Shown one piece after another: positions 1 to 64,000 of a stretch of DNA of 64,000 nucleotides. Position 1 is the first letter of the stretch; every line of letters starts with the position of its first letter. A program made the position numbers and the translations under genes. This DNA comes from Prosthecobacter debontii (GTDB lineage Bacteria > Verrucomicrobiota > Verrucomicrobiia > Verrucomicrobiales > Verrucomicrobiaceae). The notes beneath the pieces are model-generated. The model did not search any database. It had not been told where the DNA came from and saw nothing but the letters and a program-made list of their open reading frames with translations. Location of the stretch: positions 412,709-476,708 of the forward strand of contig NZ_FUYE01000004.1 of the NCBI RefSeq assembly GCF_900167535.1, in the 5' to 3' direction.

Positions 1-1391
1 AGATACCCTCGAAGGAAAGTGGGGGTGGCGATCATCAATGAAATGCGGTGCTTCTCAATGAGTTCACCGAGCTTTTTGGTTTCCAGCGGGCTCGGGTAGG
101 TGATCAAATCCAGACCGCTGATGATGGGATACCAGAGGGTCACGGTGCTGCCAAAGCTGTGGAAAAGAGGCAGGCTCCCCAAAATGGAGTCGTTTGATTT
201 CAGTGCCAGACGGCTGCTGAACTGAACCACGTTGGCCAGCACGTTGCGATGGGTAAGCGGAACGCCTTTAGGATTCCCAGAGCTGCCACTGGTGAAAAGC
301 AAGACGGCTTCGGTATCGCCGCCTTTTTTGGGCACTCCGAGGATGGTGGCCAAGAGCGAGGCGGGGAGAATTTTGCTGACAGCGAGCCACAGACCGATTT
401 GAGATTTGAGACGAGGCAGGATGCGCTCGATCAAAATGAGCTGCTTCATCGGAGGCCACGGGAACGCCTGCATTTTGCGAACAAAGATATCGGCGGTGAT
501 GTAGCGGTCCAGTCCGGCCGCTTTCATGGCAAACTCTACGGAAGACCGCCCGGCGGTGAAGTTGATGTTCACGGGGATTTTTCCAGCGAGTAAGACAGCG
601 ACGTTGGCAATGAGTCCGCCGAGCCCAGGCGGCAGGATGATGCCCACGCGCTTTTGGTTGGTTTCGGCCTTGATCACTTTCGAGAGGGTGATGGCAATGG
701 CTAAAACACGGTCATAGCCCATTTCCTTATCGTCTTTCCCATCCACCACTTTATTGCGTGAGCCATGGCGTTTGAGCCCCAGCAGCAAGGCATAAGCCAG
801 ATGCATGCCCAGAGCAGGGTGCTCACTGAATGCGGCCTCTGAGAGGGTAAAAAGGGATTCCTGGTAAGTGGGGAGATTGACATCTGCCCCTGTGAGCAGT
901 TTGCCAAACGCCATGATGACGGTGTCGTCGTCATAGGAGTCCTCAATGTCCAAGGCGACCTCCGTCATGTATTGCACGTACAGCGGCAGGACGGGGCAGG
1001 CGGCCTTGAGGAGAAACTCCAGCTTGGCGCCGGGGACCGTCGTGAGAGGTGTGGTGAGAGCAGCAGATTCCGCCGGCAGGTATATGATGACCGCCTCTTT
1101 TTGAATCTCTTCAGCCACGGCCTTTTGGTAAATGGCCGGATCTGTGATCTGGGATGAGATGACCAGGACGTGAATATTCTCCTGCTCCAGGTGAACTTTG
1201 AGAAGCGGTTGAAGCACAGCTCCTTCCTCAATGAGATAGACAATCCTGCGTCCTTCCAACAAGGTCTCCACACGCATCAAATCCATGTAACCCAGCCGAT
1301 TGGGCAGGATCATGCAACCGTCATGGGCTGGCAGATGTTCTTTCCCCAGCAGGGTAAGGTTTTTGAGAGAGACGGGCTTTTCCGAGGACAT
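1..1391 (-). CDS. AMP-binding acyl-CoA/acyl-ACP synthetase with degenerate PlsC-like N-terminus (partial)
   Basis: The reading frame opens at 1391 and is still open at the window edge, so 463 residues are seen and the C-terminus is missing. Residues about 240-463 are the start of an adenylate-forming (ANL superfamily) domain; the phosphate-binding loop reads TSGSSGNPKGVPLTHRN. Residues about 10-200 resemble the lysophospholipid acyltransferase (PlsC) domain found ahead of the synthetase in Aas-type fusions. The catalytic HX4D box is degraded: NRLGYMD is found where NHxxxxD is expected, and the glycerolipid-binding FPEG box reads LPAES. The likely reaction is ATP-dependent fatty acid activation at the inner membrane, with the N-terminal domain no longer catalytic. 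It is divergent from the lipid gene group that begins at 1594. The family call is firm; substrate is unknown. Confidence 0.8.
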   Translation of the reverse strand, partial: MSSEKPVSLKNLTLLGKEHLPAHDGCMILPNRLGYMDLMRVETLLEGRRIVYLIEEGAVLQPLLKVHLEQENIHVLVISSQITDPAIYQKAVAEEIQKEAVIIYLPAESAALTTPLTTVPGAKLEFLLKAACPVLPLYVQYMTEVALDIEDSYDDDTVIMAFGKLLTGADVNLPTYQESLFTLSEAAFSEHPALGMHLAYALLLGLKRHGSRNKVVDGKDDKEMGYDRVLAIAITLSKVIKAETNQKRVGIILPPGLGGLIANVAVLLAGKIPVNINFTAGRSSVEFAMKAAGLDRYITADIFVRKMQAFPWPPMKQLILIERILPRLKSQIGLWLAVSKILPASLLATILGVPKKGGDTEAVLLFTSGSSGNPKGVPLTHRNVLANVVQFSSRLALKSNDSILGSLPLFHSFGSTVTLWYPIISGLDLITYPSPLETKKLGELIEKHRISLMIATPTFLRGY

Positions 1392-1593
1392 GGCAGTATG
1401 AGGAAGAAAATGGCAATTCAGAGTAAGCGATGATGTATGCGCATTTCCAGCGGTAAAAGGATCATCCGAAGTTCTGAAAACATTTTCTGATCCTTTAGCA
1501 CCGGATTTTTCGCAGGATTCGTCACAAAGGCCCTTTGGCCTGTAAAATACAATCCAGCTTGCCATGATACCTTCACCCACTCCATCTTGGGCC

Positions 1594-3303
1594 ATGACCA
1601 CGCACACGTTCCCATCTCACGATGGCACTGAACTCTTCTACCGGGCGTGGTTACCTTTCTACCAAGCGAAGCACGCCATTGTGATTCTTCATCGGGGTCA
1701 CGAACACTCGGGCCGCATGCAAGAGCTCGCTGGGTCCCTGGACTTGCCTGATACGGCCATTTTTGCTTGGGATCAACGTGGTCATGGACAGTCCACGGGG
1801 AAGCGAGGAGGGGCGGATAATCTGGGGGTGATCATCCGAGACCTGGAGTCATTTTTTCAGCACATCGAAAAAACCTACGCAATTCCGCGCGAATCGACCG
1901 TGCTGGTGGCTCACAGTGTTGGCGCTGTCGTGGCGTCGGCCTGGGTTCATGACTATGCGCCGCGTCTCCGTGGGCTGGTGCTCGGCACGCCCGCCTTTGA
2001 TGTGAAGCTGTATGTGCCTCTGGCGCTGCCTCTGCTCTCCCTGAAGGAAAAGCTGCTGCCAGGCGGTGTCGTGAAGAGCTATGTCAAATCCCGCGTCTTG
2101 ACTCATGATCCCGATCAGCAGCGGGCTTACAATGAGGACAAGGCCATCTTTCGAGAGATCTCCGTCAATATTCTGCTCGACCTTTACGCCACTGCCAGAC
2201 GCGTAGTGGCGGATGCTGCTGCCATTCGCGTGCCGACGTTGGTCTTCAGTGCCGGGCAGGATTGGGTGGTGCACACAGGCCCCCAACGCGCTTTCTTTGA
2301 GCGGTTAGGCTCCTCGGATAAAGAATTTCACACCCTGCATGGTTTCTACCACGCCATCTTTCACGAGGCTCAGCGCGAGGTGGTCTTCCGTAAAGTGCGG
2401 GCCTTTGCCCAACGTCTGTTCGATACGCCGCCTCCTGCACCTGCGCCTCTTTTAGATGCGGACCTGCGCGGCCACACTCGGACGGAAAGGGATGAATTGG
2501 CGGCCACTCGGGACTGTTTATCCTCGCGGCTGAGCCGCCGAGTTTTTGGCAGTGTGGGGCGTTTGAGCCGAGGCATCGCTCTGGGCTGGCAGGCTGGATT
2601 CGATTCAGGCCGCACCCTGGATTATGTTTATCGGAACAAGCCTTCCGGTCGTTTCCTCGTCGGTTGGTTGATGGACAAGGCCTACTTGGACAGCCCGGGC
2701 TGGACAGGGATCCGCTGGCGAGGGCAGATGCTGCAAAAGGTTTTGGCTGAAGTCCTGGCTCAGGCTGGCCCCAATCCTCATCTAGTGGACATCGCCTGCG
2801 GCGGCGGACGCTACGTCCTGCAGATGCTGCATGACCATCCGGAGTTGAACGCGACGGCGACTTTGAGGGATTACCAGCAGCCCAATCTCGACACGGCGCA
2901 GGCGACCGCTGAGGCACTTGAGCTGAAAGACCGGGTGAAATTTGTGTCAGCGGATGCTTTTGATCGGGCATCCCTTGAGGCATTGAATCCGAGCCCCTCC
3001 GTGGCTGTCGTGTCGGGATTGTATGAGCTGTTCAATGACAACGCGCCGATCCAAAGGTCACTGCAGGGCCTTGCTGACGCGATGCCAGCCGGTGCTCAGC
3101 TCGTTTACACCAATCAACCTTGGCATCCTCAACTGAAATTTATTGCCCATGTTCTCAGCAATCGCGAAGGTAAGCCCTGGATTATGAGGCGACGCACACA
3201 GGAGGAAATGGATGACTTGGTTCGAGCGGCGGGTTTTGTGAAGGAACGTCAGGAGATTGACCCAGCGGGCATCTTCACCATCAGCGTGGCACGGAAGCAG
3301 TAA
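1594..3303 (+). CDS. Bifunctional alpha/beta hydrolase - SAM-dependent methyltransferase (YnbC-like)
   Basis: The 569-residue protein has two domains. The N-terminal half is a monoglyceride-lipase-like alpha/beta hydrolase: oxyanion region ILHRGHEHSGR, GHGQSTGKRGG, nucleophile in VAHSVGAVV, acid in SAGQDWVV and histidine in LHGFYHAIFHE. The C-terminal half is a class I methyltransferase with motif I VDIACGGGRYVLQML. This pairing is that of E. coli YnbC. An earlier in-frame ATG at 1564 would add ten residues; 1594 is chosen because MTTHTFPSHDGTELFYRAW starts where the hydrolase fold begins. Neither start has a clear ribosome binding site. The next gene starts 4 bases after the stop and is YnbD-like, so the two form a conserved pair. 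The lipid-related substrate is inferred from the neighbours. Confidence 0.85.
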   Translation: MTTHTFPSHDGTELFYRAWLPFYQAKHAIVILHRGHEHSGRMQELAGSLDLPDTAIFAWDQRGHGQSTGKRGGADNLGVIIRDLESFFQHIEKTYAIPRESTVLVAHSVGAVVASAWVHDYAPRLRGLVLGTPAFDVKLYVPLALPLLSLKEKLLPGGVVKSYVKSRVLTHDPDQQRAYNEDKAIFREISVNILLDLYATARRVVADAAAIRVPTLVFSAGQDWVVHTGPQRAFFERLGSSDKEFHTLHGFYHAIFHEAQREVVFRKVRAFAQRLFDTPPPAPAPLLDADLRGHTRTERDELAATRDCLSSRLSRRVFGSVGRLSRGIALGWQAGFDSGRTLDYVYRNKPSGRFLVGWLMDKAYLDSPGWTGIRWRGQMLQKVLAEVLAQAGPNPHLVDIACGGGRYVLQMLHDHPELNATATLRDYQQPNLDTAQATAEALELKDRVKFVSADAFDRASLEALNPSPSVAVVSGLYELFNDNAPIQRSLQGLADAMPAGAQLVYTNQPWHPQLKFIAHVLSNREGKPWIMRRRTQEEMDDLVRAAGFVKERQEIDPAGIFTISVARKQ

Positions 3304-3307
3304 TCTC

Positions 3308-4633
3308 ATGTCCCCGCCGCCGTCCCGCCCCACGTTTCTTCAAGCTGCTCAGGTCAGTGCGCTTACCAGCCTTTGCTTCTTGGTGATCTATAACGTGTGC
3401 AACTGGCTCACATCCCTGCGGCCAGATGTCCAGACGGCCGCATTTGGTTGGGAGCGCTGGATTCCCGTGTGGGATTGGATGATTCTTCCTTATTGGTCTT
3501 TGGATGCCTTTTTTGTCGTTGCTCCCTTTCTATGCTCCGACCGGCAGGAACTCTCCCTGCTGAAACGACGCCTAGTGGCGGCCAATGTCATTGCGGGTGT
3601 GTGCTTCCTGATCATTCCGCTTGAGTTGGCCTGGACTCGCCCTCAGGTCACCGGGATGTGGGAGCCCTGGTTCCGTGCGATTCAGAGCATGGATGCTCCG
3701 CACAATCTCTTCCCCAGCTTGCACATCGTCCTGCGCACGATCATGGCGGTTCATTATGCTCAGCATTCACGCGGGGTGATGCGTTCCTTGTTGCATGTTT
3801 GGTTCAGCCTCATCGGTCTGTCCACACTCCTGACTTGGCAGCATCATCTGGTGGATGTGCTCGGCGGCTTTCTTTTGGCTGCCGTGGTGTTTCATGTCGC
3901 CCCGAAGGGGGATGGCCGCTTGAATGGTAATCGCCGAGTCGGAGGTTATTACTTGGCTGCCACTGCGGTTCTTCTGTTCGCCTGCCGCCTGGCACCTCCG
4001 TGGACGTTGGCCTTGGCTTGGCCTGCGGCAGCCTGCGGAACAGCGGCTGCGGCCTACTTTGGCCAAGGGGCCCGTGTGCTCCAAAAGACTCGAGGGCGTC
4101 TGCCTCGCGTGACTCAGTGGCTGATGGCTCCGTGGCTCTTGGGGCAGGAGACGTCCTGGTGGTGGTATCGCCGCCAATCTCCCGAGTATAACAAGCTGAC
4201 CTCTCATGTTTGGATGGGGTCTTTGCCGGATGAAAAAACGGCCGTGGAACTGATCGAGGCAGGTGTCACGGACATGGTGGACTTGACCGCGGAATTTGAT
4301 GCCCCCGAAGCCTTTCTGGTCCAGCCGGGGTATCGTAACTTTCCCGTGGCGGACCTCACTGCACCGACGCGACAGCAGTTGCTCACTCTTGCCGAACACA
4401 TCGAGCGTGTGCGCAAGGAAGGCATCGTCTTTGTCTTTTGTAAGGCTGGTTATTCACGCACGGCTGCGGCCATCGGCGCATGGTTACTTCAAAGCGGTGG
4501 CACCACGGAAGCTGCGATCCGCCAGATGCAAGAGGCGCGGCCAGGCATGATCATTCGTCCAGAGGTGGTCAGAGCACTGCATGAACTGGAAGCTTACATG
4601 ACCGCTCCTGGCCGAGCGCCGGTTTTGAGTTGA
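3308..4633 (+). CDS. PAP2 phosphatase fused to dual-specificity phosphatase (YnbD-like membrane protein)
   Basis: Residues about 20-250 form a polytopic membrane PAP2 (lipid phosphatase) domain with the family boxes FPSLHIVLR and WQHHLVDVLGG. Residues about 300-430 are a cytosolic dual-specificity phosphatase domain whose P-loop is FCKAGYSRTA, with the CX5R cysteine and arginine intact. Length is 441 residues. An upstream in-frame ATG at 3257 would overlap the preceding gene by 47 bases, so the ATG 4 bases after its stop is preferred. E. coli YnbD has the same architecture and also follows YnbC. The expected role is dephosphorylation of a prenyl or glycerolipid phosphate, coupled to a second phosphatase activity; the substrate is not known. 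Confidence 0.85.
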   Translation: MSPPPSRPTFLQAAQVSALTSLCFLVIYNVCNWLTSLRPDVQTAAFGWERWIPVWDWMILPYWSLDAFFVVAPFLCSDRQELSLLKRRLVAANVIAGVCFLIIPLELAWTRPQVTGMWEPWFRAIQSMDAPHNLFPSLHIVLRTIMAVHYAQHSRGVMRSLLHVWFSLIGLSTLLTWQHHLVDVLGGFLLAAVVFHVAPKGDGRLNGNRRVGGYYLAATAVLLFACRLAPPWTLALAWPAAACGTAAAAYFGQGARVLQKTRGRLPRVTQWLMAPWLLGQETSWWWYRRQSPEYNKLTSHVWMGSLPDEKTAVELIEAGVTDMVDLTAEFDAPEAFLVQPGYRNFPVADLTAPTRQQLLTLAEHIERVRKEGIVFVFCKAGYSRTAAAIGAWLLQSGGTTEAAIRQMQEARPGMIIRPEVVRALHELEAYMTAPGRAPVLS

Positions 4634-4669
4634 AAACCGAATGGCTGCGCATCAAAACATCAATCTCCT

Positions 4670-6427
4670 GTGATTGAAATGCTGGTCGGCCTTATTCCCG
4701 TTTTCTTCGTCGTCCCCCTTTGGATGGCTGGCGGCAGCCGTGTGTTCTCAGGCTCCCGTTGTTCGCGAGATTCATGGGCCGCTTTGTCTTGTATAGGATG
4801 GGCCGGGATGAAGTTTTGGCTCGCCGTCGAGATTTACAAGACATTCAGATTGTGCCAGCTCGCCCTGCCAGAAGCGACCAGCGCTTGGTCCGTTGGGGTG
4901 GGCATGCTTTCTTTTGGCCTCGCTTTCGGTCTCAGTGTTTCTGGAGCGAGCGACTTCTTCGTGGCTTTATCTTGGGGCACGGGTCGAAGCTTGCCCTCGC
5001 TACTGGACAGGCCGTTCGGGGCAGCAGGATGGGCGGACTTCTGGCAGCGCTGGGGAACGCGCGCTGAAGTCGGACAGCAGGGGATGGCGCTAAGCGTCGG
5101 TTGGATTCGTTGCACTTGGTTTCTACTTAGCGTGGGACTCTGGGCAGGGTTCCATTCCGTGATGGGAGTGTGGCTAATTGTTCAATCGATGTTCTTGATG
5201 TTGGATTTATGGTTAGGTCGATCGGCTTTTTGGCAGCACCGCATCCCCCAAGGAATCAAGGTCGTGATCGTCATGCTGACCTTCGTTCTGGGCCTGCCTC
5301 TGCTCTACAGTGAAGGGCTGAAAGTCGCTTGGAGCCAATGGCAGACGCTTTTTTTGCCCCCTGCCGACAATCTTTACTCGTTAATGTTGGAGGCCCGCCT
5401 CTCCACTTCTCGCGTGTGTTGGCTTTTATCGTTAGGCGGTGCCTTGATGCTGTTACCGAGCCCAGAATGGTTTGGGAATCGGAGTGTTCGCTCGCGTATC
5501 GGCATTAAGATCGTTGGAGGTGGGCTGTGTGGGGTAGGGGTTATCGCCACGCTACCTCTCTTGCCAATGATACCGGATTCATTTCAGGAGATGGGTAAGC
5601 ACGTATTAGGTCGCCTGTATTCAGATGGAAATTCAGAGGTTTATATTGGAGCTCAGGGCTGGCTTTACCCACAAAAGGAGCTGGATCGTTTTGTTCAACG
5701 GCCGACGCAAGTCCGGCAGACTGAAACCTTGCTCAAGCTGCTGCCAAAGCTGCAAGCACAAGGCGTTCATTTGTTGGTCTTGCCTGTGCCCGATAAAATC
5801 ATGCTCCAGCCCGAGTTCGTGCTGCCCGCCTCGTATCGAGGACCGATTTATCCACCGGGTTATCATGCCGCGCTTCATTCACTCAAGGAGGCGGGTGTGG
5901 ATGTTTTGGATTTGACCTCGAAGCTCTGGCTATCCCGACAGCGCCGTCCCTTGCACTTTCGACAGGATTCACATTGGCGCTGGGAGGCGATGAAAGAGAT
6001 GGTTGTCCAACTTGCCAGGCATATTCGAGAACACTATCCCCAAGTCATTAAGGATCAAACTCCCCTCGTTGATGCCTTTTTTATCGAACGACATGCGATC
6101 GGTGACCTCGCACAGTCTTTGCGGCCATCGACTCCTGACTCATGGTGGGTTCCAGAGACTACCCACTTAGTGAGCTTGAGCGGACTCACAGATGCCGAGC
6201 CTTCCCCGGTGGTGGTCTGTGGGGAAGAACTGATCCGAGTGTATGATGATTCTCAGCTCAGCTTCCCTCCCGAGACATCGGACTCTTTTGCGGGTTTTCC
6301 CATTCAACTTGCAGCCCTTCTAGGTCGAGCCGTTCTGACTGCAGATATCGACAAGCTTTTTCGAACGAGCATGCCATCTTTTGATGGAAAACTTGTCATC
6401 TGCGTGATCCAGGCAGGTGATCTTTAA
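4670..6427 (+). CDS. MBOAT-like membrane region fused to AlgJ/AlgX-type SGNH acetyltransferase domain
   Basis: The 585-residue protein begins at a GTG (an ATG lies three codons in). Residues about 1-310 are strongly hydrophobic, with pieces resembling membrane-bound O-acyltransferases: ADFWQRWG corresponds to the DFWRRWH box and SVGLWAGFHSVMG to the GLWHG box, but the conserved histidine after LW is alanine. Residues about 320-500 resemble AlgJ/AlgX: IGAQGWLYPQKE at the start, LVLPVPDK, and the catalytic DSHW box in FRQDSHWRWEAM. It lies 36 bases after the YnbD-like gene on the same strand and probably completes that operon. The likely role is O-acetylation of an extracytoplasmic glycan or lipid head group. 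The family call for the SGNH part is good; the membrane part is tentative. Confidence 0.7.
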   Translation: MIEMLVGLIPVFFVVPLWMAGGSRVFSGSRCSRDSWAALSCIGWAGMKFWLAVEIYKTFRLCQLALPEATSAWSVGVGMLSFGLAFGLSVSGASDFFVALSWGTGRSLPSLLDRPFGAAGWADFWQRWGTRAEVGQQGMALSVGWIRCTWFLLSVGLWAGFHSVMGVWLIVQSMFLMLDLWLGRSAFWQHRIPQGIKVVIVMLTFVLGLPLLYSEGLKVAWSQWQTLFLPPADNLYSLMLEARLSTSRVCWLLSLGGALMLLPSPEWFGNRSVRSRIGIKIVGGGLCGVGVIATLPLLPMIPDSFQEMGKHVLGRLYSDGNSEVYIGAQGWLYPQKELDRFVQRPTQVRQTETLLKLLPKLQAQGVHLLVLPVPDKIMLQPEFVLPASYRGPIYPPGYHAALHSLKEAGVDVLDLTSKLWLSRQRRPLHFRQDSHWRWEAMKEMVVQLARHIREHYPQVIKDQTPLVDAFFIERHAIGDLAQSLRPSTPDSWWVPETTHLVSLSGLTDAEPSPVVVCGEELIRVYDDSQLSFPPETSDSFAGFPIQLAALLGRAVLTADIDKLFRTSMPSFDGKLVICVIQAGDL

Positions 6428-6523
6428 TTTCCATCACCTTCTGTCGCATAATAACCGCAACGGTCCGGCGCTTGAATGTGACGTCGTTAGGTCAGAGAAG
6501 TCCTACTGACTCTTAAAAAGAAG

Positions 6524-6614
6524 TGGCGGTGAGAGAGGGATTCGAACCCTCGGTAGCGGATAAGGCTACGCATCTTTAGCAAAGATGTGCTTTCGACCAC
6601 TCAGCCATCTCACC
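6524..6614 (-). tRNA. tRNA-Ser (anticodon GCU)
   Basis: Read on the minus strand, the gene starts GGTGAGATGGCTGAG and ends in the matching TCTCACC acceptor strand, a G discriminator and an encoded CCA (6524-6526). The anticodon loop is CTTTGCTAAAG, giving anticodon GCT. The T arm GGTTCGAATCC is standard. A long variable arm of the class II (serine) type lies between. The rest of the 6428-6750 interval shows no other gene. Confidence 0.96.
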
Positions 6615-6750
6615 AAAATTGTGTCCCGCAGTGCGGGTGGGTGTGACTATTAGCGCGGTATCTGCCCTGACGTCAACGCAAAAGATTCAGTTTAGTTCAT
6701 AAAACAGAATCGTCATTTCCCAGGCTGGTTCTTCTGCGTAGCCTAGGGGT

Positions 6751-8160
6751 ATGAATGGAACTGTGATCGCTCGTCCCGGCACCTTAGAAAAGGCTTTGAA
6801 GCTCAACTTGGCCCATCGTGTGTATGGCACATTCGCTGAAATCGGAGCAGGCCAGGAGATCGCAGATTGGTTTTTCCGAGCAGGTGGGGCCTCAGGGACT
6901 GTGGCTAAGACGATGTCTGCCTACGATATGACTTTCAGTGACGAGATCTATGGCAAGAGTGCCCGCTATGTGTCTCGCCAGCGGATGGTATCGATGCTGG
7001 ATCATGAGTACCAGATTGTGTTGGATCGTCTTGGCGAGCAGCGAGGGGAAAAGACCACCTTTTTTGCTCTGGCAGATACAGTCCGGGCGAAGGGATATCG
7101 TGATACGAATGAAGAGTGTCATGCGTGGATGGGCTTGCGCTTCCAGACTGAACCCCAGGGGCCGCCCAATGATATTCAACTCCATGTTCGTTTGTTGGAT
7201 GCGACCAATGCTCGGCAAGCCGAGGCGCTAGGTATCTTAGGGGTGAATCTTCTTTATGGCGCTTATCTTCTGAGGGATCATTTGCCGACCTTCCTGCTCA
7301 GTCTGATGGATGAACTCTCTCGCTGGCGTGTCGAGATCGATATGGTGGACTTCAGCGGCCCGGCCTTTGAGGGACCGACCTTTCAAGATCGACTCGTGGC
7401 CCTGGAGTTGGTGAGAAGTGATCTGGCAGACGCGGCTCTTTTCGGGGCTAATGGCGAGATTTGGCAGGCTTCGGACATCCTCTATAAGCGGCCCGTGCTC
7501 CTGAATCGCGGCAGCTTTGATCCCATTACACGGGTCAATCTGGACATGTTAGAGCAGGGGAGGCAGGCTTTTCGGAACGACTTTGGCGAGGAGGCAGATA
7601 CTCACATCGAGATCCTGGAAATCACCATGCACAATCTCCTTTGTCACAAGGACTGCGCCATGGAGTATGATAACTTTTTGGCCCGTGCCAGCGTGCTTCA
7701 GTCGCTGGGGAAAAATGTTCTGATTTCCAAATATGCAGAGTTCCATCGGCTAAGTCATTTTTTTGCCCGACATACCCGTGAACCAATCGGGATTATTTTG
7801 GGGTTGCCCCTTTTTGAGGAACTCTTCAATGAGCGCTGGTATGTGGATCTTGAGGGGGGACTGATGGAAGCCTTTGGCCGCTTGTTTCGGAATCAGGTGC
7901 GACTGTACGTTTACCCGGCAGGGGATCCGATGACGGGGCAGATCCGCACGGCGCGTCAGTCTCGAGTGACCAAAGAGCAGCGTCATCTGTTGGACTATCT
8001 CTTTGAAACCGGCTGTGTGCAGGAAATCCCCACGGGTGTCGATGGACAGATCTTCCAAACCAGTGCCGATGTGCGCCAGATGATTCAATGTGGCGATGAG
8101 CGATGGCGCTCGCTTGTTCCCCCCGTGGTTTTACAGACATCCCCGTGGGGGGCACTGTAG
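6751..8160 (+). CDS. Conserved protein of unknown function (family sometimes labelled nicotinate-nucleotide adenylyltransferase)
   Basis: The 469-residue soluble protein has a strikingly conserved-looking N-terminus (GTFAEIGAGQEIADWFF, AKTMSAYDMTFSDEIYG) that I recall from a widespread family in cyanobacteria, Bacteroidetes and Verrucomicrobia. Public labels for it, such as nicotinate-nucleotide adenylyltransferase or TonB-dependent receptor, are not supported by motifs I can see. There is no signal peptide, no transmembrane segment and no clear HxGH or P-loop signature. It also has LLNRGSFDPITRVNLDMLE and a histidine- and cysteine-containing stretch HNLLCHKDCAMEYDNFL. It stands alone on the plus strand after the tRNA. 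The gene is certainly real; the function is open. Confidence 0.75.
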   Translation: MNGTVIARPGTLEKALKLNLAHRVYGTFAEIGAGQEIADWFFRAGGASGTVAKTMSAYDMTFSDEIYGKSARYVSRQRMVSMLDHEYQIVLDRLGEQRGEKTTFFALADTVRAKGYRDTNEECHAWMGLRFQTEPQGPPNDIQLHVRLLDATNARQAEALGILGVNLLYGAYLLRDHLPTFLLSLMDELSRWRVEIDMVDFSGPAFEGPTFQDRLVALELVRSDLADAALFGANGEIWQASDILYKRPVLLNRGSFDPITRVNLDMLEQGRQAFRNDFGEEADTHIEILEITMHNLLCHKDCAMEYDNFLARASVLQSLGKNVLISKYAEFHRLSHFFARHTREPIGIILGLPLFEELFNERWYVDLEGGLMEAFGRLFRNQVRLYVYPAGDPMTGQIRTARQSRVTKEQRHLLDYLFETGCVQEIPTGVDGQIFQTSADVRQMIQCGDERWRSLVPPVVLQTSPWGAL

Positions 8161-8251
8161 GAAGCTCGTGGCGTTTAATCAGAGAGTTTTTGAAAAGGTG
8201 GCGTCCTGTGTAACTCCTGGCAACGCTTTCGGTAACTACTGGGGTCTTGTT

Positions 8252-9169
8252 ATGAAGATCTCCCATACTTTATCCACTGTCATTTGTCGTCTGGGGTTTA
8301 TCCTGAGCCTTTCCGTGATGGCGGAAGACGCAGGGCCTTCCGAGTTGGTGACATTGAACAATCAGTATGAGGCGGGATTGAATCGAGCTAAAACCCCAGT
8401 GCTAGAGCGCTATTTAGTCACCCTCGGCGGTTTGCTCGATACGACGACCCGAGCAGGTAACTTGGAAGCCTCCTTGGCCGTGAATAAAGAGTTGGAATCC
8501 GTCAAGGCGACCGGCAGAACAACCTCGTTTGGGGAAAATCTTCCTGAACTCAAAGCTGCGCGTGATCAGTATCAAAAAGAACTGATGGGTGCCACTCAGC
8601 CGCTGCATGAGCGTTATATCACCGCCTTGGAAGCGCTGGTTACGAGTTATACCAAACGTGGATTGTTGGATGAGGCTTTGGTGGTGAACCGTCAGGTCGA
8701 AAAAGCGAAAGCTATGGCCATTAGAACAGCACCACCGGCAGCGGCTCAGTCTTCGTCACGCCGTCCGGCAGATGCGGTCTTTTTTCAGGGTAAATATTAT
8801 AAGACTTTTGATTCCGTAGTGAGCTGGACTCAAGCGCAGGAGAAGTGCGTGGAGATGGGGGGACAGTTGGCTACGGTCTCCAGTGCAGCCGAGAATAGCC
8901 AGATCATCCAGATGGCGATGATGGGCAAACGAGATGCTTACTGGCTGGGGGCCACGGATAAAGTCAAGGAAGGCCAGTGGGTCTGGGTGGACGGCAGGCC
9001 CATGACCTACACGAATTGGGGGCGTTATCAGCCTAACAATAAGCAATTGGCAGAACACTATCTGGTGGTGATTGTGAGATCCAAAAATGCCAGTCTCAAT
9101 AAAACTTGGTCAGATCAGCCCAAAACGGCGGATGGGCATCGTCCAGGATTCATTTGCGAGTGGAGGTAA
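8252..9169 (+). CDS. Secreted protein with C-type lectin domain
   Basis: The 305-residue protein has a signal peptide (MKISHTLSTVICRLGF then SLSVMAEDAG), then two related helical segments of about 55 residues: LNNQYEAGLNRAKTPVLERY and ARDQYQKELMGATQPLHERY head the two copies. The C-terminal 120 residues are a C-type-lectin-like domain: WTQAQEKCVEMGGQLATVSS, YWLGATD, WVWVDGRPMTYTNW, and a final WSDQP ... FICEW. The frame is open back to 8090, but that would overlap the preceding gene by 71 bases and place the signal peptide internally, so the ATG at 8252 is chosen. Its 3' end overlaps the convergent parvulin gene by 20 bases. It probably binds a glycan or protein outside the cytoplasmic membrane. 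Confidence 0.85.
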   Translation: MKISHTLSTVICRLGFILSLSVMAEDAGPSELVTLNNQYEAGLNRAKTPVLERYLVTLGGLLDTTTRAGNLEASLAVNKELESVKATGRTTSFGENLPELKAARDQYQKELMGATQPLHERYITALEALVTSYTKRGLLDEALVVNRQVEKAKAMAIRTAPPAAAQSSSRRPADAVFFQGKYYKTFDSVVSWTQAQEKCVEMGGQLATVSSAAENSQIIQMAMMGKRDAYWLGATDKVKEGQWVWVDGRPMTYTNWGRYQPNNKQLAEHYLVVIVRSKNASLNKTWSDQPKTADGHRPGFICEWR

Positions 9170-10064
9170 AGCGGACGGCCATCCATTCGCTAATGCGTTC
9201 CTGTCGCTTTATGGATGCAAGTTGACTCGCCAATTCCTGGCGTATCTCTGCGAGGTGGGCATACCGATCTGAATGGTCGTCTAAAAGCCTGATGAGGTGC
9301 CACCCCAGTCGAGTTTTAATTGGCGAACTTGTGCTGCCTATTTTCAATGTTTTAAGGGCTGCCAAAAACTCTGGAGGCATTCGTTTCTCGGTCATCCAAC
9401 CGAGCTCTCCCGCTCGAGTTTTGGATCGAGAATCGTCCGAATAGGCTTCGACAAGAGTCGCCCATGGCTCGCCTTGGAGAAGCTTCTGATGAAGGTTTTC
9501 AATCAGTTGGGAGCGATCTTGCCTCGATGATCCATTTTGGGCTACGAAAAGGTGAGCCACTCTCCATGCATGAGGAATGCGCCACTGTTCACGGAGGTGC
9601 GGCGGATTGTATGCCTCAGCGAGGTCAGCTTCAGTCGGATGAGAGAAGGTGGCGAGCTGATCCTCCAACCAAGCTTCATCGAGAAGTTTTTCGCGAATAG
9701 AGCTTTCGAGTTTGGACTCGTTCAATTGCTGGTTGGCAAGACGGGTGCGGCGTTCCTCATCGTTCTCCCATTGCCGCTGCCAAAGTTGCCACTCCTCCTT
9801 CAGACGCAGGCTGACATCGGCGTGAAAGGCAGTGTCGTGGATTCGAGCTTCGCGGATCGCTTGTTGAGCCCGCAGAGTCGCACTCACCAGTGGCGTGGAA
9901 GGAGATTCTCCTTGTCGAAACGCAAGGCCGATGGCCGTTGGATGAAGCTCATCGATCGATAACGTAACTGATTTATCGAGAAGTTGCTCCCGCATATCGT
10001 GGCGATACCGCCAAGCTAGAAGCGCTAAACAGGCGAGAGTAAACGGCAGTATCCAGGCTTTCAT
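9150..10064 (-). CDS. Membrane-anchored parvulin-type peptidyl-prolyl isomerase
   Basis: An N-terminal anchor (ILPFTLACLALLAW) is followed by a SurA_N-like helical part with charged helices (about residues 30-165) and a PpiC/parvulin domain at about residues 165-280: AWRVAHLFVAQ, AYSDDSRSKTRAGELGWM, PPEFLAALKTLKIGS and RLGWHLIRLLDD. These match the family order (HILV, GG/ELGW, F, GWH). At 304 residues it is the usual size for a single-domain periplasmic foldase. Its start lies 3 bases after the stop of the aminopeptidase gene, so the two are co-transcribed. It likely helps fold exported proteins. Confidence 0.85.
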   Translation of the reverse strand: MKAWILPFTLACLALLAWRYRHDMREQLLDKSVTLSIDELHPTAIGLAFRQGESPSTPLVSATLRAQQAIREARIHDTAFHADVSLRLKEEWQLWQRQWENDEERRTRLANQQLNESKLESSIREKLLDEAWLEDQLATFSHPTEADLAEAYNPPHLREQWRIPHAWRVAHLFVAQNGSSRQDRSQLIENLHQKLLQGEPWATLVEAYSDDSRSKTRAGELGWMTEKRMPPEFLAALKTLKIGSTSSPIKTRLGWHLIRLLDDHSDRYAHLAEIRQELASQLASIKRQERISEWMAVRFTSTRK

Positions 10065-10067
10065 GGA

Positions 10068-11171
10068 TCAGTGCGCAGGAACGGGGCTCGGAACTGCGAG
10101 CTTGAGTTGAGATCTTCTCACTCGAGGTGGCATGGCACGCATTCCCTCCATCTGTTTTAAAAATGCTTCCAGATCACCTCCACACTCTTTCAGCACTTTT
10201 TCAAACGCTGGGACCAAGTCATGATAGGCGGCAGCCGTGTTGAGGCGTGCGTTGTTGACTGGAGTTTTAAACCAGCGATCCAACTTTAGTGTACCGCCCT
10301 GACGTCGATTGAACTGCTCAAGGCGAGATCGTAATCGCGTGAAGGTTTCTTGTTTGATTTGCCGACGTTTTTCATCGGTGATCTTCTGGTCAGCATACAA
10401 ATTCTTCAGTTCCTGGCGTGTGCGTAAGAGTTCGTGGACAAACTCCGTCTCCAATCGGGTTTCCCGCTCATACTCCTCCAGTTCATCCATCCTACCATGA
10501 GCCTTGAGCCAGCGGCGAGTGCCTTCTCGGCCTACGGCCGTGGCTAGGGCTTCATTGAAATCTGTATCGCCATTCAGATAGATGCGTTGATGGGTGAGTT
10601 CATGAAAAATCAGTTCAGCAAGGTCGGCGTCATCGCGGCCAATGAAGGTGTTTAACAGAGGATCTTTGAGGTAGCCAAGAGTCGAATAGGCCTCCACCCC
10701 TGCCACATAGACATCAAGTCCGTCTTCTTTGAGCTTAGCGGATTCAGCCAGGGCTAAGTCTTCTCTGAAAAAGCCGCGGTATTTGACACTCCCCACGAGA
10801 GGATACCACCAGCGCTTGGCTTCGACGCTGAACTCAGGGGCCGCAAATATGACCCAGACCACGTAGCGACGTCCAAGGTTGGAGTATCGTTCATATTGCC
10901 CTTTCGCGGGGAGGCCTAGATGGGTTTCAGCGTAGGCCAAAATGTCGCGGGTGATAGCGAGCTTTTGCTTCAGCAAAGGCTTTGTCTTGGGATCCATCAT
11001 CACCGCAGGCACGGGTCGTGCTTTCCGCATGATTTCCAACTGTCCCTTGAACGCCTGCGAGTAAAATCCCACCGTGGAACAGGAAGATAGAAAATAGCAG
11101 CTAACGAGAATTAACCTGCGTATCCACGTGTCTAATTTGTTGCCTTTATGCGCCATCGCGTCACGATGCAT
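10068..11171 (-). CDS. Predicted zinc aminopeptidase lipoprotein (PF10023 family)
   Basis: The 367-residue protein opens with a basic stretch and a lipoprotein-type signal (LILVSCYFLSSCSTV), then matches the predicted-aminopeptidase family: YSQAFKGQLEIM near the start, VVWVIFAAPEFSVEAKRWWY, VAGVEAYSTLGYLKDPLLNT, and the gluzincin zinc motif FHELTHQ followed by DFNEALAT, whose glutamate would be the third ligand. The first ATG has a GGAAA six bases upstream; a second ATG lies five codons in. It forms an operon with the downstream parvulin gene. The role is probably periplasmic or membrane peptide trimming. Confidence 0.85.
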   Translation of the reverse strand: MHRDAMAHKGNKLDTWIRRLILVSCYFLSSCSTVGFYSQAFKGQLEIMRKARPVPAVMMDPKTKPLLKQKLAITRDILAYAETHLGLPAKGQYERYSNLGRRYVVWVIFAAPEFSVEAKRWWYPLVGSVKYRGFFREDLALAESAKLKEDGLDVYVAGVEAYSTLGYLKDPLLNTFIGRDDADLAELIFHELTHQRIYLNGDTDFNEALATAVGREGTRRWLKAHGRMDELEEYERETRLETEFVHELLRTRQELKNLYADQKITDEKRRQIKQETFTRLRSRLEQFNRRQGGTLKLDRWFKTPVNNARLNTAAAYHDLVPAFEKVLKECGGDLEAFLKQMEGMRAMPPRVRRSQLKLAVPSPVPAH

Positions 11172-11229
11172 GTAAATTTCCGCGCTACCAACCCGGAAGT
11201 TTTTTCAAACCATCCATCCCCCCTCAACC

Positions 11230-12642
11230 ATGTCCTTCATTCACGACGACTTCCTGCTGTCCACTAAGACTGCGAGCCGCCTGTTTCATACGTTCGCCAA
11301 GGAGGAGCCTATCCTTGATTATCACAATCATCTGCCCCCAAAGGATATCGCAGAAAATCGGCAGTTCAAAAACCTCCATGAGATTTGGTTAGAAGGTGAT
11401 CACTACAAGTGGCGTGCTATGCGCTGCAATGGAATTCCTGAAGAACTCATCACGGGCAGCGCCACGCCAAAAGAGAAGTTTATAGCTTGGGCCAAAACGG
11501 TGCCGCATACGGTGCGTAATCCGCTGTATCACTGGACCCACTTGGAACTGAAGCGTTACTTTGGAATCGATACGCTGCTGAATGAAAAAACGGCCGAGGC
11601 TATCTGGGAGCAAACGGAGGCTGCTCTGGCGAAGCCGGAAATGAGCACGCGTGGCATTTTAAAAACTCAGAAAGTGCGTGCTCTCTGCACCACGGACGAT
11701 CCGAGCGATGATTTGGCTTGGCACAAAGCCTGTGCCGCTGACGGATTCGAAGTTGGAGTCTATCCCACTTTCCGTCCGGATAAAGCCATTGCCCTTAGCA
11801 ATTCAGAAACTTGGAATGCCTGGTGTGATAAATTGGCGGCCACCACGAATACAGACATCAATAATTTCGGTGCCTTGCTTCAAGCGCTGGAGAAAAGCCA
11901 CCAACAGTTTCATGATGTCGGCTGCCGTCTGAGCGACCACGGCCTCAATCGTTGTCATGCTCACTTTTCCACAGAGGCTACGGCGACTCGCATCTTTGAA
12001 CGTTGTCGGAGTCACCGCACCAAGAGGCTTTATCCTGAAGATGTGGAAGCCTTTGGCACGCACATCATGATGCATGTGGGGCGGTTGAATGCCCAAAAAG
12101 GCTGGACCATGCAACTCCACCTGGGGCCTGTGCGCAATAACAACACCCGCTTGGCCAAAAAAGTGGGTGCCGACGTGGGCTGCGATAGCATCGGCGACTT
12201 TCCTCAGGCTGAGGCTCTCAGTCGCTTCTTGGACGCACTCGATACCGAGAATGCTTTACCGAAAACGGTGCTGTATAACGTCAATCCCGCAGACAACTAT
12301 GTCTTCGGCACCATGGCCGGAAACTTTGCGGATGGGACAACACCTGGGAAAGTGCAGTTCGGCTCTGGCTGGTGGTTCGTGGACCAGAAAGAAGGGATGG
12401 AATGGCAGATCAATGCGCTCAGCAATCTGGGCCTGCTCAGCCGTTTCATCGGCATGTTGACTGATAGTCGCAGCTTCATGTCCTTCCCTCGCCACGAGTA
12501 TTTCCGTCGCACCTTGTGCAATTTGCTCGGCAGCGATGTCGAGGCTGGATTGATTCCAGATGACGATGAACTGGTGGGCAAGATGGTGAAAAACATCTGC
12601 TACGCCAATGCCAAGGCCTACCTACAGCTTCCCGTGAGCTGA
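11230..12642 (+). CDS. uxaC: Glucuronate/galacturonate isomerase
   Basis: The 470-residue length and sequence are those of uronate isomerase, an amidohydrolase-fold enzyme that converts D-glucuronate to D-fructuronate and D-galacturonate to D-tagaturonate in hexuronate breakdown. The metal-binding DYHNHLPP lies near the N-terminus; LCTTDDPSDDL, MQLHLGPVRNNN and GSGWWFVDQKEGMEWQ are typical later blocks. It is transcribed alone, divergent from the aminopeptidase gene 58 bases away, and followed by a strong terminator. No other uronate genes are nearby. It fits with the sulfatase and glycan-degradation genes elsewhere in the window. Confidence 0.95.
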   Translation: MSFIHDDFLLSTKTASRLFHTFAKEEPILDYHNHLPPKDIAENRQFKNLHEIWLEGDHYKWRAMRCNGIPEELITGSATPKEKFIAWAKTVPHTVRNPLYHWTHLELKRYFGIDTLLNEKTAEAIWEQTEAALAKPEMSTRGILKTQKVRALCTTDDPSDDLAWHKACAADGFEVGVYPTFRPDKAIALSNSETWNAWCDKLAATTNTDINNFGALLQALEKSHQQFHDVGCRLSDHGLNRCHAHFSTEATATRIFERCRSHRTKRLYPEDVEAFGTHIMMHVGRLNAQKGWTMQLHLGPVRNNNTRLAKKVGADVGCDSIGDFPQAEALSRFLDALDTENALPKTVLYNVNPADNYVFGTMAGNFADGTTPGKVQFGSGWWFVDQKEGMEWQINALSNLGLLSRFIGMLTDSRSFMSFPRHEYFRRTLCNLLGSDVEAGLIPDDDELVGKMVKNICYANAKAYLQLPVS

Positions 12643-12680
12643 TCGGCGCGGTCGATCCACCTCTGAAAGCACTTATTCTT

Positions 12681-12720
12681 GCATGCCCATGCCTTGACAC
12701 CTGGCATGGGCATGCTTTTT
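12681..12720 (+). terminator. Rho-independent terminator of uxaC
   Basis: A perfect 13-bp inverted repeat (GCATGCCCATGCC, a 9-base loop, GGCATGGGCATGC) is followed by five T. It lies 38 bases after the uxaC stop and ends ten bases before the pyrD start, which argues against any pyrD start upstream of 12730. Confidence 0.9.
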
Positions 12721-12729
12721 GGAAACTGC

Positions 12730-13767
12730 ATGTCCCTCATCGCCAATCTCTATCCGTTGCTCAAACCCTGGCTCTTTCGCATGGATGCGGAAAAGGCACA
12801 TGAATGGACCACCCGCATGATGCGAGTCGCTCATGGTCTAGGCATGCTGACTGCGGGGCAGGAAAAGCTGCCGCAGATGCCAGTGGAGTGTCTGGGATTG
12901 AAGTTTCCCAATGGGTTGGGTTTGGCCGCTGGCATGGACAAATCCGCTTCGGCTGTCGAAGCGTGGGCAGCGCTGGGTTTTGGGTTTGTTGAGGTTGGCA
13001 CACTGACTCCACGCCCCCAGCCGGGGAATCCGAAGCCGCGTTTATTCCGTCTGCCTGAGCATGACGCATTGATTAATCGCATGGGGTTTAACAATCCCGG
13101 GATTGATGCTGCGGTGAAACGCTTGGCTCGCCGCAAGACCAAGGCTGTTGTTGGAGTCAATATCGGCAAAAACTTCGACACGCCCAATGAACGTGCCGTC
13201 GACGATTACCTCATCGGATTGCGCAAAGCTTATCCGGTGGCGGATTACGTCGCGGTGAATATTTCGAGCCCCAATACCAAAGGATTGCGGGATCTTCAGG
13301 CTGAGGATTCTATCCGGGCCTTGCTCAGTGCCCTCAAAAATGAACAGTCGAAGCTCGCCAGTGAGTATGGGCATCAGAAGCCTGTTTTGGTCAAAATCGC
13401 TCCCGATTTGGACGGACAGCAAATCGAAGCGCTCGCCCGTGTCTTCAATGAGTTGTCGGTGGACGGTGTCATTGCGACGAACACGACCATCAGCCGAGAA
13501 TCTGTGGCAGGGCACCCCCTACAGAAAGAAGCTGGAGGACTCAGCGGTGCGCCAGTGCGTGATCGTTCCACGCTGGTGATTCAAGCTCTGCGTATGCTCT
13601 TGAAAGAAGAAACCCCCATTATCGGCGTGGGAGGCATCCTCTGCGGTCAAGACGCACTTGCGAAGAGGCAGGCAGGCGCCCAGTTGGTGCAGGTTTACAG
13701 CGGTCTTGTTTTTCGAGGTCCAGCTCTGGTTCATGACGTCGTGCGGGCCATAGCGGAGCAGGGATAA
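12730..13767 (+). CDS. pyrD: Dihydroorotate dehydrogenase, class 2 (quinone)
   Basis: This 345-residue protein oxidises dihydroorotate to orotate in pyrimidine synthesis, passing electrons to quinone at the cytoplasmic membrane. An N-terminal membrane-association helix (ANLYPLLKPWLFRMDAEKAH) marks class 2. FMN-barrel blocks include GLAAGMDKSA, FGFVEVGTLTPRPQPGNP, MGFNNPG, VGVNIGKN, VNISSPNT (catalytic-serine loop), KIAPDL, NTT and GVGGI. The frame is open further upstream, but that would start inside the uxaC terminator; GGAAA precedes the ATG at 12730. A CDGSH protein follows closely. Confidence 0.95.
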   Translation: MSLIANLYPLLKPWLFRMDAEKAHEWTTRMMRVAHGLGMLTAGQEKLPQMPVECLGLKFPNGLGLAAGMDKSASAVEAWAALGFGFVEVGTLTPRPQPGNPKPRLFRLPEHDALINRMGFNNPGIDAAVKRLARRKTKAVVGVNIGKNFDTPNERAVDDYLIGLRKAYPVADYVAVNISSPNTKGLRDLQAEDSIRALLSALKNEQSKLASEYGHQKPVLVKIAPDLDGQQIEALARVFNELSVDGVIATNTTISRESVAGHPLQKEAGGLSGAPVRDRSTLVIQALRMLLKEETPIIGVGGILCGQDALAKRQAGAQLVQVYSGLVFRGPALVHDVVRAIAEQG

Positions 13768-13783
13768 TGTGGAGACTGTGAAT

Positions 13784-14023
13784 ATGCCGAAGCCTCCACA
13801 AATCTATGCCAAACATCCTGCGTGTTTGAATCTAGAGGCAGGAGACCATTGGTGGTGTTCGTGTGGCCTGAGTGGCCATCAGCCCTTTTGCGATGGTGAA
13901 CACACGGGGACGGGATTGGGACCCAAAAAGTTTACCTTGAGCCTCCCGACTCAGGTGAGGTTGTGCAATTGTAAGCAAACTCAGACTCCGCCTTTCTGTG
14001 ACGGTAGCCACCAAGTGGTTTGA
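13784..14023 (+). CDS. Double CDGSH-type iron-sulfur protein
   Basis: The small protein of 79 residues carries two mitoNEET-like iron-sulfur boxes, CSCGLSGHQPFCDGEH and CNCKQTQTPPFCDGSH, each with the three-cysteine, one-histidine ligand set for a [2Fe-2S] cluster. It is thus a redox or iron-sulfur transfer protein of the cytosol. A GTG at 13769 is in frame, but GGAG at 13770-13773 sits nine bases before the ATG at 13784, which is preferred. It starts 16 bases after pyrD and is probably co-transcribed. Confidence 0.88.
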   Translation: MPKPPQIYAKHPACLNLEAGDHWWCSCGLSGHQPFCDGEHTGTGLGPKKFTLSLPTQVRLCNCKQTQTPPFCDGSHQVV

Positions 14024-14052
14024 TTCCCTATGAAGGTGGGGCGCGAAATCAG

Positions 14053-14514
14053 TCACACGCCGCCTTGCTGCCGCACCGCTTCATATAGGGTGATGGCGAC
14101 AGCCGTGGCGAGGTTTAAGCTGCGGGTGCCACGCATGGGGATGCGCAGTACATGGTCGGGCTGAAGCGCCATCAGAGAAGGGGGGATGCCGCGGGTCTCT
14201 GGACCGAAAACCAGATAGAGATCCTGGTGGGGGTCTGAGAAATCCGGCTCCCAATGAGGCCGTGTGCCCTGGACTTCCACATAAAAGAACTCGGCCTCCG
14301 TAGAGGCTTGGTCACGCATGGCTTGCCAGTCGTCCCAGACATGGACATCCACCTCGGCCCAGTAATCCAATCCGCTGCGTTTGAGATACTTATCTTCCAG
14401 GCTAAAACCCAGCGGTTTGATGAGATGCAGCCGGGCTCCAGTGGCGAGACAGAGTCTTCCCACGGCTCCTGTGTTGTGGGGGATCTCCGGCTGATATAAA
14501 ACGATGTGCAGCAT
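14053..14514 (-). CDS. trmL: tRNA (cytidine/uridine-2'-O)-methyltransferase TrmL
   Basis: This SPOUT-class methyltransferase has 153 residues and modifies the wobble base of leucine tRNAs. The start MLHIVLYQPEIPHNTGAVGR and the later blocks VFGPETRGIPPSL (motif 2) and IPMRGTRSLNLATAVAI (motif 3, trefoil knot) are diagnostic. A further ATG at 14532 would add six residues; family members start at the chosen methionine. It is convergent with the CDGSH gene, 29 bases apart. Confidence 0.93.
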   Translation of the reverse strand: MLHIVLYQPEIPHNTGAVGRLCLATGARLHLIKPLGFSLEDKYLKRSGLDYWAEVDVHVWDDWQAMRDQASTEAEFFYVEVQGTRPHWEPDFSDPHQDLYLVFGPETRGIPPSLMALQPDHVLRIPMRGTRSLNLATAVAITLYEAVRQQGGV

Positions 14515-14676
14515 GCGGAGATTTCTGTGCACCCGGATGACGGTTTTGACAATCCTCCTCCTCTCCTGCAGGCACTTTGATCCGTGTGTTTGTGACCGAT
14601 CTCCGTGCAGTTGTCACGAATGTGCGTCTTCGAGAAAGTCGCCTGTCCCCTGGGCGTAATGTCAGCCTCCTCTTGC

Positions 14677-15657
14677 ATGACTCTTCGCCGTCTCACCCTC
14701 CTTCTCTCCGCAGCCGCACTCACGGCCACCTCTCTCGAGGCCCAGAACATCCGTGCCGGTATCATCGGTCTGGATACCTCCCATGTGCTTTCGTTTTCGA
14801 AAACCCTGAACGCGGATCCGCAAGACCCGGAAGTGATGGGGGTGCGTATGGTGGCGGCCTATCCAAAAGGATCGCCAGATATTGAAGGCAGTGTCAAGCG
14901 GGTGCCTGAATACACGGAAAAGGTTAAGGCCATGGGAGTGGCTATTGTGCCGAGCATCAAAGATCTCCTCGATCAAGTGGATGTCGTGTTTCTGGAGACC
15001 AATGACGGTCGCCCTCACCTCGAACAACTCCGGCCCTGTCTGGAGGCTGGAAAGCCGGTCTTCATCGATAAGCCCATCGCGGGCACGCTGACCGATGCCA
15101 TCAAAATTTTTGAGGAAGCCAAGGCCGCCGGCGTGCCGGTTTTTTCCTCGTCTTCATTGCGCTTTGGCAAAGGCACCCAGGCGGTGCGAAACGGCAGTGT
15201 CGGCAAAGTGATGCGCGCTGAAACCACGAGTCCCGCCTCGTTGGAAGCCACCCACCCGGACCTTTTCTGGTACGGCATTCATGGCGTTGAGAGTCTTTTC
15301 ACCGTGATGGGAACGGGCTGTGTGTCGGTCAAGCGTGGCACAACGGCGGAAGGTAAGATTACGGTTACGGGCACCTGGGAAGGTGGCCGCACGGGCACAT
15401 ATACCGAAGCTAAAGGTTATACCGGTAAAGCTGTGGGGGAAAAAGGTGAGGCCGCGGTTGGTAGCTACGATGGGTATGACCCGCTACTGTTTGCTGCCGT
15501 GCATTTCTTTCGCACGGGCGTAGCTCCTGTGAGCCCCGAGGAAACGCTGGAAATCTATGCCTTCATGGAAGCTGCGGATGAGAGCAAGCGCCAGGGAGGG
15601 GCTGAGGTCACGCTGAAATCCGTGATGGACAAAGCGCGAGCTGCGGCTCAAAAATAA
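14677..15657 (+). CDS. Exported Gfo/Idh/MocA-family oxidoreductase
   Basis: A signal peptide (MTLRRLTLLLSAAALTATS) is followed by a Rossmann NAD(P)-binding fold: IRAGIIGLDTSHVLSF, VFLETNDGRPHLEQLRPC and the KPVFIDKPIA box that marks this family. At 326 residues it is average. The start is set by the signal peptide; upstream in-frame codons back to 14605 would bury it. Such secreted dehydrogenase-like proteins are multiplied in Verrucomicrobia and Planctomycetes, where they are thought to act on sugars, but the substrate is unknown. It is followed by a weak terminator. Confidence 0.85.
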   Translation: MTLRRLTLLLSAAALTATSLEAQNIRAGIIGLDTSHVLSFSKTLNADPQDPEVMGVRMVAAYPKGSPDIEGSVKRVPEYTEKVKAMGVAIVPSIKDLLDQVDVVFLETNDGRPHLEQLRPCLEAGKPVFIDKPIAGTLTDAIKIFEEAKAAGVPVFSSSSLRFGKGTQAVRNGSVGKVMRAETTSPASLEATHPDLFWYGIHGVESLFTVMGTGCVSVKRGTTAEGKITVTGTWEGGRTGTYTEAKGYTGKAVGEKGEAAVGSYDGYDPLLFAAVHFFRTGVAPVSPEETLEIYAFMEAADESKRQGGAEVTLKSVMDKARAAAQK

Positions 15658-15706
15658 CGCAAGTTCAGCATCGTTGCCTCCCATAACAGGGGGGCGGGAA
15701 CACTGC

Positions 15707-15753
15707 AAAACGCTGGGTCGGAGGGCACCTAAACGCCGCCGCCGAGCGTTTTT
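15707..15753 (+). terminator. Possible terminator after the Gfo/Idh/MocA gene
   Basis: AAAACGCT (15707-15714) pairs with AGCGTTTT (15745-15752), running into a T stretch. The loop is long (30 bases), so this is a moderate call. Confidence 0.45.
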
Positions 15754-15839
15754 GTGTGTACAATAGTTTTCAACAATCGCTCAACGTTTCCGTCAGACAC
15801 GACTGTGTGCTGAAACGCATTTCGAAAACCTATCAAACC

Positions 15840-17429
15840 ATGAAAAACACCAATCGACTCACTCAAATCTTGGCCTACTCCAGCATGCTGGCCTTTTCCC
15901 TGGGCCAGGGTTTTGCAGACATCAAGAGCCCGGAGACCAAAATGGCACCAGGAGAATTCCACGGTCGCTTGCAGATGGATAACTCCTCTCTGCCGAACAA
16001 TGGCCAGTTACAAATGAGCTATGCGACCGTGGTGGATAAAATCCTCCCCAGCGTGGTGACCATCTTTGCCTATGGGGGCAAGTCCGAGGAACAGCCTCAA
16101 ATCGAAGACATTCCGCCTCAGCTCCGGCCCTTCTTCTATCGTTATTTTGGCGAAGATGGTGTCCCTGATGAGGACCAGCAACAACCGCGCAATCGTCGTG
16201 GAAACCCGCGCCAGGAAGCCCCGGCCCGCCCGAATGGCGTGGGCTCCGGTTTCATCGTCTCTGCGGACGGTTACATCATGACGAACAATCACGTGGTGGG
16301 CGGATCAGACAAACTGGAAGTCGTCGTTGAGAACAGCGGTATCACACGCACCTACGTGGCCAAAGTTATCGGCACGGACCCTCTAACGGATGTGGCACTG
16401 ATTAAGATCGATGCCAATAACCTGCCTCAAGCCATTTTGGGTGACAGCGATAAACTGCGCGTGGGTGACATCGTGTTGGCCGCAGGTGCCCCCATGGAGC
16501 TGAACCGCTCGGTGACGCAGGGCATCGTCAGCGCCTTAGGACGCAGTGGCATGAATATTGTGAGCCAGGGACGCACGGCCGGTTATGAAGACTTCATTCA
16601 GACCGACGCTTCCATCAACCCCGGTAACTCCGGGGGGCCTCTAGTGGATGCCCTGGGCCGCGTGGTGGGGATCAATACGGCTATCTTGTCCCGCTCGGGC
16701 ATGAATGCCGGGATCGGTTTCGCCATTCCTGTCAATATGGCTCTACGCATCGTTGAGGACCTGATCGATAGCGGCACGGTTCGCCGCGGATTCCTGGGCA
16801 TTGAGCTTGAGGACTTAGATCGTGAGAAAGCGGAGCTCTTTGGTCTGGAAGATCAGGGCGGAGCCTTGGTGCGTCGAGTGACCAATGACTCACCCGCCGA
16901 AGCCGCTGGGCTCGAAGTGGGAGATGTGGTCACTGCAGTGGATGGACTCCGCGTCGAAGGCAGCAGCAAGCTGCGTCTGATCGTGAGCAGCAAGAAGCCT
17001 GGCACTGAAGTGACCATGAGCGTGCTGCGTGACGGTCAGCGTATGCCGATCAAGGCTAAGCTGGGCGAACTGCCTGGCAACGGTGCCCCCGTCGCATCCA
17101 ATAACAACGGTCCGCGCGGAGGCGGCACTGGTACCAGCATTGCCGAAATCATCCCAGGCGTCACCGTGCAGAATCTCACGCCTGCTACCCGTGAGCGTTA
17201 TGACATTCCTCAAGAAATCACCGGGGTGATCGTGACCAAGATCGATCCAGAAAGCAGCGCTGCCGGTATGGGTATTGAAGAAGGGGACGTCATCATGTCC
17301 GTGAACAAGAAAAACGTCCGCGCTGTCGGTGAAGCCAATGAAATGGCTCGTGGCAGCGAAAAGAATGTCTTGCTCAAGGTCTATCGTGGCGGTGATACCA
17401 TGCTTTTCATGGTGAAGACCGGTAACTGA
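15840..17429 (+). CDS. DegP/HtrA-type periplasmic serine protease with two PDZ domains
   Basis: The 529-residue protein starts with a signal peptide (LTQILAYSSMLAFSLGQGFA). The trypsin-like domain shows histidine in MTNNHVVGG, aspartate in PLTDVALIKID and serine in NPGNSGGPLV, a complete triad. Two PDZ domains follow: FLGIELEDLDREKAELFGL with SPAEAAGLEVGDVV, then VTVQNLTPATRERYDI with SSAAGMGIEEGDVIM. It acts as a periplasmic quality-control protease/chaperone. The frame runs back to 15756, but the ATG at 15840 places the signal peptide at the N-terminus. An unusual Arg/Pro/Glu-rich insertion (RNRRGNPRQEAPARP) precedes the catalytic histidine, in the position of the LA loop. Confidence 0.93.
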   Translation: MKNTNRLTQILAYSSMLAFSLGQGFADIKSPETKMAPGEFHGRLQMDNSSLPNNGQLQMSYATVVDKILPSVVTIFAYGGKSEEQPQIEDIPPQLRPFFYRYFGEDGVPDEDQQQPRNRRGNPRQEAPARPNGVGSGFIVSADGYIMTNNHVVGGSDKLEVVVENSGITRTYVAKVIGTDPLTDVALIKIDANNLPQAILGDSDKLRVGDIVLAAGAPMELNRSVTQGIVSALGRSGMNIVSQGRTAGYEDFIQTDASINPGNSGGPLVDALGRVVGINTAILSRSGMNAGIGFAIPVNMALRIVEDLIDSGTVRRGFLGIELEDLDREKAELFGLEDQGGALVRRVTNDSPAEAAGLEVGDVVTAVDGLRVEGSSKLRLIVSSKKPGTEVTMSVLRDGQRMPIKAKLGELPGNGAPVASNNNGPRGGGTGTSIAEIIPGVTVQNLTPATRERYDIPQEITGVIVTKIDPESSAAGMGIEEGDVIMSVNKKNVRAVGEANEMARGSEKNVLLKVYRGGDTMLFMVKTGN

Positions 17430-17452
17430 TTCTGATCAGATCGAAGACTCCT

Positions 17453-17492
17453 AAGCCCGTGGCTCCGAGTGAGAGTCACGGGCTTTCTTTTT
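17453..17492 (+). terminator. Rho-independent terminator of the HtrA-type gene
   Basis: AAGCCCGTG pairs with CACGGGCTT across a 15-base loop and is followed by TCTTTTT. Confidence 0.88.
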
Positions 17493-17517
17493 GCAGGGTT
17501 GAGAAAGCTGGATCTGA

Positions 17518-17901
17518 ATGCATACTGATCCCGTGACAGGTTCATTTCAGACTCCTCGTGGCAACTCCGCAACGCCTGTGTTGCCGGAAAGGCCACGCGT
17601 TGCTCCAGTGCAGCCAAAGTCGCTTCCCGAGTTGGAACCGCCCTTTCACGTCATTCTTCACGACGACGACACGCACACGTATGACTATGTCATCGAGATG
17701 GTGATGTCGATTTTCGGCTATGATCTGCTGAAGAGCTACAAAATGGCCTGTGAAGTGGATGAGAGTGGGCGTGTCATTGTGGTGACATGCCATAAAGAAC
17801 TCGCCGAACTGCGGGTGGAGCAGATTCATGAATACGGAGCAGACCCGCGCATGAAAGAAAGCCAAGGCTCCATGAAAGCCACCATGGAACCTGCGGAATG
17901 A
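17518..17901 (+). CDS. clpS: ATP-dependent Clp protease adaptor ClpS
   Basis: The protein of 127 residues has a disordered, proline-rich N-terminal tail of about 40 residues and then the ClpS core: PPFHVILHDDDTHTYDYVIE (with the conserved DD and the residues lining the N-degron pocket), GYDLLKSYKMACEVDESGR and HKELAELRVEQIHEYGAD. It delivers N-end-rule substrates to ClpAP. No clpA lies in the window. The tail is longer than in E. coli. Confidence 0.93.
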   Translation: MHTDPVTGSFQTPRGNSATPVLPERPRVAPVQPKSLPELEPPFHVILHDDDTHTYDYVIEMVMSIFGYDLLKSYKMACEVDESGRVIVVTCHKELAELRVEQIHEYGADPRMKESQGSMKATMEPAE

Positions 17902-17940
17902 ACTGAAACTTTTGTTGGGTGGCTGGGTTACTAGAGAGCC

Positions 17941-19098
17941 ATGAAAGTCAGGCTCACCTCCCTATTGCTCACCATCATCTCCCTCACGGCTCAAGGCCAA
18001 CAGGCTCCCAGCCCAGAAGAGCGTGCCAAGCGCCTGTTTGATCTCTCGGATCGAAATCGCGATGATAAGCTGACGCGAGAAGAACTGCCTGAGCGCCTCA
18101 GGCCTAATTTTGATCGTGTGGATGCCAATAAGGATGGCTTCATCTCTCGGGCAGAGCACTTGGCGGTCATGAGTCGCCAAACACCTTCAAGACCCTCACC
18201 AGAGAATGCCCGGCGTCCTCTCCTGGAAGGCATCGAGGCCAAGCTCGATTTACCTTATGCGGATACCGAAAATCCACGGCAACGTCTGGATCTCTATTTG
18301 CCCAAGCTGCGTAAAACTGACAAGCCTTTACCAGTTGTCGTTTTCATTCATGGCGGTGGTTGGCGCAATGGTGACAAAGCCACAGGTGCTAATAATGTCG
18401 GGCGTTATGTGACCAGCGGCGAGTATGCGGGTGTTTCCATTGGCTACCGCCTGACGGGGGAGGCAAGATGGCCGGCCCAGATCCACGATTGCAAAGCTGC
18501 GATTCGTTGGATCAAAGCCCACGCTCAAGAATACAATCTGAATCCCGAGAAGATTGGGGTTTGGGGCTCCTCCGCGGGGGGACATCTCGTCTCTATGCTA
18601 GGCACCAGTGGAGACGTGAAAGAGTTGGAAGGTACCTTGGGCAAACATCTGGATCAGAACAGCAAAGTCGCCTGTGTGGCTAACTACTATGGCCCGGAAA
18701 ACTTCCTCACGATGATTCGGCAGCCGAGTCAAATTGACCGAACCAAGGGCGCGGAATACCCAGAGGCCTTGCTGCTTGGCGGTGCAGTTCCTGAGCGTGA
18801 AGAGACGGCTCGGGAAGCTTCCCCTGTGACTCATGTGTCTGCGGGTGATGCCCCATTCTTTACCGCGCATGGCACGGAAGATCCCTTGGTGCCCTTTGCT
18901 CAAGGCGAAGAAGTTCATGAGGCCCTCAAGAAGGCTGGTGTGCCATCCATTTTACAGCAGATGACTCATGGGGGGCACGGCTTCCGCAGTGAGCTCTTGG
19001 ACCAACGCTTGAAGCAATTTTTCGATAAGTATCTGCGGGGCATCGAGTCAGAAATCGATAGCTCTCCGATCACTGTGGAGACCCGACAGAAGAAGTGA
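17941..19098 (+). CDS. Secreted alpha/beta-hydrolase esterase with EF-hand pair
   Basis: A signal peptide is followed by two EF-hand-like calcium loops (DLSDRNRDDKLTREE and DRVDANKDGFISRAE, about residues 35-75) and a hormone-sensitive-lipase-type hydrolase: oxyanion VVFIHGGGWRNGDK, nucleophile GVWGSSAGGHLV, acid in TEDPLVPFAQ and histidine in MTHGGHGFRS. The length is 385 residues. EF-hand plus esterase fusions are common in Planctomycetes and Verrucomicrobia, and probably deacetylate or de-esterify polysaccharides. It stands alone between clpS and a convergent ThuA gene. Confidence 0.88.
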   Translation: MKVRLTSLLLTIISLTAQGQQAPSPEERAKRLFDLSDRNRDDKLTREELPERLRPNFDRVDANKDGFISRAEHLAVMSRQTPSRPSPENARRPLLEGIEAKLDLPYADTENPRQRLDLYLPKLRKTDKPLPVVVFIHGGGWRNGDKATGANNVGRYVTSGEYAGVSIGYRLTGEARWPAQIHDCKAAIRWIKAHAQEYNLNPEKIGVWGSSAGGHLVSMLGTSGDVKELEGTLGKHLDQNSKVACVANYYGPENFLTMIRQPSQIDRTKGAEYPEALLLGGAVPEREETAREASPVTHVSAGDAPFFTAHGTEDPLVPFAQGEEVHEALKKAGVPSILQQMTHGGHGFRSELLDQRLKQFFDKYLRGIESEIDSSPITVETRQKK

Positions 19099-19125
19099 CT
19101 TATCTCTTGGGTCGGTGACGCAAAA

Positions 19126-19185
19126 CGGCCCGGAGAGAGCATTCAAAATCTGCTCAGAGCAGGATCTGAATGCCATTCCGGGCCG
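19126..19185 (-). terminator. Terminator hairpin between convergent genes
   Basis: CGGCCCGGA (19126-19134) pairs with TCCGGGCCG (19177-19185), and an inner GCATTC/GAATGC extends the stem. On the minus strand the hairpin runs into TTTT, so it most clearly ends the ThuA gene; it may also act on the esterase transcript. Confidence 0.75.
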
Positions 19186-19214
19186 TGATTAAATACGATC
19201 AAAGGTGCCGTGGC

Positions 19215-20165
19215 TTATTTAGCGGCTTTTTCCTTTTTCTGTGGCTTGGGAGCTGGGGGCTTAGGCTCGACGTAGGGTGGGTTGGTGTAGGCCCCTGGAG
19301 CCACGTCTTGGAGGTTGGCTGGGACATCGGCTTGAAGTTCACCGAGAGCCCAGCGGATACCGCCGATGAGGATGTCTTGGAACACGGGGTTGGTCCAGAT
19401 GTCTTCGCGATGACCCATAGAGGTATACCAAACGCGACCTTCACCTTCTTTACGTGCCCAAGTGCTGGGGAATGGCGGGCGTTTGTATTCGTCACCTTTC
19501 ATCGCAGGTGCATCCATCACACTGAGGACGTGGATATCTGGAGTGAAGTCCTTCAAAGAATACCATTCTTCATGGAAGGTGTAGTCCGTGCCCAGTTTTT
19601 CAAAGCCGGGGAACTTGGGATTGATGACCGAGTTTTTAGCTTCTTGCTGAGCTCCATGTTTGATGAACTCGCCGCCGAGGAAGCGGACATAGGAGTCGGC
19701 CTTGTCACCATGATTCAAATAGCGATCCGGGCCTTTGGTGGCCTCGTTGTTGGTATGGAAGGTATCGCTAGCGGAATGAGTCCCGATGAATCCTTTGCCG
19801 CTTTTGACAAACTCGAAAAGAGCCTGCTTGCCTTCGGCAGTCATGGCTGGCTGCTTGTCCGTGCCTTCTTCAAGCAAGTTGCCTGTGGTGTAGAAGAACA
19901 CCGCGTCGAATTGGTTCAGGTAATCTTTGCTAAATTTAGAACCGTCCTTGGAAAACTCAAAGTCCCAGCCTTGCTTGGCACCTAAATCGAGCAGCACTTT
20001 TTCCGCAAAACTAGGCTGACCATTTTTCCAGGAGATGACGCTGTGTTCGTATCCACTGGACTTGGTAAAGAACAGAATGCGCGGCTTCTTGGCAGCCGTA
20101 GATGCAAAAACAAGACTGACGGCCAGACCAAGACAGGCCAAAGGAGCGAGGATTTTCGGAAACAT
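19215..20165 (-). CDS. Exported ThuA-domain protein
   Basis: The 316-residue protein has a signal peptide (ILAPLACLGLAVSLVFAS) and one ThuA-like glutamine-amidotransferase-fold domain: KPRILFFTKSSGYEHSVI, FDAVFFYTTGN, GKGFIGTHSASDTFH, FLGGEF, HEEWYSLKD and GRVWYTSMGHREDIW. A Pro/Lys-rich tail follows. ThuA-type proteins are linked to disaccharide (trehalose or 3-keto-sugar) metabolism, and often accompany Gfo/Idh/MocA and DUF1080 genes like those in this window. The start is chosen to give the signal peptide; an ATG 33 bases upstream is in frame. Confidence 0.85.
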   Translation of the reverse strand: MFPKILAPLACLGLAVSLVFASTAAKKPRILFFTKSSGYEHSVISWKNGQPSFAEKVLLDLGAKQGWDFEFSKDGSKFSKDYLNQFDAVFFYTTGNLLEEGTDKQPAMTAEGKQALFEFVKSGKGFIGTHSASDTFHTNNEATKGPDRYLNHGDKADSYVRFLGGEFIKHGAQQEAKNSVINPKFPGFEKLGTDYTFHEEWYSLKDFTPDIHVLSVMDAPAMKGDEYKRPPFPSTWARKEGEGRVWYTSMGHREDIWTNPVFQDILIGGIRWALGELQADVPANLQDVAPGAYTNPPYVEPKPPAPKPQKKEKAAK

Positions 20166-20220
20166 GGTGGGTGGCCCTTCTATCGCTAGAGCCCCCACGT
20201 GTAAAGCCTCCGCCGCAGAT

Positions 20221-20838
20221 TTATGCGGGTGTGGACACCCAGTGAATCACTGGCACTGAGCGAACCTTGGCTTCGACATTGTAGGCGGCTAAAAGTAGCG
20301 CACTGAAGCCCAAATCACTGAGCAGGGAATTCCGGAAGAAGGTCCATGTCGGGGCAAAGGCTGGCAGACCGGTCGTCATGGCCTGGACGAAGCCCGCCAG
20401 ATCTTTGGTGTAATAAGGTTTCACCCACCAGCAGAGGGCGTTGGTCACCACATAAAAAGCCACGCCACAGGCAATAACGCCTAACAGAGTCTGCACAATA
20501 TTGACCTTGCCTCGCATCTGACCCGCCCACCAAGCGGCTCCAGCATACAGACCATAGGTGAGAAATACTTCAGCTCGACCATCGGCCAACGACCACATCT
20601 GAGCCCCCATGGCGGCAAAGTCGACTCCCATCAACAACGCTGGCCAGGCCCACCAAGGCATGGAACCCCGCGGGAAAACCAAGGTGCCAGTGAATGCGAG
20701 AGCCATCCATGGAGCGAAATTGGGAAGCAGGGTCATACCATCGACTCCGAGCTTTACCCACCGCAGCGCCAGAGCTGCCAGAACCAACAGCAGCGGAATC
20801 CAGGGTAGGGAAGGGACAGAGCGGGAAGAGGACTTCAT
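20221..20838 (-). CDS. DUF6580-like integral membrane protein
   Basis: The protein of 205 residues has about six transmembrane segments: WIPLLLVLAALALRW, FAPWMALAFTG, WWAWPALLMGVDFAAMG, VFLTYGLYAGAAWWAG, LLGVIACGVAFYVVTNAL and a final amphipathic pair. The block TTGLPAFAPTWTFFRNSLLS is typical of DUF6580, a family related to ECF-transporter S components. The role is unknown, perhaps uptake of a small solute. The frame is open to 20976, but MKSSSRSVPS at 20838 gives a sensible membrane-protein N-terminus. It lies 52 bases after the E2 gene and 55 before the ThuA gene, so it may be in one operon with them. Confidence 0.7.
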   Translation of the reverse strand: MKSSSRSVPSLPWIPLLLVLAALALRWVKLGVDGMTLLPNFAPWMALAFTGTLVFPRGSMPWWAWPALLMGVDFAAMGAQMWSLADGRAEVFLTYGLYAGAAWWAGQMRGKVNIVQTLLGVIACGVAFYVVTNALCWWVKPYYTKDLAGFVQAMTTGLPAFAPTWTFFRNSLLSDLGFSALLLAAYNVEAKVRSVPVIHWVSTPA

Positions 20839-20890
20839 GAATGGTGAGAATAAGTCGAGATGAGGACCATGCAACCACAGGGTGCGGACA

Positions 20891-22126
20891 TTACAGCTTC
20901 TCGGGTTCTTGAAGCAATTGAGCGACGCGGGCCAACAGACGCCCAGCACCGCCGCCATCAAGGATACGATGGTCAAAGCTCAGAGTCAGTTCAGCTTCCG
21001 TGACAGGGATGAACTGCTTCACTTCGTCACTCCAGTGAGGAACTTTGCTGCCTGCACCAAGGCCCAGAACCAAGTTCTGCTCGGGAAGAGGAATAGGAGT
21101 GGCCCAGACGATTCCGAACGTTCCAAAGTTAGTCACTGTCGCGATACCTGGACGGTTAATGTCCATGGGCAGGCGGCGAGCGCGGGCGAGTTCAACGAGC
21201 TTGTTGTAGGTGGGGACCAACTGCACCAGCGGAGTCTTCTCCACTTCACGCAGCACGGGCACGAGCACTCCATCTTCCACCTCCACGGCAAATCCGATGT
21301 CTATCGCACGTGGATGAACGATGCGACTGCCGATGAGACGTCCTGCCACAGCCGTGTTTTCAGCGAGCGCTAAAGCCAGCGCCCGGATGATGTAGAGAGC
21401 TGGCCCAGGTTTGGGATTGGTTTTTTTTCGGTGGGACAGGATAGCATCGAGGATGACAGGACTGCCCACGGTCGCGAGTGGACGGCTCCAACTGCGACGC
21501 ATGGAGTCTGCCACAGCAATACGCATCGGTGAAGCCGGGGTAAGACGATGCTGCTCTAGACCTCGAAGGAAGTTTTCGAAATCCTCCACGGTAACACGTC
21601 CTCCCGCTCCTGTGCCCGCAATGCCAGCTAGATCTGAGGCGTTCAAGCCAAGCTCATTCATGCGGGCACGCATGCGCGGTGAAATGTAGCTGGCTCCGGT
21701 AGCTCCGGCGGGAACAGGCAAGGCACCGCCTACAACCGGCTCCACCTTGGGTTGGTAGTCGGTGATGTTGTCCTCTTCATTGAACTGGAAGTGCAGTGAA
21801 TCTGCGCTCGGCATGTTCACGGGCGTCTGGCTGGTGACGGTCGGCGCAGGGCTTTCGGTAAAACCGAGTGATTGCGCATCTTCATCCGAGACATCAAAGG
21901 CAGCAAGGCTGGAGCCTACAGCATAGCTTTTCTGCACTAGTGCGGTGATGCCTGAAACCTCGCCTGCACAAGGGGAGGAGACAGCCATCGTGGCCTTGTT
22001 GGTCTCCACCTCGAAAATATCAGTGCCAGCTTCAATGCGCTGTCCCGGCTCGATCAGAATGCGAACAATCGTGGCCTCGGCAATGGACTCGCCCAATTGG
22101 GGCATCAGGATAGGAATGGTCGGCAT
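20891..22126 (-). CDS. 2-oxo acid dehydrogenase E2 (dihydrolipoyl acyltransferase)
   Basis: The 411-residue protein shows the three E2 parts: a lipoyl domain (residues 1-80; lipoyl lysine in FEVETNKATMAV), a peripheral subunit-binding domain (about 145-185; SPRMRARMNELGLNAS, GTGAGGRVTVEDF) and a catalytic acyltransferase domain ending in LSFDHRILDGGGAGRLL, with histidine and aspartate of the DHRxxDG box retained. It transfers acyl groups from a 2-oxo acid to CoA. No E1 or E3 gene is adjacent. The acetyltransferase domain is close in tone to acetoin or pyruvate complexes, but the substrate cannot be told. Confidence 0.9.
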   Translation of the reverse strand: MPTIPILMPQLGESIAEATIVRILIEPGQRIEAGTDIFEVETNKATMAVSSPCAGEVSGITALVQKSYAVGSSLAAFDVSDEDAQSLGFTESPAPTVTSQTPVNMPSADSLHFQFNEEDNITDYQPKVEPVVGGALPVPAGATGASYISPRMRARMNELGLNASDLAGIAGTGAGGRVTVEDFENFLRGLEQHRLTPASPMRIAVADSMRRSWSRPLATVGSPVILDAILSHRKKTNPKPGPALYIIRALALALAENTAVAGRLIGSRIVHPRAIDIGFAVEVEDGVLVPVLREVEKTPLVQLVPTYNKLVELARARRLPMDINRPGIATVTNFGTFGIVWATPIPLPEQNLVLGLGAGSKVPHWSDEVKQFIPVTEAELTLSFDHRILDGGGAGRLLARVAQLLQEPEKL

Positions 22127-22247
22127 GAGGGGAAAGAAACAGGATGCAAGATGGAAGCTGGCTGCGGTTCGTCAAGACAGCGCAGTGCCGAAGAAACAGC
22201 CTCTAGAGATGAGGGAGGATCCCCCTGGCTTTCAACATGAACTTCCA

Positions 22248-22284
22248 AAAAAAAGCCGCTGTCAGTCAACCTGACAGCGGCTTG
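22248..22284 (-). terminator. Terminator of the discoidin-like gene
   Basis: A perfect 13-bp stem (AAGCCGCTGTCAG / CTGACAGCGGCTT, 5-base loop) runs into a run of T on the minus strand. Confidence 0.9.
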
Positions 22285-22313
22285 GACTCGAAAGGGCTTA
22301 AACAGCCCCTGGC

Positions 22314-22976
22314 TTATTTGCCAGGAACGCCATACACGGCCACTTCGCAATAATGGTTCATCTCGTTGGAGGTGTTACCATTGCTGTAAAGGCGGACATA
22401 CTGAGCCTTGGTGTTTTTGCCGTCGATCACACGGCCATGGTTGGTTTCAATGTAGGCAGGATCACTGCCGGCACCCATTTTCAGAGTGTCGTCATGGTCA
22501 GAATTGAAGAGGGTGGTGACTCCCGTTTTGAATTCCTTGTCATCAGAAACCTGGACGACGACGTCCACGTAGGCCTGAGCCTGCTTGTGGTAGTGCCAGA
22601 CGGCAATCTTGTTGATGGAGGTTGGAGCACCCAGATCGATCTGCACCCACTGAGGGCCAGGAGCCAATTCCACAAAGCAGCCGTCAGAACCATCGGGATC
22701 ACCATCAGTCACGAGGGTGAGGTCACCGATGATCGGCGCTGGGTCACTGGAGGTCACTTCCTTGTCCTGGGCCAGATTGACGGTGCCTTTAGGAGCCATG
22801 AAGGACTTCACGATCTTGGACGGATCGGGCTGCTCCAAGTTTGGCAACTTGGCAGGCACTGGAGTCCCGATGAACATCGGTTTCGGAAACTCGATTTTGA
22901 TTTCTTCCATGTCCTCAGCGGAGACGGAGGTGCAGAGGGCTGCGATGGCAGCGAGTGCGACTGTGGTGTGTTTCAT
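22314..22976 (-). CDS. Secreted discoidin/F5-8-type C-like protein
   Basis: The protein of 220 residues has a signal peptide (MKHTTVALAAIAALCTSVSA) and then a single beta-sandwich that resembles a galactose-binding-like (discoidin) domain: VNLAQDKEVTSSDP, LVTDGDPDGSDGCFVEL, GPQWVQIDLGAPTSINKIAV, AQYVRLYSNGNTSNEMNH and CEVAVYG at the end. These fit the order of a jellyroll sugar- or surface-binding module. No catalytic domain is attached. It is a monocistronic gene with its own terminator. Confidence 0.75.
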   Translation of the reverse strand: MKHTTVALAAIAALCTSVSAEDMEEIKIEFPKPMFIGTPVPAKLPNLEQPDPSKIVKSFMAPKGTVNLAQDKEVTSSDPAPIIGDLTLVTDGDPDGSDGCFVELAPGPQWVQIDLGAPTSINKIAVWHYHKQAQAYVDVVVQVSDDKEFKTGVTTLFNSDHDDTLKMGAGSDPAYIETNHGRVIDGKNTKAQYVRLYSNGNTSNEMNHYCEVAVYGVPGK

Positions 22977-23048
22977 GTGTGGGGGAAAGGTTGGTGTATC
23001 TTGGACCGCAGAAACGGTGAATTGATCGAAAAATGAAAGTTAAAAACT

Positions 23049-23098
23049 GAAAACTGCAAATGGCAGGTCTTGGGGAACGCTACACACTTGCAGTTTTC
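23049..23098 (-). terminator. Possible terminator after the Gfo/Idh/MocA gene
   Basis: An 11-bp inverted repeat (GAAAACTGCAA / TTGCAGTTTTC) separated by 28 bases lies just downstream of the minus-strand gene. The AT-rich flanks suit a terminator, though the loop is long. Confidence 0.5.
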
Positions 23099-23118
23099 AT
23101 CATGAATTTTTCGCTGAC

Positions 23119-24603
<1,485 letters not shown>

Positions 24604-24636
24604 AGCTTCACGTTAGTTTACGAAGTGCAGCTGCGA

Positions 24637-25152
24637 TTAGCCCTCAGAAGAGACGGATTTTTTGGCGCGGCCACGACCGATCAACCCATCCACAGAGAGG
24701 TAACCGCTCTTGTTGGTGTAAAGTGCGATAGCGGTCAGCAAGATCCCGACACCGATGTTAGCCGTCAATTCCATGTCATCAGGCAGAGCGGCCAGACCGA
24801 AACCGAGAGAGAGGAAGGTCAAACCGGCGGCAAAGAGAGCGAACTCGCTGAAAATACCCACGGCTGCCCAGATACCCACGGCGATCAGAGCATAACCAAT
24901 GCTATGAGCATACGACTCGATAGCGGACTGAGGAAGGATCGCGGAAAGCATGCTGTTTTCCGTCATCAGCTTCGAGATCAATCCTGTCTTGGTCTCGTAG
25001 TTGGCAGAGTTGAAGGTGGCTGCGGCACCATCACCCGCACGGAATTTATCCACACCAGCCATGAAAAGACGCATCGCCACCCAAAGACGTGTGATCAGAT
25101 TCGCGAAAGCAAGGTCAAGACGGGTGCAGCAGGAGGATTTATGGTCGGACAT
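24637..25152 (-). CDS. DoxX-like membrane protein
   Basis: The protein of 171 residues has four predicted transmembrane helices (LITRLWVAMRLFMAGVDKF, IGYALIAVGIWAAVG, FALFAAGLTFLSLGFGLA, TANIGVGILLTAIALY) in a DoxX/DoxD-type arrangement. The RLFMAG..KF block in the first helix is typical. The frame is open to 25278; MSDHKSSCC at 25152 is chosen as it directly precedes the first amphipathic segment. The function is unknown; related proteins are linked to redox or quinone processes. Confidence 0.65.
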   Translation of the reverse strand: MSDHKSSCCTRLDLAFANLITRLWVAMRLFMAGVDKFRAGDGAAATFNSANYETKTGLISKLMTENSMLSAILPQSAIESYAHSIGYALIAVGIWAAVGIFSEFALFAAGLTFLSLGFGLAALPDDMELTANIGVGILLTAIALYTNKSGYLSVDGLIGRGRAKKSVSSEG

Positions 25153-25388
25153 GTGGTTATTCTTGGTTTTTCTATAGAGGAGAGGCGAGTCTGAACAGGG
25201 CACTTGGAAAATCCAGCAAAATTTAGAAGCTGGAGGGTTGGGGGCCTGAACTGTTCCTCTCAACTTAGAGAACGGCACAGAATTGCCCTGCCTATCGACT
25301 CAATTCATGGCGGATTTCATGCTTTCTTTCTCTACAGAAGCTTGCCATCGCTAGCCCGAACTCGTAGAAAATAAATTCTCCTGAAAAA

Positions 25389-25847
25389 ATGAGCGCTGAT
25401 TTCTCTACCCCCCAACTTCCCCCTCTCGGAATTCTCGAACCCTTGGGCGATGAAGATCGTGACATCCTCAGTGGCTACGGTGAGTTCCGTCCTGTTCAAC
25501 CGGGCCAGCACCTGATTGAAGAAGGCATGGCCCAGACAGGCCTTTTTTATATCATTTCAGGTAAGCTTCATGCCACGGCCATGCGAGGTGGGCACAAGGT
25601 GCTGCTCGGCAGTGTTCAATCGGGTGAAACGGTGGGCGAGATCAATTTGCTGGATCCGTCTGCAGCCAGTGCCTCCGTGACGGCAGTGGATTTTAGCCAA
25701 GTTTGGTTCATTGATTCCAAGAGTCTTGAGGCCTACATCAATGAATATCCTCGTCCGGCCGCATGGCTGTTGATTGGAGTCGGTAAGACCATCGCTCGTC
25801 GCTTGCGCTCCGTGAATGAGAAAATCGCCAGCTTCTATGGCGGTTGA
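25389..25847 (+). CDS. Cyclic nucleotide-binding domain protein
   Basis: The protein of 152 residues is almost only a CRP-type cNMP-binding beta-roll: PVQPGQHLIEEGMAQTGLFYII, GKLHATAM, LGSVQSGETVGEINLLDP and SASVTAVDFSQVWFI. The phosphate-binding cassette (GEINLLDPSAASASV) is approximate, without the canonical arginine in the RxA position, so binding of cAMP is uncertain. There is no helix-turn-helix. It is a stand-alone sensor or adaptor, monocistronic, with a terminator shared with the convergent regulator gene. Confidence 0.85.
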   Translation: MSADFSTPQLPPLGILEPLGDEDRDILSGYGEFRPVQPGQHLIEEGMAQTGLFYIISGKLHATAMRGGHKVLLGSVQSGETVGEINLLDPSAASASVTAVDFSQVWFIDSKSLEAYINEYPRPAAWLLIGVGKTIARRLRSVNEKIASFYGG

Positions 25848-25876
25848 TGCACCCTTTCGAAGACTTGACTTCAAAA

Positions 25877-25911
25877 ACAAAAACGCGGGCTATCAGCAGC
25901 CCGCGTTTTTG
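25877..25911. terminator. Bidirectional terminator
   Basis: AAAACGCGGGC (25880-25890) pairs with GCCCGCGTTTT (25899-25909). The A tract on the left and T tract on the right let it serve both the cNMP-binding gene and the convergent NtrC-type gene. Confidence 0.9.
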
Positions 25912-25940
25912 TTTGGTCAATTTTACGAGCAATAAAACGC

Positions 25941-27380
25941 TTAACTAGCCTTTTTGGTGGCAGGCACTTTCTTCACCGCAGGTGCGCCAAGATTGTCCTG
26001 CAAGGCGTTGGACGTGATGCCGAGGAATTTAGAGGCCTTTGCAGCATCTTCCTCGTAGTGGCGAAAAGCCATGCGAGACAGTTCGCGTTCCACCCAAGGG
26101 AGGAGCTCGATGTCAGGCGTGGTCTGGGCCGTATGGAGCAGCATGGTGAGTGCATCTCGCATACGGGTGACGGTGGTGGCTGAATTACCATGCCGACTGC
26201 CTGTGCTGCCCAACGGAATATCGGAAGGCAGGAGGACATCAGAATTACAAAGCGCGCAGGCACGTTGAATGGTGTTTTCGAGTTCGCGCACGTTTCCAGG
26301 CCAGTCGTAGGCTTCGAGAAGAGCCAGCGCATCTTCGGTGAAGCGCATGGTCGGTCCTCGACGGCGAGCGGACTGGCGATGCAGGAAAAACTCAGCCAAC
26401 AGACGCACATCTTCGCGGCGCTCCCGAAGCGGCGGGATATGGATGCGCACGACGTTCAGCCGGTAGAACAGATCTTCACGGAAGGTTCCCTTAGCCACTT
26501 CCGCTTCCAGGTCCTTATTCGTTGCGGCAAGAACGCGCACATCGCACTTCAGCACCTGATTGCTACCGACTCGGCAAAACTCACCTTCCTGAAGAACGCG
26601 CAGCAATTTGCTCTGAACAGCCAAAGGCATGTCGCCAATCTCATCCAGAAACAGAGTGCCTCCATCGCACTGCTCAAAGCGGCCGATGCGTTGAGTGACA
26701 GCTCCAGTGAAGCTGCCTTTTTCGTGGCCGAAAATTTCACTCTCCATCAGATTGTCTGGAATGGAGGTGATGTTGATGCCGACAAACTCCTTTTGAGCCC
26801 GGGGGCTGAACTTATGGATGGCACGAGCCACTAATTCCTTACCGCATCCGCTTTCACCCGTGACCATGACCGGCGCGTCACTCCGGGAGACACGGCCAAT
26901 CATTTTAAACACGTCCTGCATCGGCCCCGAGCGGCCAATGATCGTCTCCTGAATCGTCTCGGCAGGGATTTCAGCCGCTTGTGCACGGGTGACTCGGCGG
27001 GATTCGTTTGCCCTGAGGGCGCTTTCCACTACGGTGCGAAGCTCATACGGAAGCTTTTCTTTGCCCAGCACATCGTAAGCCCCCAGACGCATCGCCTCGA
27101 TCACATTGCTGGTGGACGCAATCCCACTGAAAAGGATCACCATGGCATTGGGATCCGTCTGGCGGAGGCGCTTGAGCAACTCGATGCCTGAGGTGCCAGG
27201 CAGCCGAACCTCAGCGAGGACAAGATCGGCACGGCTTTTTTGAAAACTGGCTAATGCCTCTTCGGCACGTTCCGCTGTAATAACGGCGACTCCCGGCGCT
27301 TTTAGGTGACTGGCAGCCCAGACAAGAAAGTCGGGATCACTATCCACGATAAGAATTCGAGAGTCCGAGGTATCTGCCAT
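25941..27380 (-). CDS. NtrC-family sigma-54 activator with Glu at the receiver phosphorylation site
   Basis: Residues 1-125 form a response-regulator receiver, residues about 150-390 a sigma-54 AAA+ domain (Walker A GESGCGKELVAR, L1 loop GSFTGA, Walker B LFLDEIGDMP, arginine-finger region FREDLFYRLNVVRIHIPPL), and the C-terminus a short Fis-like helix-turn-helix (DAAKASKFLGITSNALQDNL). In the receiver the acidic pair is kept (IVDSDPD), but the residue at the phospho-aspartate place is Glu57 (DLVLAEVRLPG), which may mimic the phosphorylated state. No histidine kinase gene is adjacent. Sigma-54 and target promoters must be elsewhere. Confidence 0.92.
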   Translation of the reverse strand: MADTSDSRILIVDSDPDFLVWAASHLKAPGVAVITAERAEEALASFQKSRADLVLAEVRLPGTSGIELLKRLRQTDPNAMVILFSGIASTSNVIEAMRLGAYDVLGKEKLPYELRTVVESALRANESRRVTRAQAAEIPAETIQETIIGRSGPMQDVFKMIGRVSRSDAPVMVTGESGCGKELVARAIHKFSPRAQKEFVGINITSIPDNLMESEIFGHEKGSFTGAVTQRIGRFEQCDGGTLFLDEIGDMPLAVQSKLLRVLQEGEFCRVGSNQVLKCDVRVLAATNKDLEAEVAKGTFREDLFYRLNVVRIHIPPLRERREDVRLLAEFFLHRQSARRRGPTMRFTEDALALLEAYDWPGNVRELENTIQRACALCNSDVLLPSDIPLGSTGSRHGNSATTVTRMRDALTMLLHTAQTTPDIELLPWVERELSRMAFRHYEEDAAKASKFLGITSNALQDNLGAPAVKKVPATKKAS

Positions 27381-27526
27381 GTGTAAATTTCAATAAGTTC
27401 CTATCTTGAATCGGTCATGGCGTCAACTTGCGAATGATGCCACGCCAAGACTCTAGCCCTGCGAAACGATGCAGTCTTGAGAAAAGAAAACTTCTTTCGT
27501 CCTCCGACGATGGTTTTCAGCCCGTT

Positions 27527-29302
27527 TTAAGCCGTCTCGGCCATTTTGGGCACCAAGTGCTCAGCTGCTTTAGCAGCCTGTTCCTTCAATTCTGGATTTG
27601 CATTTTTCTGCTCGAACTCGCGGCACCAGCCTTTGATTTCAAGTTCATTGAAAATCTTACCGATGACTCGCCTCAGAAGTCCTTTGAGGTTTGGGAGTTC
27701 CACATCCTGCAGACTACGGATCGCAGCCTCCTTGTAAGTCTCCAGCATGAGAGTGGCCTTATCATAGGCTCCCGTTTCTTCGGCCCACTGGCGAATGGTC
27801 GGTTTATCTGGCAGCGAACGGGCTTGTCCATTCCAGAGGGCTTCCATGGTCTCTTTAACCTCCCCTTTCCCACGCTCACGTAGCAGAGCCAAGATGATGC
27901 TTGGACGAATGGTCACCCCATTATCCGCAGCCGAGTCATCGCCTAAATCATCCAGATCATCCCGGATCTGATAAGCGATGCCCAAATTTTCGCTGTATGA
28001 ATGCAAGGCATCCGCAGTGTCGTCCAACTGCCCGGCCAGCGCAGCACCGATCTTCAAGGCCACCTCAAAGGCGGGTGCAGTCTTACTCCGGAAGATCTCC
28101 AAAACCTGCGTGTTACTGAGTGCCACAGGATGATTATTCCAGAGCAGCTCAGCTCCCTGGCCTCGGCACAACTCGCGCTGTCCTTCCGCCGCCACTTTCA
28201 GACACGCACTGCGAATGTGGCTGGCACACTGCATCTCAGCGAGGAGACGATAACCCTCACCGATGAGCAGGTCGCCCACATTGAGTGCGACGGGCGTCCC
28301 ATGCTCTGAATGCAGCGTAGGTTCGCCGTAGCGCTCGGCATCGTTATCCTCGATATCGTCGTGGATCAGCGAAGCTTTGTGGAAAGCTTCCACGGAAATG
28401 GCTGCCAGTTTGAGGTCATCTGAAATAGGGCCTTCAGGATCTTCGCGCAGAGCTTGATAGGCGGCTACGGTGAGAAAGGGGCGCCAACGTTTACCCGCAC
28501 GTGCCAGCCAATCACGGGCAATCTGTTCGGTTTGGCAGGTCGGTTTGCCGAGAAGGGCTTCGAGCGCCTCGGGCGTGAACCAAGTCTTCACCTCGTCGTG
28601 CAGCGAATTCAGATTCAGACGACGGGTTTTGTCTTCACTGGTGAGATGGATGTAATCCCAAACCCAATCCACATCGACAGTGGTGTCGATGCAGTCGTCC
28701 TGTAAGAGCGGCACAGCTACGGCCGGGATGGCTGCGGCTTCGACATACGGGAAAGTGCGCTCAAGAACCGGCAAGCAGGAGATCCCCACGATTGCCTCGA
28801 TTTTGCCCGTTTGAATCAGGGACATGACAATGGCACTGCCCTCCGCCACCAGGACGGCATATCCCAGTTTCTCCGCTTCGTTCTGAAAGTCCTGAATGCT
28901 GCAGAGACCACACTGCTTACACAACAGACCAAATTCATCAAACGGGGCAGGGCACTTGCTTTCGACGCGAAGGCACTTGGGCATCAGCAAAAGGCGTTTT
29001 TCAAAAGGCACGGTGGCCAGAGACTCGCGCCAGCTTTCATTGGCTAATAACACGCCTGTGTAGTCGCGATAAGCCGGGTCGATCCCGTGAAGTGCCATGA
29101 TTTTGTCCGTATGCACCTGCAATTCTTCAATTGGCAGAGGGGGCACCAGTTTGGTGGACTCCGCGTATTCACGGACTTTCAGCAGGACAAAATCTCGATC
29201 CTGCTTCGTTTGAGGAATGTTTTTCTTCGGCTGCCGAAACCGTCTGACAAGACCAGGGATGGCTGGCGGTAAAGTGGCGGAACGGACGGCGGCAGTGGAC
29301 AT
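27527..29302 (-). CDS. DUF116 - polyprenyl diphosphate synthase fusion
   Basis: The 591-residue protein joins two domains. The N-terminal half (about 70-240) is DUF116-like, with the cysteine-rich block MPKCLRVESKCPAPFDEFG then LLCKQCGLCSI, likely a metal or iron-sulfur site. The C-terminal half is a trans-isoprenyl diphosphate synthase with both aspartate-rich motifs, LIHDDIEDND and IRDDLDDLGDD, and GKRWRPFLTV at its start. It would condense isopentenyl diphosphate into a prenyl chain for quinones or carrier lipids. A separate IspE gene lies at 38.5 kb. The DUF116 partner may tune or sense cellular redox; this is inference. Confidence 0.88.
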   Translation of the reverse strand: MSTAAVRSATLPPAIPGLVRRFRQPKKNIPQTKQDRDFVLLKVREYAESTKLVPPLPIEELQVHTDKIMALHGIDPAYRDYTGVLLANESWRESLATVPFEKRLLLMPKCLRVESKCPAPFDEFGLLCKQCGLCSIQDFQNEAEKLGYAVLVAEGSAIVMSLIQTGKIEAIVGISCLPVLERTFPYVEAAAIPAVAVPLLQDDCIDTTVDVDWVWDYIHLTSEDKTRRLNLNSLHDEVKTWFTPEALEALLGKPTCQTEQIARDWLARAGKRWRPFLTVAAYQALREDPEGPISDDLKLAAISVEAFHKASLIHDDIEDNDAERYGEPTLHSEHGTPVALNVGDLLIGEGYRLLAEMQCASHIRSACLKVAAEGQRELCRGQGAELLWNNHPVALSNTQVLEIFRSKTAPAFEVALKIGAALAGQLDDTADALHSYSENLGIAYQIRDDLDDLGDDSAADNGVTIRPSIILALLRERGKGEVKETMEALWNGQARSLPDKPTIRQWAEETGAYDKATLMLETYKEAAIRSLQDVELPNLKGLLRRVIGKIFNELEIKGWCREFEQKNANPELKEQAAKAAEHLVPKMAETA

Positions 29303-29596
29303 TGGTAAAAAGAAACGAATAGCAGGGCTTAAAGGCGACAGTGAATCTCAACAGCAAGATGCAAGTCCTTGTCAAAACGGCCAGCATGTAACCGTGCCGC
29401 CAGTTGGAAGTCTTGCAAGGATTGCGCACGAATGTGCGAATTTTGCCATTTCATCTCGGAGAAATCAAAAGGACAACTCATTGGCTAAGGGTATGCGGAG
29501 GGGGCGATTGTCTCCCGCTCAATAGCGATGTGATCCAAGCGCCTCTGATCATGGGCGCAAAAAGACTCTCTACGATGCTTAAATTTTAACACTTAA

Positions 29597-29620
29597 CTTT
29601 AACCTCAATAGAGGTTAAAG
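29597..29620. promoter_or_regulatory. Palindrome upstream of the kinase gene (possible operator)
   Basis: A perfect 10-bp inverted repeat, CTTTAACCTC / GAGGTTAAAG, with a 4-base AATA centre, lies 83 bases before the kinase start in the 400-bp AT-rich gap (29303-29702) between divergent genes. It is not followed by a T tract, so an operator is more likely than a terminator. Nothing else is recognised in this gap. Confidence 0.5.
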
Positions 29621-29702
29621 CTTTTAGCCGACTTTTTATTTAGGAATTCGGTGCGAAATTTGCTTTTCACCCCTGAAGGTTCATGAATAATTTCCTCTAT
29701 AG

Positions 29703-31733
29703 ATGAACTCGACCCACGATCTTTTGTCATCGTCATTCAATCCATTTGGTGGGGGGACTATGATGGGAGCAACCGCTTCCATCAAGCAAGGCGATACGGT
29801 GTTTCAACGATATGTATTGAAACGAGTTTTAGGAGTGGGGGGAATGGGCGTCGTCTGGCTTGCCCAGGATATGAAGCTTGAGCAGGAAATAGCTCTCAAA
29901 TTCGTGCCTGAAGCGTTGCAGCATGATCCTGATGCCATCAATGATTTGAAAAATCAGACCAAATTAGGTCTGAAACTCACCCATAACAATATCGTTCGAG
30001 TCTTGGGCTTCGAGGATGATGAAAGGCTTGCCGCCATCTCGATGGAGTATGTGGATGGGGCCACTTTGGCCGCCATGCGTGTGGATCAGCCCGCGCAAGT
30101 TTTTGAAGCAGACAGTCTCCATGTTTATCTGCTTCATATCCTTGATGCCTTGGAATATGCCCATGAGCAGGAGAAGATTGTACATCGGGATCTCAAACCA
30201 GCAAATGTGATGGTGAATTCCGAGGATCGAGTCAAAGTGGCCGACTTTGGTATCGCCTGTAGTCTCAGAAATTCCGTAGGTCGCGTAATGTCTCTTCCTC
30301 AGCGGACTGGCTCTGGTACGTTGAACTACATGAGTCCTCAGCAGTTGTTAGGGGCACCAGCTTCTATCGCTGATGACATCTATTCCTTGGGGGCAACAGT
30401 TTTTGAACTCATGACGGGAACCCCGCCATTTCACTCGGGCGATATCAACATGCAAATCCGAGAGATTCCTGCTCCGAGCATGGCACAAAGGCGGGCTGAA
30501 AATCGGGCGATAGGTGAAGAAATCCCCCCTGCCTGGGAAGAGGTTGTGGCAGCAGCTCTAGCCAAAGACGCATCCTTACGACCCAGTAACGCTGCAGAAT
30601 TTCGCAAAGGATTGCTCGGCCAACCCTTCCGACGGGGAACGGGAACCGGTGCAGTCACGAGCTCAACGGCTGCCGTCGCAGCACGCTACTCTGGGCACAC
30701 CACAATCCCACTTTCGGCCCCCAAAGTAGACCGTTCTCCTTTCCCGACTGCAATTTTGACGGCGGCTTTGGTTTCCATATTGATCGTAGGTGGCGGATTG
30801 ATTTTTTTGAATCATGGATCGTCTGAAGTGCCCCCGATCCCAGATCCTGAGCCCAAGATCGCAGTTCAACGATACATCGATCAGGACTTAAAGGCGACCA
30901 GCTTTGAGAAAACGGAGGCCTCCTCGAGTGCTAAACGCGAAAAGTGGGATCGCTTATTGAGCGATCTCCGAATCATTGATTATCAAGCTGAGGCTCGACT
31001 GCGCGAAATTGTGAGACGTGCAGAAGATCGGGCTGATTACTGGAAAGAGCAGGAAGATAAAGAAGACCAACAATATCAGTTGGCCTTGCAAAACCTGCGA
31101 AGTTCGTCCGAGACCGCCCGCAAAGAATGTGAAAGCCGTGATTTAGGTGCTGCTGCAAAAGCGGATTTATGGAACGAAATTGTGCTGAAAAATGCAGGTG
31201 TGTTAAGCATGAATGACAAGGGTACAGAGCACATCGCTTTGTTAGGTGAAGCCCGCAAGCAGGCATCGGAATGGATGGCCAAAGCCAAGGACGAAACTCC
31301 GTTAGTTCCACCTCAAGAAGCAGCTGTCTTTGCAATGTCGCCTGCGGCAACGTGGTCCACCGAAGGTAAAAAGAAGCTTCTTCAAGCTGTTCAAACCGCA
31401 ATGACTCAGCGAGGACAGCCTACGGGGGGCAGCAACGGAATCTGGTCACCCGCAACGTTTTATGCGTTGGTTTCCTGGCAAAAAGCTGAAAAGCTCCCAG
31501 CAACAGGTATTCTTGATCTTCCAACCTTAACTCGTTTAGGGCTCCACATGATGCAAGAACCCTCCGAAGTCAAAGTTGTGACTGGGGGGACAACGCGGCA
31601 ATCGAGTTCACCCTCTGGAGGCTCATCAAGTTCTGGGGGAAGTGCCTCGTGGGAAGATGTGGCGAAAATGAAGGTCTTACAGGGTGGGACTCCACCGATG
31701 GGGCGCCCCCCAGTGCCGATGTTTCGCCCTTAA
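29703..31733 (+). CDS. Transmembrane Ser/Thr protein kinase with C-terminal peptidoglycan-binding-type domain
   Basis: The protein has 676 residues. Residues about 37-310 are a complete Hanks-type kinase: glycine loop LGVGGMGVVWLAQD, lysine in IALKFVP (K66), VHRDLKPANVMV (H161-D163) and VADFGIA (D181). One transmembrane helix follows at about 347-368 (FPTAILTAALVSILIVGGG), then a charged helical stalk and a PG_binding_1-like domain at about 553-615 (GKKKLLQAVQTAMTQRG, SPATFYALVSWQKAEKLPAT, LDLPTLTRLGL). The topology puts the kinase in the cytoplasm and the last domain outside. It lies 29 bases before a related pseudokinase gene. Confidence 0.92.
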   Translation: MNSTHDLLSSSFNPFGGGTMMGATASIKQGDTVFQRYVLKRVLGVGGMGVVWLAQDMKLEQEIALKFVPEALQHDPDAINDLKNQTKLGLKLTHNNIVRVLGFEDDERLAAISMEYVDGATLAAMRVDQPAQVFEADSLHVYLLHILDALEYAHEQEKIVHRDLKPANVMVNSEDRVKVADFGIACSLRNSVGRVMSLPQRTGSGTLNYMSPQQLLGAPASIADDIYSLGATVFELMTGTPPFHSGDINMQIREIPAPSMAQRRAENRAIGEEIPPAWEEVVAAALAKDASLRPSNAAEFRKGLLGQPFRRGTGTGAVTSSTAAVAARYSGHTTIPLSAPKVDRSPFPTAILTAALVSILIVGGGLIFLNHGSSEVPPIPDPEPKIAVQRYIDQDLKATSFEKTEASSSAKREKWDRLLSDLRIIDYQAEARLREIVRRAEDRADYWKEQEDKEDQQYQLALQNLRSSSETARKECESRDLGAAAKADLWNEIVLKNAGVLSMNDKGTEHIALLGEARKQASEWMAKAKDETPLVPPQEAAVFAMSPAATWSTEGKKKLLQAVQTAMTQRGQPTGGSNGIWSPATFYALVSWQKAEKLPATGILDLPTLTRLGLHMMQEPSEVKVVTGGTTRQSSSPSGGSSSSGGSASWEDVAKMKVLQGGTPPMGRPPVPMFRP

Positions 31734-31762
31734 TTTTCACACCAGAGATTTATCACTCCCGA

Positions 31763-33934
31763 ATGATTACTCTCCCTGCGTCCCTCTGTCATTTTGATTT
31801 TGAGCGTTTCCAACGTAAAGATCCCCTCGGGGAGAGCTGGAGAGCCATTAATCGCCAGTCTGGAGAAAAGGTCGATCTGAGGCTCTTACCCGAGTGGGTT
31901 TCTACGGCCTCTCTGGAAGCTTTTATCAGTTCATTGACTCATCTCAATCACCCCAATCTCATTGCGACACGCGGCCTTGCCGTTGAACCACCTCTTGCTG
32001 CAGTCGTTCTGGAAAGCTATGACGGAGAAACGATTCTGCAAAGGCGAGCACGGCGCCCTCGGAGATACTTTGAAGTCTCGGAGATCAAGCCTTGGTTAAG
32101 GAGTATGGTCGAGGTGCTGGAATATTTGCACGAGATGCAGATACCGCACGGAGCATTGTATGGCGGGAGTTTTCTAATCGATGGTACCGACTTAAAATTG
32201 ACCGATCTAGCCGTTTCGCGCTTACTGCGTCCACAACCTCAATTCGATGGAGCTTCAGCACTGCCTCCCGCTGTGCTAAGCCCCCAGATTCTCCAGGGAC
32301 ACCCTCCCTCGGTCGCTGACGATATCTATGCCTTAGGTGCCCTATTGTATGATTTGCTCACAAGCGTCCCTGTTTTTTCGTCCGGAGATATCGCAACGCA
32401 AGTGGTAAACACGGTGCCCGTTTCAGTTCATGAACGGCGGGCTCAATTGGAGATTCAGTCGGTTCCTATTCCTCATGCTTGGGAAGCTTGGATAGCTTCA
32501 GCCTTGGCTAAAGATCCAATTCAAAGACCATCACTAGGAGACTTGGCTGAATTACTGCGTAGCGGAACATTTCGTGGGTCAGGTGCTAGTAACTCTGGCT
32601 TGAGAGCATCCTCCAAAGCGTCAGATGGTGCTCAGGCAGGGGCACCTATTGCATTGCCTCTATCTGAACGTTCATCCATATCAAAGGGCTCCGAAGACCC
32701 GAGTTCCAAGCCTAACGCTCCATCGATTTTTTCCAATCACCTCCTGATCATCGGAGGAATTGTGCTCTGTGTCCTTGTCTCGGGCGGCTTACTTTACTTT
32801 CTCAAAATTGCACCGCGCAATGAATTCCGAGGAGATCTCACCAAAGCTTTCATGGAGGCCCAAGCTTACGACCTGGAACATTCTTCCGAGCATGCCGCTG
32901 TTTTAGACCACTGGGATGTGTTTATAAGGAATTGGCAGACACGTGTGACAGTTGAATATCCTGATTTTCAACCGATCCTCCAAGCTGCAAAAGAACAAAG
33001 ACAGACTCGTGCAGATGAGAAGGATCATGCCGAGGAATTGGCGCGACAAGAGGCCGAGGAGGCTCGGCGGCTTTATTTAAAAAAGGTTCGCGCACAGTAT
33101 CTAACTGTTCAGGCTAAAGCAGCTTCGTTGTCGGAACAAAAGCCCCTGGCTCTCGCAGCCTGGGAAGCTTTTCTCAAGGAGGCGGATATCGGATATCAAG
33201 GGGCTAAACCAGACGAGTTGAATCAGGAATTAACTGATGCACGGGCCAGCAGAGATTCGCTATTAAAAGCGATTGAGGAAGAAAAACGTTTGCTTGAAGA
33301 GCAGCGGCAAAAGGCAGAAGGCGAGTTGGCGCGGCTCCGGCAATTCACCGCGGATCCCAATGCTGGCGCAGCCTACAAGATTGGTTTGGTTGAAACATTT
33401 CTGAATCAGATGAGCGCCGCGCCGCCGGATGTGCTGGGCGATTCTAAGATCCTAGAAATGCGCCAAGCAGCGGAAACACTTTTACCCGCCTTGCAGCTTC
33501 AAGCTGAATCAGAGACTCCAAAAGAACCTTTGGATATCAAAGGGATCTTTCCTGATCTACCCACCAAGGATTTTTCGGAAAATGGCCGGAAGCGTCTTTT
33601 AAAAGAAGCTCAAGCCCTCATGAAAGAACAAAACTTCTATTCCGCTGAGCCGGACGGAGGCGCGGGAAAAAACACGCATGAAGCCATTCTTGCATTCCAA
33701 AGAGCCAAAAACCTAGTTCCCAGTGCTGCCCTTGATACACGCACTCTTGTTGCATTAGGAATTCTTGACTGGAAGGACGATCCCTCGCCGATGACTTCAA
33801 CAACCGTTGCTCGGCGTAGAACCACCAAGAAACCTCAGGAAGAAGAAAAGGGCTTTTTCCGAAAAGTCGGTGACGGAGCCACTAATGTTGGCAAATCCAT
33901 TGGAGGATTTTTTACCGGCGAGAAGAAGAAGTGA
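31763..33934 (+). CDS. Transmembrane pseudokinase with C-terminal peptidoglycan-binding-type domain
   Basis: The 723-residue protein copies the layout of the upstream kinase: kinase-like domain (about 10-275), transmembrane helix (about 326-347, HLLIIGGIVLCVLVSGGLL), long Glu/Arg-rich coiled coil (about 410-530), and a PG_binding_1-like domain (about 604-665; GRKRLLKEAQALMKEQ, THEAILAFQRAKNLVP). The active-site residues are lost: KVDLRLLP in place of the VAIK lysine, PHGALYGGSF (H129) in place of HRDLKPxN, and TDLAVS in place of DFG. The frame is open from 31649, inside the kinase gene; the ATG at 31763 is preferred. It is a likely allosteric partner of the kinase. Confidence 0.9.
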   Translation: MITLPASLCHFDFERFQRKDPLGESWRAINRQSGEKVDLRLLPEWVSTASLEAFISSLTHLNHPNLIATRGLAVEPPLAAVVLESYDGETILQRRARRPRRYFEVSEIKPWLRSMVEVLEYLHEMQIPHGALYGGSFLIDGTDLKLTDLAVSRLLRPQPQFDGASALPPAVLSPQILQGHPPSVADDIYALGALLYDLLTSVPVFSSGDIATQVVNTVPVSVHERRAQLEIQSVPIPHAWEAWIASALAKDPIQRPSLGDLAELLRSGTFRGSGASNSGLRASSKASDGAQAGAPIALPLSERSSISKGSEDPSSKPNAPSIFSNHLLIIGGIVLCVLVSGGLLYFLKIAPRNEFRGDLTKAFMEAQAYDLEHSSEHAAVLDHWDVFIRNWQTRVTVEYPDFQPILQAAKEQRQTRADEKDHAEELARQEAEEARRLYLKKVRAQYLTVQAKAASLSEQKPLALAAWEAFLKEADIGYQGAKPDELNQELTDARASRDSLLKAIEEEKRLLEEQRQKAEGELARLRQFTADPNAGAAYKIGLVETFLNQMSAAPPDVLGDSKILEMRQAAETLLPALQLQAESETPKEPLDIKGIFPDLPTKDFSENGRKRLLKEAQALMKEQNFYSAEPDGGAGKNTHEAILAFQRAKNLVPSAALDTRTLVALGILDWKDDPSPMTSTTVARRRTTKKPQEEEKGFFRKVGDGATNVGKSIGGFFTGEKKK

Positions 33935-33951
33935 ACGAAAGCAATTACTCA

Positions 33952-35742
33952 TCAAACGCGAGCCAAGACGATACGAAAACCAATTCGACTGCTCCGTGTT
34001 TCTGGTGCACAGCGCATTCGAGCCGCAGGTCGCCGGAGTGGAGCCGCATCGTACCAGCTGCCTCCACGCACAACCCTTTGTCCATCATTGCTCTTATGGC
34101 AAGGATCGACCGTTAGATCCGAAGGATAAGGCGCATAATGATCCAGGCACCATTGGAAAACATTTCCCGTCATGTCGCATAGGCCATATCGATTGGCCCC
34201 TCGATTTCCATCCAGCGGAAAAGTAGAAATGGCATGTGTAATCGCAGTCGCCTCAGAGCCTCCTGTTCGTGAACTGCTTGTTTGAGGTATTCCGTCGTCA
34301 CCCGCACGGCACGAAAATTCCCACTCTGCCTCAGTCGGCAATCGATATTGGAACCCCAAAGGAAGCTTATCTTCGGACTGCTCCATTAGCGTTAGCTTTT
34401 CACAGAACTCGACAGCTTCAAACCAAGTCACATTTTCGATCGGAAAATGATCACTTTGGTCGTGAAATTTGGCAGGATTATTATTCATGACAGCCTTGTA
34501 CTGAGCTTGCGAGATGGGATTTTGTGCCATCCACCAGCTGTGGCTGAAACGGACTGGATGCTGACTCTCATCTTGCTGCCGGCCGCGTTCAGTCATGGGG
34601 CTCCCCATATCAAATCGAGTCCCAGCCGCAGGAACTGGTTGGAGGAATAAATCCAAGATTCCACGACGAGGGCGCAACTCCTCATGAACCAACTGCAGGC
34701 GAATTTTTTTGGGCCGGGGCTTAGAGCGAGGCACGATCCCTGTCCGAGTCATCAAAGCCTCGGCTGTAATAACATTGGCGATTTCTTGCCATTCAAATTT
34801 TTCGCGAATGCTGGAGCGTTCACAGCATAACAAAATCCGCATCGGCGGTGTTCCTTCTTGCTCTAAAACGATGGGTGAATCGGCAAAAAGTCTGACACTT
34901 TGCCCCCGATCTAGCAAGTCTCGCCGGACGCTAACTCGATGCAGACCGATCTCAAAATCAATGGTGATGTGCTCAACGGCCGTCCGACCTGGCTCTTTTA
35001 AATGAAATTCAATGGCAACACTTTGACCTAACAGCAAGTGGGGAGGCAGGCCTAACTCTAAGTGCACCGGCACAATGACTGCTATCGGATCTTCGGCACC
35101 TTGCTCGTCGGACTCTCGTAACTGGGCAAATGCTTCAAGATCATAGGCCGAGTCCTTGTCGACAGGGGTTCCTGAACTATTCAGGAGTCTCGACATGCTG
35201 CGTAAGACCTGACTGGATAGACGCTCCGAGCTAACAAAGGCGACTCGGTCGAGCCCCAAGGATCTCAGCCGATCAAGATGCTGTCTTTGACTGTTGATTT
35301 CGGCCTGTGCGCATTCAAACCCTAGAGGACGTTCGGTGAATTCCTTGTCAGCGATGTGGATGAAAAGCGGAATCCCATGAGACAAGGCCATATAAGCCTC
35401 CCATTGCGTATAGGACACTTGAGCAAAATTTCCAAGGGAAGCCCGAAGGCTCGGGTATCCGGCCAAAAAATTGGGGTGGGCTTGCAGATAAGCCTCAATC
35501 TCTAGAGGTTTAGCCACACTTCCTGTAGCATCTCCAACGAGATGGACTACGGCCATGCTTTCAGAGATGTAGCGGCTTAGCTTTTCTAAAAGAGTCATTC
35601 CGCTCACAGCAAAGTCACCTTGCTCTACGACTTTGCAGGGCATATCCGGCCCCATCAGGTCACTTCGGAGGAGCTGACGACTACGCTCAAATTCACGCGT
35701 AACAGCACTCAAGAAGATTTGCCGAAACTCATGGGCAGGCAT
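33952..35742 (-). CDS. DUF4062-like domain fused to SUMF1/FGE-fold domain
   Basis: The 596-residue protein lacks a signal peptide. The N-terminal 190 residues resemble DUF4062 (RQIFLSAVTREFERSRQLLR, a start like VFVSST..D...ER), a domain seen in large conflict and signalling proteins. A middle beta-rich region (about 220-345) is unassigned. The C-terminal 230 residues are a formylglycine-generating-enzyme fold: FDMGSPMTERGRQQDE, VTWFEAVEFCEKL, YRLPTEAEWEFSCRAG, LCDMTGNVFQWCLD, RVVRGGSWYDA and GFRIVLA. Only one cysteine (MRCAP) is found where a catalytic FGE needs a pair, so it is probably a binding rather than an oxidising module. It converges with the pseudokinase gene, 17 bases apart. Confidence 0.8.
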   Translation of the reverse strand: MPAHEFRQIFLSAVTREFERSRQLLRSDLMGPDMPCKVVEQGDFAVSGMTLLEKLSRYISESMAVVHLVGDATGSVAKPLEIEAYLQAHPNFLAGYPSLRASLGNFAQVSYTQWEAYMALSHGIPLFIHIADKEFTERPLGFECAQAEINSQRQHLDRLRSLGLDRVAFVSSERLSSQVLRSMSRLLNSSGTPVDKDSAYDLEAFAQLRESDEQGAEDPIAVIVPVHLELGLPPHLLLGQSVAIEFHLKEPGRTAVEHITIDFEIGLHRVSVRRDLLDRGQSVRLFADSPIVLEQEGTPPMRILLCCERSSIREKFEWQEIANVITAEALMTRTGIVPRSKPRPKKIRLQLVHEELRPRRGILDLFLQPVPAAGTRFDMGSPMTERGRQQDESQHPVRFSHSWWMAQNPISQAQYKAVMNNNPAKFHDQSDHFPIENVTWFEAVEFCEKLTLMEQSEDKLPLGFQYRLPTEAEWEFSCRAGDDGIPQTSSSRTGGSEATAITHAISTFPLDGNRGANRYGLCDMTGNVFQWCLDHYAPYPSDLTVDPCHKSNDGQRVVRGGSWYDAAPLRRPAARMRCAPETRSSRIGFRIVLARV

Positions 35743-35823
35743 ACGGAATTTTACCCGTAACCTATAATGAGATAGCTCATTAGACCAACTAAAATCGATG
35801 CCAAATGCACGATTGTCGTCGTT

Positions 35824-36933
35824 TCAAACCACCGTGCCACGGCTCTTGCTCTTACTCCCCTTGGATTTAGGAGGCGTTCCTGGGATGCCTTCTTCTTGGA
35901 GGATGGTGTCTTGGGGCAGGGGAGCTGCCTCAGCGTCAGACTGCGGTTCTGCTTCGGTAAAGGGGGTTTGCTTCTGATATAGATCCAGGCGGGTTTTGAA
36001 TTCTTTCTCAAGCACTTGGCGTTCTTCAGAACCGACCTCCTTATCTTCCGAAAGCAGGGTCATGGCTTTCTTCTGCCAGAGCACCGCCTCTAAATATTCG
36101 CCATTGCGAGCAAGGCACGCCGCTTTGGTGTCAATCATTTCGTAGCGCTGCTCTTCCCCCGCTTCGTCCATAATACGGAGAGCACGTGAGGCGAGTTGGA
36201 CGGCTTTTTCGCCATTGTGAAGGCTTTCATCGGGGCAGGTCGAAAGAAACCACGCCAGATTGTTGGATGCCCACGGATCATCGCTACGTGCTGCACGCTG
36301 ATACCAAGCTCCCGCACGACGGTAATCCACAGGAACACCTGTACCTGAATAATAGAGGTTGGCCAGACGACTCATGGCGGGCACAAAGTCCTGCTGAGCG
36401 GCACGGAGATAAAACAAGGCTGCTTTGGATGGATTCTTAGAGGCTCCCACCCCTCTTTCGTATTTAGCGGCCAGGGCAGTTTGAGCAGGGGCGTGATTTT
36501 GTTCGGCCGCTTTTTCCAGCCATTCGGTAGCTTTGACAGGATCAAGCTTGACGCCGCGTCCCAGATCATACGCCATGGCAACGGCATGTTGTCCAGGCGC
36601 GAAGCCACTCTCGGCTGACTTACGATACCACTCGAAGGCTTTGGCTTCGTCTTTTTTGACACCCACGCCATCTTCATAAAGAGAGCCCATGACGAATTGG
36701 GCCCGAAGGTGCTTTTGCGCAGCGGCTTGCTCCATCCATTTGACACCTTCAGCCTCATTCTTGGTTATTCCCTCTCCGGTAAGCAGGCGTAGACCCAACT
36801 CAAATTGTGAATCGGCATCACCTTTCTCAGCCCAGGCTCGAAGCTCCCGATCATTGATCAAGTCTTGCTGCTGAGCGCTTAATGTGATGGAAAACAGGCA
36901 GGCAACAGCGATCACACAGGAAAGGATTTTCAT
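35824..36933 (-). CDS. Secreted Sel1-repeat protein
   Basis: A signal peptide (MKILSCVIAVACLFSITLSA) is followed by about five Sel1-like repeats of 36 residues (for example ADSQFELGLRLLTGEGITKN, AQFVMGSLYEDGVGVKKDEA, GQHAVAMAYDLGRGVKLDPV), then a TPR-like segment and a disordered, Lys/Ser-rich C-terminus. The length is 369 residues. Sel1 proteins act as protein-interaction scaffolds. The frame is open to 37017, but MKILS at 36933 opens the signal peptide. The downstream DUF4062-SUMF gene begins 81 bases after its stop on the same strand and may be co-transcribed. Confidence 0.88.
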   Translation of the reverse strand: MKILSCVIAVACLFSITLSAQQQDLINDRELRAWAEKGDADSQFELGLRLLTGEGITKNEAEGVKWMEQAAAQKHLRAQFVMGSLYEDGVGVKKDEAKAFEWYRKSAESGFAPGQHAVAMAYDLGRGVKLDPVKATEWLEKAAEQNHAPAQTALAAKYERGVGASKNPSKAALFYLRAAQQDFVPAMSRLANLYYSGTGVPVDYRRAGAWYQRAARSDDPWASNNLAWFLSTCPDESLHNGEKAVQLASRALRIMDEAGEEQRYEMIDTKAACLARNGEYLEAVLWQKKAMTLLSEDKEVGSEERQVLEKEFKTRLDLYQKQTPFTEAEPQSDAEAAPLPQDTILQEEGIPGTPPKSKGSKSKSRGTVV

Positions 36934-37186
36934 GACTGAAGAATTGATGTTTCGAAAATCGTCGAGAAGACAGACAAACTTACGGCAGCAGTGTTCGATT
37001 GAGCGAAAGATGTTCATCTACTTTAAACGACAACCTGCCCAAAAGCTCCAAGCAGAAAGCGCCTGGGCGGTAGAAAACTGTAAGATTATCGGAAGTTTTT
37101 AAATTTTGGACGATCAAGACGCACAAAATTCTTGAGTTTCCTGATGTCATGGTTGATAATTCAGGGCTGTTGAATTCTTGACTTTG

Positions 37187-37226
37187 AGAATCCATAAGTT
37201 AACGATCGTGGTAAATTATGGATTCT
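37187..37226. promoter_or_regulatory. Inverted repeat upstream of the MarR gene (possible operator)
   Basis: Two 11-base arms, AGAATCCATAA and TTATGGATTCT, are perfect inverted copies with an 18-base spacer. They lie 90 bases before the MarR start in the 383-bp AT-rich gap (36934-37316) between divergent genes. The place suits autoregulation by the MarR protein, but this is inference. No other element is recognised in the gap. Confidence 0.5.
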
Positions 37227-37316
37227 ATGGAATTAGCTTGCGCTTACCTTTGATACTGGTTATTTTTTCATCAGAGTCTGCAAAATTTTTCTTCGTTAGG
37301 CTTTAGCTCCCACCTT

Positions 37317-37763
37317 ATGTCGAACACCCTACAACCCGAAACCAAGGATCATGCCAAGCTGGCGGATTTCATCCTCTTCAGCCAGCGTGAGTTCTTGCTA
37401 AATTTGTCGAAGGAGTTGAATCGGGATAACATCTCGTTTGCCCAATTTTTCTTACTCAGTTACTTGGCTTCGTCCAAAGAACTGACCATGACGGACATCG
37501 CGCGCAAAATGGGTCATTCAACCGCTGCCGCGACGGGTTTGGTGGATCGCCTCGAAAAATTGGGTTACATGGAGCGCACCCATGCGATTGATGATCGCCG
37601 TAAAGTGATGGTGCGAGTAACTTCCAAAGGCCTTGACCTCGTGAGTCGCCTTCGTGACGAGCTTCAGCATCAAATCGCTTCGGCTATGGATGAGACGGAA
37701 GCTACAGATGCCGCTTCCTTTATGACCTCCTACCGAATGATGGATACGGTTTCCGGTAAGTGA
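37317..37763 (+). CDS. MarR-family transcriptional regulator
   Basis: The protein of 148 residues has the winged-helix core of MarR proteins: SFAQFFLLSYLAS, LTMTDIARKMGHSTAAATGLVDRLEKLGY (helix-turn-helix), and a wing with DDRRKVMVRVTSKG (the conserved DxR). Flanking helices for dimerisation are present. It regulates genes in response to a small ligand, which is unknown. It has its own terminator and an inverted repeat upstream that could be its operator. Confidence 0.93.
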   Translation: MSNTLQPETKDHAKLADFILFSQREFLLNLSKELNRDNISFAQFFLLSYLASSKELTMTDIARKMGHSTAAATGLVDRLEKLGYMERTHAIDDRRKVMVRVTSKGLDLVSRLRDELQHQIASAMDETEATDAASFMTSYRMMDTVSGK

Positions 37764-37780
37764 TGAGGTAGCAGAATTTT

Positions 37781-37816
37781 AGGCGCATGGAGCTTGCTTG
37801 CTTCATGCGCCTTTTT
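37781..37816 (+). terminator. Rho-independent terminator of the MarR gene
   Basis: AGGCGCATG (37781-37789) pairs with CATGCGCCT (37804-37812), followed by TTTT. Confidence 0.88.
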
Positions 37817-37833
37817 CGTTTTCGATGTTTTAA

Positions 37834-38514
37834 ATGGATACTTCTTCGCGAAACGACCTGTGGATGACTTTTCCACTCTTGAACGAATTGCCTCAGTTCA
37901 AGCATCGATTTACCCTGAGGCATCCGACGATACCTGTGGATGCAGAGAGGGCAGAGGTCGTTGCACGATTATGGGATTGGCATCACCAGCACGCCCGAGA
38001 GATGGGCTTTGAGGAGGGAGCCATGTGTATTGCCGAGCAGGTGCATGGAAATCAGGTGGCCGTAGTCGAACAGGCTCCAAACCTCCCGATTCCTGCTGCA
38101 GACGGTATTGTGACAGCTACCCCGGGCCTCGTCATTGGCATTTATGTGGCGGATTGCGGGGCCCTGTATTTGGCGGACCCTGAAACTGGCGCCTGCGGGA
38201 TTGTTCATTCGGGCAAGAAGGGGTCTGAACTTGGTATCGCTGCGGTAGCGATTCAAAAAATGCAGGAGCATTTCGGAAGTCAGCCTCGGAATATTCGAGC
38301 TCAGCTCGGCCCATGCATTCGAGTCCCCGCTTACGAGGTCGATTTTGCTTCTCAAATTCGGACTTCTTGCCTTGATGCAGGGGTCCTTCCCGAACATTTC
38401 GCCGATTGCGGAATCTGCACATCCTCAGACTTGCAGCGTTATTATTCCTACCGCATTGAGAAAGGCCGCACGGGCCGTTTGCTAGCATTACTGGGACGGC
38501 CTGCAACGACTTAA
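37834..38514 (+). CDS. pgeF: Peptidoglycan editing factor PgeF (YfiH, multicopper-type laccase domain)
   Basis: The 226-residue protein matches the YfiH/PgeF family, which removes wrongly incorporated amino acids from peptidoglycan precursors and often carries purine nucleoside activity. The metal-site blocks are EQVHGNQV, VADCGALYLAD and GIVHSGKKGSELGI, and LGPCIRVPAYEV follows. The third box is unusual: the family norm is HAGWRGT. The histidine and the glycine are kept. A second in-frame ATG lies ten codons downstream (37864). It is 17 bases upstream of ispE, so an operon is likely. Confidence 0.85.
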   Translation: MDTSSRNDLWMTFPLLNELPQFKHRFTLRHPTIPVDAERAEVVARLWDWHHQHAREMGFEEGAMCIAEQVHGNQVAVVEQAPNLPIPAADGIVTATPGLVIGIYVADCGALYLADPETGACGIVHSGKKGSELGIAAVAIQKMQEHFGSQPRNIRAQLGPCIRVPAYEVDFASQIRTSCLDAGVLPEHFADCGICTSSDLQRYYSYRIEKGRTGRLLALLGRPATT

Positions 38515-38531
38515 TTATTTATCCCCTTCAC

Positions 38532-39371
38532 GTGGAGCTTTCCTCACCTGCGAAGATCAATCTCTGGCTACGAATTCTAGGCCGACGCGACGATGGTTTC
38601 CATGAAGTCGAGACTCGGCTCTGTCAGATCGGCATCGCTGACACGGTCCGCATTGAACAAGTCTCATCCGTGCCAGGGATCGCGTTGACCTGTAACGTCC
38701 CTGGGATCCCAGTAGATGAATCCAATCTAGCGATCAAAGCCCTTCGAGCGTTTGAAAACAAGGTAGGTAAAACGGCGGGTTGGCGGATTCATTTGGAAAA
38801 GAGGATACCATCTGGCGCAGGTCTAGGCGGCGGAAGCAGCAATGCGGCAGCGATCCTGCGTGGAGCCAATGAACTGACGGGCAGTCCTCTCAACCTCGCG
38901 GAACTCCTGGAAATAGCTGGCCATATCGGAGCTGACGTGCCCTGCTTCCTCCTGCATACAACTGCGGCCGACGGGACGGGCAGGGGAGAAAAAGTCGTGC
39001 CTGTGGAATTTTCCTGGAAACTGCCACTGGTTCTGATCAAGCCCAGCTTTCCGATTCCGACTCCCTGGGCCTACCAACGGTGGCGAGATTCTCAGGAACT
39101 GCCGGGGGTTCTTTACGCTCCTCAGATCTGTCCTTGGGGGGAAATGGTCAATAGCCTTGAGCGCCCTGTGTTTGAAAAACACCGTTTCCTGCCAGCTCTA
39201 AAAACATGGCTCCTTGAGCAGAAAGGCGTCCGCGCTGCACTGATGTCGGGGTCAGGGTCCACCATGTTTGCCATCACAGAATCTGGGGCAGATGCTGGAG
39301 AAGTAGCTGAAAAAGCCAAGGCTTGGTGCGGAGATACCGCTTGGGTGCAGCCAACGGAAACTCTCCGGTGA
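38532..39371 (+). CDS. ispE: 4-diphosphocytidyl-2-C-methyl-D-erythritol kinase
   Basis: The protein of 279 residues starts at a GTG and belongs to the GHMP kinases. Motif 1 is SPAKINLWLRILGRRDDGFH, motif 2 (ATP loop) is IPSGAGLGGGSSNAA and motif 3 is ALMSGSGSTMFA. It phosphorylates CDP-methylerythritol in the non-mevalonate isoprenoid pathway. The GTG start puts the AKIN block at the family position. It is followed by a strong terminator. Confidence 0.95.
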   Translation: MELSSPAKINLWLRILGRRDDGFHEVETRLCQIGIADTVRIEQVSSVPGIALTCNVPGIPVDESNLAIKALRAFENKVGKTAGWRIHLEKRIPSGAGLGGGSSNAAAILRGANELTGSPLNLAELLEIAGHIGADVPCFLLHTTAADGTGRGEKVVPVEFSWKLPLVLIKPSFPIPTPWAYQRWRDSQELPGVLYAPQICPWGEMVNSLERPVFEKHRFLPALKTWLLEQKGVRAALMSGSGSTMFAITESGADAGEVAEKAKAWCGDTAWVQPTETLR

Positions 39372-39378
39372 AAAAGTT

Positions 39379-39415
39379 GGGGCCGGGCGGCTCCCGATTC
39401 CACCCGGCCCCTTTT
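39379..39415 (+). terminator. Rho-independent terminator of ispE
   Basis: GGGGCCGGG (39379-39387) pairs with CCCGGCCCC (39403-39411), followed by TTTT. The remaining gap up to 39660 holds no gene that I can see. Confidence 0.9.
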
Positions 39416-39660
39416 GTTTGCATCAACCTCAACACTGACCTGTGTTTCCACAGGGGTGATGACAACAACCAATCACTCTCAAGACCAGTTTTGGGGGACT
39501 ACTCCCGCCATCACTGTTGATGAGTTAGATTCTCTTCTTTGAGAGTCGTTGAAAAGAATTTGAATTTTTTTCCATTTTTTTTGGCTCGTTGTAAAAGTCA
39601 CTCCTGTCCCCCATCTGCGGGGCTTACGCGGGTGCTATTTGGGGGTTTTAATGGCGGCGG

Positions 39661-40551
39661 ATGAAAACCAGCCCCCCTCGATCCTTTATACGGCTTGCAA
39701 GCGCCTTGCTGTTGGCGGTCGCCGGGCCTGTCTCCGGCGAGATTTCGACACGGCTGACGGATACGATCAAACACGGCGTCGGCTCGATCAACCTCTTAAA
39801 AGACGTCAGCTCTGCTCAGTTTGCGCAACAAGTCACCGGCACTGGCAAACTCTTTTTCGGTGTCGATGTTAACGAAAACGCCTCAGGAAACGAATCCGCT
39901 GACTCCATTGGCGTTGCGCTTAAAGGCGTAAGTCTAACGGTGACGACCACCACAGGTACCTACGTTTTCAGTGATTTTTCGACCAGCACGACAGCGGTGC
40001 TTACCGAAGCGGGGGGAAAGCAGTCGTCCTCCTACTATACCCTTTTTGGCCAAACGGGCAGCAGCCAGATCACAGGTTCGACTGCGGGTTTTGATCTCAG
40101 CCAATTCGATGATGTGCTTTCCATCTCGAATGTGAGCTTCACGGGCGAGGTCATTTCGGCACAGATGAGTGTGACCTTGTTGAATACGGGGACAGCGAAT
40201 GACATGAACAGCAGCTTTTTCGATTTTTCGGGAGGCTATGAAGACCTTGCCTTTCTGAGTCCAAGGGATGCTTTAGCGCTAGAAAGTGCGGAGATTGGCC
40301 TCAGTGCCGCTCCCACTGGAATCATTTATTCAAACAATGCCCCCGTAGTCACCACGACGGATACAACAGTGGCTGTGGTGCAATCAGCTAAAACTAAAGA
40401 GACGACCACGTCGTCCTCTCTGATATCCGCTGCACCGGCGGCACCCGCACCTTCCGTCATTCTCGGTCTCCTCTTGGTGTTATCCGTTCTTGTGTTGGAA
40501 GGTGTGCGTAAGTCAACGAATCAAAAAACGCCCAGCCCTCCAAATCAATGA
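39661..40551 (+). CDS. Secreted protein with PEP-CTERM-like (PAPS) sorting tail, probable exosortase substrate
   Basis: The 296-residue protein has an N-terminal signal (RLASALLLAVAGPVSG), a low-complexity Ser/Thr/Gly-rich body that looks like a beta-rich surface protein, and a C-terminal tripartite tail: Ala/Pro linker with PAPS (about 262-265), a hydrophobic run VILGLLLVLSVLVLEG and a basic end (VRKS, then a short polar tail). This is the layout of an exosortase sorting signal, with PAPS in place of PEPS. Its stop overlaps the start of an exosortase gene by 4 bases, which supports the pairing. The body is not recognised. Confidence 0.8.
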   Translation: MKTSPPRSFIRLASALLLAVAGPVSGEISTRLTDTIKHGVGSINLLKDVSSAQFAQQVTGTGKLFFGVDVNENASGNESADSIGVALKGVSLTVTTTTGTYVFSDFSTSTTAVLTEAGGKQSSSYYTLFGQTGSSQITGSTAGFDLSQFDDVLSISNVSFTGEVISAQMSVTLLNTGTANDMNSSFFDFSGGYEDLAFLSPRDALALESAEIGLSAAPTGIIYSNNAPVVTTTDTTVAVVQSAKTKETTTSSSLISAAPAAPAPSVILGLLLVLSVLVLEGVRKSTNQKTPSPPNQ

Positions 40552-42038
40552 AGCCGACAGGGATGCCGTCTGGACTCAATCGTTGGTGGGGAGTGGCTTT
40601 CAGCGCTGCTATTCTTCTGATAGTCTGGCCGTGGCCGGGAGTATGGATGGGAATCCAATCCCTGCGTTTGATGATGCGTATCGGGACAATGCTTGGTCTA
40701 CCCGTCATATTTGGCGATCAACAGCTTCAAGTAGGTGGTCTAGTCGTTCCGTGGTCAGATGATTGTGCCGGAGTTGCCTTTTTTGCGATTCTTCCCTTGT
40801 TGGCATGTTGGCGTTCTTGGCGTGAGAACTCGCCTGCCACATTGTGGCAAACCTTGCTGTTACCTTGGTTGTTAGCTGCTGCGGCGAATGGGCTGCGTGT
40901 ATCAGGTATTTTGGTATGTCGTTGGTGGTTGCAGCCCGCCGTGGAGAGCTTGCAGATGCATCACTTCCTGGGATTTGTATCGCTGCTGCTTGCCGTGGTG
41001 GTCATTCTGCCCTCGTCTCATACGCGTGAGTTGAGAGTTCAAGTTTTACATCTGGCAGGGCTCTTAGCCTTATTAACTCCACAACTTCAGGCCCCAGGCG
41101 GATGGCTCATCGCGCTTTGTTCAATGGTGGTGCTTGCGATGCGAATGCGTCGAGCAGACGCCATCTCGCGACGCTTTACCAATGTTGGCTTTACCTTATT
41201 GTGGGGTCTTGCTGCAGCATGGATCGGCTTCAGCCAAATGGAGTCTTTGTGGCTTCCTTGGCTGTTGGTCTCCCCCTTCTTCAGTCGGTCATCGATGCCT
41301 CTGTGTGGCTGGCTCCTCTTGCCGGGTTGCTTACCTTTGATCGCCATCCAGCAACCTTGGTCGGGAATCATCCTTTTGCCGATTTGCGTTGTCATTCTGA
41401 GATGTCTTCACTGGAGCCCCAAGACTCCAGACGCCTCCTTTTCAATCACGCCTTCGATGTGGCGACAATCGTTCGCGACATTGGCCGTCATGCTGCCCTT
41501 TGCTGCCATCGGATTGGGCAAGCAAGCTGTCTTGCGGCAAGAAGTCCCGGTTGCTACCCTGCGGCCGCAGTTGGTTGCTCCTGCTCAGTATGAACTCCAC
41601 TTGGAGCGACAATCGCCACAGATACGAGTGGATTGGATCGGGGCTCAAGGCGGAGGCCGCCATCACACCCTACCAGTGTGCATGGCTTTTCGAGGAGAAC
41701 ATCTCCATACGGTTCATGATGTCTCAGCAGTCTGGACGGATGGTAAGGTGTGGCGGCGAGAGTATTTTCTGCATGAAGGACAACTTCTAGATCGGTATCC
41801 GGCATACTTGAAAAGCAGCTTTTGGCCGACAAGGAGCAGCGGCGTTCACCTGATTTTCTCGGCCCTCAGTCATGCGATGAGTGCCCAAGAATTTGCTGAG
41901 ATGACCGACGCCCTGGCAAAACGCGTCTTTCAGCACCAGCGAGAGCTTTATCAAACTCATGCTAAGCGACCGCTGGACCCTGCGTTAACTCTCGATAAGA
42001 CGCAGATTGCTGAAACGCATACTCAGGCGTCAGATTAA
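40548..42038 (+). CDS. Exosortase (divergent, probably substrate-dedicated)
   Basis: The 496-residue protein is mostly membrane-embedded in its first 310 residues (about eight helices). The exosortase catalytic residues are in place: C73 in DDCAGVAFF, R117 in ANGLRVSGI and H138/H139 in MHHFLGF. The family cuts C-terminal PEP-type tails at the cytoplasmic membrane and passes the protein on to the surface. The last 180 residues form an exported soluble domain (FATLAVMLPFAAIGL helix, then VWTDGKVWRREYFLHEG), in the position of an EpsI-like domain but not clearly related by eye. Start ATG overlaps the preceding stop (ATGA), so the two are translationally coupled. Confidence 0.82.
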   Translation: MKPTGMPSGLNRWWGVAFSAAILLIVWPWPGVWMGIQSLRLMMRIGTMLGLPVIFGDQQLQVGGLVVPWSDDCAGVAFFAILPLLACWRSWRENSPATLWQTLLLPWLLAAAANGLRVSGILVCRWWLQPAVESLQMHHFLGFVSLLLAVVVILPSSHTRELRVQVLHLAGLLALLTPQLQAPGGWLIALCSMVVLAMRMRRADAISRRFTNVGFTLLWGLAAAWIGFSQMESLWLPWLLVSPFFSRSSMPLCGWLLLPGCLPLIAIQQPWSGIILLPICVVILRCLHWSPKTPDASFSITPSMWRQSFATLAVMLPFAAIGLGKQAVLRQEVPVATLRPQLVAPAQYELHLERQSPQIRVDWIGAQGGGRHHTLPVCMAFRGEHLHTVHDVSAVWTDGKVWRREYFLHEGQLLDRYPAYLKSSFWPTRSSGVHLIFSALSHAMSAQEFAEMTDALAKRVFQHQRELYQTHAKRPLDPALTLDKTQIAETHTQASD

Positions 42039-42133
42039 CAATCTCTTGGTATCCATCTAGCCATCAAAGGATTCTCAAACTGATCTTTTGATCATTTTGG
42101 TTGCGAGCGGGGACTCGAGGTCTATCAAATAGT

Positions 42134-43441
42134 ATGGATGATCTCATGGCCGCTCGTGCAACGATGGCCTTTTCATTGGGATTCCACATCATCTTTGCTG
42201 CCATCGGGATGACCATGCCGTTTTTCATGTCAGCGGCTCACTATTTTTATCTCAAACGAGGAGATTCCGCCTATTTGGAGCTGACGAAACTTTGGATGAA
42301 AGGCGTGGCAATTCTTTTTGCCGTGGGCGCTGTGTCTGGCACGGTTCTATCGTTTGAGTTAGGCCTGCTATGGCCTGGATTCATGCAGCATGCTGGCCCC
42401 ATTATAGGCATGCCGTTTTCCTGGGAAGGCACAGCTTTTTTCCTGGAGGCGATAGCCATCGGCCTCTTTCTTTACGGGTGGAAACGAATGCATCCTTGGG
42501 TCCATTGGGCCACCGGGCTGGTCGTCGGTATCTCGGGGTTTGTCTCCGGTATCTTTGTGGTGGCAGCCAATGGTTGGATGAATGCTCCTTCTGGGTTCGA
42601 TTGGGTGGCTGGTGCTGCTCAGAATGTAGATCCCGTGAAGGCCATGTTTAATCAAGCCTGGCTACACCAGACCATTCATATGCAATTGGCCGCTCTACAG
42701 GCGGTCGGTTTCGCTGTAGGGGGCATACACGCAGCCCTCTACCTACGAGGTAAAGCTTGTGACTTTCACCTCCGTGCCATTAAAATCGCCATGACCTTTG
42801 GAGCCATCGCGGCTCTGATCCAACCCCTCGCAGGCCATTTTGCTGGTCAACGAGTCGCGAAATTTCAGCCTGCAAAATTGGCTGCGATGGAAGGCCACTT
42901 TGAAACCCGTGCCCAAGCTCCTCTTTACATCGGCGGTATTCCCAATGTGGAGAAACGGGAAATGCAGTGGGGCATTCCATTGCCAGGCATGCTCAGTTTC
43001 ATCGTTCACGATGATTTCAATGCCGAGGTTACGGGATTAGATCGGTTCCCAGAGGAGGAATGGCCGCCCGTGGTCATCTGCCACATCGCGTTTCAGATCA
43101 TGGTCGGTATTGGCTTTGCCATGGCTGCCGTCGCTATGCTTTATTTTTGGTTTGCTCGAAAGGGTGCCTTTCCGGCTTGGTTTCTGGGCATTCTCGTTCT
43201 TTTCATTCCCCTTGGAGCGTTGGCCATCGAAGCGGGCTGGGTCGTGACGGAGTTAGGGCGTCAACCCTGGATCATCTACGGCATTATGAAGACTCGTGAC
43301 GCAGTCACTCCAGTGCCAGGCATGGTCTATCATTTCTACCTTTTCCTCGTGTTGTATCTTGGGCTGGCTATGGCCACGATCTGGCTGTTTGCCCGACAAG
43401 TCCACGCGGCTCAAAGTCGCATCCCCCAGAAGTTTTCATGA
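42134..43441 (+). CDS. cydA: Cytochrome bd ubiquinol oxidase subunit I
   Basis: The 435-residue membrane protein has the CydA features: RATMAFSLGFHIIFA (heme b595 histidine), ELGLLWPGFM, FSWEGTAFFLEAIAIGLFLYGW, SGFVSGIFVVAANGWMN and GRQPWIIYGIMKTRDAVT. It is much shorter than E. coli CydA, in line with the short Q-loop (CioA-type) class. It oxidises quinol and reduces oxygen at low oxygen tension. GAGG upstream and the ATG at 42134 are preferred over a TTG at 42101. It overlaps cydB by 4 bases. Confidence 0.95.
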   Translation: MDDLMAARATMAFSLGFHIIFAAIGMTMPFFMSAAHYFYLKRGDSAYLELTKLWMKGVAILFAVGAVSGTVLSFELGLLWPGFMQHAGPIIGMPFSWEGTAFFLEAIAIGLFLYGWKRMHPWVHWATGLVVGISGFVSGIFVVAANGWMNAPSGFDWVAGAAQNVDPVKAMFNQAWLHQTIHMQLAALQAVGFAVGGIHAALYLRGKACDFHLRAIKIAMTFGAIAALIQPLAGHFAGQRVAKFQPAKLAAMEGHFETRAQAPLYIGGIPNVEKREMQWGIPLPGMLSFIVHDDFNAEVTGLDRFPEEEWPPVVICHIAFQIMVGIGFAMAAVAMLYFWFARKGAFPAWFLGILVLFIPLGALAIEAGWVVTELGRQPWIIYGIMKTRDAVTPVPGMVYHFYLFLVLYLGLAMATIWLFARQVHAAQSRIPQKFS

Positions 43442-44439
43442 TCGAGATCCTTATCGGTTTCATTGGGGCTTCGCTCTGGCTTTACATCCTCCTCGGAGGC
43501 ATTGATTACGGCGCGGGTATCCTTGAATTGCTACCCGCGGGTTCGCTGAGAGAATCACAAAAACGGGTCATCAATCAGGCCATGGGCCCGGTTTGGGAAG
43601 CCAATCATATGTGGCTCATTCTGATCGTGGTCATTCTTTTCATGGGATTTCCAGGCATCTTCACCACACTGATGATCTCGCTGCATCTGCCTATGTTAGC
43701 GCTACTCATCGGCATCGTGATCCGTGGGGCCGCCTTTACTTTTCGCCACTACGATGCCATTCAGGCTCCCACCAGCCAGCATGTGTATACTGTTTTGTTC
43801 GGGATTTCCAGTCTTTGGACCGCTTTTTGGTTAGGCGTTATCGCCGCCAGTCTCAACCGTGGAACCATCGATCTCGAAAGCCGTGACCCGTGGCAGGCTT
43901 ATGTCGCTCCATGGTGGGGGCTGTATCCCGTGGCGGTGGGTGTCTTTGTGATCTGCATTTTTGTTTTTCTTGCCGCTGTCTATTTGATCGGCGAGACGGA
44001 GGACAGCTCTTTACGTCATCACTTCACTCGCCGTGCTCTAAGTTTAAATTGGTTGGTGGTGTTTACCGGAGGGATGGTTTTCCTTGCCTCACTCACTGAA
44101 TCGCAAAGCTTGGTCAGTGCCTTCCTCAAATATCCCGTTACCGTCGTCCTCATGGCTCTGGCCACTGCTCTTTTTGCTGCGCTTTGGCTGTTGATTCGAG
44201 CGGAACGAATCCGCCTGACCCGAGTGGTCGCCTCAGGGCAGGTTACCCTCATCCTACTCGGTTGGGTGGCGTTATATGCGCCGAATGCAGTCCTGACCCA
44301 GCAAAAGCCCCTGAGCTTTTACGAAACAGCCGCCCCTCCGGCTACATTATGGCAGCTTGTTCTGGCCTTGCTTATTGGCAGTCTCTTCATCTTCCCCAGT
44401 CTGTTTTATCTCTTCAAGGTCTTTAAAATGAAGCATTGA
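43438..44439 (+). CDS. cydB: Cytochrome bd ubiquinol oxidase subunit II
   Basis: The protein of 333 residues with about eight transmembrane helices matches CydB: LLGGIDYGAGILELL near the N-terminus, GPVWEANHMWLILIVVILFM, IRGAAFTFRHYD and the closing hydrophobic helices. It forms the bd oxidase with the preceding subunit and does not carry heme. ATG overlaps the cydA stop (ATGA), so translation is coupled. No cydX-like small gene or cydDC is seen downstream. Confidence 0.95.
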   Translation: MIEILIGFIGASLWLYILLGGIDYGAGILELLPAGSLRESQKRVINQAMGPVWEANHMWLILIVVILFMGFPGIFTTLMISLHLPMLALLIGIVIRGAAFTFRHYDAIQAPTSQHVYTVLFGISSLWTAFWLGVIAASLNRGTIDLESRDPWQAYVAPWWGLYPVAVGVFVICIFVFLAAVYLIGETEDSSLRHHFTRRALSLNWLVVFTGGMVFLASLTESQSLVSAFLKYPVTVVLMALATALFAALWLLIRAERIRLTRVVASGQVTLILLGWVALYAPNAVLTQQKPLSFYETAAPPATLWQLVLALLIGSLFIFPSLFYLFKVFKMKH

Positions 44440-44516
44440 TTTTCATTGCAAAATATCAAAAACGGAAGGACAACCTTGCTTCGCATCCAGGGCACACATC
44501 CTCTATAATAAATACA

Positions 44517-44876
44517 TTACCTATCTGAAAAATACGTATCCTCATGGGAATACGGCGGTGCGCAGCAGCAGAGGAAACGGAGGGTTTGTGTGGCCGTGAT
44601 CTGATGCCAAGCTCCTGGGGGGATCAGGATGGCATCACCCGGCGAGACCGTTTGTTCCGCACCATCGATTTCCATGGTGCCTGTTCCCTCAAGGATGAAA
44701 TAAAACTCCTCGCTCAGCTTATGATAATGACGCTCGGTCGGTTGCCCCACGGGCACGGTGGCCTCCGCTAGGGACTGATTCTGCACGGGGGCATTGGTGC
44801 GGTCCAGGATGCTCCGGATGGTGCTGCCATCTTTCGTGGTAAATGGAACCTGCTGAGAAAGGGGGTTGATGGTCAT
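44517..44876 (-). CDS. Cupin-domain protein
   Basis: The protein of 119 residues is a single cupin barrel. Motif 1 is ERHYHKLSEEFYFILEGTG and motif 2 is PGDAILIPPGAWHQI, with all metal-ligand positions (H, H, E and H) in place. It is likely a small metal-dependent enzyme or sugar-binding protein of mannose-6-phosphate isomerase type, but the substrate is unknown. The frame is open to 44954; the ATG at 44876 (MTINPLSQQV) keeps a gap of 57 bases to the divergent SDR gene. Confidence 0.85.
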   Translation of the reverse strand: MTINPLSQQVPFTTKDGSTIRSILDRTNAPVQNQSLAEATVPVGQPTERHYHKLSEEFYFILEGTGTMEIDGAEQTVSPGDAILIPPGAWHQITATQTLRFLCCCAPPYSHEDTYFSDR

Positions 44877-44933
44877 GCGTATGCACGCATGGTCGGAGAT
44901 GCGTGAGTGCCGCGCAAGTTTCATTGCATCCTT

Positions 44934-45743
44934 ATGACCTTCGACACCCAGCATTGCCGCGCTTTGATCACAGGGGCCTCCTCAGGTTTGGGCGCTGAGT
45001 TTGCCCGTCAGCTGGCACCTGAGGCGAGAGCTCTTTTTCTCACCGGGCGTCGCCTGGATGCGCTGGAAGCGGTGAAGGCAGAATGTTTGGCCTTAAACCC
45101 CCAATTGCAGATCCATCTCTGCACGGGAGATATCGCCACGGATGAGGGCAGGGGACGGGTCCTGGAAAACCTGCAGACCTCGGGTTTTCAGCCCAATCTC
45201 CTGATCAATAATGCAGGCATGGGGGACTACGGCACGGTGGCAACGGCAGAGGCAGGTAAGTTGCGTGCGCAGATGGACCTGAATATGACGGCTCTGGTCT
45301 TGCTGACCCATGCCTGCCTGCCACGGATGCAAAGACCGGGGGGGATCATCAACATCAGCTCGCTAGCCAGCACCTTACCCATGCCCGCCATGGCGGTCTA
45401 TGCCGCTAGCAAAGCCTTCGTCACCAGCTTTTCTGAAGCCCTCGCGGTGGAGTTGGAGCCCGACCACATCACGGTGACCTGTGTCTGCCCTGGGCCGACC
45501 CCCACTCGATTCAGCCAGACCGCTCGCCGGCCCGATGGAGAAGACACTGATCGAGGTGGGCAGGGGCTCTTGCGCATTCCTCCGCAGCAAGTTGTGGCAG
45601 AGGCCTTACAGGCACTCCGTGCTGGGCAGACCTGCCTTTATCCTGGGTTCGGTGTTCGTTGTGCTTCACGCCTCTTTCGTCATTTACCACGCGTGCTACT
45701 CCGTGTTTTGTTGCGTCGGCGTTTTGCTAAAGGCAGCGTTTGA
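44934..45743 (+). CDS. Short-chain dehydrogenase/reductase
   Basis: The protein of 269 residues has the classical SDR motifs: ALITGASSGLGAEFA (NAD(P) loop), LLINNAGMG, INISSLAST and YAASKAF (catalytic Tyr and Lys), then the PGPTPTRF box. An arginine in the LTGRR end of the second strand suggests NADP preference. It lacks a signal peptide, and the substrate is unknown. It is likely upstream of the GH75-like gene in one unit (38 bases apart). The ATG at 44934 is chosen over a GTG at 44907. Confidence 0.9.
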   Translation: MTFDTQHCRALITGASSGLGAEFARQLAPEARALFLTGRRLDALEAVKAECLALNPQLQIHLCTGDIATDEGRGRVLENLQTSGFQPNLLINNAGMGDYGTVATAEAGKLRAQMDLNMTALVLLTHACLPRMQRPGGIINISSLASTLPMPAMAVYAASKAFVTSFSEALAVELEPDHITVTCVCPGPTPTRFSQTARRPDGEDTDRGGQGLLRIPPQQVVAEALQALRAGQTCLYPGFGVRCASRLFRHLPRVLLRVLLRRRFAKGSV

Positions 45744-45781
45744 GAAAACCAAGAACCCCTTCACTTACGTTTTCATTAGGA

Positions 45782-47506
45782 ATGAACAGGCCCCCCGATC
45801 CCTCGCTCACCCCCATGGACCAGCGTGGTCCCAGCCCCTGGCCTAGTCCGCCCAAGCGCGGTTTTTTCGGCAATCTGATCCGCTTCATCCTGCTGATCAT
45901 CATTGGCACCCTCCTCGTGCTGCCGTTCACGCCGTTTGCGAGCAAGATCAAAAAGGGGTTGAAGGAGCTGATTGCCGCCGCTCAGCAAGAGCGCACGCGG
46001 GTGGTGACCAAAGAAGTGGAAAAGGTCGTCGAAGTCCCCACACAGATCATTAAAGAGGTCGTGAAAGAGGTGGTCAAGGAAGTGCCTGCGCCCCCACCAC
46101 CGCTGCCGGAAAACTACATTCCGCGCAAAGATGTGGATGTCTCCACCTTCTACAATGGCATCACCATCAAGACCCAATTGCTGACGGAGCAGGGGACCTA
46201 TGCCAGCCTGGAGCGCCTGAATCCAGAAGCCTACAAGGCCGAGTTCCAACTCTCGGTCAAGGTGCCCAAGGCCAACCAAAGCGTTCAAGAATTGTCCCGC
46301 ATCAATCCTCAACTGCCCACCTTGCTGCCAGATTTGGATGCCATGCTACCCACTTCGAAGGTGTCCGGTTTCTACCACAAGCTTTACGAGAATAAAACCA
46401 ACGGCATCCAGCGTGACATCACTCGCCTGAACCGCATTCTGGACCGGCATAATTTCTTCGACTGCGAAACCATCCTGGAACTCACCCATCCCGTCAGCCA
46501 ACGCAAAGCGTTGCTAATCCAGTCCGAGATGGACGTCGTGGCTGATGGCTCTGATGGCGATCGCATGGCCACGCTGGATGAGTACATCTACATGTCGGAT
46601 TATTATCAGCCCTTCACGAGCTACGCTTGGGGCAAGAAGACATCGACGCCCAATCCGCTGCTGTCCCGCTGGGAAGAGCGTCTGAAAAAGGCGGAGGCTG
46701 AGTATGCCATCAAGGGCCTGAGTGCAGACCGAAATCGGGAACTCAAGGCCGCTATTGGACAACTCAAGCTTGAGATCGCCGAGATGAAGTCTCGCAGCAG
46801 CCTCATCGCCGAAAAAGATCCGTTCATCGTCATTTCACTGTTGTTCCGCCCCTACGCCGCCACCAACAAGCACACCCCGAGCATTGGCGACTATGCGGTG
46901 GTGATCCATGAGGGGAAAATGTATCCGGCCATTTGCGGTGACTACGGCCCGAGTCAAAAAATGGGCGAGGCCTCGCTCTTCATCGCCAAAGCGGTCAATC
47001 CCAAAGCCTCACCGTATCGCCGCCCCGAAAGTGACCTCAAAGTGACTTACCTGATTTTCCCAGGCACTGCAGAGAAACCCAACAGCCCACCGAATCTGGA
47101 ACGTTGGCACAGTCAGTGTGCGACCTACTTGAAAGAAATCGGCAGCAGCAATGCCGAGCAGTCGCTGCATCGCTGGGAAGATCCCTTCAAGAAACCCGAG
47201 CCTCCGGCGACACCGAATCCACTGGGGGGCACCACAACCACTCCGGTTGCTACCGGGGCAGTACCAACCGGGACGACTGCGCCAGCAGGAGGCGGTGCTG
47301 TGGCAACACCTGCATTGAGTCCGACAGGAACACCCACACCGTCCAACACGCCTGACAATGGCGGAACAGGTCCTGGGCCAGCCACCCCAGCACCCACACC
47401 GACCGACATTTCTGCGCCAACGGGTCCGGCCGCGCAATCGCCAACGCCAGCGACGCCAACCCCGCCGGCGACAAGCGTCAATTCCTCAGAAGCCAGCAAG
47501 CCGTAA
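45782..47506 (+). CDS. Membrane-anchored GH75-like (chitosanase-type) protein with Pro/Thr-rich tail
   Basis: The 574-residue protein has a short cytoplasmic N-terminus, one transmembrane helix (LIRFILLIIIGTLLVLPFTPF), a charged coiled stalk (KEVEKVVEVPTQIIKEVVKE), a globular region, and a low-complexity Pro/Thr/Gly tail (last 110 residues). The segment DYAVVIHEGKMYPAICGDYG, with GEASLFIAKAVN and VTYLIFPGTA, resembles the core of glycoside hydrolase family 75 (fungal-type chitosanase), including its catalytic GD and E. Cleavage of chitosan or a cell-wall-like glycan is possible, but the match is by eye. The outside part faces the periplasm. Confidence 0.7.
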   Translation: MNRPPDPSLTPMDQRGPSPWPSPPKRGFFGNLIRFILLIIIGTLLVLPFTPFASKIKKGLKELIAAAQQERTRVVTKEVEKVVEVPTQIIKEVVKEVVKEVPAPPPPLPENYIPRKDVDVSTFYNGITIKTQLLTEQGTYASLERLNPEAYKAEFQLSVKVPKANQSVQELSRINPQLPTLLPDLDAMLPTSKVSGFYHKLYENKTNGIQRDITRLNRILDRHNFFDCETILELTHPVSQRKALLIQSEMDVVADGSDGDRMATLDEYIYMSDYYQPFTSYAWGKKTSTPNPLLSRWEERLKKAEAEYAIKGLSADRNRELKAAIGQLKLEIAEMKSRSSLIAEKDPFIVISLLFRPYAATNKHTPSIGDYAVVIHEGKMYPAICGDYGPSQKMGEASLFIAKAVNPKASPYRRPESDLKVTYLIFPGTAEKPNSPPNLERWHSQCATYLKEIGSSNAEQSLHRWEDPFKKPEPPATPNPLGGTTTTPVATGAVPTGTTAPAGGGAVATPALSPTGTPTPSNTPDNGGTGPGPATPAPTPTDISAPTGPAAQSPTPATPTPPATSVNSSEASKP

Positions 47507-47681
47507 TTTCCGACTTAGCAAACCACGACCTTGCATCTCGATCAGCCGGCAAAGGCCACTTTGGGCCGTGAGTCGTGGTTGGATGGACGATGAACATGCT
47601 GATTGCAGGTTGCCCACGGGTTGACGAGAAATAGGGCGGTACAAGCACCTAAAAAGGCAGGCTCTGGGCTTCTTTAATAAC

Positions 47682-47698
47682 TACATACAATGTATGTA
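47682..47698. promoter_or_regulatory. Perfect palindrome, operator-like
   Basis: TACATACA and TGTATGTA flank a single central base. Its position before a candidate promoter and transcript suggests a repressor site. Confidence 0.4.
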
Positions 47699-47818
47699 AT
47701 GTGAAGTGTTGACGAATTCACCGGAATGTGCTTGCGCGGGTCTTACTGAGTATTACTCTTATTACGCTGATTCTTCGAACCTTTCAGCTCGCTTGGTTGC
47801 TTTCTACCCTCCAAGCAC

Positions 47819-47854
47819 TGCCCGTCAGAGGCCTTACTCTGACGGGCATTTTTT
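47819..47854 (+). terminator. Strong Rho-independent terminator
   Basis: TGCCCGTCAGAG pairs perfectly with CTCTGACGGGCA around a 6-base loop, followed by six T. No protein gene ends just before it (the GH75-like gene ends over 310 bases upstream). Confidence 0.9.
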
Positions 47855-47869
47855 ACCCCTAACGCCGAC

Positions 47870-48190
47870 ATGAAAATTTCGATATCTTACGAGACGGCCA
47901 CAAATAATCCGAACCAGATTCTCACGGTCCAAATTTTAGCGCCCGAAGAAGCTGGAGATATATTTCGAAGTTTCGTGAGTAGGATTTTTCCGGGCGAAGT
48001 CCTAAAATATGCAAGCTTGGGTGGTTTGAACCGAGAACAGTGGTCCATTGAGGTTCCAGAATTTACTCTCAGAAACGCGAGGCTCATTGCTGGCGAAATC
48101 AATAATCATTTATCTGAAAAAGCAGAGGAGACCGGGCGCAAATTTCGTCTGGAGTTCGGGGAGAAATTTAGAGAAATTGAAAATTTATAA
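47870..48190 (+). CDS. Hypothetical protein
   Basis: The protein of 106 residues has no recognised domain. It is charged and predicted soluble, alternating strands and helices (ILTVQILAPEEAGDIF, WSIEVPEFTLRNARLIAGE, KAEETGRKFRLEFGEKF). It begins 15 bases after a terminator, so it must have a promoter inside or just after that hairpin or be read from leaky transcription. It is plausible as a small gene because its codon pattern is consistent, but I cannot name a family. Confidence 0.5.
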   Translation: MKISISYETATNNPNQILTVQILAPEEAGDIFRSFVSRIFPGEVLKYASLGGLNREQWSIEVPEFTLRNARLIAGEINNHLSEKAEETGRKFRLEFGEKFREIENL

Positions 48191-49082
48191 AGCTCTTGAC
48201 TCCTTTGAGAGAAGAGCCTTAAGCTAATTGCGCCGCGTAGAAACGGCCTCGGAGTAGAAACCGAGTCAGTCAGCAAACAATGAAAGGTTCGGAAGCACAG
48301 CGACGCGTGCCCAATGGGATTTCGCGTATACGCCCCCTCTTTTTTGAGTGGGTGCTAAGCCCTACTCGGCATGATCCGAGAGACGGGCGACCTAAAGAGG
48401 ACATTCAACTCTTGCTACCGCTTCAGTTCCCTTCGCAACCGGCGAGGGCTCATGAAAAAGAGAAGATCCACGGCTGAAGTTCTCCTATCCCGAGTCCCTA
48501 AGCGCTCCAAGCGACCCTCATGGATGGCGCTGGAGTCGCCGCCCATTTCCCCCGATGGCATGAGCGACAAAGAAGCTCATCTCTGGTGGGTATCTGTCCG
48601 CGTGAAACCACAGCGGGCTAAATCTGGCAGACCAGCGGGCCACCGTGAGGGCTTGCGTGTAGCGGATGAATCCGCCGCCGTTGGAACTGCCCGCCGTGCC
48701 TCCAATCGAACCGTGGGGGCGCGGCGTCAGACTTTCCGCCTTTTGGCACGTCCAGGAACTGACCTGGCTGCTACGGATCACCCAAGCGGGCAAACCTGCC
48801 TCCCCTGCTCTGGGCCTAACACACTGGAGGCACAACCCATGAAACCCAAGAAGCCCATAGGGACTCATGTCGGCCTATCGCGCATCCGGCTGATTGGTCG
48901 GAATAGTGGACTCAGGCGGTGTGAGCTTGGGGGGCGGAGAAATCGGAGCTCAGAGGGTTGGCCGTTTATCATTGGAAGTTCAGATAGAAGGATTTCTCAT
49001 CTCTTCAAATCTATTGAAAGTCTCCATAAAATGCGCGTTGACCATACGTAAAACACCTGTCTAGTTATGGAAATTACAGTTT
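48191..49082 (+). other. Gene-poor stretch without supported genes
   Basis: Open frames exist on both strands (the longest is at 48371-49051, 226 codons, plus), but their products are Arg/Ser/Pro-rich, without domain likeness, and overlapping frames on the opposite strand are open too. I see no ribosome binding site or motif that supports any of them. A weak promoter-like pair TTGACT (48195)...TTAAGC (48218) is all that stands out. It may be a decayed or dispersed element. Confidence 0.4.
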
Positions 49083-49458
49083 ATGTTTGACGCCGAAGTG
49101 AACCATCAGCTCCTCGCGGAAATCCGCCATGTACGAGTGATTCTGTCCCGCTGGATCATCTTTCAGGTCGTGTTGGGTGCGCTTTGCTCTTGGCAGTGCC
49201 TTTTATTACGTCCATGAGCAGGCGAGAAAGCTCAAGGAAGCTGAGATGAGGATAGCCTTTGCTGGAAACCTGGAGAGTCGCCTTGTGCGTGAGATCTCGA
49301 AGTTGGTGGAAAAGATCAGCACTCCGAAGGAACTCCCCCGTTCGCCTTCTGGTCAGGTGCTCTATCCCGGACCATCAGCGCCACCCAAGTTTCCCTCAGG
49401 CACTCGCTTTGTATCAGATCCAAGTCAGCCGAAAGGTTATCGAGCTGTGAACGAGTGA
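49083..49458 (+). pseudogene. Small membrane protein gene with probable frameshift
   Basis: From the ATG at 49083 the frame reads MFDAEVNHQLLAEIRHVRV and ILSRWIIFQVVLG, then stops after 44 codons. The +1 frame from about 49173 continues naturally with RFALGSAFYYVHEQ and a charged helical stretch to the stop at 49458. A one-base insertion near 49170-49176 would restore a protein of about 125 residues with one transmembrane helix, a coiled-coil stalk and a Pro/Ser-rich end. This may be true decay or a sequencing error. The function is unknown. Confidence 0.55.
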
Positions 49459-49489
49459 GGCCTTGAGAGTGTCTTTTTGCATCACGGTT

Positions 49490-49726
49490 ATGTCATTAAG
49501 AGAAAGGTCATTCGAAAATTCGGAGGCTGTAAAGCCTGGGGATTCTCATCGGCTGAAATCGCTCTGGCTCTATGGGGGCATCTTTATCCTGTCGATTTTG
49601 CCAGTCTTGATTTGGGCACTCGTCCAACTGTGCGGCCACACGTGGTTGCAAGACAAGCTGACCAGTCGGCCGCGTGGTCCGCATGAGAAAAATGCTCTCC
49701 CGGAGCCAATAATCAAGACATCTTAA
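49490..49726 (+). CDS. Small single-span membrane protein (paralog A)
   Basis: The protein of 78 residues has a charged N-terminus and one transmembrane helix, LWLYGGIFILSILPVLIWAL, then a basic tail. The helix is 13 of 23 identical with the one in the small protein at 50218, so the two are paralogs. A terminator follows 11 bases after its stop. An in-frame ATG at 49463 lies further upstream. No known family is recognised. Confidence 0.5.
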   Translation: MSLRERSFENSEAVKPGDSHRLKSLWLYGGIFILSILPVLIWALVQLCGHTWLQDKLTSRPRGPHEKNALPEPIIKTS

Positions 49727-49737
49727 ACAATTGAACT

Positions 49738-49760
49738 TCAGCGCCAAACGCTGACTTTTT
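49738..49760 (+). terminator. Rho-independent terminator of paralog A
   Basis: TCAGCG pairs with CGCTGA around a 5-base loop, followed by C and five T. The short stem makes it moderate, but the position is right. Confidence 0.6.
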
Positions 49761-50217
49761 ACGTTCTGTTGGTACGCTCTTATCGACCCTCATAAGGGGC
49801 CTTTGGCACAACGGGCTGCTGTCTCAGCAAATCGAAACAGTGCCAGTATCCCCCGCCCGGCAGCAAACTCACCCGCCCTGATCGGCGCGGAAAGCGTGCC
49901 CAGAGGGGCAATCCCTCCAGAAGGAACACCCCTCAACTTGCAACTTAACAAACTGCGTCTCAGGGCTGGTTTCCAGGTTTTTCCGTCCAGCCCTGACCTG
50001 CATTTCTCGAGTGGGTGTGATCTCGACAAGGCGACCTATCCAAGTGGATGGCCATTTGAAGTGTTTGCTGTGCCTGGAGGGTCAAATCTCTCCTCGTTTT
50101 GGCAGGTTTTCAAAAAGCTGAATTTCTCGTTTTGTATGGGGCCGACCACCAAATTCATGAATGGCAGTCGACCACGAAAGAAGAAGACCGCTGAGCAACG
50201 TGAGATTTCAAACTTGT
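49761..50217 (+). other. Gene-poor stretch between the paralogous small genes
   Basis: An ORF of 143 codons at 49803-50234 has no recognisable domain and runs into the following gene in another frame. The minus strand also has an open frame (49790-50029) of low-complexity type. I see nothing that supports either. Confidence 0.4.
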
Positions 50218-50436
50218 ATGCCTTTTACCCGTAACCACGCCAAAGCGGCAAATGTAAGCGAGAGGCAAGCCGAATCCGATTTTTGGCTCTACTCTGGCAT
50301 GGTGATTTTCTCCATACTGCCCGTCATTATATGGGCCGTGATTGAAATGGGTGAAGGTATCTACGCCCACACTGTGTTGTCCCCATGCAGATGCTCAGTG
50401 GAGGAGGTTGCACTGGATGAGACCGAAACACGTTGA
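50218..50436 (+). CDS. Small single-span membrane protein (paralog B)
   Basis: The protein of 72 residues starts MPFTRNHAKAANVSERQAES and has one transmembrane helix, FWLYSGMVIFSILPVIIWAV, closely like that of the paralog at 49490. The tails differ: after the helix each protein has unrelated sequence, as if the 3' end of one or both was replaced. An upstream in-frame ATG at 50161 would add 19 residues. Confidence 0.5.
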   Translation: MPFTRNHAKAANVSERQAESDFWLYSGMVIFSILPVIIWAVIEMGEGIYAHTVLSPCRCSVEEVALDETETR

Positions 50437-50439
50437 GGT

Positions 50440-50560
50440 TTTTAAGGGTTCGCCGTGGTTGAAGGACGAAATGCCCCGCCGAAACCGAGGGATCAGACTC
50501 CGGATATCCAATCCGCGGAGCCTCGATTCTTAAGGGCCGGGCCAATGTTGGCGCACCAGA
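50440..50560 (-). repeat. Possible remnant of REP-associated transposase or dispersed repeat
   Basis: On the minus strand a TTG at 50545 opens the peptide ARPLRIE, the usual first residues of REP-associated tyrosine transposases (RAYT; MARPLRIE...), but the following residues do not match and the frame ends after 72 codons. The flanks are compatible with a degenerate mobile or repeated element. The call rests on seven residues. Confidence 0.3.
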
Positions 50561-50685
50561 GCAGCGCGTGAAAACCCCCGCAAATGTGACTATATTTAAT
50601 AATCAATATTTGTTTATATTCAGTCTTTTAAGCCTGCTTTTCACGTCAATTTGATCATTTGGCTCGATCTGAAGAAACACTGCAT

Positions 50686-51585
50686 TCACATGGCAAAAAT
50701 GCGGTCCATGCGGTCGGTGAGCATCTTGAGGCCATTGGGGTTGAGGCCACCGCGTTGCTCGCTGATCGCCCAGCCGGTGTAGCCGATGTCATCGAGTGCT
50801 TTCATGATCGCGGGCCAGTTGTTGTTACCTTCCGTCAGGTCACAGTCGAAGCCTTTCCAGACACCTTCGTCCTTCATTTTCTGGGTGCTGTATTCTTTGA
50901 CGTGAATGCGGTTGATCCGTTTCCCCAGCACCTTAATCCACTGCTCCGGCCAACCGTAACGCAGCACGTTTCCGATATCGAAATGCCAACCGACGATGGG
51001 ATCACCAATTTCATCGAGAAAACGCACGGCCTCCAGGGGGCTCAAGATAAAATTGTTCCAGACGTTCTCGATCGAGATTTTGACGCCCAATTCTTTGGCC
51101 AGGGGGACGGCCTTTTTGATCTGCGTAATGGAACGTTCCCAAGCGAGATCATAAGGCACCTCTTCATTGCACACCCCCGGCACCACCAGAATGGAGTCTG
51201 TGCCATAGGCCTTGGCGTCACGGAGGGTGGTCAGCACCCCCTGGAGGCCCTCCTCACGGATTTTTTCATCATTGTGCGTGAGGGTTTGCTTCCAATGGGT
51301 GTGGCAACAAACGCTGGCAGCCTGGAGACCCGAGGTGCCTAAGGCGTCCAAGACTTCCTGCTGATTCATGCCCCCTGCAGGTTCGACCCCCTCATAGCCT
51401 GCGGCTTGGGCCGCCTGATATTTTTCAATCAAGGTTCCTTTAATCCCAAGTGTGCCCCCCATGATGGCCTTCCGAAGCTGGCGGGTCGGACTGGCGGCGA
51501 GGGACGAAGCCGGCCGTGAGAATGCAGTTGCTGAAGTGATAGCGGCTCCGAATGTGCGACGGATGAAAGTGCGGCGGGAGGTCAT
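50686..51585 (-). CDS. Tat-exported sugar phosphate isomerase/epimerase-like TIM-barrel protein
   Basis: The 299-residue protein starts with a twin-arginine signal (MTSRRTFIRRTFGAAITSA). The xylose-isomerase-like barrel follows: AAGYEGVEPAGGM, SILVVPGVCNEEVPYD, GVKISIENVWNNF (metal-ligand glutamate), VGWHFDIGNVLRYG (ligand aspartate), INRIHVKEYS and WAISEQRGG (ligand glutamate). The metal site is thus complete. The role is probably periplasmic sugar or cyclitol conversion. The frame is open to 51633, but the chosen ATG places the Tat motif at the N-terminus. Confidence 0.88.
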   Translation of the reverse strand: MTSRRTFIRRTFGAAITSATAFSRPASSLAASPTRQLRKAIMGGTLGIKGTLIEKYQAAQAAGYEGVEPAGGMNQQEVLDALGTSGLQAASVCCHTHWKQTLTHNDEKIREEGLQGVLTTLRDAKAYGTDSILVVPGVCNEEVPYDLAWERSITQIKKAVPLAKELGVKISIENVWNNFILSPLEAVRFLDEIGDPIVGWHFDIGNVLRYGWPEQWIKVLGKRINRIHVKEYSTQKMKDEGVWKGFDCDLTEGNNNWPAIMKALDDIGYTGWAISEQRGGLNPNGLKMLTDRMDRIFAM

Positions 51586-51646
51586 GAGAGATCCAATCAA
51601 TACGTCGCGATCATGCCAGGCCTGTCGCAGCATTGGCGAGAGACAA

Positions 51647-51685
51647 AAACAAAAAATCGGCAGCCTGATTTCTCAAGCTGCCGAT
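51647..51685 (-). terminator. Terminator of the Gld-like ABC operon
   Basis: On the plus strand ATCGGCAGC (51656-51664) pairs with GCTGCCGAT (51677-51685). On the minus strand it runs into a T tract, ending the operon 31 bases after its last stop. Confidence 0.88.
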
Positions 51686-51716
51686 AAGGGGTTTCAATCA
51701 AAGGAAGACGGGCAGC

Positions 51717-53093
51717 TTACTTTTTCTGCTCGACGACGGGTGCAGCATTGGGATCTGCCTCAGGCTTGATTTCCGTTTTAGGAGCGGTAGGCAGTTCGAT
51801 CGGAGGAGTGGAGACTGAGGGAGCCGATGGCGCCGGAGCCAGAGGGGCTGCCGGGGGCGATGCAGGAGCGGCCCCAGGCGTCGGCATTGAGAAGGAAGGA
51901 GCTGTCGGCGATGCCGCTGCACCTGTCGGAGGTGCTGGAGCGGGCTCCGCCTTCGCTTCGACCTTAACGATCTCACTGCGCTTCTTGAAGAAGTTATTCA
52001 CCGTGTACTCAGAGACTTCGAAGGCCCATCCTGCGAACTTCTGTTCTTTGGCGAGTTTTTCTTCCAGGCTCTTTTTCTTGGAGGCAAAGGCTTCGTCGGC
52101 CTTCTTTTTGTCTTCTTCCTTCTCATCCTTCACCGCTGGGCGAGCTTTGGGAATATCTGCACTGACATCGACGGTGAGGTAATAACGATCACTCCCGCCC
52201 TTGGACTGCTTGGCGGCACTGAGGTTGTAGGTGAAGCCGTCGAAGGTGACGATCTTCGCCTTCACCGCATCTTTCATCACCTCGGCCACTTTGTCTGTAG
52301 CGACTACATCGTTGAAGGTCGGTGCAGACAGCAAGCTACCCAGGGTGACTTTGGTGTTGTCCAAGCCCTCGCCGGACTTAGCGTCGAGTAGTTTGAATTC
52401 GGTTTCAGTGACTTCGCTGCGACCAGCTTTCCAGCCTTCTTCGGCTTGTGCCGGAGTTACCGTGATCTCTTTGATGTCCTTCACGTCGATGAAGGATTTA
52501 TCCAGCCAGGACTCGGGTTTGGGTTCCAAGTCAAAGAAGGAGTTACTGACGACCCAGATGGTTTCGCCATCATCGGGAATGCGGACGAAGCGCTGGGTGC
52601 CGCCATCAAAAGCGGTGCTGCTACGGCCACCGGCAATCGAGATGGATTCACCGAGGATCAGGGATTTGATGATCTTATCCCCTTCCCCGATCAACTCAAT
52701 CTGAGTGCCGACCCCCTCGGTGCCTTCCCCGGGAGGGAGCACCTTGATCTCAGCCCAGGCACCTTTTCCGACCTGCTGCTTGTTAGCTACCCGCTGCTCG
52801 TATAGCTCACTTAAGGCCGAATTGATGCGGTCCACACTGGCGGCATACCCCCCGCGCTCAGCCACACGAGCGGATTTGCCATCTTCATTGACGATGATGG
52901 TCGCTTCGGAGGAGGCATCGCGAATGCGCAGTTTTTTAACGGCCGTGACTTCAAAATCAGGCAACAACCGCTCACGGCTTTTCACACCGCGGGTGACGGC
53001 GGTATTCATGACGGCATTCTGCTGATTTTGATAGATGACGGCGGCGCCGATCAAGGCACCCAGCACGACTAGCAAAATAATGATCTTCTTCAT
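51717..53093 (-). CDS. DUF4340 domain protein
   Basis: The 458-residue protein has an N-terminal membrane anchor (IIILLVVLGALIGAAVIY), a DUF4340 body (about 30-390; LLPDFEVTAVKKLRIRDASS, ESWLDKSFIDVKDIKEITV) and a Pro/Ala-rich tail. DUF4340 proteins are encoded with GldG-type ABC genes, as here, and are believed to be a periplasmic part of that system. It is the last gene of a four-gene operon. Confidence 0.88.
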   Translation of the reverse strand: MKKIIILLVVLGALIGAAVIYQNQQNAVMNTAVTRGVKSRERLLPDFEVTAVKKLRIRDASSEATIIVNEDGKSARVAERGGYAASVDRINSALSELYEQRVANKQQVGKGAWAEIKVLPPGEGTEGVGTQIELIGEGDKIIKSLILGESISIAGGRSSTAFDGGTQRFVRIPDDGETIWVVSNSFFDLEPKPESWLDKSFIDVKDIKEITVTPAQAEEGWKAGRSEVTETEFKLLDAKSGEGLDNTKVTLGSLLSAPTFNDVVATDKVAEVMKDAVKAKIVTFDGFTYNLSAAKQSKGGSDRYYLTVDVSADIPKARPAVKDEKEEDKKKADEAFASKKKSLEEKLAKEQKFAGWAFEVSEYTVNNFFKKRSEIVKVEAKAEPAPAPPTGAAASPTAPSFSMPTPGAAPASPPAAPLAPAPSAPSVSTPPIELPTAPKTEIKPEADPNAAPVVEQKK

Positions 53094-53132
53094 GGATGAT
53101 GGTTCTAACGAAGAGAGTTGATGAAACGAGGG

Positions 53133-55118
53133 TCAGACAGCAGCGGTTTGGATGCGGCGACGGATGGCGAGAGCCAAGCCAACACAAATCACCAGGAGCG
53201 GCACGACCAGGAAGTTCAACAGCGTGATCATGGACTCGGTGAAGTCGATGTCCTTGTTCTGAGCTTTCTTGATCTCACGGATCTCACGGTTGATGGAGAC
53301 TTGAGTCACGCGCAGTTCCTCCAGTTCCTTGATCTGACGAGGGTCAGCCAACTGTCCGTTTTTCACACGAAGAGGGCCCATTTTTTGAGCGGTTTCATCC
53401 AGCTTGGCCTGCAGAGCTTGCAGCTTCGGACGGAAGTCGCGTTCCACCTTCTCACGCAGCTCGTCCATCTTGGTGAAAGGACGCTGAGTGGAGGCACGGC
53501 TGCGAATTTGAATCAAATCCCCGCCACCGCTGAGCATTTCCACGGTGTTCAGCATGAGTGGAAGATTGGAGTTCACAGCGACGAGACCCCCAGTCATGCC
53601 ATCCTGCTGCACGCAGAGCGCATCGAACATCATGTCAGCATCGGAGAACAGTACCACGACGCCTTCGTTGCTGACGGATTCTTTGATGGTGCCATCGGAG
53701 ATCTCGATCTCTTTTTTTGCTTCTGGCTTCGCATCAGCCTTGGGTTCTTCGGCTGCTGGAGCAGGGGCTTCCGCGGTTTTCGGAGCGGTCGCATCTTCCT
53801 GAGCTCCACCGGATTCAGGAGAAGCCGCAGGACCTTTGGGTTTACCACCCGGGAAAGCGGTTTTGAACTTACCAGTCAAGCGCACGACCATAGGCTGGCG
53901 GCGGCCACTCGGGTTGAAGTTTGTCAGACGCTCGCGGGTCAATCTTTCGGCCTCCGTGGAGTCGATCAATTCACTGGCTTCTGAGCTGCTGACCAGGACG
54001 GTGGATTCGATGCCTTCTTTTTTGTCGAAGGTCAAAGAACCCGCCATCAGCATGCGCAGAGACTGAAGGTCCGAGGTGATGCGGTCTGTTGGGTTGAGGG
54101 CCTCCCGAGGCAATTGCAACTCGACGGGGTTTTGTCCGCCCTGTGCCATGCCACGATAGTTCACGTCGGCAATGATCTGAGTTTTATTGTACGTGACACC
54201 CCAAGCTTTGAAGAGATTCGGAAGATCCGAAGCTGGATTGATCACACCACCAGGTTGGCCGGTCATCGGGTTCGGCTGGTTGCTGTAAACTCGCTGCGCC
54301 ACGATGCTCTGTGGATCGACAAGAGCGATCACTTTGCCGCCTTTTAGCAGATACTGATCGATCGCATATTCTGCGAGTTCGTTGATATCCGCAGGGTGAA
54401 CGACCAGAAGCGTGTTGATATCGGCATCAATTTTATCCGCTCCCATGGGAACCTCACGCACTTCATAATCCATGCGCAGACGCTGAATCAGAATCCACGG
54501 ATCTTGCCCGCGCTGACGCTGATAAGGGAACATCGGAGAACCCATAATCGGCATGGCACTCATCACCCCAATGATGGTCTTGGAGTTCTTGGAAACCTTC
54601 TGGATGGCACGAGCCACATTATATTCCAAGGCGGTCTCCTCATTGGGATTCAGGAAAGGCAGCACTTCTTTCTGGGCCGCCGACTGGATGGCCATGCCCA
54701 GATAGATGTTATCGCCGTTCTGGTTCACCGTCATGCCTTGGAGGTCATCTTCACGAGCCCGGTCTTCGTCTTCCGTATTCGGATTCGGATTCAGTTTCTC
54801 GAGGATGAGTTTGCCCTTGGCCGCCTTTTGGAATTCCAAAAGCATGTCTTGGACGGCACTGGCGTGCGTCTTGAGCATCGGCGGCATAACACGGTCTTCC
54901 GTCGTCACGTAGAAACGGATGGTGACCGGTTTGTCTGGATTGAGCCGATCCAGAATGTTTCGGGTGCCCTGGGAGAGGGTGTAGAGTTTATCTTCCGTCA
55001 GATCGACCCGGAAGTTGCCCAGTCCGAGGCCGCCCACGAGGAAGTTCAAAGCCACGACAATGGCGATCACCAGCAGCGCGGTGATGCCTGCGGTTCCTTC
55101 TTTGCTGTTCAGATTCAT
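53133..55118 (-). CDS. GldG-like ABC-transport auxiliary protein
   Basis: The 661-residue protein has an N-terminal transmembrane helix (ITALLVIAIVVALNFLVGG), a large periplasmic GldG-type part (FRVDLTEDKLYTLSQGTRNI, KPVTIRFYVTTEDRVMP, LLVVHPADINELAEYAIDQY, KGGKVIALVDP), a charged low-complexity Glu/Ala/Pro-rich stretch and a C-terminal helix (LLNFLVVPLLVICVGLALA). The family (ABC_transp_aux) works with a GldA/GldF-like ABC transporter in gliding or polysaccharide export. It overlaps none of its neighbours; gaps are 31-39 bases. Confidence 0.9.
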   Translation of the reverse strand: MNLNSKEGTAGITALLVIAIVVALNFLVGGLGLGNFRVDLTEDKLYTLSQGTRNILDRLNPDKPVTIRFYVTTEDRVMPPMLKTHASAVQDMLLEFQKAAKGKLILEKLNPNPNTEDEDRAREDDLQGMTVNQNGDNIYLGMAIQSAAQKEVLPFLNPNEETALEYNVARAIQKVSKNSKTIIGVMSAMPIMGSPMFPYQRQRGQDPWILIQRLRMDYEVREVPMGADKIDADINTLLVVHPADINELAEYAIDQYLLKGGKVIALVDPQSIVAQRVYSNQPNPMTGQPGGVINPASDLPNLFKAWGVTYNKTQIIADVNYRGMAQGGQNPVELQLPREALNPTDRITSDLQSLRMLMAGSLTFDKKEGIESTVLVSSSEASELIDSTEAERLTRERLTNFNPSGRRQPMVVRLTGKFKTAFPGGKPKGPAASPESGGAQEDATAPKTAEAPAPAAEEPKADAKPEAKKEIEISDGTIKESVSNEGVVVLFSDADMMFDALCVQQDGMTGGLVAVNSNLPLMLNTVEMLSGGGDLIQIRSRASTQRPFTKMDELREKVERDFRPKLQALQAKLDETAQKMGPLRVKNGQLADPRQIKELEELRVTQVSINREIREIKKAQNKDIDFTESMITLLNFLVVPLLVICVGLALAIRRRIQTAAV

Positions 55119-55149
55119 AAAGAGTCTCAGGTGTTGAAGTGTGTTCCCA

Positions 55150-55908
55150 TTAAGCGCGCTTCGAGCGCAGACCGATGTGTGTCGCGATCAAGGACACCAC
55201 GATAACGGAGATGAAATAGAGGACGTCACGGAAGACGAAGATGCCCTTGGTCATCTCAAAGAAGTGGTCCATGAAACTGAGGTAACTCACAAAACGCACG
55301 GAAGATTCCAAAGAGCTGGGCAGCGTCCTCACGATCGAGTCCACGATGCCGGGATAACCGATCAAAGTCAGACCGATGCAAAGGGCCACAGACACGATGA
55401 AGCAAACCACTTGGCTGCGAGTATAGGCACTGACAGCACTGGTGACCGCCAAGCAACCTAAGGCATACAAATAGCTGGCCACATAGCCGGTGATGATTGG
55501 ACCTGGATCTGGATTTCCCAGCCAAGAAATCGTGATCACTACAGGGAATGTGAGGGAGAGGCCGATGAGCCAGACCAAGGCAGCCGCGACGAATTTACCG
55601 ATGATAGCCTGCCAGGGAGAAAGTGGCATGGTCATCAACAATTCGAAGGTGCCAAGGCGATGCTCTTCTGACCACAGGCGCATGCCGACAGCGGGAGCCA
55701 ACACGATGTAAATCCAGGGATGCCAGAAGAAGAAGGGCTGGGTCAGGGATGCATTGTCCGTATCCAAAAGCCTACCGAAGAAGAAGGTGAATCCCATCGA
55801 CGCCAGGAGGTAAATGACGACAATCACATAGAGCACAGGCGAATTGAAGTAGGAGAGGAACTCCCGCTTGAAGATCGCCAAAGTGTTTGCGAAATCTCTG
55901 CTTTTCAT
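55150..55908 (-). CDS. ABC-2 type transporter permease (GldF-like)
   Basis: The 252-residue protein has six transmembrane helices and typical ABC-2 permease blocks: KREFLSYFNSPVLYVIVVIYL, FFWHPWIYIVLAPAVGMRLW, EEHRLGTFELLMTMPLSPWQA. These place it in the GldF family. It is followed by GldG and DUF4340 proteins and preceded by the ATPase. Confidence 0.92.
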   Translation of the reverse strand: MKSRDFANTLAIFKREFLSYFNSPVLYVIVVIYLLASMGFTFFFGRLLDTDNASLTQPFFFWHPWIYIVLAPAVGMRLWSEEHRLGTFELLMTMPLSPWQAIIGKFVAAALVWLIGLSLTFPVVITISWLGNPDPGPIITGYVASYLYALGCLAVTSAVSAYTRSQVVCFIVSVALCIGLTLIGYPGIVDSIVRTLPSSLESSVRFVSYLSFMDHFFEMTKGIFVFRDVLYFISVIVVSLIATHIGLRSKRA

Positions 55909-55946
55909 GAGGTGATTTTAAAAGATCTGAAAGAGTTCTGGAGGAA

Positions 55947-56675
55947 TCATTTCGCCGTATCCGGACGCGTAATGGCGCGGAAAACTTCGTCTAAAGTATT
56001 GACTCCCGGCACGAGCTTTTTGAGCTGATCAGGGGTGCCATCAGCCACAATTTTACCGCGATCGATGATGATCGCTCGGGAGCAAGCGGCTTCCACTTCT
56101 TCCAGAATGTGCGTGGAGAAGATGATGGCCTTACTCTCGCCCATGCGGCGGATCAGGCCGCGCACTTCATGTTTCTGATTCGGGTCCAGACCATCGGTTG
56201 GCTCGTCCAAAATGAGCACATCAGGATCGTGAATGATGCTCTGGGCAAAGCAGGTGCGATGACGATAACCTTTGGAAAGGGTATCCACGCTCTGGTTGCG
56301 AACAGAGTCCAGGAAGCACAGTTCAAGCACGCGATCGATGGCCTTGTTACGGGCTGTTCCTGTAAGGCCACGCATCTCTGCACAAAAACCCAGGAAGCTG
56401 GCCACGGTCATGTCCGAATACAAAGGGGCATTTTCCGGGAGATACCCAATGGAGCGCTTGGCTAACTCGGGTTCTTCCAACATGTCAAAATTGCCGATTT
56501 TAATGCTTCCAGAGGTAGGACGGAAATAACCCGTCACCATTCTCATCGACGTGGATTTGCCGGCACCGTTCGGCCCTAGAAAGCCGAGCACCTGGCCTTT
56601 TTCGACAGAGAAGGAGACGTCATCCACCGCCACCTTGCTGCCGAACACTTTTCGGAGGTTTTGAACTTGGATCAT
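55947..56675 (-). CDS. ABC transporter ATP-binding protein (GldA-like)
   Basis: The protein of 242 residues has Walker A LGPNGAGKST, Walker B DVLILDEPTDGLDP and H-loop IFSTHILEE. The signature reads LSKGYRHR instead of LSGGQ, a variant also usual in the GldA-type/CcmA-like exporters. It powers the GldF-like permease. An upstream in-frame extension to 56780 is not supported. It is the first gene of the operon. Confidence 0.93.
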   Translation of the reverse strand: MIQVQNLRKVFGSKVAVDDVSFSVEKGQVLGFLGPNGAGKSTSMRMVTGYFRPTSGSIKIGNFDMLEEPELAKRSIGYLPENAPLYSDMTVASFLGFCAEMRGLTGTARNKAIDRVLELCFLDSVRNQSVDTLSKGYRHRTCFAQSIIHDPDVLILDEPTDGLDPNQKHEVRGLIRRMGESKAIIFSTHILEEVEAACSRAIIIDRGKIVADGTPDQLKKLVPGVNTLDEVFRAITRPDTAK

Positions 56676-56938
56676 ACTGTCACTATCATGGTTGTTGGGG
56701 GTTGTCGTAGAGAGGAGCCTTGTGAGACAATGAGTCACTCCCTTGCGTTCAAAAACGCGAGGGCGTTTTATGGGTGACACCGTTCATTTTGCAAACGAAT
56801 TTTCCTCTTCAAAGGCCTGAACGTCGGTCACTTTTGCAAAAGTCAGAATAAATGAATCTGATGAAGGCTATGATACGTTTCTATCCTTCCGCGTTAAAAC
56901 CTGAACACTTACCAGACCTGCTCTCGGCTTCTTCAGGA

Positions 56939-58390
56939 TCAGTCTCGGTCTTTGGGGATGCTCAGTTCGGACGTTCCCTCCATTTTAATGGGAGGCAGTT
57001 TTTCGGCTAATAGTGCTCTCAAGTCATGAAGAACAGCGCTGTGTTGAGCACTCGACGCGAGATTCGTGTACTCATGGGGATCTTCTTGATGATCGTAGAG
57101 CTCGATGCCATCCCGACCTTCATTCCACTCTGTGCAACGCCACCGATCTGTGCGCACACTGCGCCCCCAGAATTCGGCGTTAGCTCCTCTTCGAGCTTGA
57201 GTGAAGGCCGCGTTATGGATGGAGGATGCGGGATTTTCGAGGATCGGGCGCAGGCTCTGGCCCTGCACATGCGCTGGGAGCGGGACTTCGCATAGATCAC
57301 ACAAAGTCGGATAGAGATCCAGCAGCTCAGCGAGAGCCGCCGTGCGTTGTCCATTCCCTGCACTTCCGGGAGCTAAAATGATCAGAGGCACCCCTGCGCT
57401 TTCCTCAAACAAGCTACGCTTATGCCAGAGCTCATGCTCTCCCAGATGCCAGCCGTGGTCACTGGTGAAGATCACGACGGTGTTCCCCAGCAGTCCCTGC
57501 TCGCGTAAGGCATCCATTAGTTTACCGGCCTGAGCGTCCACATAGCTGACACAGGCCAAATAAGCTCGGATGGCAGCCTTTCGTTGTTCCGGTGTGGCCG
57601 AGAGTGTGTAACCAGGCACGGCTCCGTTACGGGCTGGCGCAGGAATATCCGCCACATCGTCGGCGGGTGCCTCGGGGAGGGTGATGCTGTCCAGGGGATA
57701 AAGATCGAAGTATTTGGCCGGAGCTACCAGAGGTAGATGGGGACGATGAAAACCGACGGCGAGGAAGAAGGGCCTTTCGGAGTCTCGTTTTTTTAACCAA
57801 TCCATCGCGGTGAGGGCAAAACCTCCGTCACAGAGCGTTTCATCGGAGACGGGGATCTCCTGCCAGGAAAGTCCTTGTCGTTTACCGGTTTTGATTTGCA
57901 CCACCGACTCTCGTTTGGGCGGATAAGGACGCTCATCCTTGAAGGGGGTGCCAAAGTCCCAAGCCTGCGGATCATCCATGCTCTCTAGGCCTGTGGGAAT
58001 CCCAAGGTGGAAGATCTTACCACAACGTGCCGTGGAGTAGCCCTGTTGACGAAAATGATGGGGCAGCGTCAGCACTCCCGGGACATTGTCATACAGGTTG
58101 TCCGCATTATCCGTAACACGCGTCTGGTTAGGCCTCAAACCACTCATCATGGAGGACCGGGAGGGATTGCAGTGCGGGAACTGACAGTAAGCGCGGCTGA
58201 ATAGAACGCCACGCTTCGCCAGCGCATCCAGATGTGGCGTCTTGGCTTGGGGATGACCGTAACAGCCTAAAGTCACCGCCAGATCATCGGAGACCATCAG
58301 CAGGACGTTAGGTTTTGCGGAGGCTGCCGAGAGAGGAAGAGCCAGAATGGCAGCGAAAAGACAAGGAGCCAGGAGGAGACGCTGGATCAT
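56939..58390 (-). CDS. Exported sulfatase, iduronate-2-sulfatase-like
   Basis: The 483-residue protein has a signal peptide, metal-binding NVLLMVSDDL, and the sulfatase signature CNPSRSSMMSG at C74, whose cysteine becomes formylglycine in the mature enzyme. SDHGWHLGEHELWHKRSLFE is the second conserved block, as in iduronate-2-sulfatases. It likely removes sulfate esters from polysaccharides, in keeping with the uronate pathway in this genome. It is the third gene of the operon with the beta-propeller and DUF1080 genes. No true FGE maturase lies nearby. Confidence 0.95.
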   Translation of the reverse strand: MIQRLLLAPCLFAAILALPLSAASAKPNVLLMVSDDLAVTLGCYGHPQAKTPHLDALAKRGVLFSRAYCQFPHCNPSRSSMMSGLRPNQTRVTDNADNLYDNVPGVLTLPHHFRQQGYSTARCGKIFHLGIPTGLESMDDPQAWDFGTPFKDERPYPPKRESVVQIKTGKRQGLSWQEIPVSDETLCDGGFALTAMDWLKKRDSERPFFLAVGFHRPHLPLVAPAKYFDLYPLDSITLPEAPADDVADIPAPARNGAVPGYTLSATPEQRKAAIRAYLACVSYVDAQAGKLMDALREQGLLGNTVVIFTSDHGWHLGEHELWHKRSLFEESAGVPLIILAPGSAGNGQRTAALAELLDLYPTLCDLCEVPLPAHVQGQSLRPILENPASSIHNAAFTQARRGANAEFWGRSVRTDRWRCTEWNEGRDGIELYDHQEDPHEYTNLASSAQHSAVLHDLRALLAEKLPPIKMEGTSELSIPKDRD

Positions 58391-58432
58391 AAGTGGCTCC
58401 AGAAACGTCCCCCAGCACGGACTCTATCCTCC

Positions 58433-59938
58433 TTATTGGGCAGGGATCTCGTTCAGGGTGTAATAAGCAACGGAGTGCAGGAGCGGGAGTCCTTCGCGAT
58501 TCTTCACCCCTTCCAGATGTAATTCGTGTACGTCTCCTTTTGTCAGAGGACTGATCACAAGACGGACCGTTTTACCATCGTCACTGACCTTCACGGAGCT
58601 GATTTTCGGAATGACCTCATCCACCTCAGGGCCACCATAGTCTTCACGATAGGCATACGTGAACTCGCGCATGGAGTAGCTTGAGAGATGACCTGCCGTG
58701 GCCGGATCTACAGGTTGAGTGAAGCTAACCTCGAAGCCATCGGGCTTGGCACGCATCTCGTGAATCTCAAAGGGCAGCTTGCCCGTCCATTCAAGTTTTT
58801 CAAAGCAGTAAGGCTTGCCCCCTCGAGCGCCCCAACCACGATCACTGCCCCCCACATACAAACGACCATCGGCATCCATTCGTCCACCGATGAGACCGCT
58901 GGCGAAACCACTGCGAAATGGAATCACGACACCTTGTTTGATGCCATTGACGGTTTCCAAAAACACGCGACTGACATTGCTGTGACTCTGATCCGCAATG
59001 AAGAGTTGTTTGGCAAACGGCCCAAACTTCCCTTCGCTCTCGTCGCAGACAATGAAGGTGGGCGAGTTGCCAATTTTCCCATGCACCAAATAAACGGATG
59101 GCGGTAGCAGTTGCTTAATGCGTTGACGTTCTTTGACCATGCGATCTGGATCACCTGTCGGGTTGGTCTGACCACGCTTACGGTCCCCAAGAAAAGCCTC
59201 GGGAATCGGGTCGATCGGACGCTCTCCCATGTTCGGAGCCATGGAGTACCATTCGTTGCCCGCAGGGTGACCCTGAAAGCTTCCTGGAACAAGGTGCTGG
59301 AGGGTTGAGGAACCATGCCAAGGACCTTGATTATCGACATAATAGACTTCTCCTTCAGCATCGAAACCGATGCCTCCTGGACTCCGAATGCCACTGCAGG
59401 TGGGCACCAAGCTGCCATCCGGTTTGATCTGCACCGCCCAGCCTCTGAATGGCACCTTGCTTGTGAATGACCCGGTCAAACACAGGGTGACCCAAAGATC
59501 CCCAGCCTTATCAAAGCGACTTCCAATGGCATATTCGTGGTAGTCCCCCGAGACACCCCACTGATCATTGATCGTCTCGAAGACATCAGCTCGACCATCA
59601 CCGTCTTGATCTCGAATCCGAGTGACTTCGTAACGTGTGGTGGCATACAACGCGCCATCTTTATAGGCGAGGCCAAGAACTTCATGAAGACCCGAGGCGA
59701 ACAATTGGAAACGCACCTTCGCAGGTTCCTGGGCATGCTCAACGGTCCAGATCTCCCCTCGCCGCGTGCCGAGAGCCAGTTTCCCCTGGGGAAGCAGTTC
59801 GATTGAGCCGACTTCCAAGGCGGTCTCGGTGGGAGTGGTGAAGGTGGTGATTCGATAAAAGTCTGACTCGACGGGCTCAGCAGCCCAGAGACCCGAAGTG
59901 ATCACTGCAAAGCAGCTTGAGAGGAAAGCTTTTTTCAT
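58433..59938 (-). CDS. Exported beta-propeller (PVC-type sorbosone dehydrogenase/DUF7133-like) protein
   Basis: The protein of 501 residues has a signal peptide (MKKAFLSSCFAVITSGLWA) and repeated propeller blades: RRGEIWTV, HEVLGLAYKDGALYATTRYE, IRDQDGDGRADVFETI (calcium-binding-like loop), RSPGGIGFDAEGEVYYVDNQ and GGSDRGWGARGGKPYCFEKL. Such proteins often accompany DUF1080 and cupredoxin domains. The C-terminal 120 residues form a separate beta domain. An in-frame ATG 51 bases upstream is not chosen, as it would precede the signal peptide. The substrate is not known. Confidence 0.85.
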   Translation of the reverse strand: MKKAFLSSCFAVITSGLWAAEPVESDFYRITTFTTPTETALEVGSIELLPQGKLALGTRRGEIWTVEHAQEPAKVRFQLFASGLHEVLGLAYKDGALYATTRYEVTRIRDQDGDGRADVFETINDQWGVSGDYHEYAIGSRFDKAGDLWVTLCLTGSFTSKVPFRGWAVQIKPDGSLVPTCSGIRSPGGIGFDAEGEVYYVDNQGPWHGSSTLQHLVPGSFQGHPAGNEWYSMAPNMGERPIDPIPEAFLGDRKRGQTNPTGDPDRMVKERQRIKQLLPPSVYLVHGKIGNSPTFIVCDESEGKFGPFAKQLFIADQSHSNVSRVFLETVNGIKQGVVIPFRSGFASGLIGGRMDADGRLYVGGSDRGWGARGGKPYCFEKLEWTGKLPFEIHEMRAKPDGFEVSFTQPVDPATAGHLSSYSMREFTYAYREDYGGPEVDEVIPKISSVKVSDDGKTVRLVISPLTKGDVHELHLEGVKNREGLPLLHSVAYYTLNEIPAQ

Positions 59939-59976
59939 GAGATGAAAATCCTGATTTGAAAAGACGACAGGGAGAA

Positions 59977-62325
59977 TCACTCCGGCCACGAATAGGTGAG
60001 AGTGATTTCACGCATGGCCTCAGTCAGGGGGACTAACAATTGATTCCCCACGGCGATTCCGCCGGGTGCATGAACGACAAACTTGTTTTCAAAACGACGG
60101 CCTTCTAAGGTCAGCTCACCGCCCTCGACGATGAACCCGGTGTCTTTGGGCTGAATACGTCCCGTGGCGACTTGCAGAAAGGTGCCTTGTGGTAAAGGCG
60201 CAGAGAACTTCAGCCTGCGCTTGAATTGCTGATGATCGGCCTCACCGCGATCCTCGACCTTCACACCTTTCCATTCATACATGAAAGTCGGGCAGCGTTT
60301 GGCATCCAGAAAATATCCCTTCCAAGTATAACCGGAAGCACGGTCCTGCTTTTCTGGCCAAGGAGACTCGGTGGAGGTCAATACAGCCAAGGGTTCAGCC
60401 TGAGTTGGACTGAAGACGTCGTAACCCAGCGGCGGCTGATAGCCTCCCCCACGGCTATTCCAATGTTTGGAGGCATCCATAAAAGCTCCACGCCAGACTA
60501 AAGCTAGATTCATCTGCTCAGCACTCCAGGCGATGTTGACTCCTCCTGGATATCCCACAGCGATGCCTCGATTACCGGCTCCAGCGATGAAGTTGCGATA
60601 AATCAGAGGCTCATCTTTAACGACCAAAGGAATCGGCTCGAAGTCTTTCTTTTGCTTGCCTTTAGCCCCCTGCTGCCACCCTCTGGGAGTCCACTGTGAA
60701 AAGGGGGTAATATCAAAATTGCTCCCCTTCCACGCCGCAAAGACCGCGATCTCCCCCTTGGCTTGGAAATACTCTAAGCGGAAGTCATGGAGGCCCTGTG
60801 TCAGTTGAACGCTCGCCTCCTTGATCTCATATGGATGAATTCCGTCGTGTTCGACAAGGGTCTTGCCATCCAGCTTTAGCCGGATGCCGTCATCTCCAGC
60901 GATGTAAAAGCGATAACTGCCCGTGCGCGGAGCCTCCAGCTTGGCGGTGTAAACGATACCAAACTCGTTTTTGTAATCATCCAACTGCACCTGCACGAGG
61001 TTGTCGGGAATGGCCCCTTCGCGATGCGGCTTCAGTTGAGAAAAGTCGGGCAGAGCGGTCCAAGCGCCGAGGTAAAGAGCAAATCGTAAGTCCTGCAATC
61101 CCTTCCCCAGAGGCAGTACTTTCATCTTGCCGTTCATCGTCAAGGCATGCCCCGGAAAGGTACAGACAAAGGGGTAGTCCCCGGTCTTTTCAGGCGCGGT
61201 GAAGCTGAGTGTCTCCGTTTCGTGCGGATTGAGCATGCGTGAGTGGAGCCAGATGCGTTTGTCATCAGGCACCCAGTTCCGTTTCAGAGCCTCTTCCGCG
61301 TTCTCCATCTGCTTGAGTGCCATGGCGGCCGTATCCGTGCCGGGCTGACAAAAAACGATGTTATGAGGAAGGTCATCCCCATTCTCGAAGATGACTTTGA
61401 CAGGCTGCCCTGGCCTCACGGTAAACTCCGTGAGGTCATACTTCATCTGGGCCGTCATCGTTTTGATGCGAATCACAGACGCTTTCTCGCCCGAGCTCTT
61501 TGGATTTGGCGAAGCTGCCTTGGCGGGAGTATTCGCGGTATCTTTAGCCGTCGGCTTGGTGCCAAGTTGATCGGAGTCAACCCTCAGGGGGCGTAACCAA
61601 ATGTTGCGATAGCGCACGGGATTGAGGTGATCTTGAAGCAGAAGGTCTCCTTCTTGATCCGGGGCATCGAACTCGCGTAGGTACTGCACCACAATGCCAT
61701 TGTGGATGACCGTTAACCGCGCCTTCTGATCGGGCTTGGCACGCTCAAAAAAGATGTCGTAGGTCTGCCATTCCCCGGGTTTGCGACTGGCATTCACCAT
61801 CGGCGGGTATTGGCTGTAGAGCCCAGCCGCCTGACCGTCAGGATAGGTGTCGTTCTGGTAGGAATCCAGCACCTGGATTTCGGGGAAGCCACCGATATAG
61901 ACTCCGCTGTTCCCACGTCCTTGGCCGTTGCCTGAAACGGTGCTTGGTGTGGCCCATTCAAGGTGCAATTGATAATCTCCACGGAACTTTTTCCGTGTGC
62001 GGATGCTGCCGCTTTTTCCCACGATCTCCATGCACCCATTCTCCACCTTCCACTGCGGCTGGTCATCCCCAGGCGGCGAATCCTTGCGCGGCTCGCGTTT
62101 CCACTGGGAGAGATCCTTGCCATCGAACAGCACCATCGCATCCGAAGGCGGAGCCCCCGCCTTCTCCGGCGTGCTGAATCCCGGCGGCGTGATCACCGGC
62201 GGTCGCGGACGCTGCATGTCATGCGCCCGATAGACACCGCCCGGCGTCATCGGTTGTTCTTTCTTGGGTTCCGCCGCATGTAGAGTGCCGGTCAAACCGA
62301 AGGCCAGGAGGAAAGAAAAACGCAT
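59977..62325 (-). CDS. Exported DUF1080 - cupredoxin - PA14 multidomain protein
   Basis: The 782-residue protein has a signal peptide (MRFSFLLAFGLTGTLHAAE), then a DUF1080 (3-keto-disaccharide hydrolase-type, concanavalin-like) domain (about 60-250; MVLFDGKDLSQWKRE, NSGVYIGGFPEIQVLDS, PGEWQTYDIFFER), a cupredoxin domain (about 290-400) with copper ligands in LPHNIVF and FVCTFPGHALTMNGKM, a PA14 domain (about 420-530; GSYRFYIAGDDGIRLKLDGK) and a C-terminal beta domain. It suggests an extracytoplasmic sugar-acting protein with an electron-transfer site. It is the first gene of the operon with the propeller and sulfatase genes. The ATG at 62325 precedes the signal; an open frame continues to 62589. 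Confidence 0.88.
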   Translation of the reverse strand: MRFSFLLAFGLTGTLHAAEPKKEQPMTPGGVYRAHDMQRPRPPVITPPGFSTPEKAGAPPSDAMVLFDGKDLSQWKREPRKDSPPGDDQPQWKVENGCMEIVGKSGSIRTRKKFRGDYQLHLEWATPSTVSGNGQGRGNSGVYIGGFPEIQVLDSYQNDTYPDGQAAGLYSQYPPMVNASRKPGEWQTYDIFFERAKPDQKARLTVIHNGIVVQYLREFDAPDQEGDLLLQDHLNPVRYRNIWLRPLRVDSDQLGTKPTAKDTANTPAKAASPNPKSSGEKASVIRIKTMTAQMKYDLTEFTVRPGQPVKVIFENGDDLPHNIVFCQPGTDTAAMALKQMENAEEALKRNWVPDDKRIWLHSRMLNPHETETLSFTAPEKTGDYPFVCTFPGHALTMNGKMKVLPLGKGLQDLRFALYLGAWTALPDFSQLKPHREGAIPDNLVQVQLDDYKNEFGIVYTAKLEAPRTGSYRFYIAGDDGIRLKLDGKTLVEHDGIHPYEIKEASVQLTQGLHDFRLEYFQAKGEIAVFAAWKGSNFDITPFSQWTPRGWQQGAKGKQKKDFEPIPLVVKDEPLIYRNFIAGAGNRGIAVGYPGGVNIAWSAEQMNLALVWRGAFMDASKHWNSRGGGYQPPLGYDVFSPTQAEPLAVLTSTESPWPEKQDRASGYTWKGYFLDAKRCPTFMYEWKGVKVEDRGEADHQQFKRRLKFSAPLPQGTFLQVATGRIQPKDTGFIVEGGELTLEGRRFENKFVVHAPGGIAVGNQLLVPLTEAMREITLTYSWPE

Positions 62326-62329
62326 GGTG

Positions 62330-62620
62330 ATCAAGACCCGAACAAACGCCCTGCCCTCTGGGGGTCTATCATCGGGGTGGCGTCCTTTGTCGCGCAGGAG
62401 CGCGGACTCCGAGCAAGTAGCGCCGTTGAGCCTCAACGGCCTTCTCTCGGTCGGGATTCCGTTGTCACGGCGGTTGGGGCCCAACCGCCCTACTTGGGCT
62501 CTGCCTTGCTGGATGAAGCGCGGCCTCCCGAGTCCGCAGCGGGTCGCCGGAGCGTTGGATGAGGAACTGCCGGAACCCAAGCTTGGCAAAGTGCTTGAGT
62601 CATGGGCGGGTTGATTTGTT
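62330..62620. repeat. Palindrome-rich element (REP-like)
   Basis: This stretch contains two perfect palindromes, GCCGTTGAG C CTCAACGGC (62422-62440) and GGCGGTTGG GGC CCAACCGCC (62469-62489), and outer partly complementary arms such as CAAGTAG against CTACTTG and GCGGACTC against GAGTCCGC. It can thus fold into a long branched hairpin. It is GC-rich and has no coding sense of its own. It looks like a dispersed REP-type repeat. Confidence 0.55.
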
Positions 62621-62719
62621 AAGCATCGCCAAAGATGTGGTGCTATTACGACAGGGCCGCTATGAACAGCGTGCCATCTAGCGAGGACGCGACAGCTTCC
62701 TTCGGCTAAACAAACACGC

Positions 62720-62725
62720 TATAAT
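62720..62725 (+). promoter_or_regulatory. Possible -10 box before the SIR2 gene
   Basis: TATAAT lies 105 bases before the SIR2 gene start. The -35 region 17 bases upstream (TTCCTT) is weak, so this is a low-confidence promoter. Confidence 0.3.
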
Positions 62726-62830
62726 GCGTCACATCCCAGCCGACGCCAAACAACAACTCAAGGCTGCCTAAGGGCTTAAGTCCTTGCCATTCATACCTGC
62801 CCCATTTTCCCTGATGAGCCTTTTTTCCCA

Positions 62831-64000
62831 ATGCAGACTGGCGCGGAAGAAAACCTTGTGAAAGCTGTGCCAGACATGCCTGACTCCGCCCTTCACTCAG
62901 ATCTGGACTACATCTCCCGCTATCTCAGCCAAGGAAAGGCCGTGGTGGTCGTCGGCGCAGGCTTCAGTAAGAATGCGCAGCCGAAGCTGCGGCGTGATGG
63001 AGCAACGGCCATGACGGTCAAAATGCCGGACTGGAATGAACTGGTCCGACGCATGGCCGAAGAGCTGCATCCGAGGGATCCTGCTGCCCTGGAGCGCTGT
63101 CTGAATTCAGGCCACCTTCAAGTAGCCCAGCAGTATGAGGCGAATGAGGGACCCGAGGCTCTCAAAAGCTTCATCAAACAAGCGCTCCACGCGGTCCGCG
63201 TGGAGCCTGGAGAGCTGCACCATCAGCTTTTAAAGCTGCCTTGGGCGGATGTGCTGACCTTTAATTATGATAGCCTGCTAGAGGAAGCGGCCCTGGATTT
63301 CCAGCCTCCACAATACACAACGATCTACTCTCAGGCCAATCTGCTTGGTGCCTCCCGGCCGCGGATCATCAAGCTACATGGCTCCATGCCTGACGGGCCG
63401 TTTGTCATCACGGAGGAGCACTTCCGCACGTATGCCCAGGACAGGCCAGCTTTTGTGAACACAGTCCGGCAGCTCATGATCGAGAACACACTCGTGCTCG
63501 TCGGCTTCTCCGGCACCGATCCAAATTTCAAGCTGATCCACGGTTGGGTACGCGATCTGTTCGAGGCGGACATCCACCGGGTTTACATGTGTCATGTGAA
63601 TGGCTTCAGCCTTCCTGAGGCCAGGCTCTTCCGCAAGACTTACAAGATCCATCTAATCAACCTGGCCGAACTGTTTAATCCGGGCACGCAGGTGTCGTAT
63701 CCAGAGAATCTTGAGAGGCTTTTCACCGAACTACAAACCCGCTGCAAGATCAAGGTGGCTTCCCTTCCCATGCCAGACATGCCGCAGTGGCCCGGGGAGG
63801 TGCCGTGGCATTTCATCGCTCCGGACGAATTGGAAAAGCAGTCTTCGGACGGCCTCATTCAAATCAACGATTTGTTAGGCGAATGGCGCAGGCAGCGTGA
63901 AAGCTATCCAGGCTGGCTCGTGGCCCCTCTGGACATTCGCAGGCAGATCACACAATACACGGACTTCTGGCCCCACCCTCTGGCAACGAAGATGGCTGAA
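62831..64000 (+). CDS. SIR2-like domain protein (partial; probable anti-phage defence)
   Basis: The frame opens at 62831 and is still open at the window edge, so 390 residues are seen. Residues about 27-220 form a SIR2_2-type domain: AVVVVGAGFSKNA (NAD-binding loop), VLTFNYDSLLEEA (the conserved FNYD), IIKLHGSMPD (catalytic histidine) and TLVLVGFSGTDPNF. The following region is helical and unassigned. Such proteins degrade NAD+ in several bacterial immune systems when a phage is sensed. The partner genes, if any, lie beyond the right edge. The palindrome element directly upstream may mark an insertion hotspot. Confidence 0.85.
   Translation, partial: MQTGAEENLVKAVPDMPDSALHSDLDYISRYLSQGKAVVVVGAGFSKNAQPKLRRDGATAMTVKMPDWNELVRRMAEELHPRDPAALERCLNSGHLQVAQQYEANEGPEALKSFIKQALHAVRVEPGELHHQLLKLPWADVLTFNYDSLLEEAALDFQPPQYTTIYSQANLLGASRPRIIKLHGSMPDGPFVITEEHFRTYAQDRPAFVNTVRQLMIENTLVLVGFSGTDPNFKLIHGWVRDLFEADIHRVYMCHVNGFSLPEARLFRKTYKIHLINLAELFNPGTQVSYPENLERLFTELQTRCKIKVASLPMPDMPQWPGEVPWHFIAPDELEKQSSDGLIQINDLLGEWRRQRESYPGWLVAPLDIRRQITQYTDFWPHPLATKMAE

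Follow-up and report, generated by a model that had tools for sequence, protein, structure and literature searches.

Two questions arise when an exosortase gene overlaps the gene of a protein with a sorting-type tail: whether enzyme and tail protein are private partners, and whether the tail carries a recognition signal of its own. Both are posed by a 64,000-nucleotide stretch of the Prosthecobacter debontii genome (the whole of which is referred to here as the window), in which a plus-strand frame with a signal peptide and a tail of PAPS, hydrophobic helix and basic end runs by a four-base ATGA overlap into a plus-strand exosortase frame. The initial annotation had described this arrangement accurately, both ORFs lying where it placed them, and had taken the pair for a dedicated variant system recognising PAPS. 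We find that the pair is real and conserved, and that it is a divergent variant of a catalogued class. Within the reach of our census of this genome, we assign a probability of roughly 0.8 to its being a two-gene, one-to-one module of exosortase and substrate, a divergent offshoot of the exosortase Z (XrtZ)/PGAP-CTERM system that, judging from the sequences, would work as that system does. Features of the locus are collected in Table 1.

Table 1. Positions in the window of the target and exosortase genes and of their sequence features
Feature	Position	Strand	Basis
Target gene, putative exported surface protein, 296 aa, target-2 family (FFDFSGG motif)	39661..40551	+	ORF, family alignments
Probable Sec signal peptide, about residues 1-26 of target	39661..39738	+	translation judged by eye
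PAAPAPS motif, at the position of P[GA]APxPP in other partners	40435..40455	+	tail comparison
Putative sorting tail beyond the motif: hydrophobic helix, basic C-terminus	40456..40548	+	sequence; helix 266-285, low-confidence model
ATGA start/stop overlap of target and exosortase	40548..40551	+	sequence; also in G031
Divergent XrtZ-type exosortase, 496 aa	40548..42038	+	NF050190 308.8 bits (cut-off 475), TIGR04178 25.8 (cut-off 23)
Cys73 codon, predicted nucleophile (DCAG)	40764..40766	+	invariant 25/25
Arg117 codon (NGLRV)	40896..40898	+	invariant 25/25
His138 codon	40959..40961	+	invariant 25/25
C-terminal soluble domain, predicted periplasmic	41535..42038	+	invariant R371 H372 H373 C378 R382 G383 E405 Y420 G432 H434

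Nothing about the genes flanking the pair is unusual. Upstream lie those for a laccase-domain protein (Cu-oxidase_4, 37834-38514) and, at 38532-39371, for a GHMP kinase that we read as ispE-like; cytochrome bd subunits I and II (42101-44439) are encoded downstream. A Cupin_2 protein is also encoded near the pair (44517-44954), and very similar proteins occur near the XrtZ loci of two other genomes (G036, locus L007; G051, locus L016), which hints at an ancient common gene order.

The nearest NCBIfam model of the window enzyme is exosortase Z (NF050190), which matches residues 41-465 (E 4.8e-92) at 308.8 bits, under the curated cut-off of 475. Since no NCBIfam model for a subclass of its own matched, comparison with the known Xrt classes yields an assignment that is only approximate, and the enzyme is best read from its sequence as a fast-evolving relative or offshoot of the catalogued class. 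It belongs to the exosortase/archaeosortase superfamily by the signature TIGR04178 (25.8 bits, cut-off 23) and by its Cys/Arg/His residues, C73, R117 and H138 being unchanged in all 25 XrtZ-type proteins aligned; PF09721 is missed (22.3 bits with the protein and 23.9 in the genome search, cut-off 25.7). The second histidine originally listed among the characteristic residues, H139, did not hold up, that position being Y in all but two of the proteins, the window's, which has H, and that of G031, which has F. In the predicted structure (pLDDT 79.9) a helical part is followed by more helices to about residue 323 and then by a compact mixed domain, modelled with block-mean pLDDT up to 98; this is the extra C-terminal domain of the initial annotation, and the predicted topology suggests that it is exported to the periplasm. 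At E<=1 it had no EpsI/DUF3485 (PF11984) match in Pfam; direct profile alignment with PF11984 brings an H-x4-C resembling that of EpsI into register at a non-significant score (hhalign E 0.12, probability 0.5%). Searched against the PDB, the exosortase sequence profile gave two matches (E 0.13 and 0.92) that we take as chance, and in fold comparison neither the exosortase model nor the target model matched at E<=0.001.

The target ends in ...SAAPAAPAPS-VILGLLLVLSVLVLEG-VRKSTNQK..., its tail beyond the motif having a mean hydropathy of 2.67 and a net charge of +2, and its start is by eye signal-peptide-like. For this protein NCBIfam gave no family at E<=1, Pfam nothing beyond noise below cut-off, and the PDB no match at E<=1 to its sequence profile. 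Because the predicted model of the target is weak (pLDDT 62.5), its lectin-like top structural matches were disregarded. The tail gave no match to PGAP-CTERM (NF050189, cut-off 25 bits) at E<=1; as both cut-offs tested were missed, we do not file the window pair under XrtZ/PGAP-CTERM in the curated sense.

How many exosortases and tails of this kind does the genome hold? In its 6.29 Mb (99.6% complete), PF09721 matches four places: C21 and C19, whose exosortases each have a DUF3485/EpsI match above cut-off; the window gene; and C5, where a true XrtZ (582.9 bits) directly follows a gene whose product has Npun_F0296 and PGAP-CTERM. The PEP-CTERM model PF07589 gives 33 matches at E<=1, a level at which six of 14 control genomes also match (none over cut-off), and 11 over cut-off; the window tail is absent from all 33, on which ground the target was rejected as a known PEP-CTERM protein. 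The PGAP-CTERM model finds one match at E<=0.1, the C5 partner. A profile of 20 tails (A3) retrieves the C5 and window tails and then nothing better than E 0.38; it contains most of the tails it found, that of the window included, and scored a Haloferula tail that had been left out at only E 0.096. A held-out tail model, built without the window tail, gives that tail 3.3 bits, under chance matches in the same window. The count of tails is therefore carried by a DNA motif census that is independent of the tail profile. Using exact P[GA]APxP[PS], with Ser counted by TCN codons only, it located 39 sites (19 for the backwards-pattern control). When all 39 were read in frame, two alone, those of the window and C5, combined a long open frame before the motif with a hydrophobic run, basic end and stop codon after it. 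One further site (L237) has a hydrophobic run, but in a frame of only 70 codons. By this census the genome holds two tails of the XrtZ kind, one beside each of its two XrtZ-type exosortases, as a dedicated pairing would have it.

The same arrangement recurs elsewhere. Scanning contigs with a single protein gave no relative that tblastn confirmed; a profile scan succeeded. Of the 68 genomes of the family, 11 have an XrtZ above cut-off, as do five of 387 in a phylum sample, named carriers including Rubritalea marina and Lentisphaera marina. With loci on contigs of equal length, or agreeing in tail and lengths (G573/L162 and G657/L171), counted once, and two contig pieces of one assembly taken as one gene (G372; L179 with L181), a tail protein lies upstream of 36 of the 39 XrtZ-type genes in the set; the three without a counted partner are G051 (contig end), L159 (no tail partner found) and L175 (broken partner). 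Most partners were chosen by a relaxed motif (P/A, G/A/S, A, P, any, P, P/S/A), under which a very different tail would count as no partner. P[GA]APxPP is present in 35 of the 36 partner tails, and the one exception is PAAPAPS of the window. The idea that PAPS is a distinct recognition signal, or a recurring new motif, was abandoned on this evidence: it is a deviation of this genome's own, and, as the lone exception, it looks like a worn or degenerate copy of the XrtZ-type (PGAP-type) signal.

The body of the target defines a family, target-2, whose distribution bears directly on the linkage. Among 386 genomes of the order, a target-only search found target-2 proteins in five. In each of them the protein is encoded upstream of an XrtZ-type exosortase, next to it in three cases and with one intervening gene in two; in the phylum sample the single case in 387 is the window's own. 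Four loci (L156, L163, L180 and the decayed L175) bring the total to nine, although their linkage is no independent test because they were found via the exosortase. The pairing of target-2 with exosortase occurs in two families of the order. PGAP-CTERM (cut-off 25) is passed by two of the seven other target-2 proteins, L156 (35.1 bits) and L163 (33.4); L153 (14.8) and L180 (12.8) fall below, and L182, G031 and G067 are unmatched at E<=0.1. Among the exosortases beside target-2, those of L153 (544.1 bits), L156 (512.7) and L163 (512.6) exceed the XrtZ cut-off of 475, and those of G031 (312.5) and G067 (318), like the window's, miss it. Through these relatives each gene of the window pair connects to XrtZ, even as each falls short of its own cut-off.

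In an unrooted tree of XrtZ-type proteins only (26 rows of the 39 genes, with L180, L175 and the G372 pieces omitted as partial), the six exosortases paired with target-2, including L153, L156 and L163, occupy one side of one branch (99/97), the long rows G067b, L153 and L172 being flagged and an earlier tree having warned of long branches meeting. Mapped on the 26 rows, the target-2 label requires one change, against a shuffled mean of 5.6; Npun-type partners need three. Only the target-2 label is relied on, since np2, np3 and t4 were assigned to partners with hindsight, np2 and np3 matching the Npun-type profile as well.

Gene order within the family is less uniform than the pairing. The ATGA overlap is common to the window and G031; a 5-base gap separates the genes in G067, and in the five other target-2 loci (L153, L182, L163, L156, L180) a gene of about 350 aa lies between them. 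In other species the pairing recurs, and the overlap in one relative. The middle gene encodes a probable lipoprotein in three of the five by eye; it gave nothing above cut-off in Pfam (five of five scanned) or NCBIfam (two of five scanned), with a faint TPR hint in L163. It was rejected as a part of the window system, no homologue being found at E<=0.01 in P. debontii, G031 or G067. In Candidatus Synoicihabitans palmerolidicus (L175) the target-2 gene is frame-broken and recognised by its body, the tail was not found, and the middle gene is seemingly in pieces; the target-2 system seems to be decaying there.

The class is not a strictly one-substrate one and includes genomes with more than one putative substrate. 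G059 has a single XrtZ match and two PGAP-CTERM proteins with different bodies, the second of which (L209:3908-5365) is unlinked to XrtZ and has a long, repetitive body full of Lys and Ala. In G662 two partners stand in tandem. PGAP-CTERM scores over cut-off for more than one protein in G047, where a repetitive signal-peptide protein with GNGNGN runs and a PGAP tail lies just before XrtZ (L040/L166, L210), with a contig break inside; it seems to be a second PGAP-CTERM partner. G037 has a PGAP-CTERM protein, and no XrtZ above cut-off was found there; 0.7 kb downstream its contig (L211) breaks off within a repetitive protein of similar kind that has a Lys/Glu-rich start. Tail-like matches in Haloferula (C17, C15) and G067 (E 3.1e-4, 0.0098, 0.0276) were rejected as second substrates, being ordinary PEP-CTERM tails (APEPS, VPEPS, APEPS).

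Set beside known systems, the window pair shares with exosortase Z, PGAP-CTERM and the Npun_F0296 targets (NF050190, NF050189, NF050191) the match over most of the enzyme, the conserved residues, the upstream position of the target and an equivalent tail, and differs in its score, in PAAPAPS for P[GA]APxPP, in the body of its target and in the direct ATGA overlap. With the PEP-CTERM/EpsH system and EpsI (PF09721, PF07589, PF11984) it has in common a multi-TM Cys/Arg/His enzyme and a substrate with signal peptide and motif-helix-basic tail; its substrate is linked, however, whereas PEP-CTERM substrates are many and scattered, and PF07589 omits its tail. Archaeosortase A (ArtA) of Haloferax volcanii matches the same TIGR04178 signature; its Cys-based cleavage of a C-terminal anchor (PMC7157517) parallels the predicted role of Cys73, but the window signal is another one, and lipid attachment is reported for the archaeal enzyme. 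Among the papers searched, none was found on the exosortase Z/XrtZ/PGAP-CTERM system, and one mentions Npun_F0296.

By analogy with the EpsH proposal (PMC1569441) and with the ArtA work (PMC7157517), we infer the following course. The target would be exported by Sec, its C-terminal helix anchoring it in the inner membrane. Just outside the membrane the exosortase would recognise the Pro/Ala-rich motif, and its Cys73, assisted by Arg117 and His138, would cleave there. The cleaved target might then be released, or passed to a periplasmic acceptor en route to the cell surface. A surface role for an exosortase system fits a result from PMC12188702, in which deletion of the Nostoc exosortase CrtB altered the PEP-CTERM proteins of the exoproteome and adhesion to surface polysaccharide.

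Whether cleavage is followed by transfer is the point on which an alternative outcome has most weight: that the enzyme cleaves without transfer, the protein being simply released into periplasm or medium, is a serious if lesser prospect. Nine of 33 genomes, four of the nine having seeded the search, contain at their XrtZ loci a gene for a glycosyltransferase of family 2, whose G031 copy matches PF00535. It was not found in the window, as simple release would have it; this absence is weak because the compared stretches differ in length. The P. debontii copy adjoins the other XrtZ, at C5, and in the ArtA system cleavage is tied to lipid attachment (PMC7157517); both points tell against release alone.

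The exclusiveness of the pair is open to a different objection. The window tail might be processed by the C5 XrtZ, or the window enzyme might also act on the C5 partner, the two being partly redundant enzymes with two shared substrates. This strikes us as rather unlikely, even though P[GA]AP-x-P is common to both tails, the two XrtZ-type pairs share a locus in G031 and in G067, and G059 combines its one XrtZ match with two PGAP-CTERM proteins of different body. The target-2 exosortases form one clade, and the window tail has diverged together with its enzyme, with PAPS and a more hydrophobic helix. Moreover, in Haloferula luteola YC6886 (G196; locus L153), with four of 18 first-look candidates scored, the only XrtZ-type gene found is that of the target-2 pair, so the pair seems to work there without a second XrtZ. 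Far less credible is the proposal that the target is one PEP-CTERM protein among many handled by an EpsI-fused exosortase (C21 or C19), the enzyme next to it being a relic. Both enzymes are present, and so are PEP-CTERM tails (the 33 PF07589 matches at E<=1, 11 of them over cut-off), but the window tail is not in that set, the neighbouring enzyme is an intact open frame of 496 codons retaining every column invariant across 25 proteins, and pairs of this kind are found in two families of the order.

Beyond the one-to-one module that we favour, a bolder scheme can be drawn, which we regard as improbable: two parallel, mutually insulated XrtZ channels would operate in one cell on private substrates, motif and enzyme having co-diverged after sharing one locus, and the C-terminal domain, with its invariant R-H-H-x4-C, R, E and H, would serve as another active site, such as a transferase attaching the cleaved protein to its acceptor.

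The usual exosortase setting, for which PMC1569441 gives the figure 65 in Verrucomicrobium spinosum, makes recognition and acceptor hard to study. With one substrate, two genes and a paralogous counterpart elsewhere in the genome, the module is a compact setting in which exosortase recognition, the specificity of tail versus body and the attached group may be approached, and the nine target-2 loci suggest that it has had a stepwise history, with a degenerate motif and a missing middle gene.
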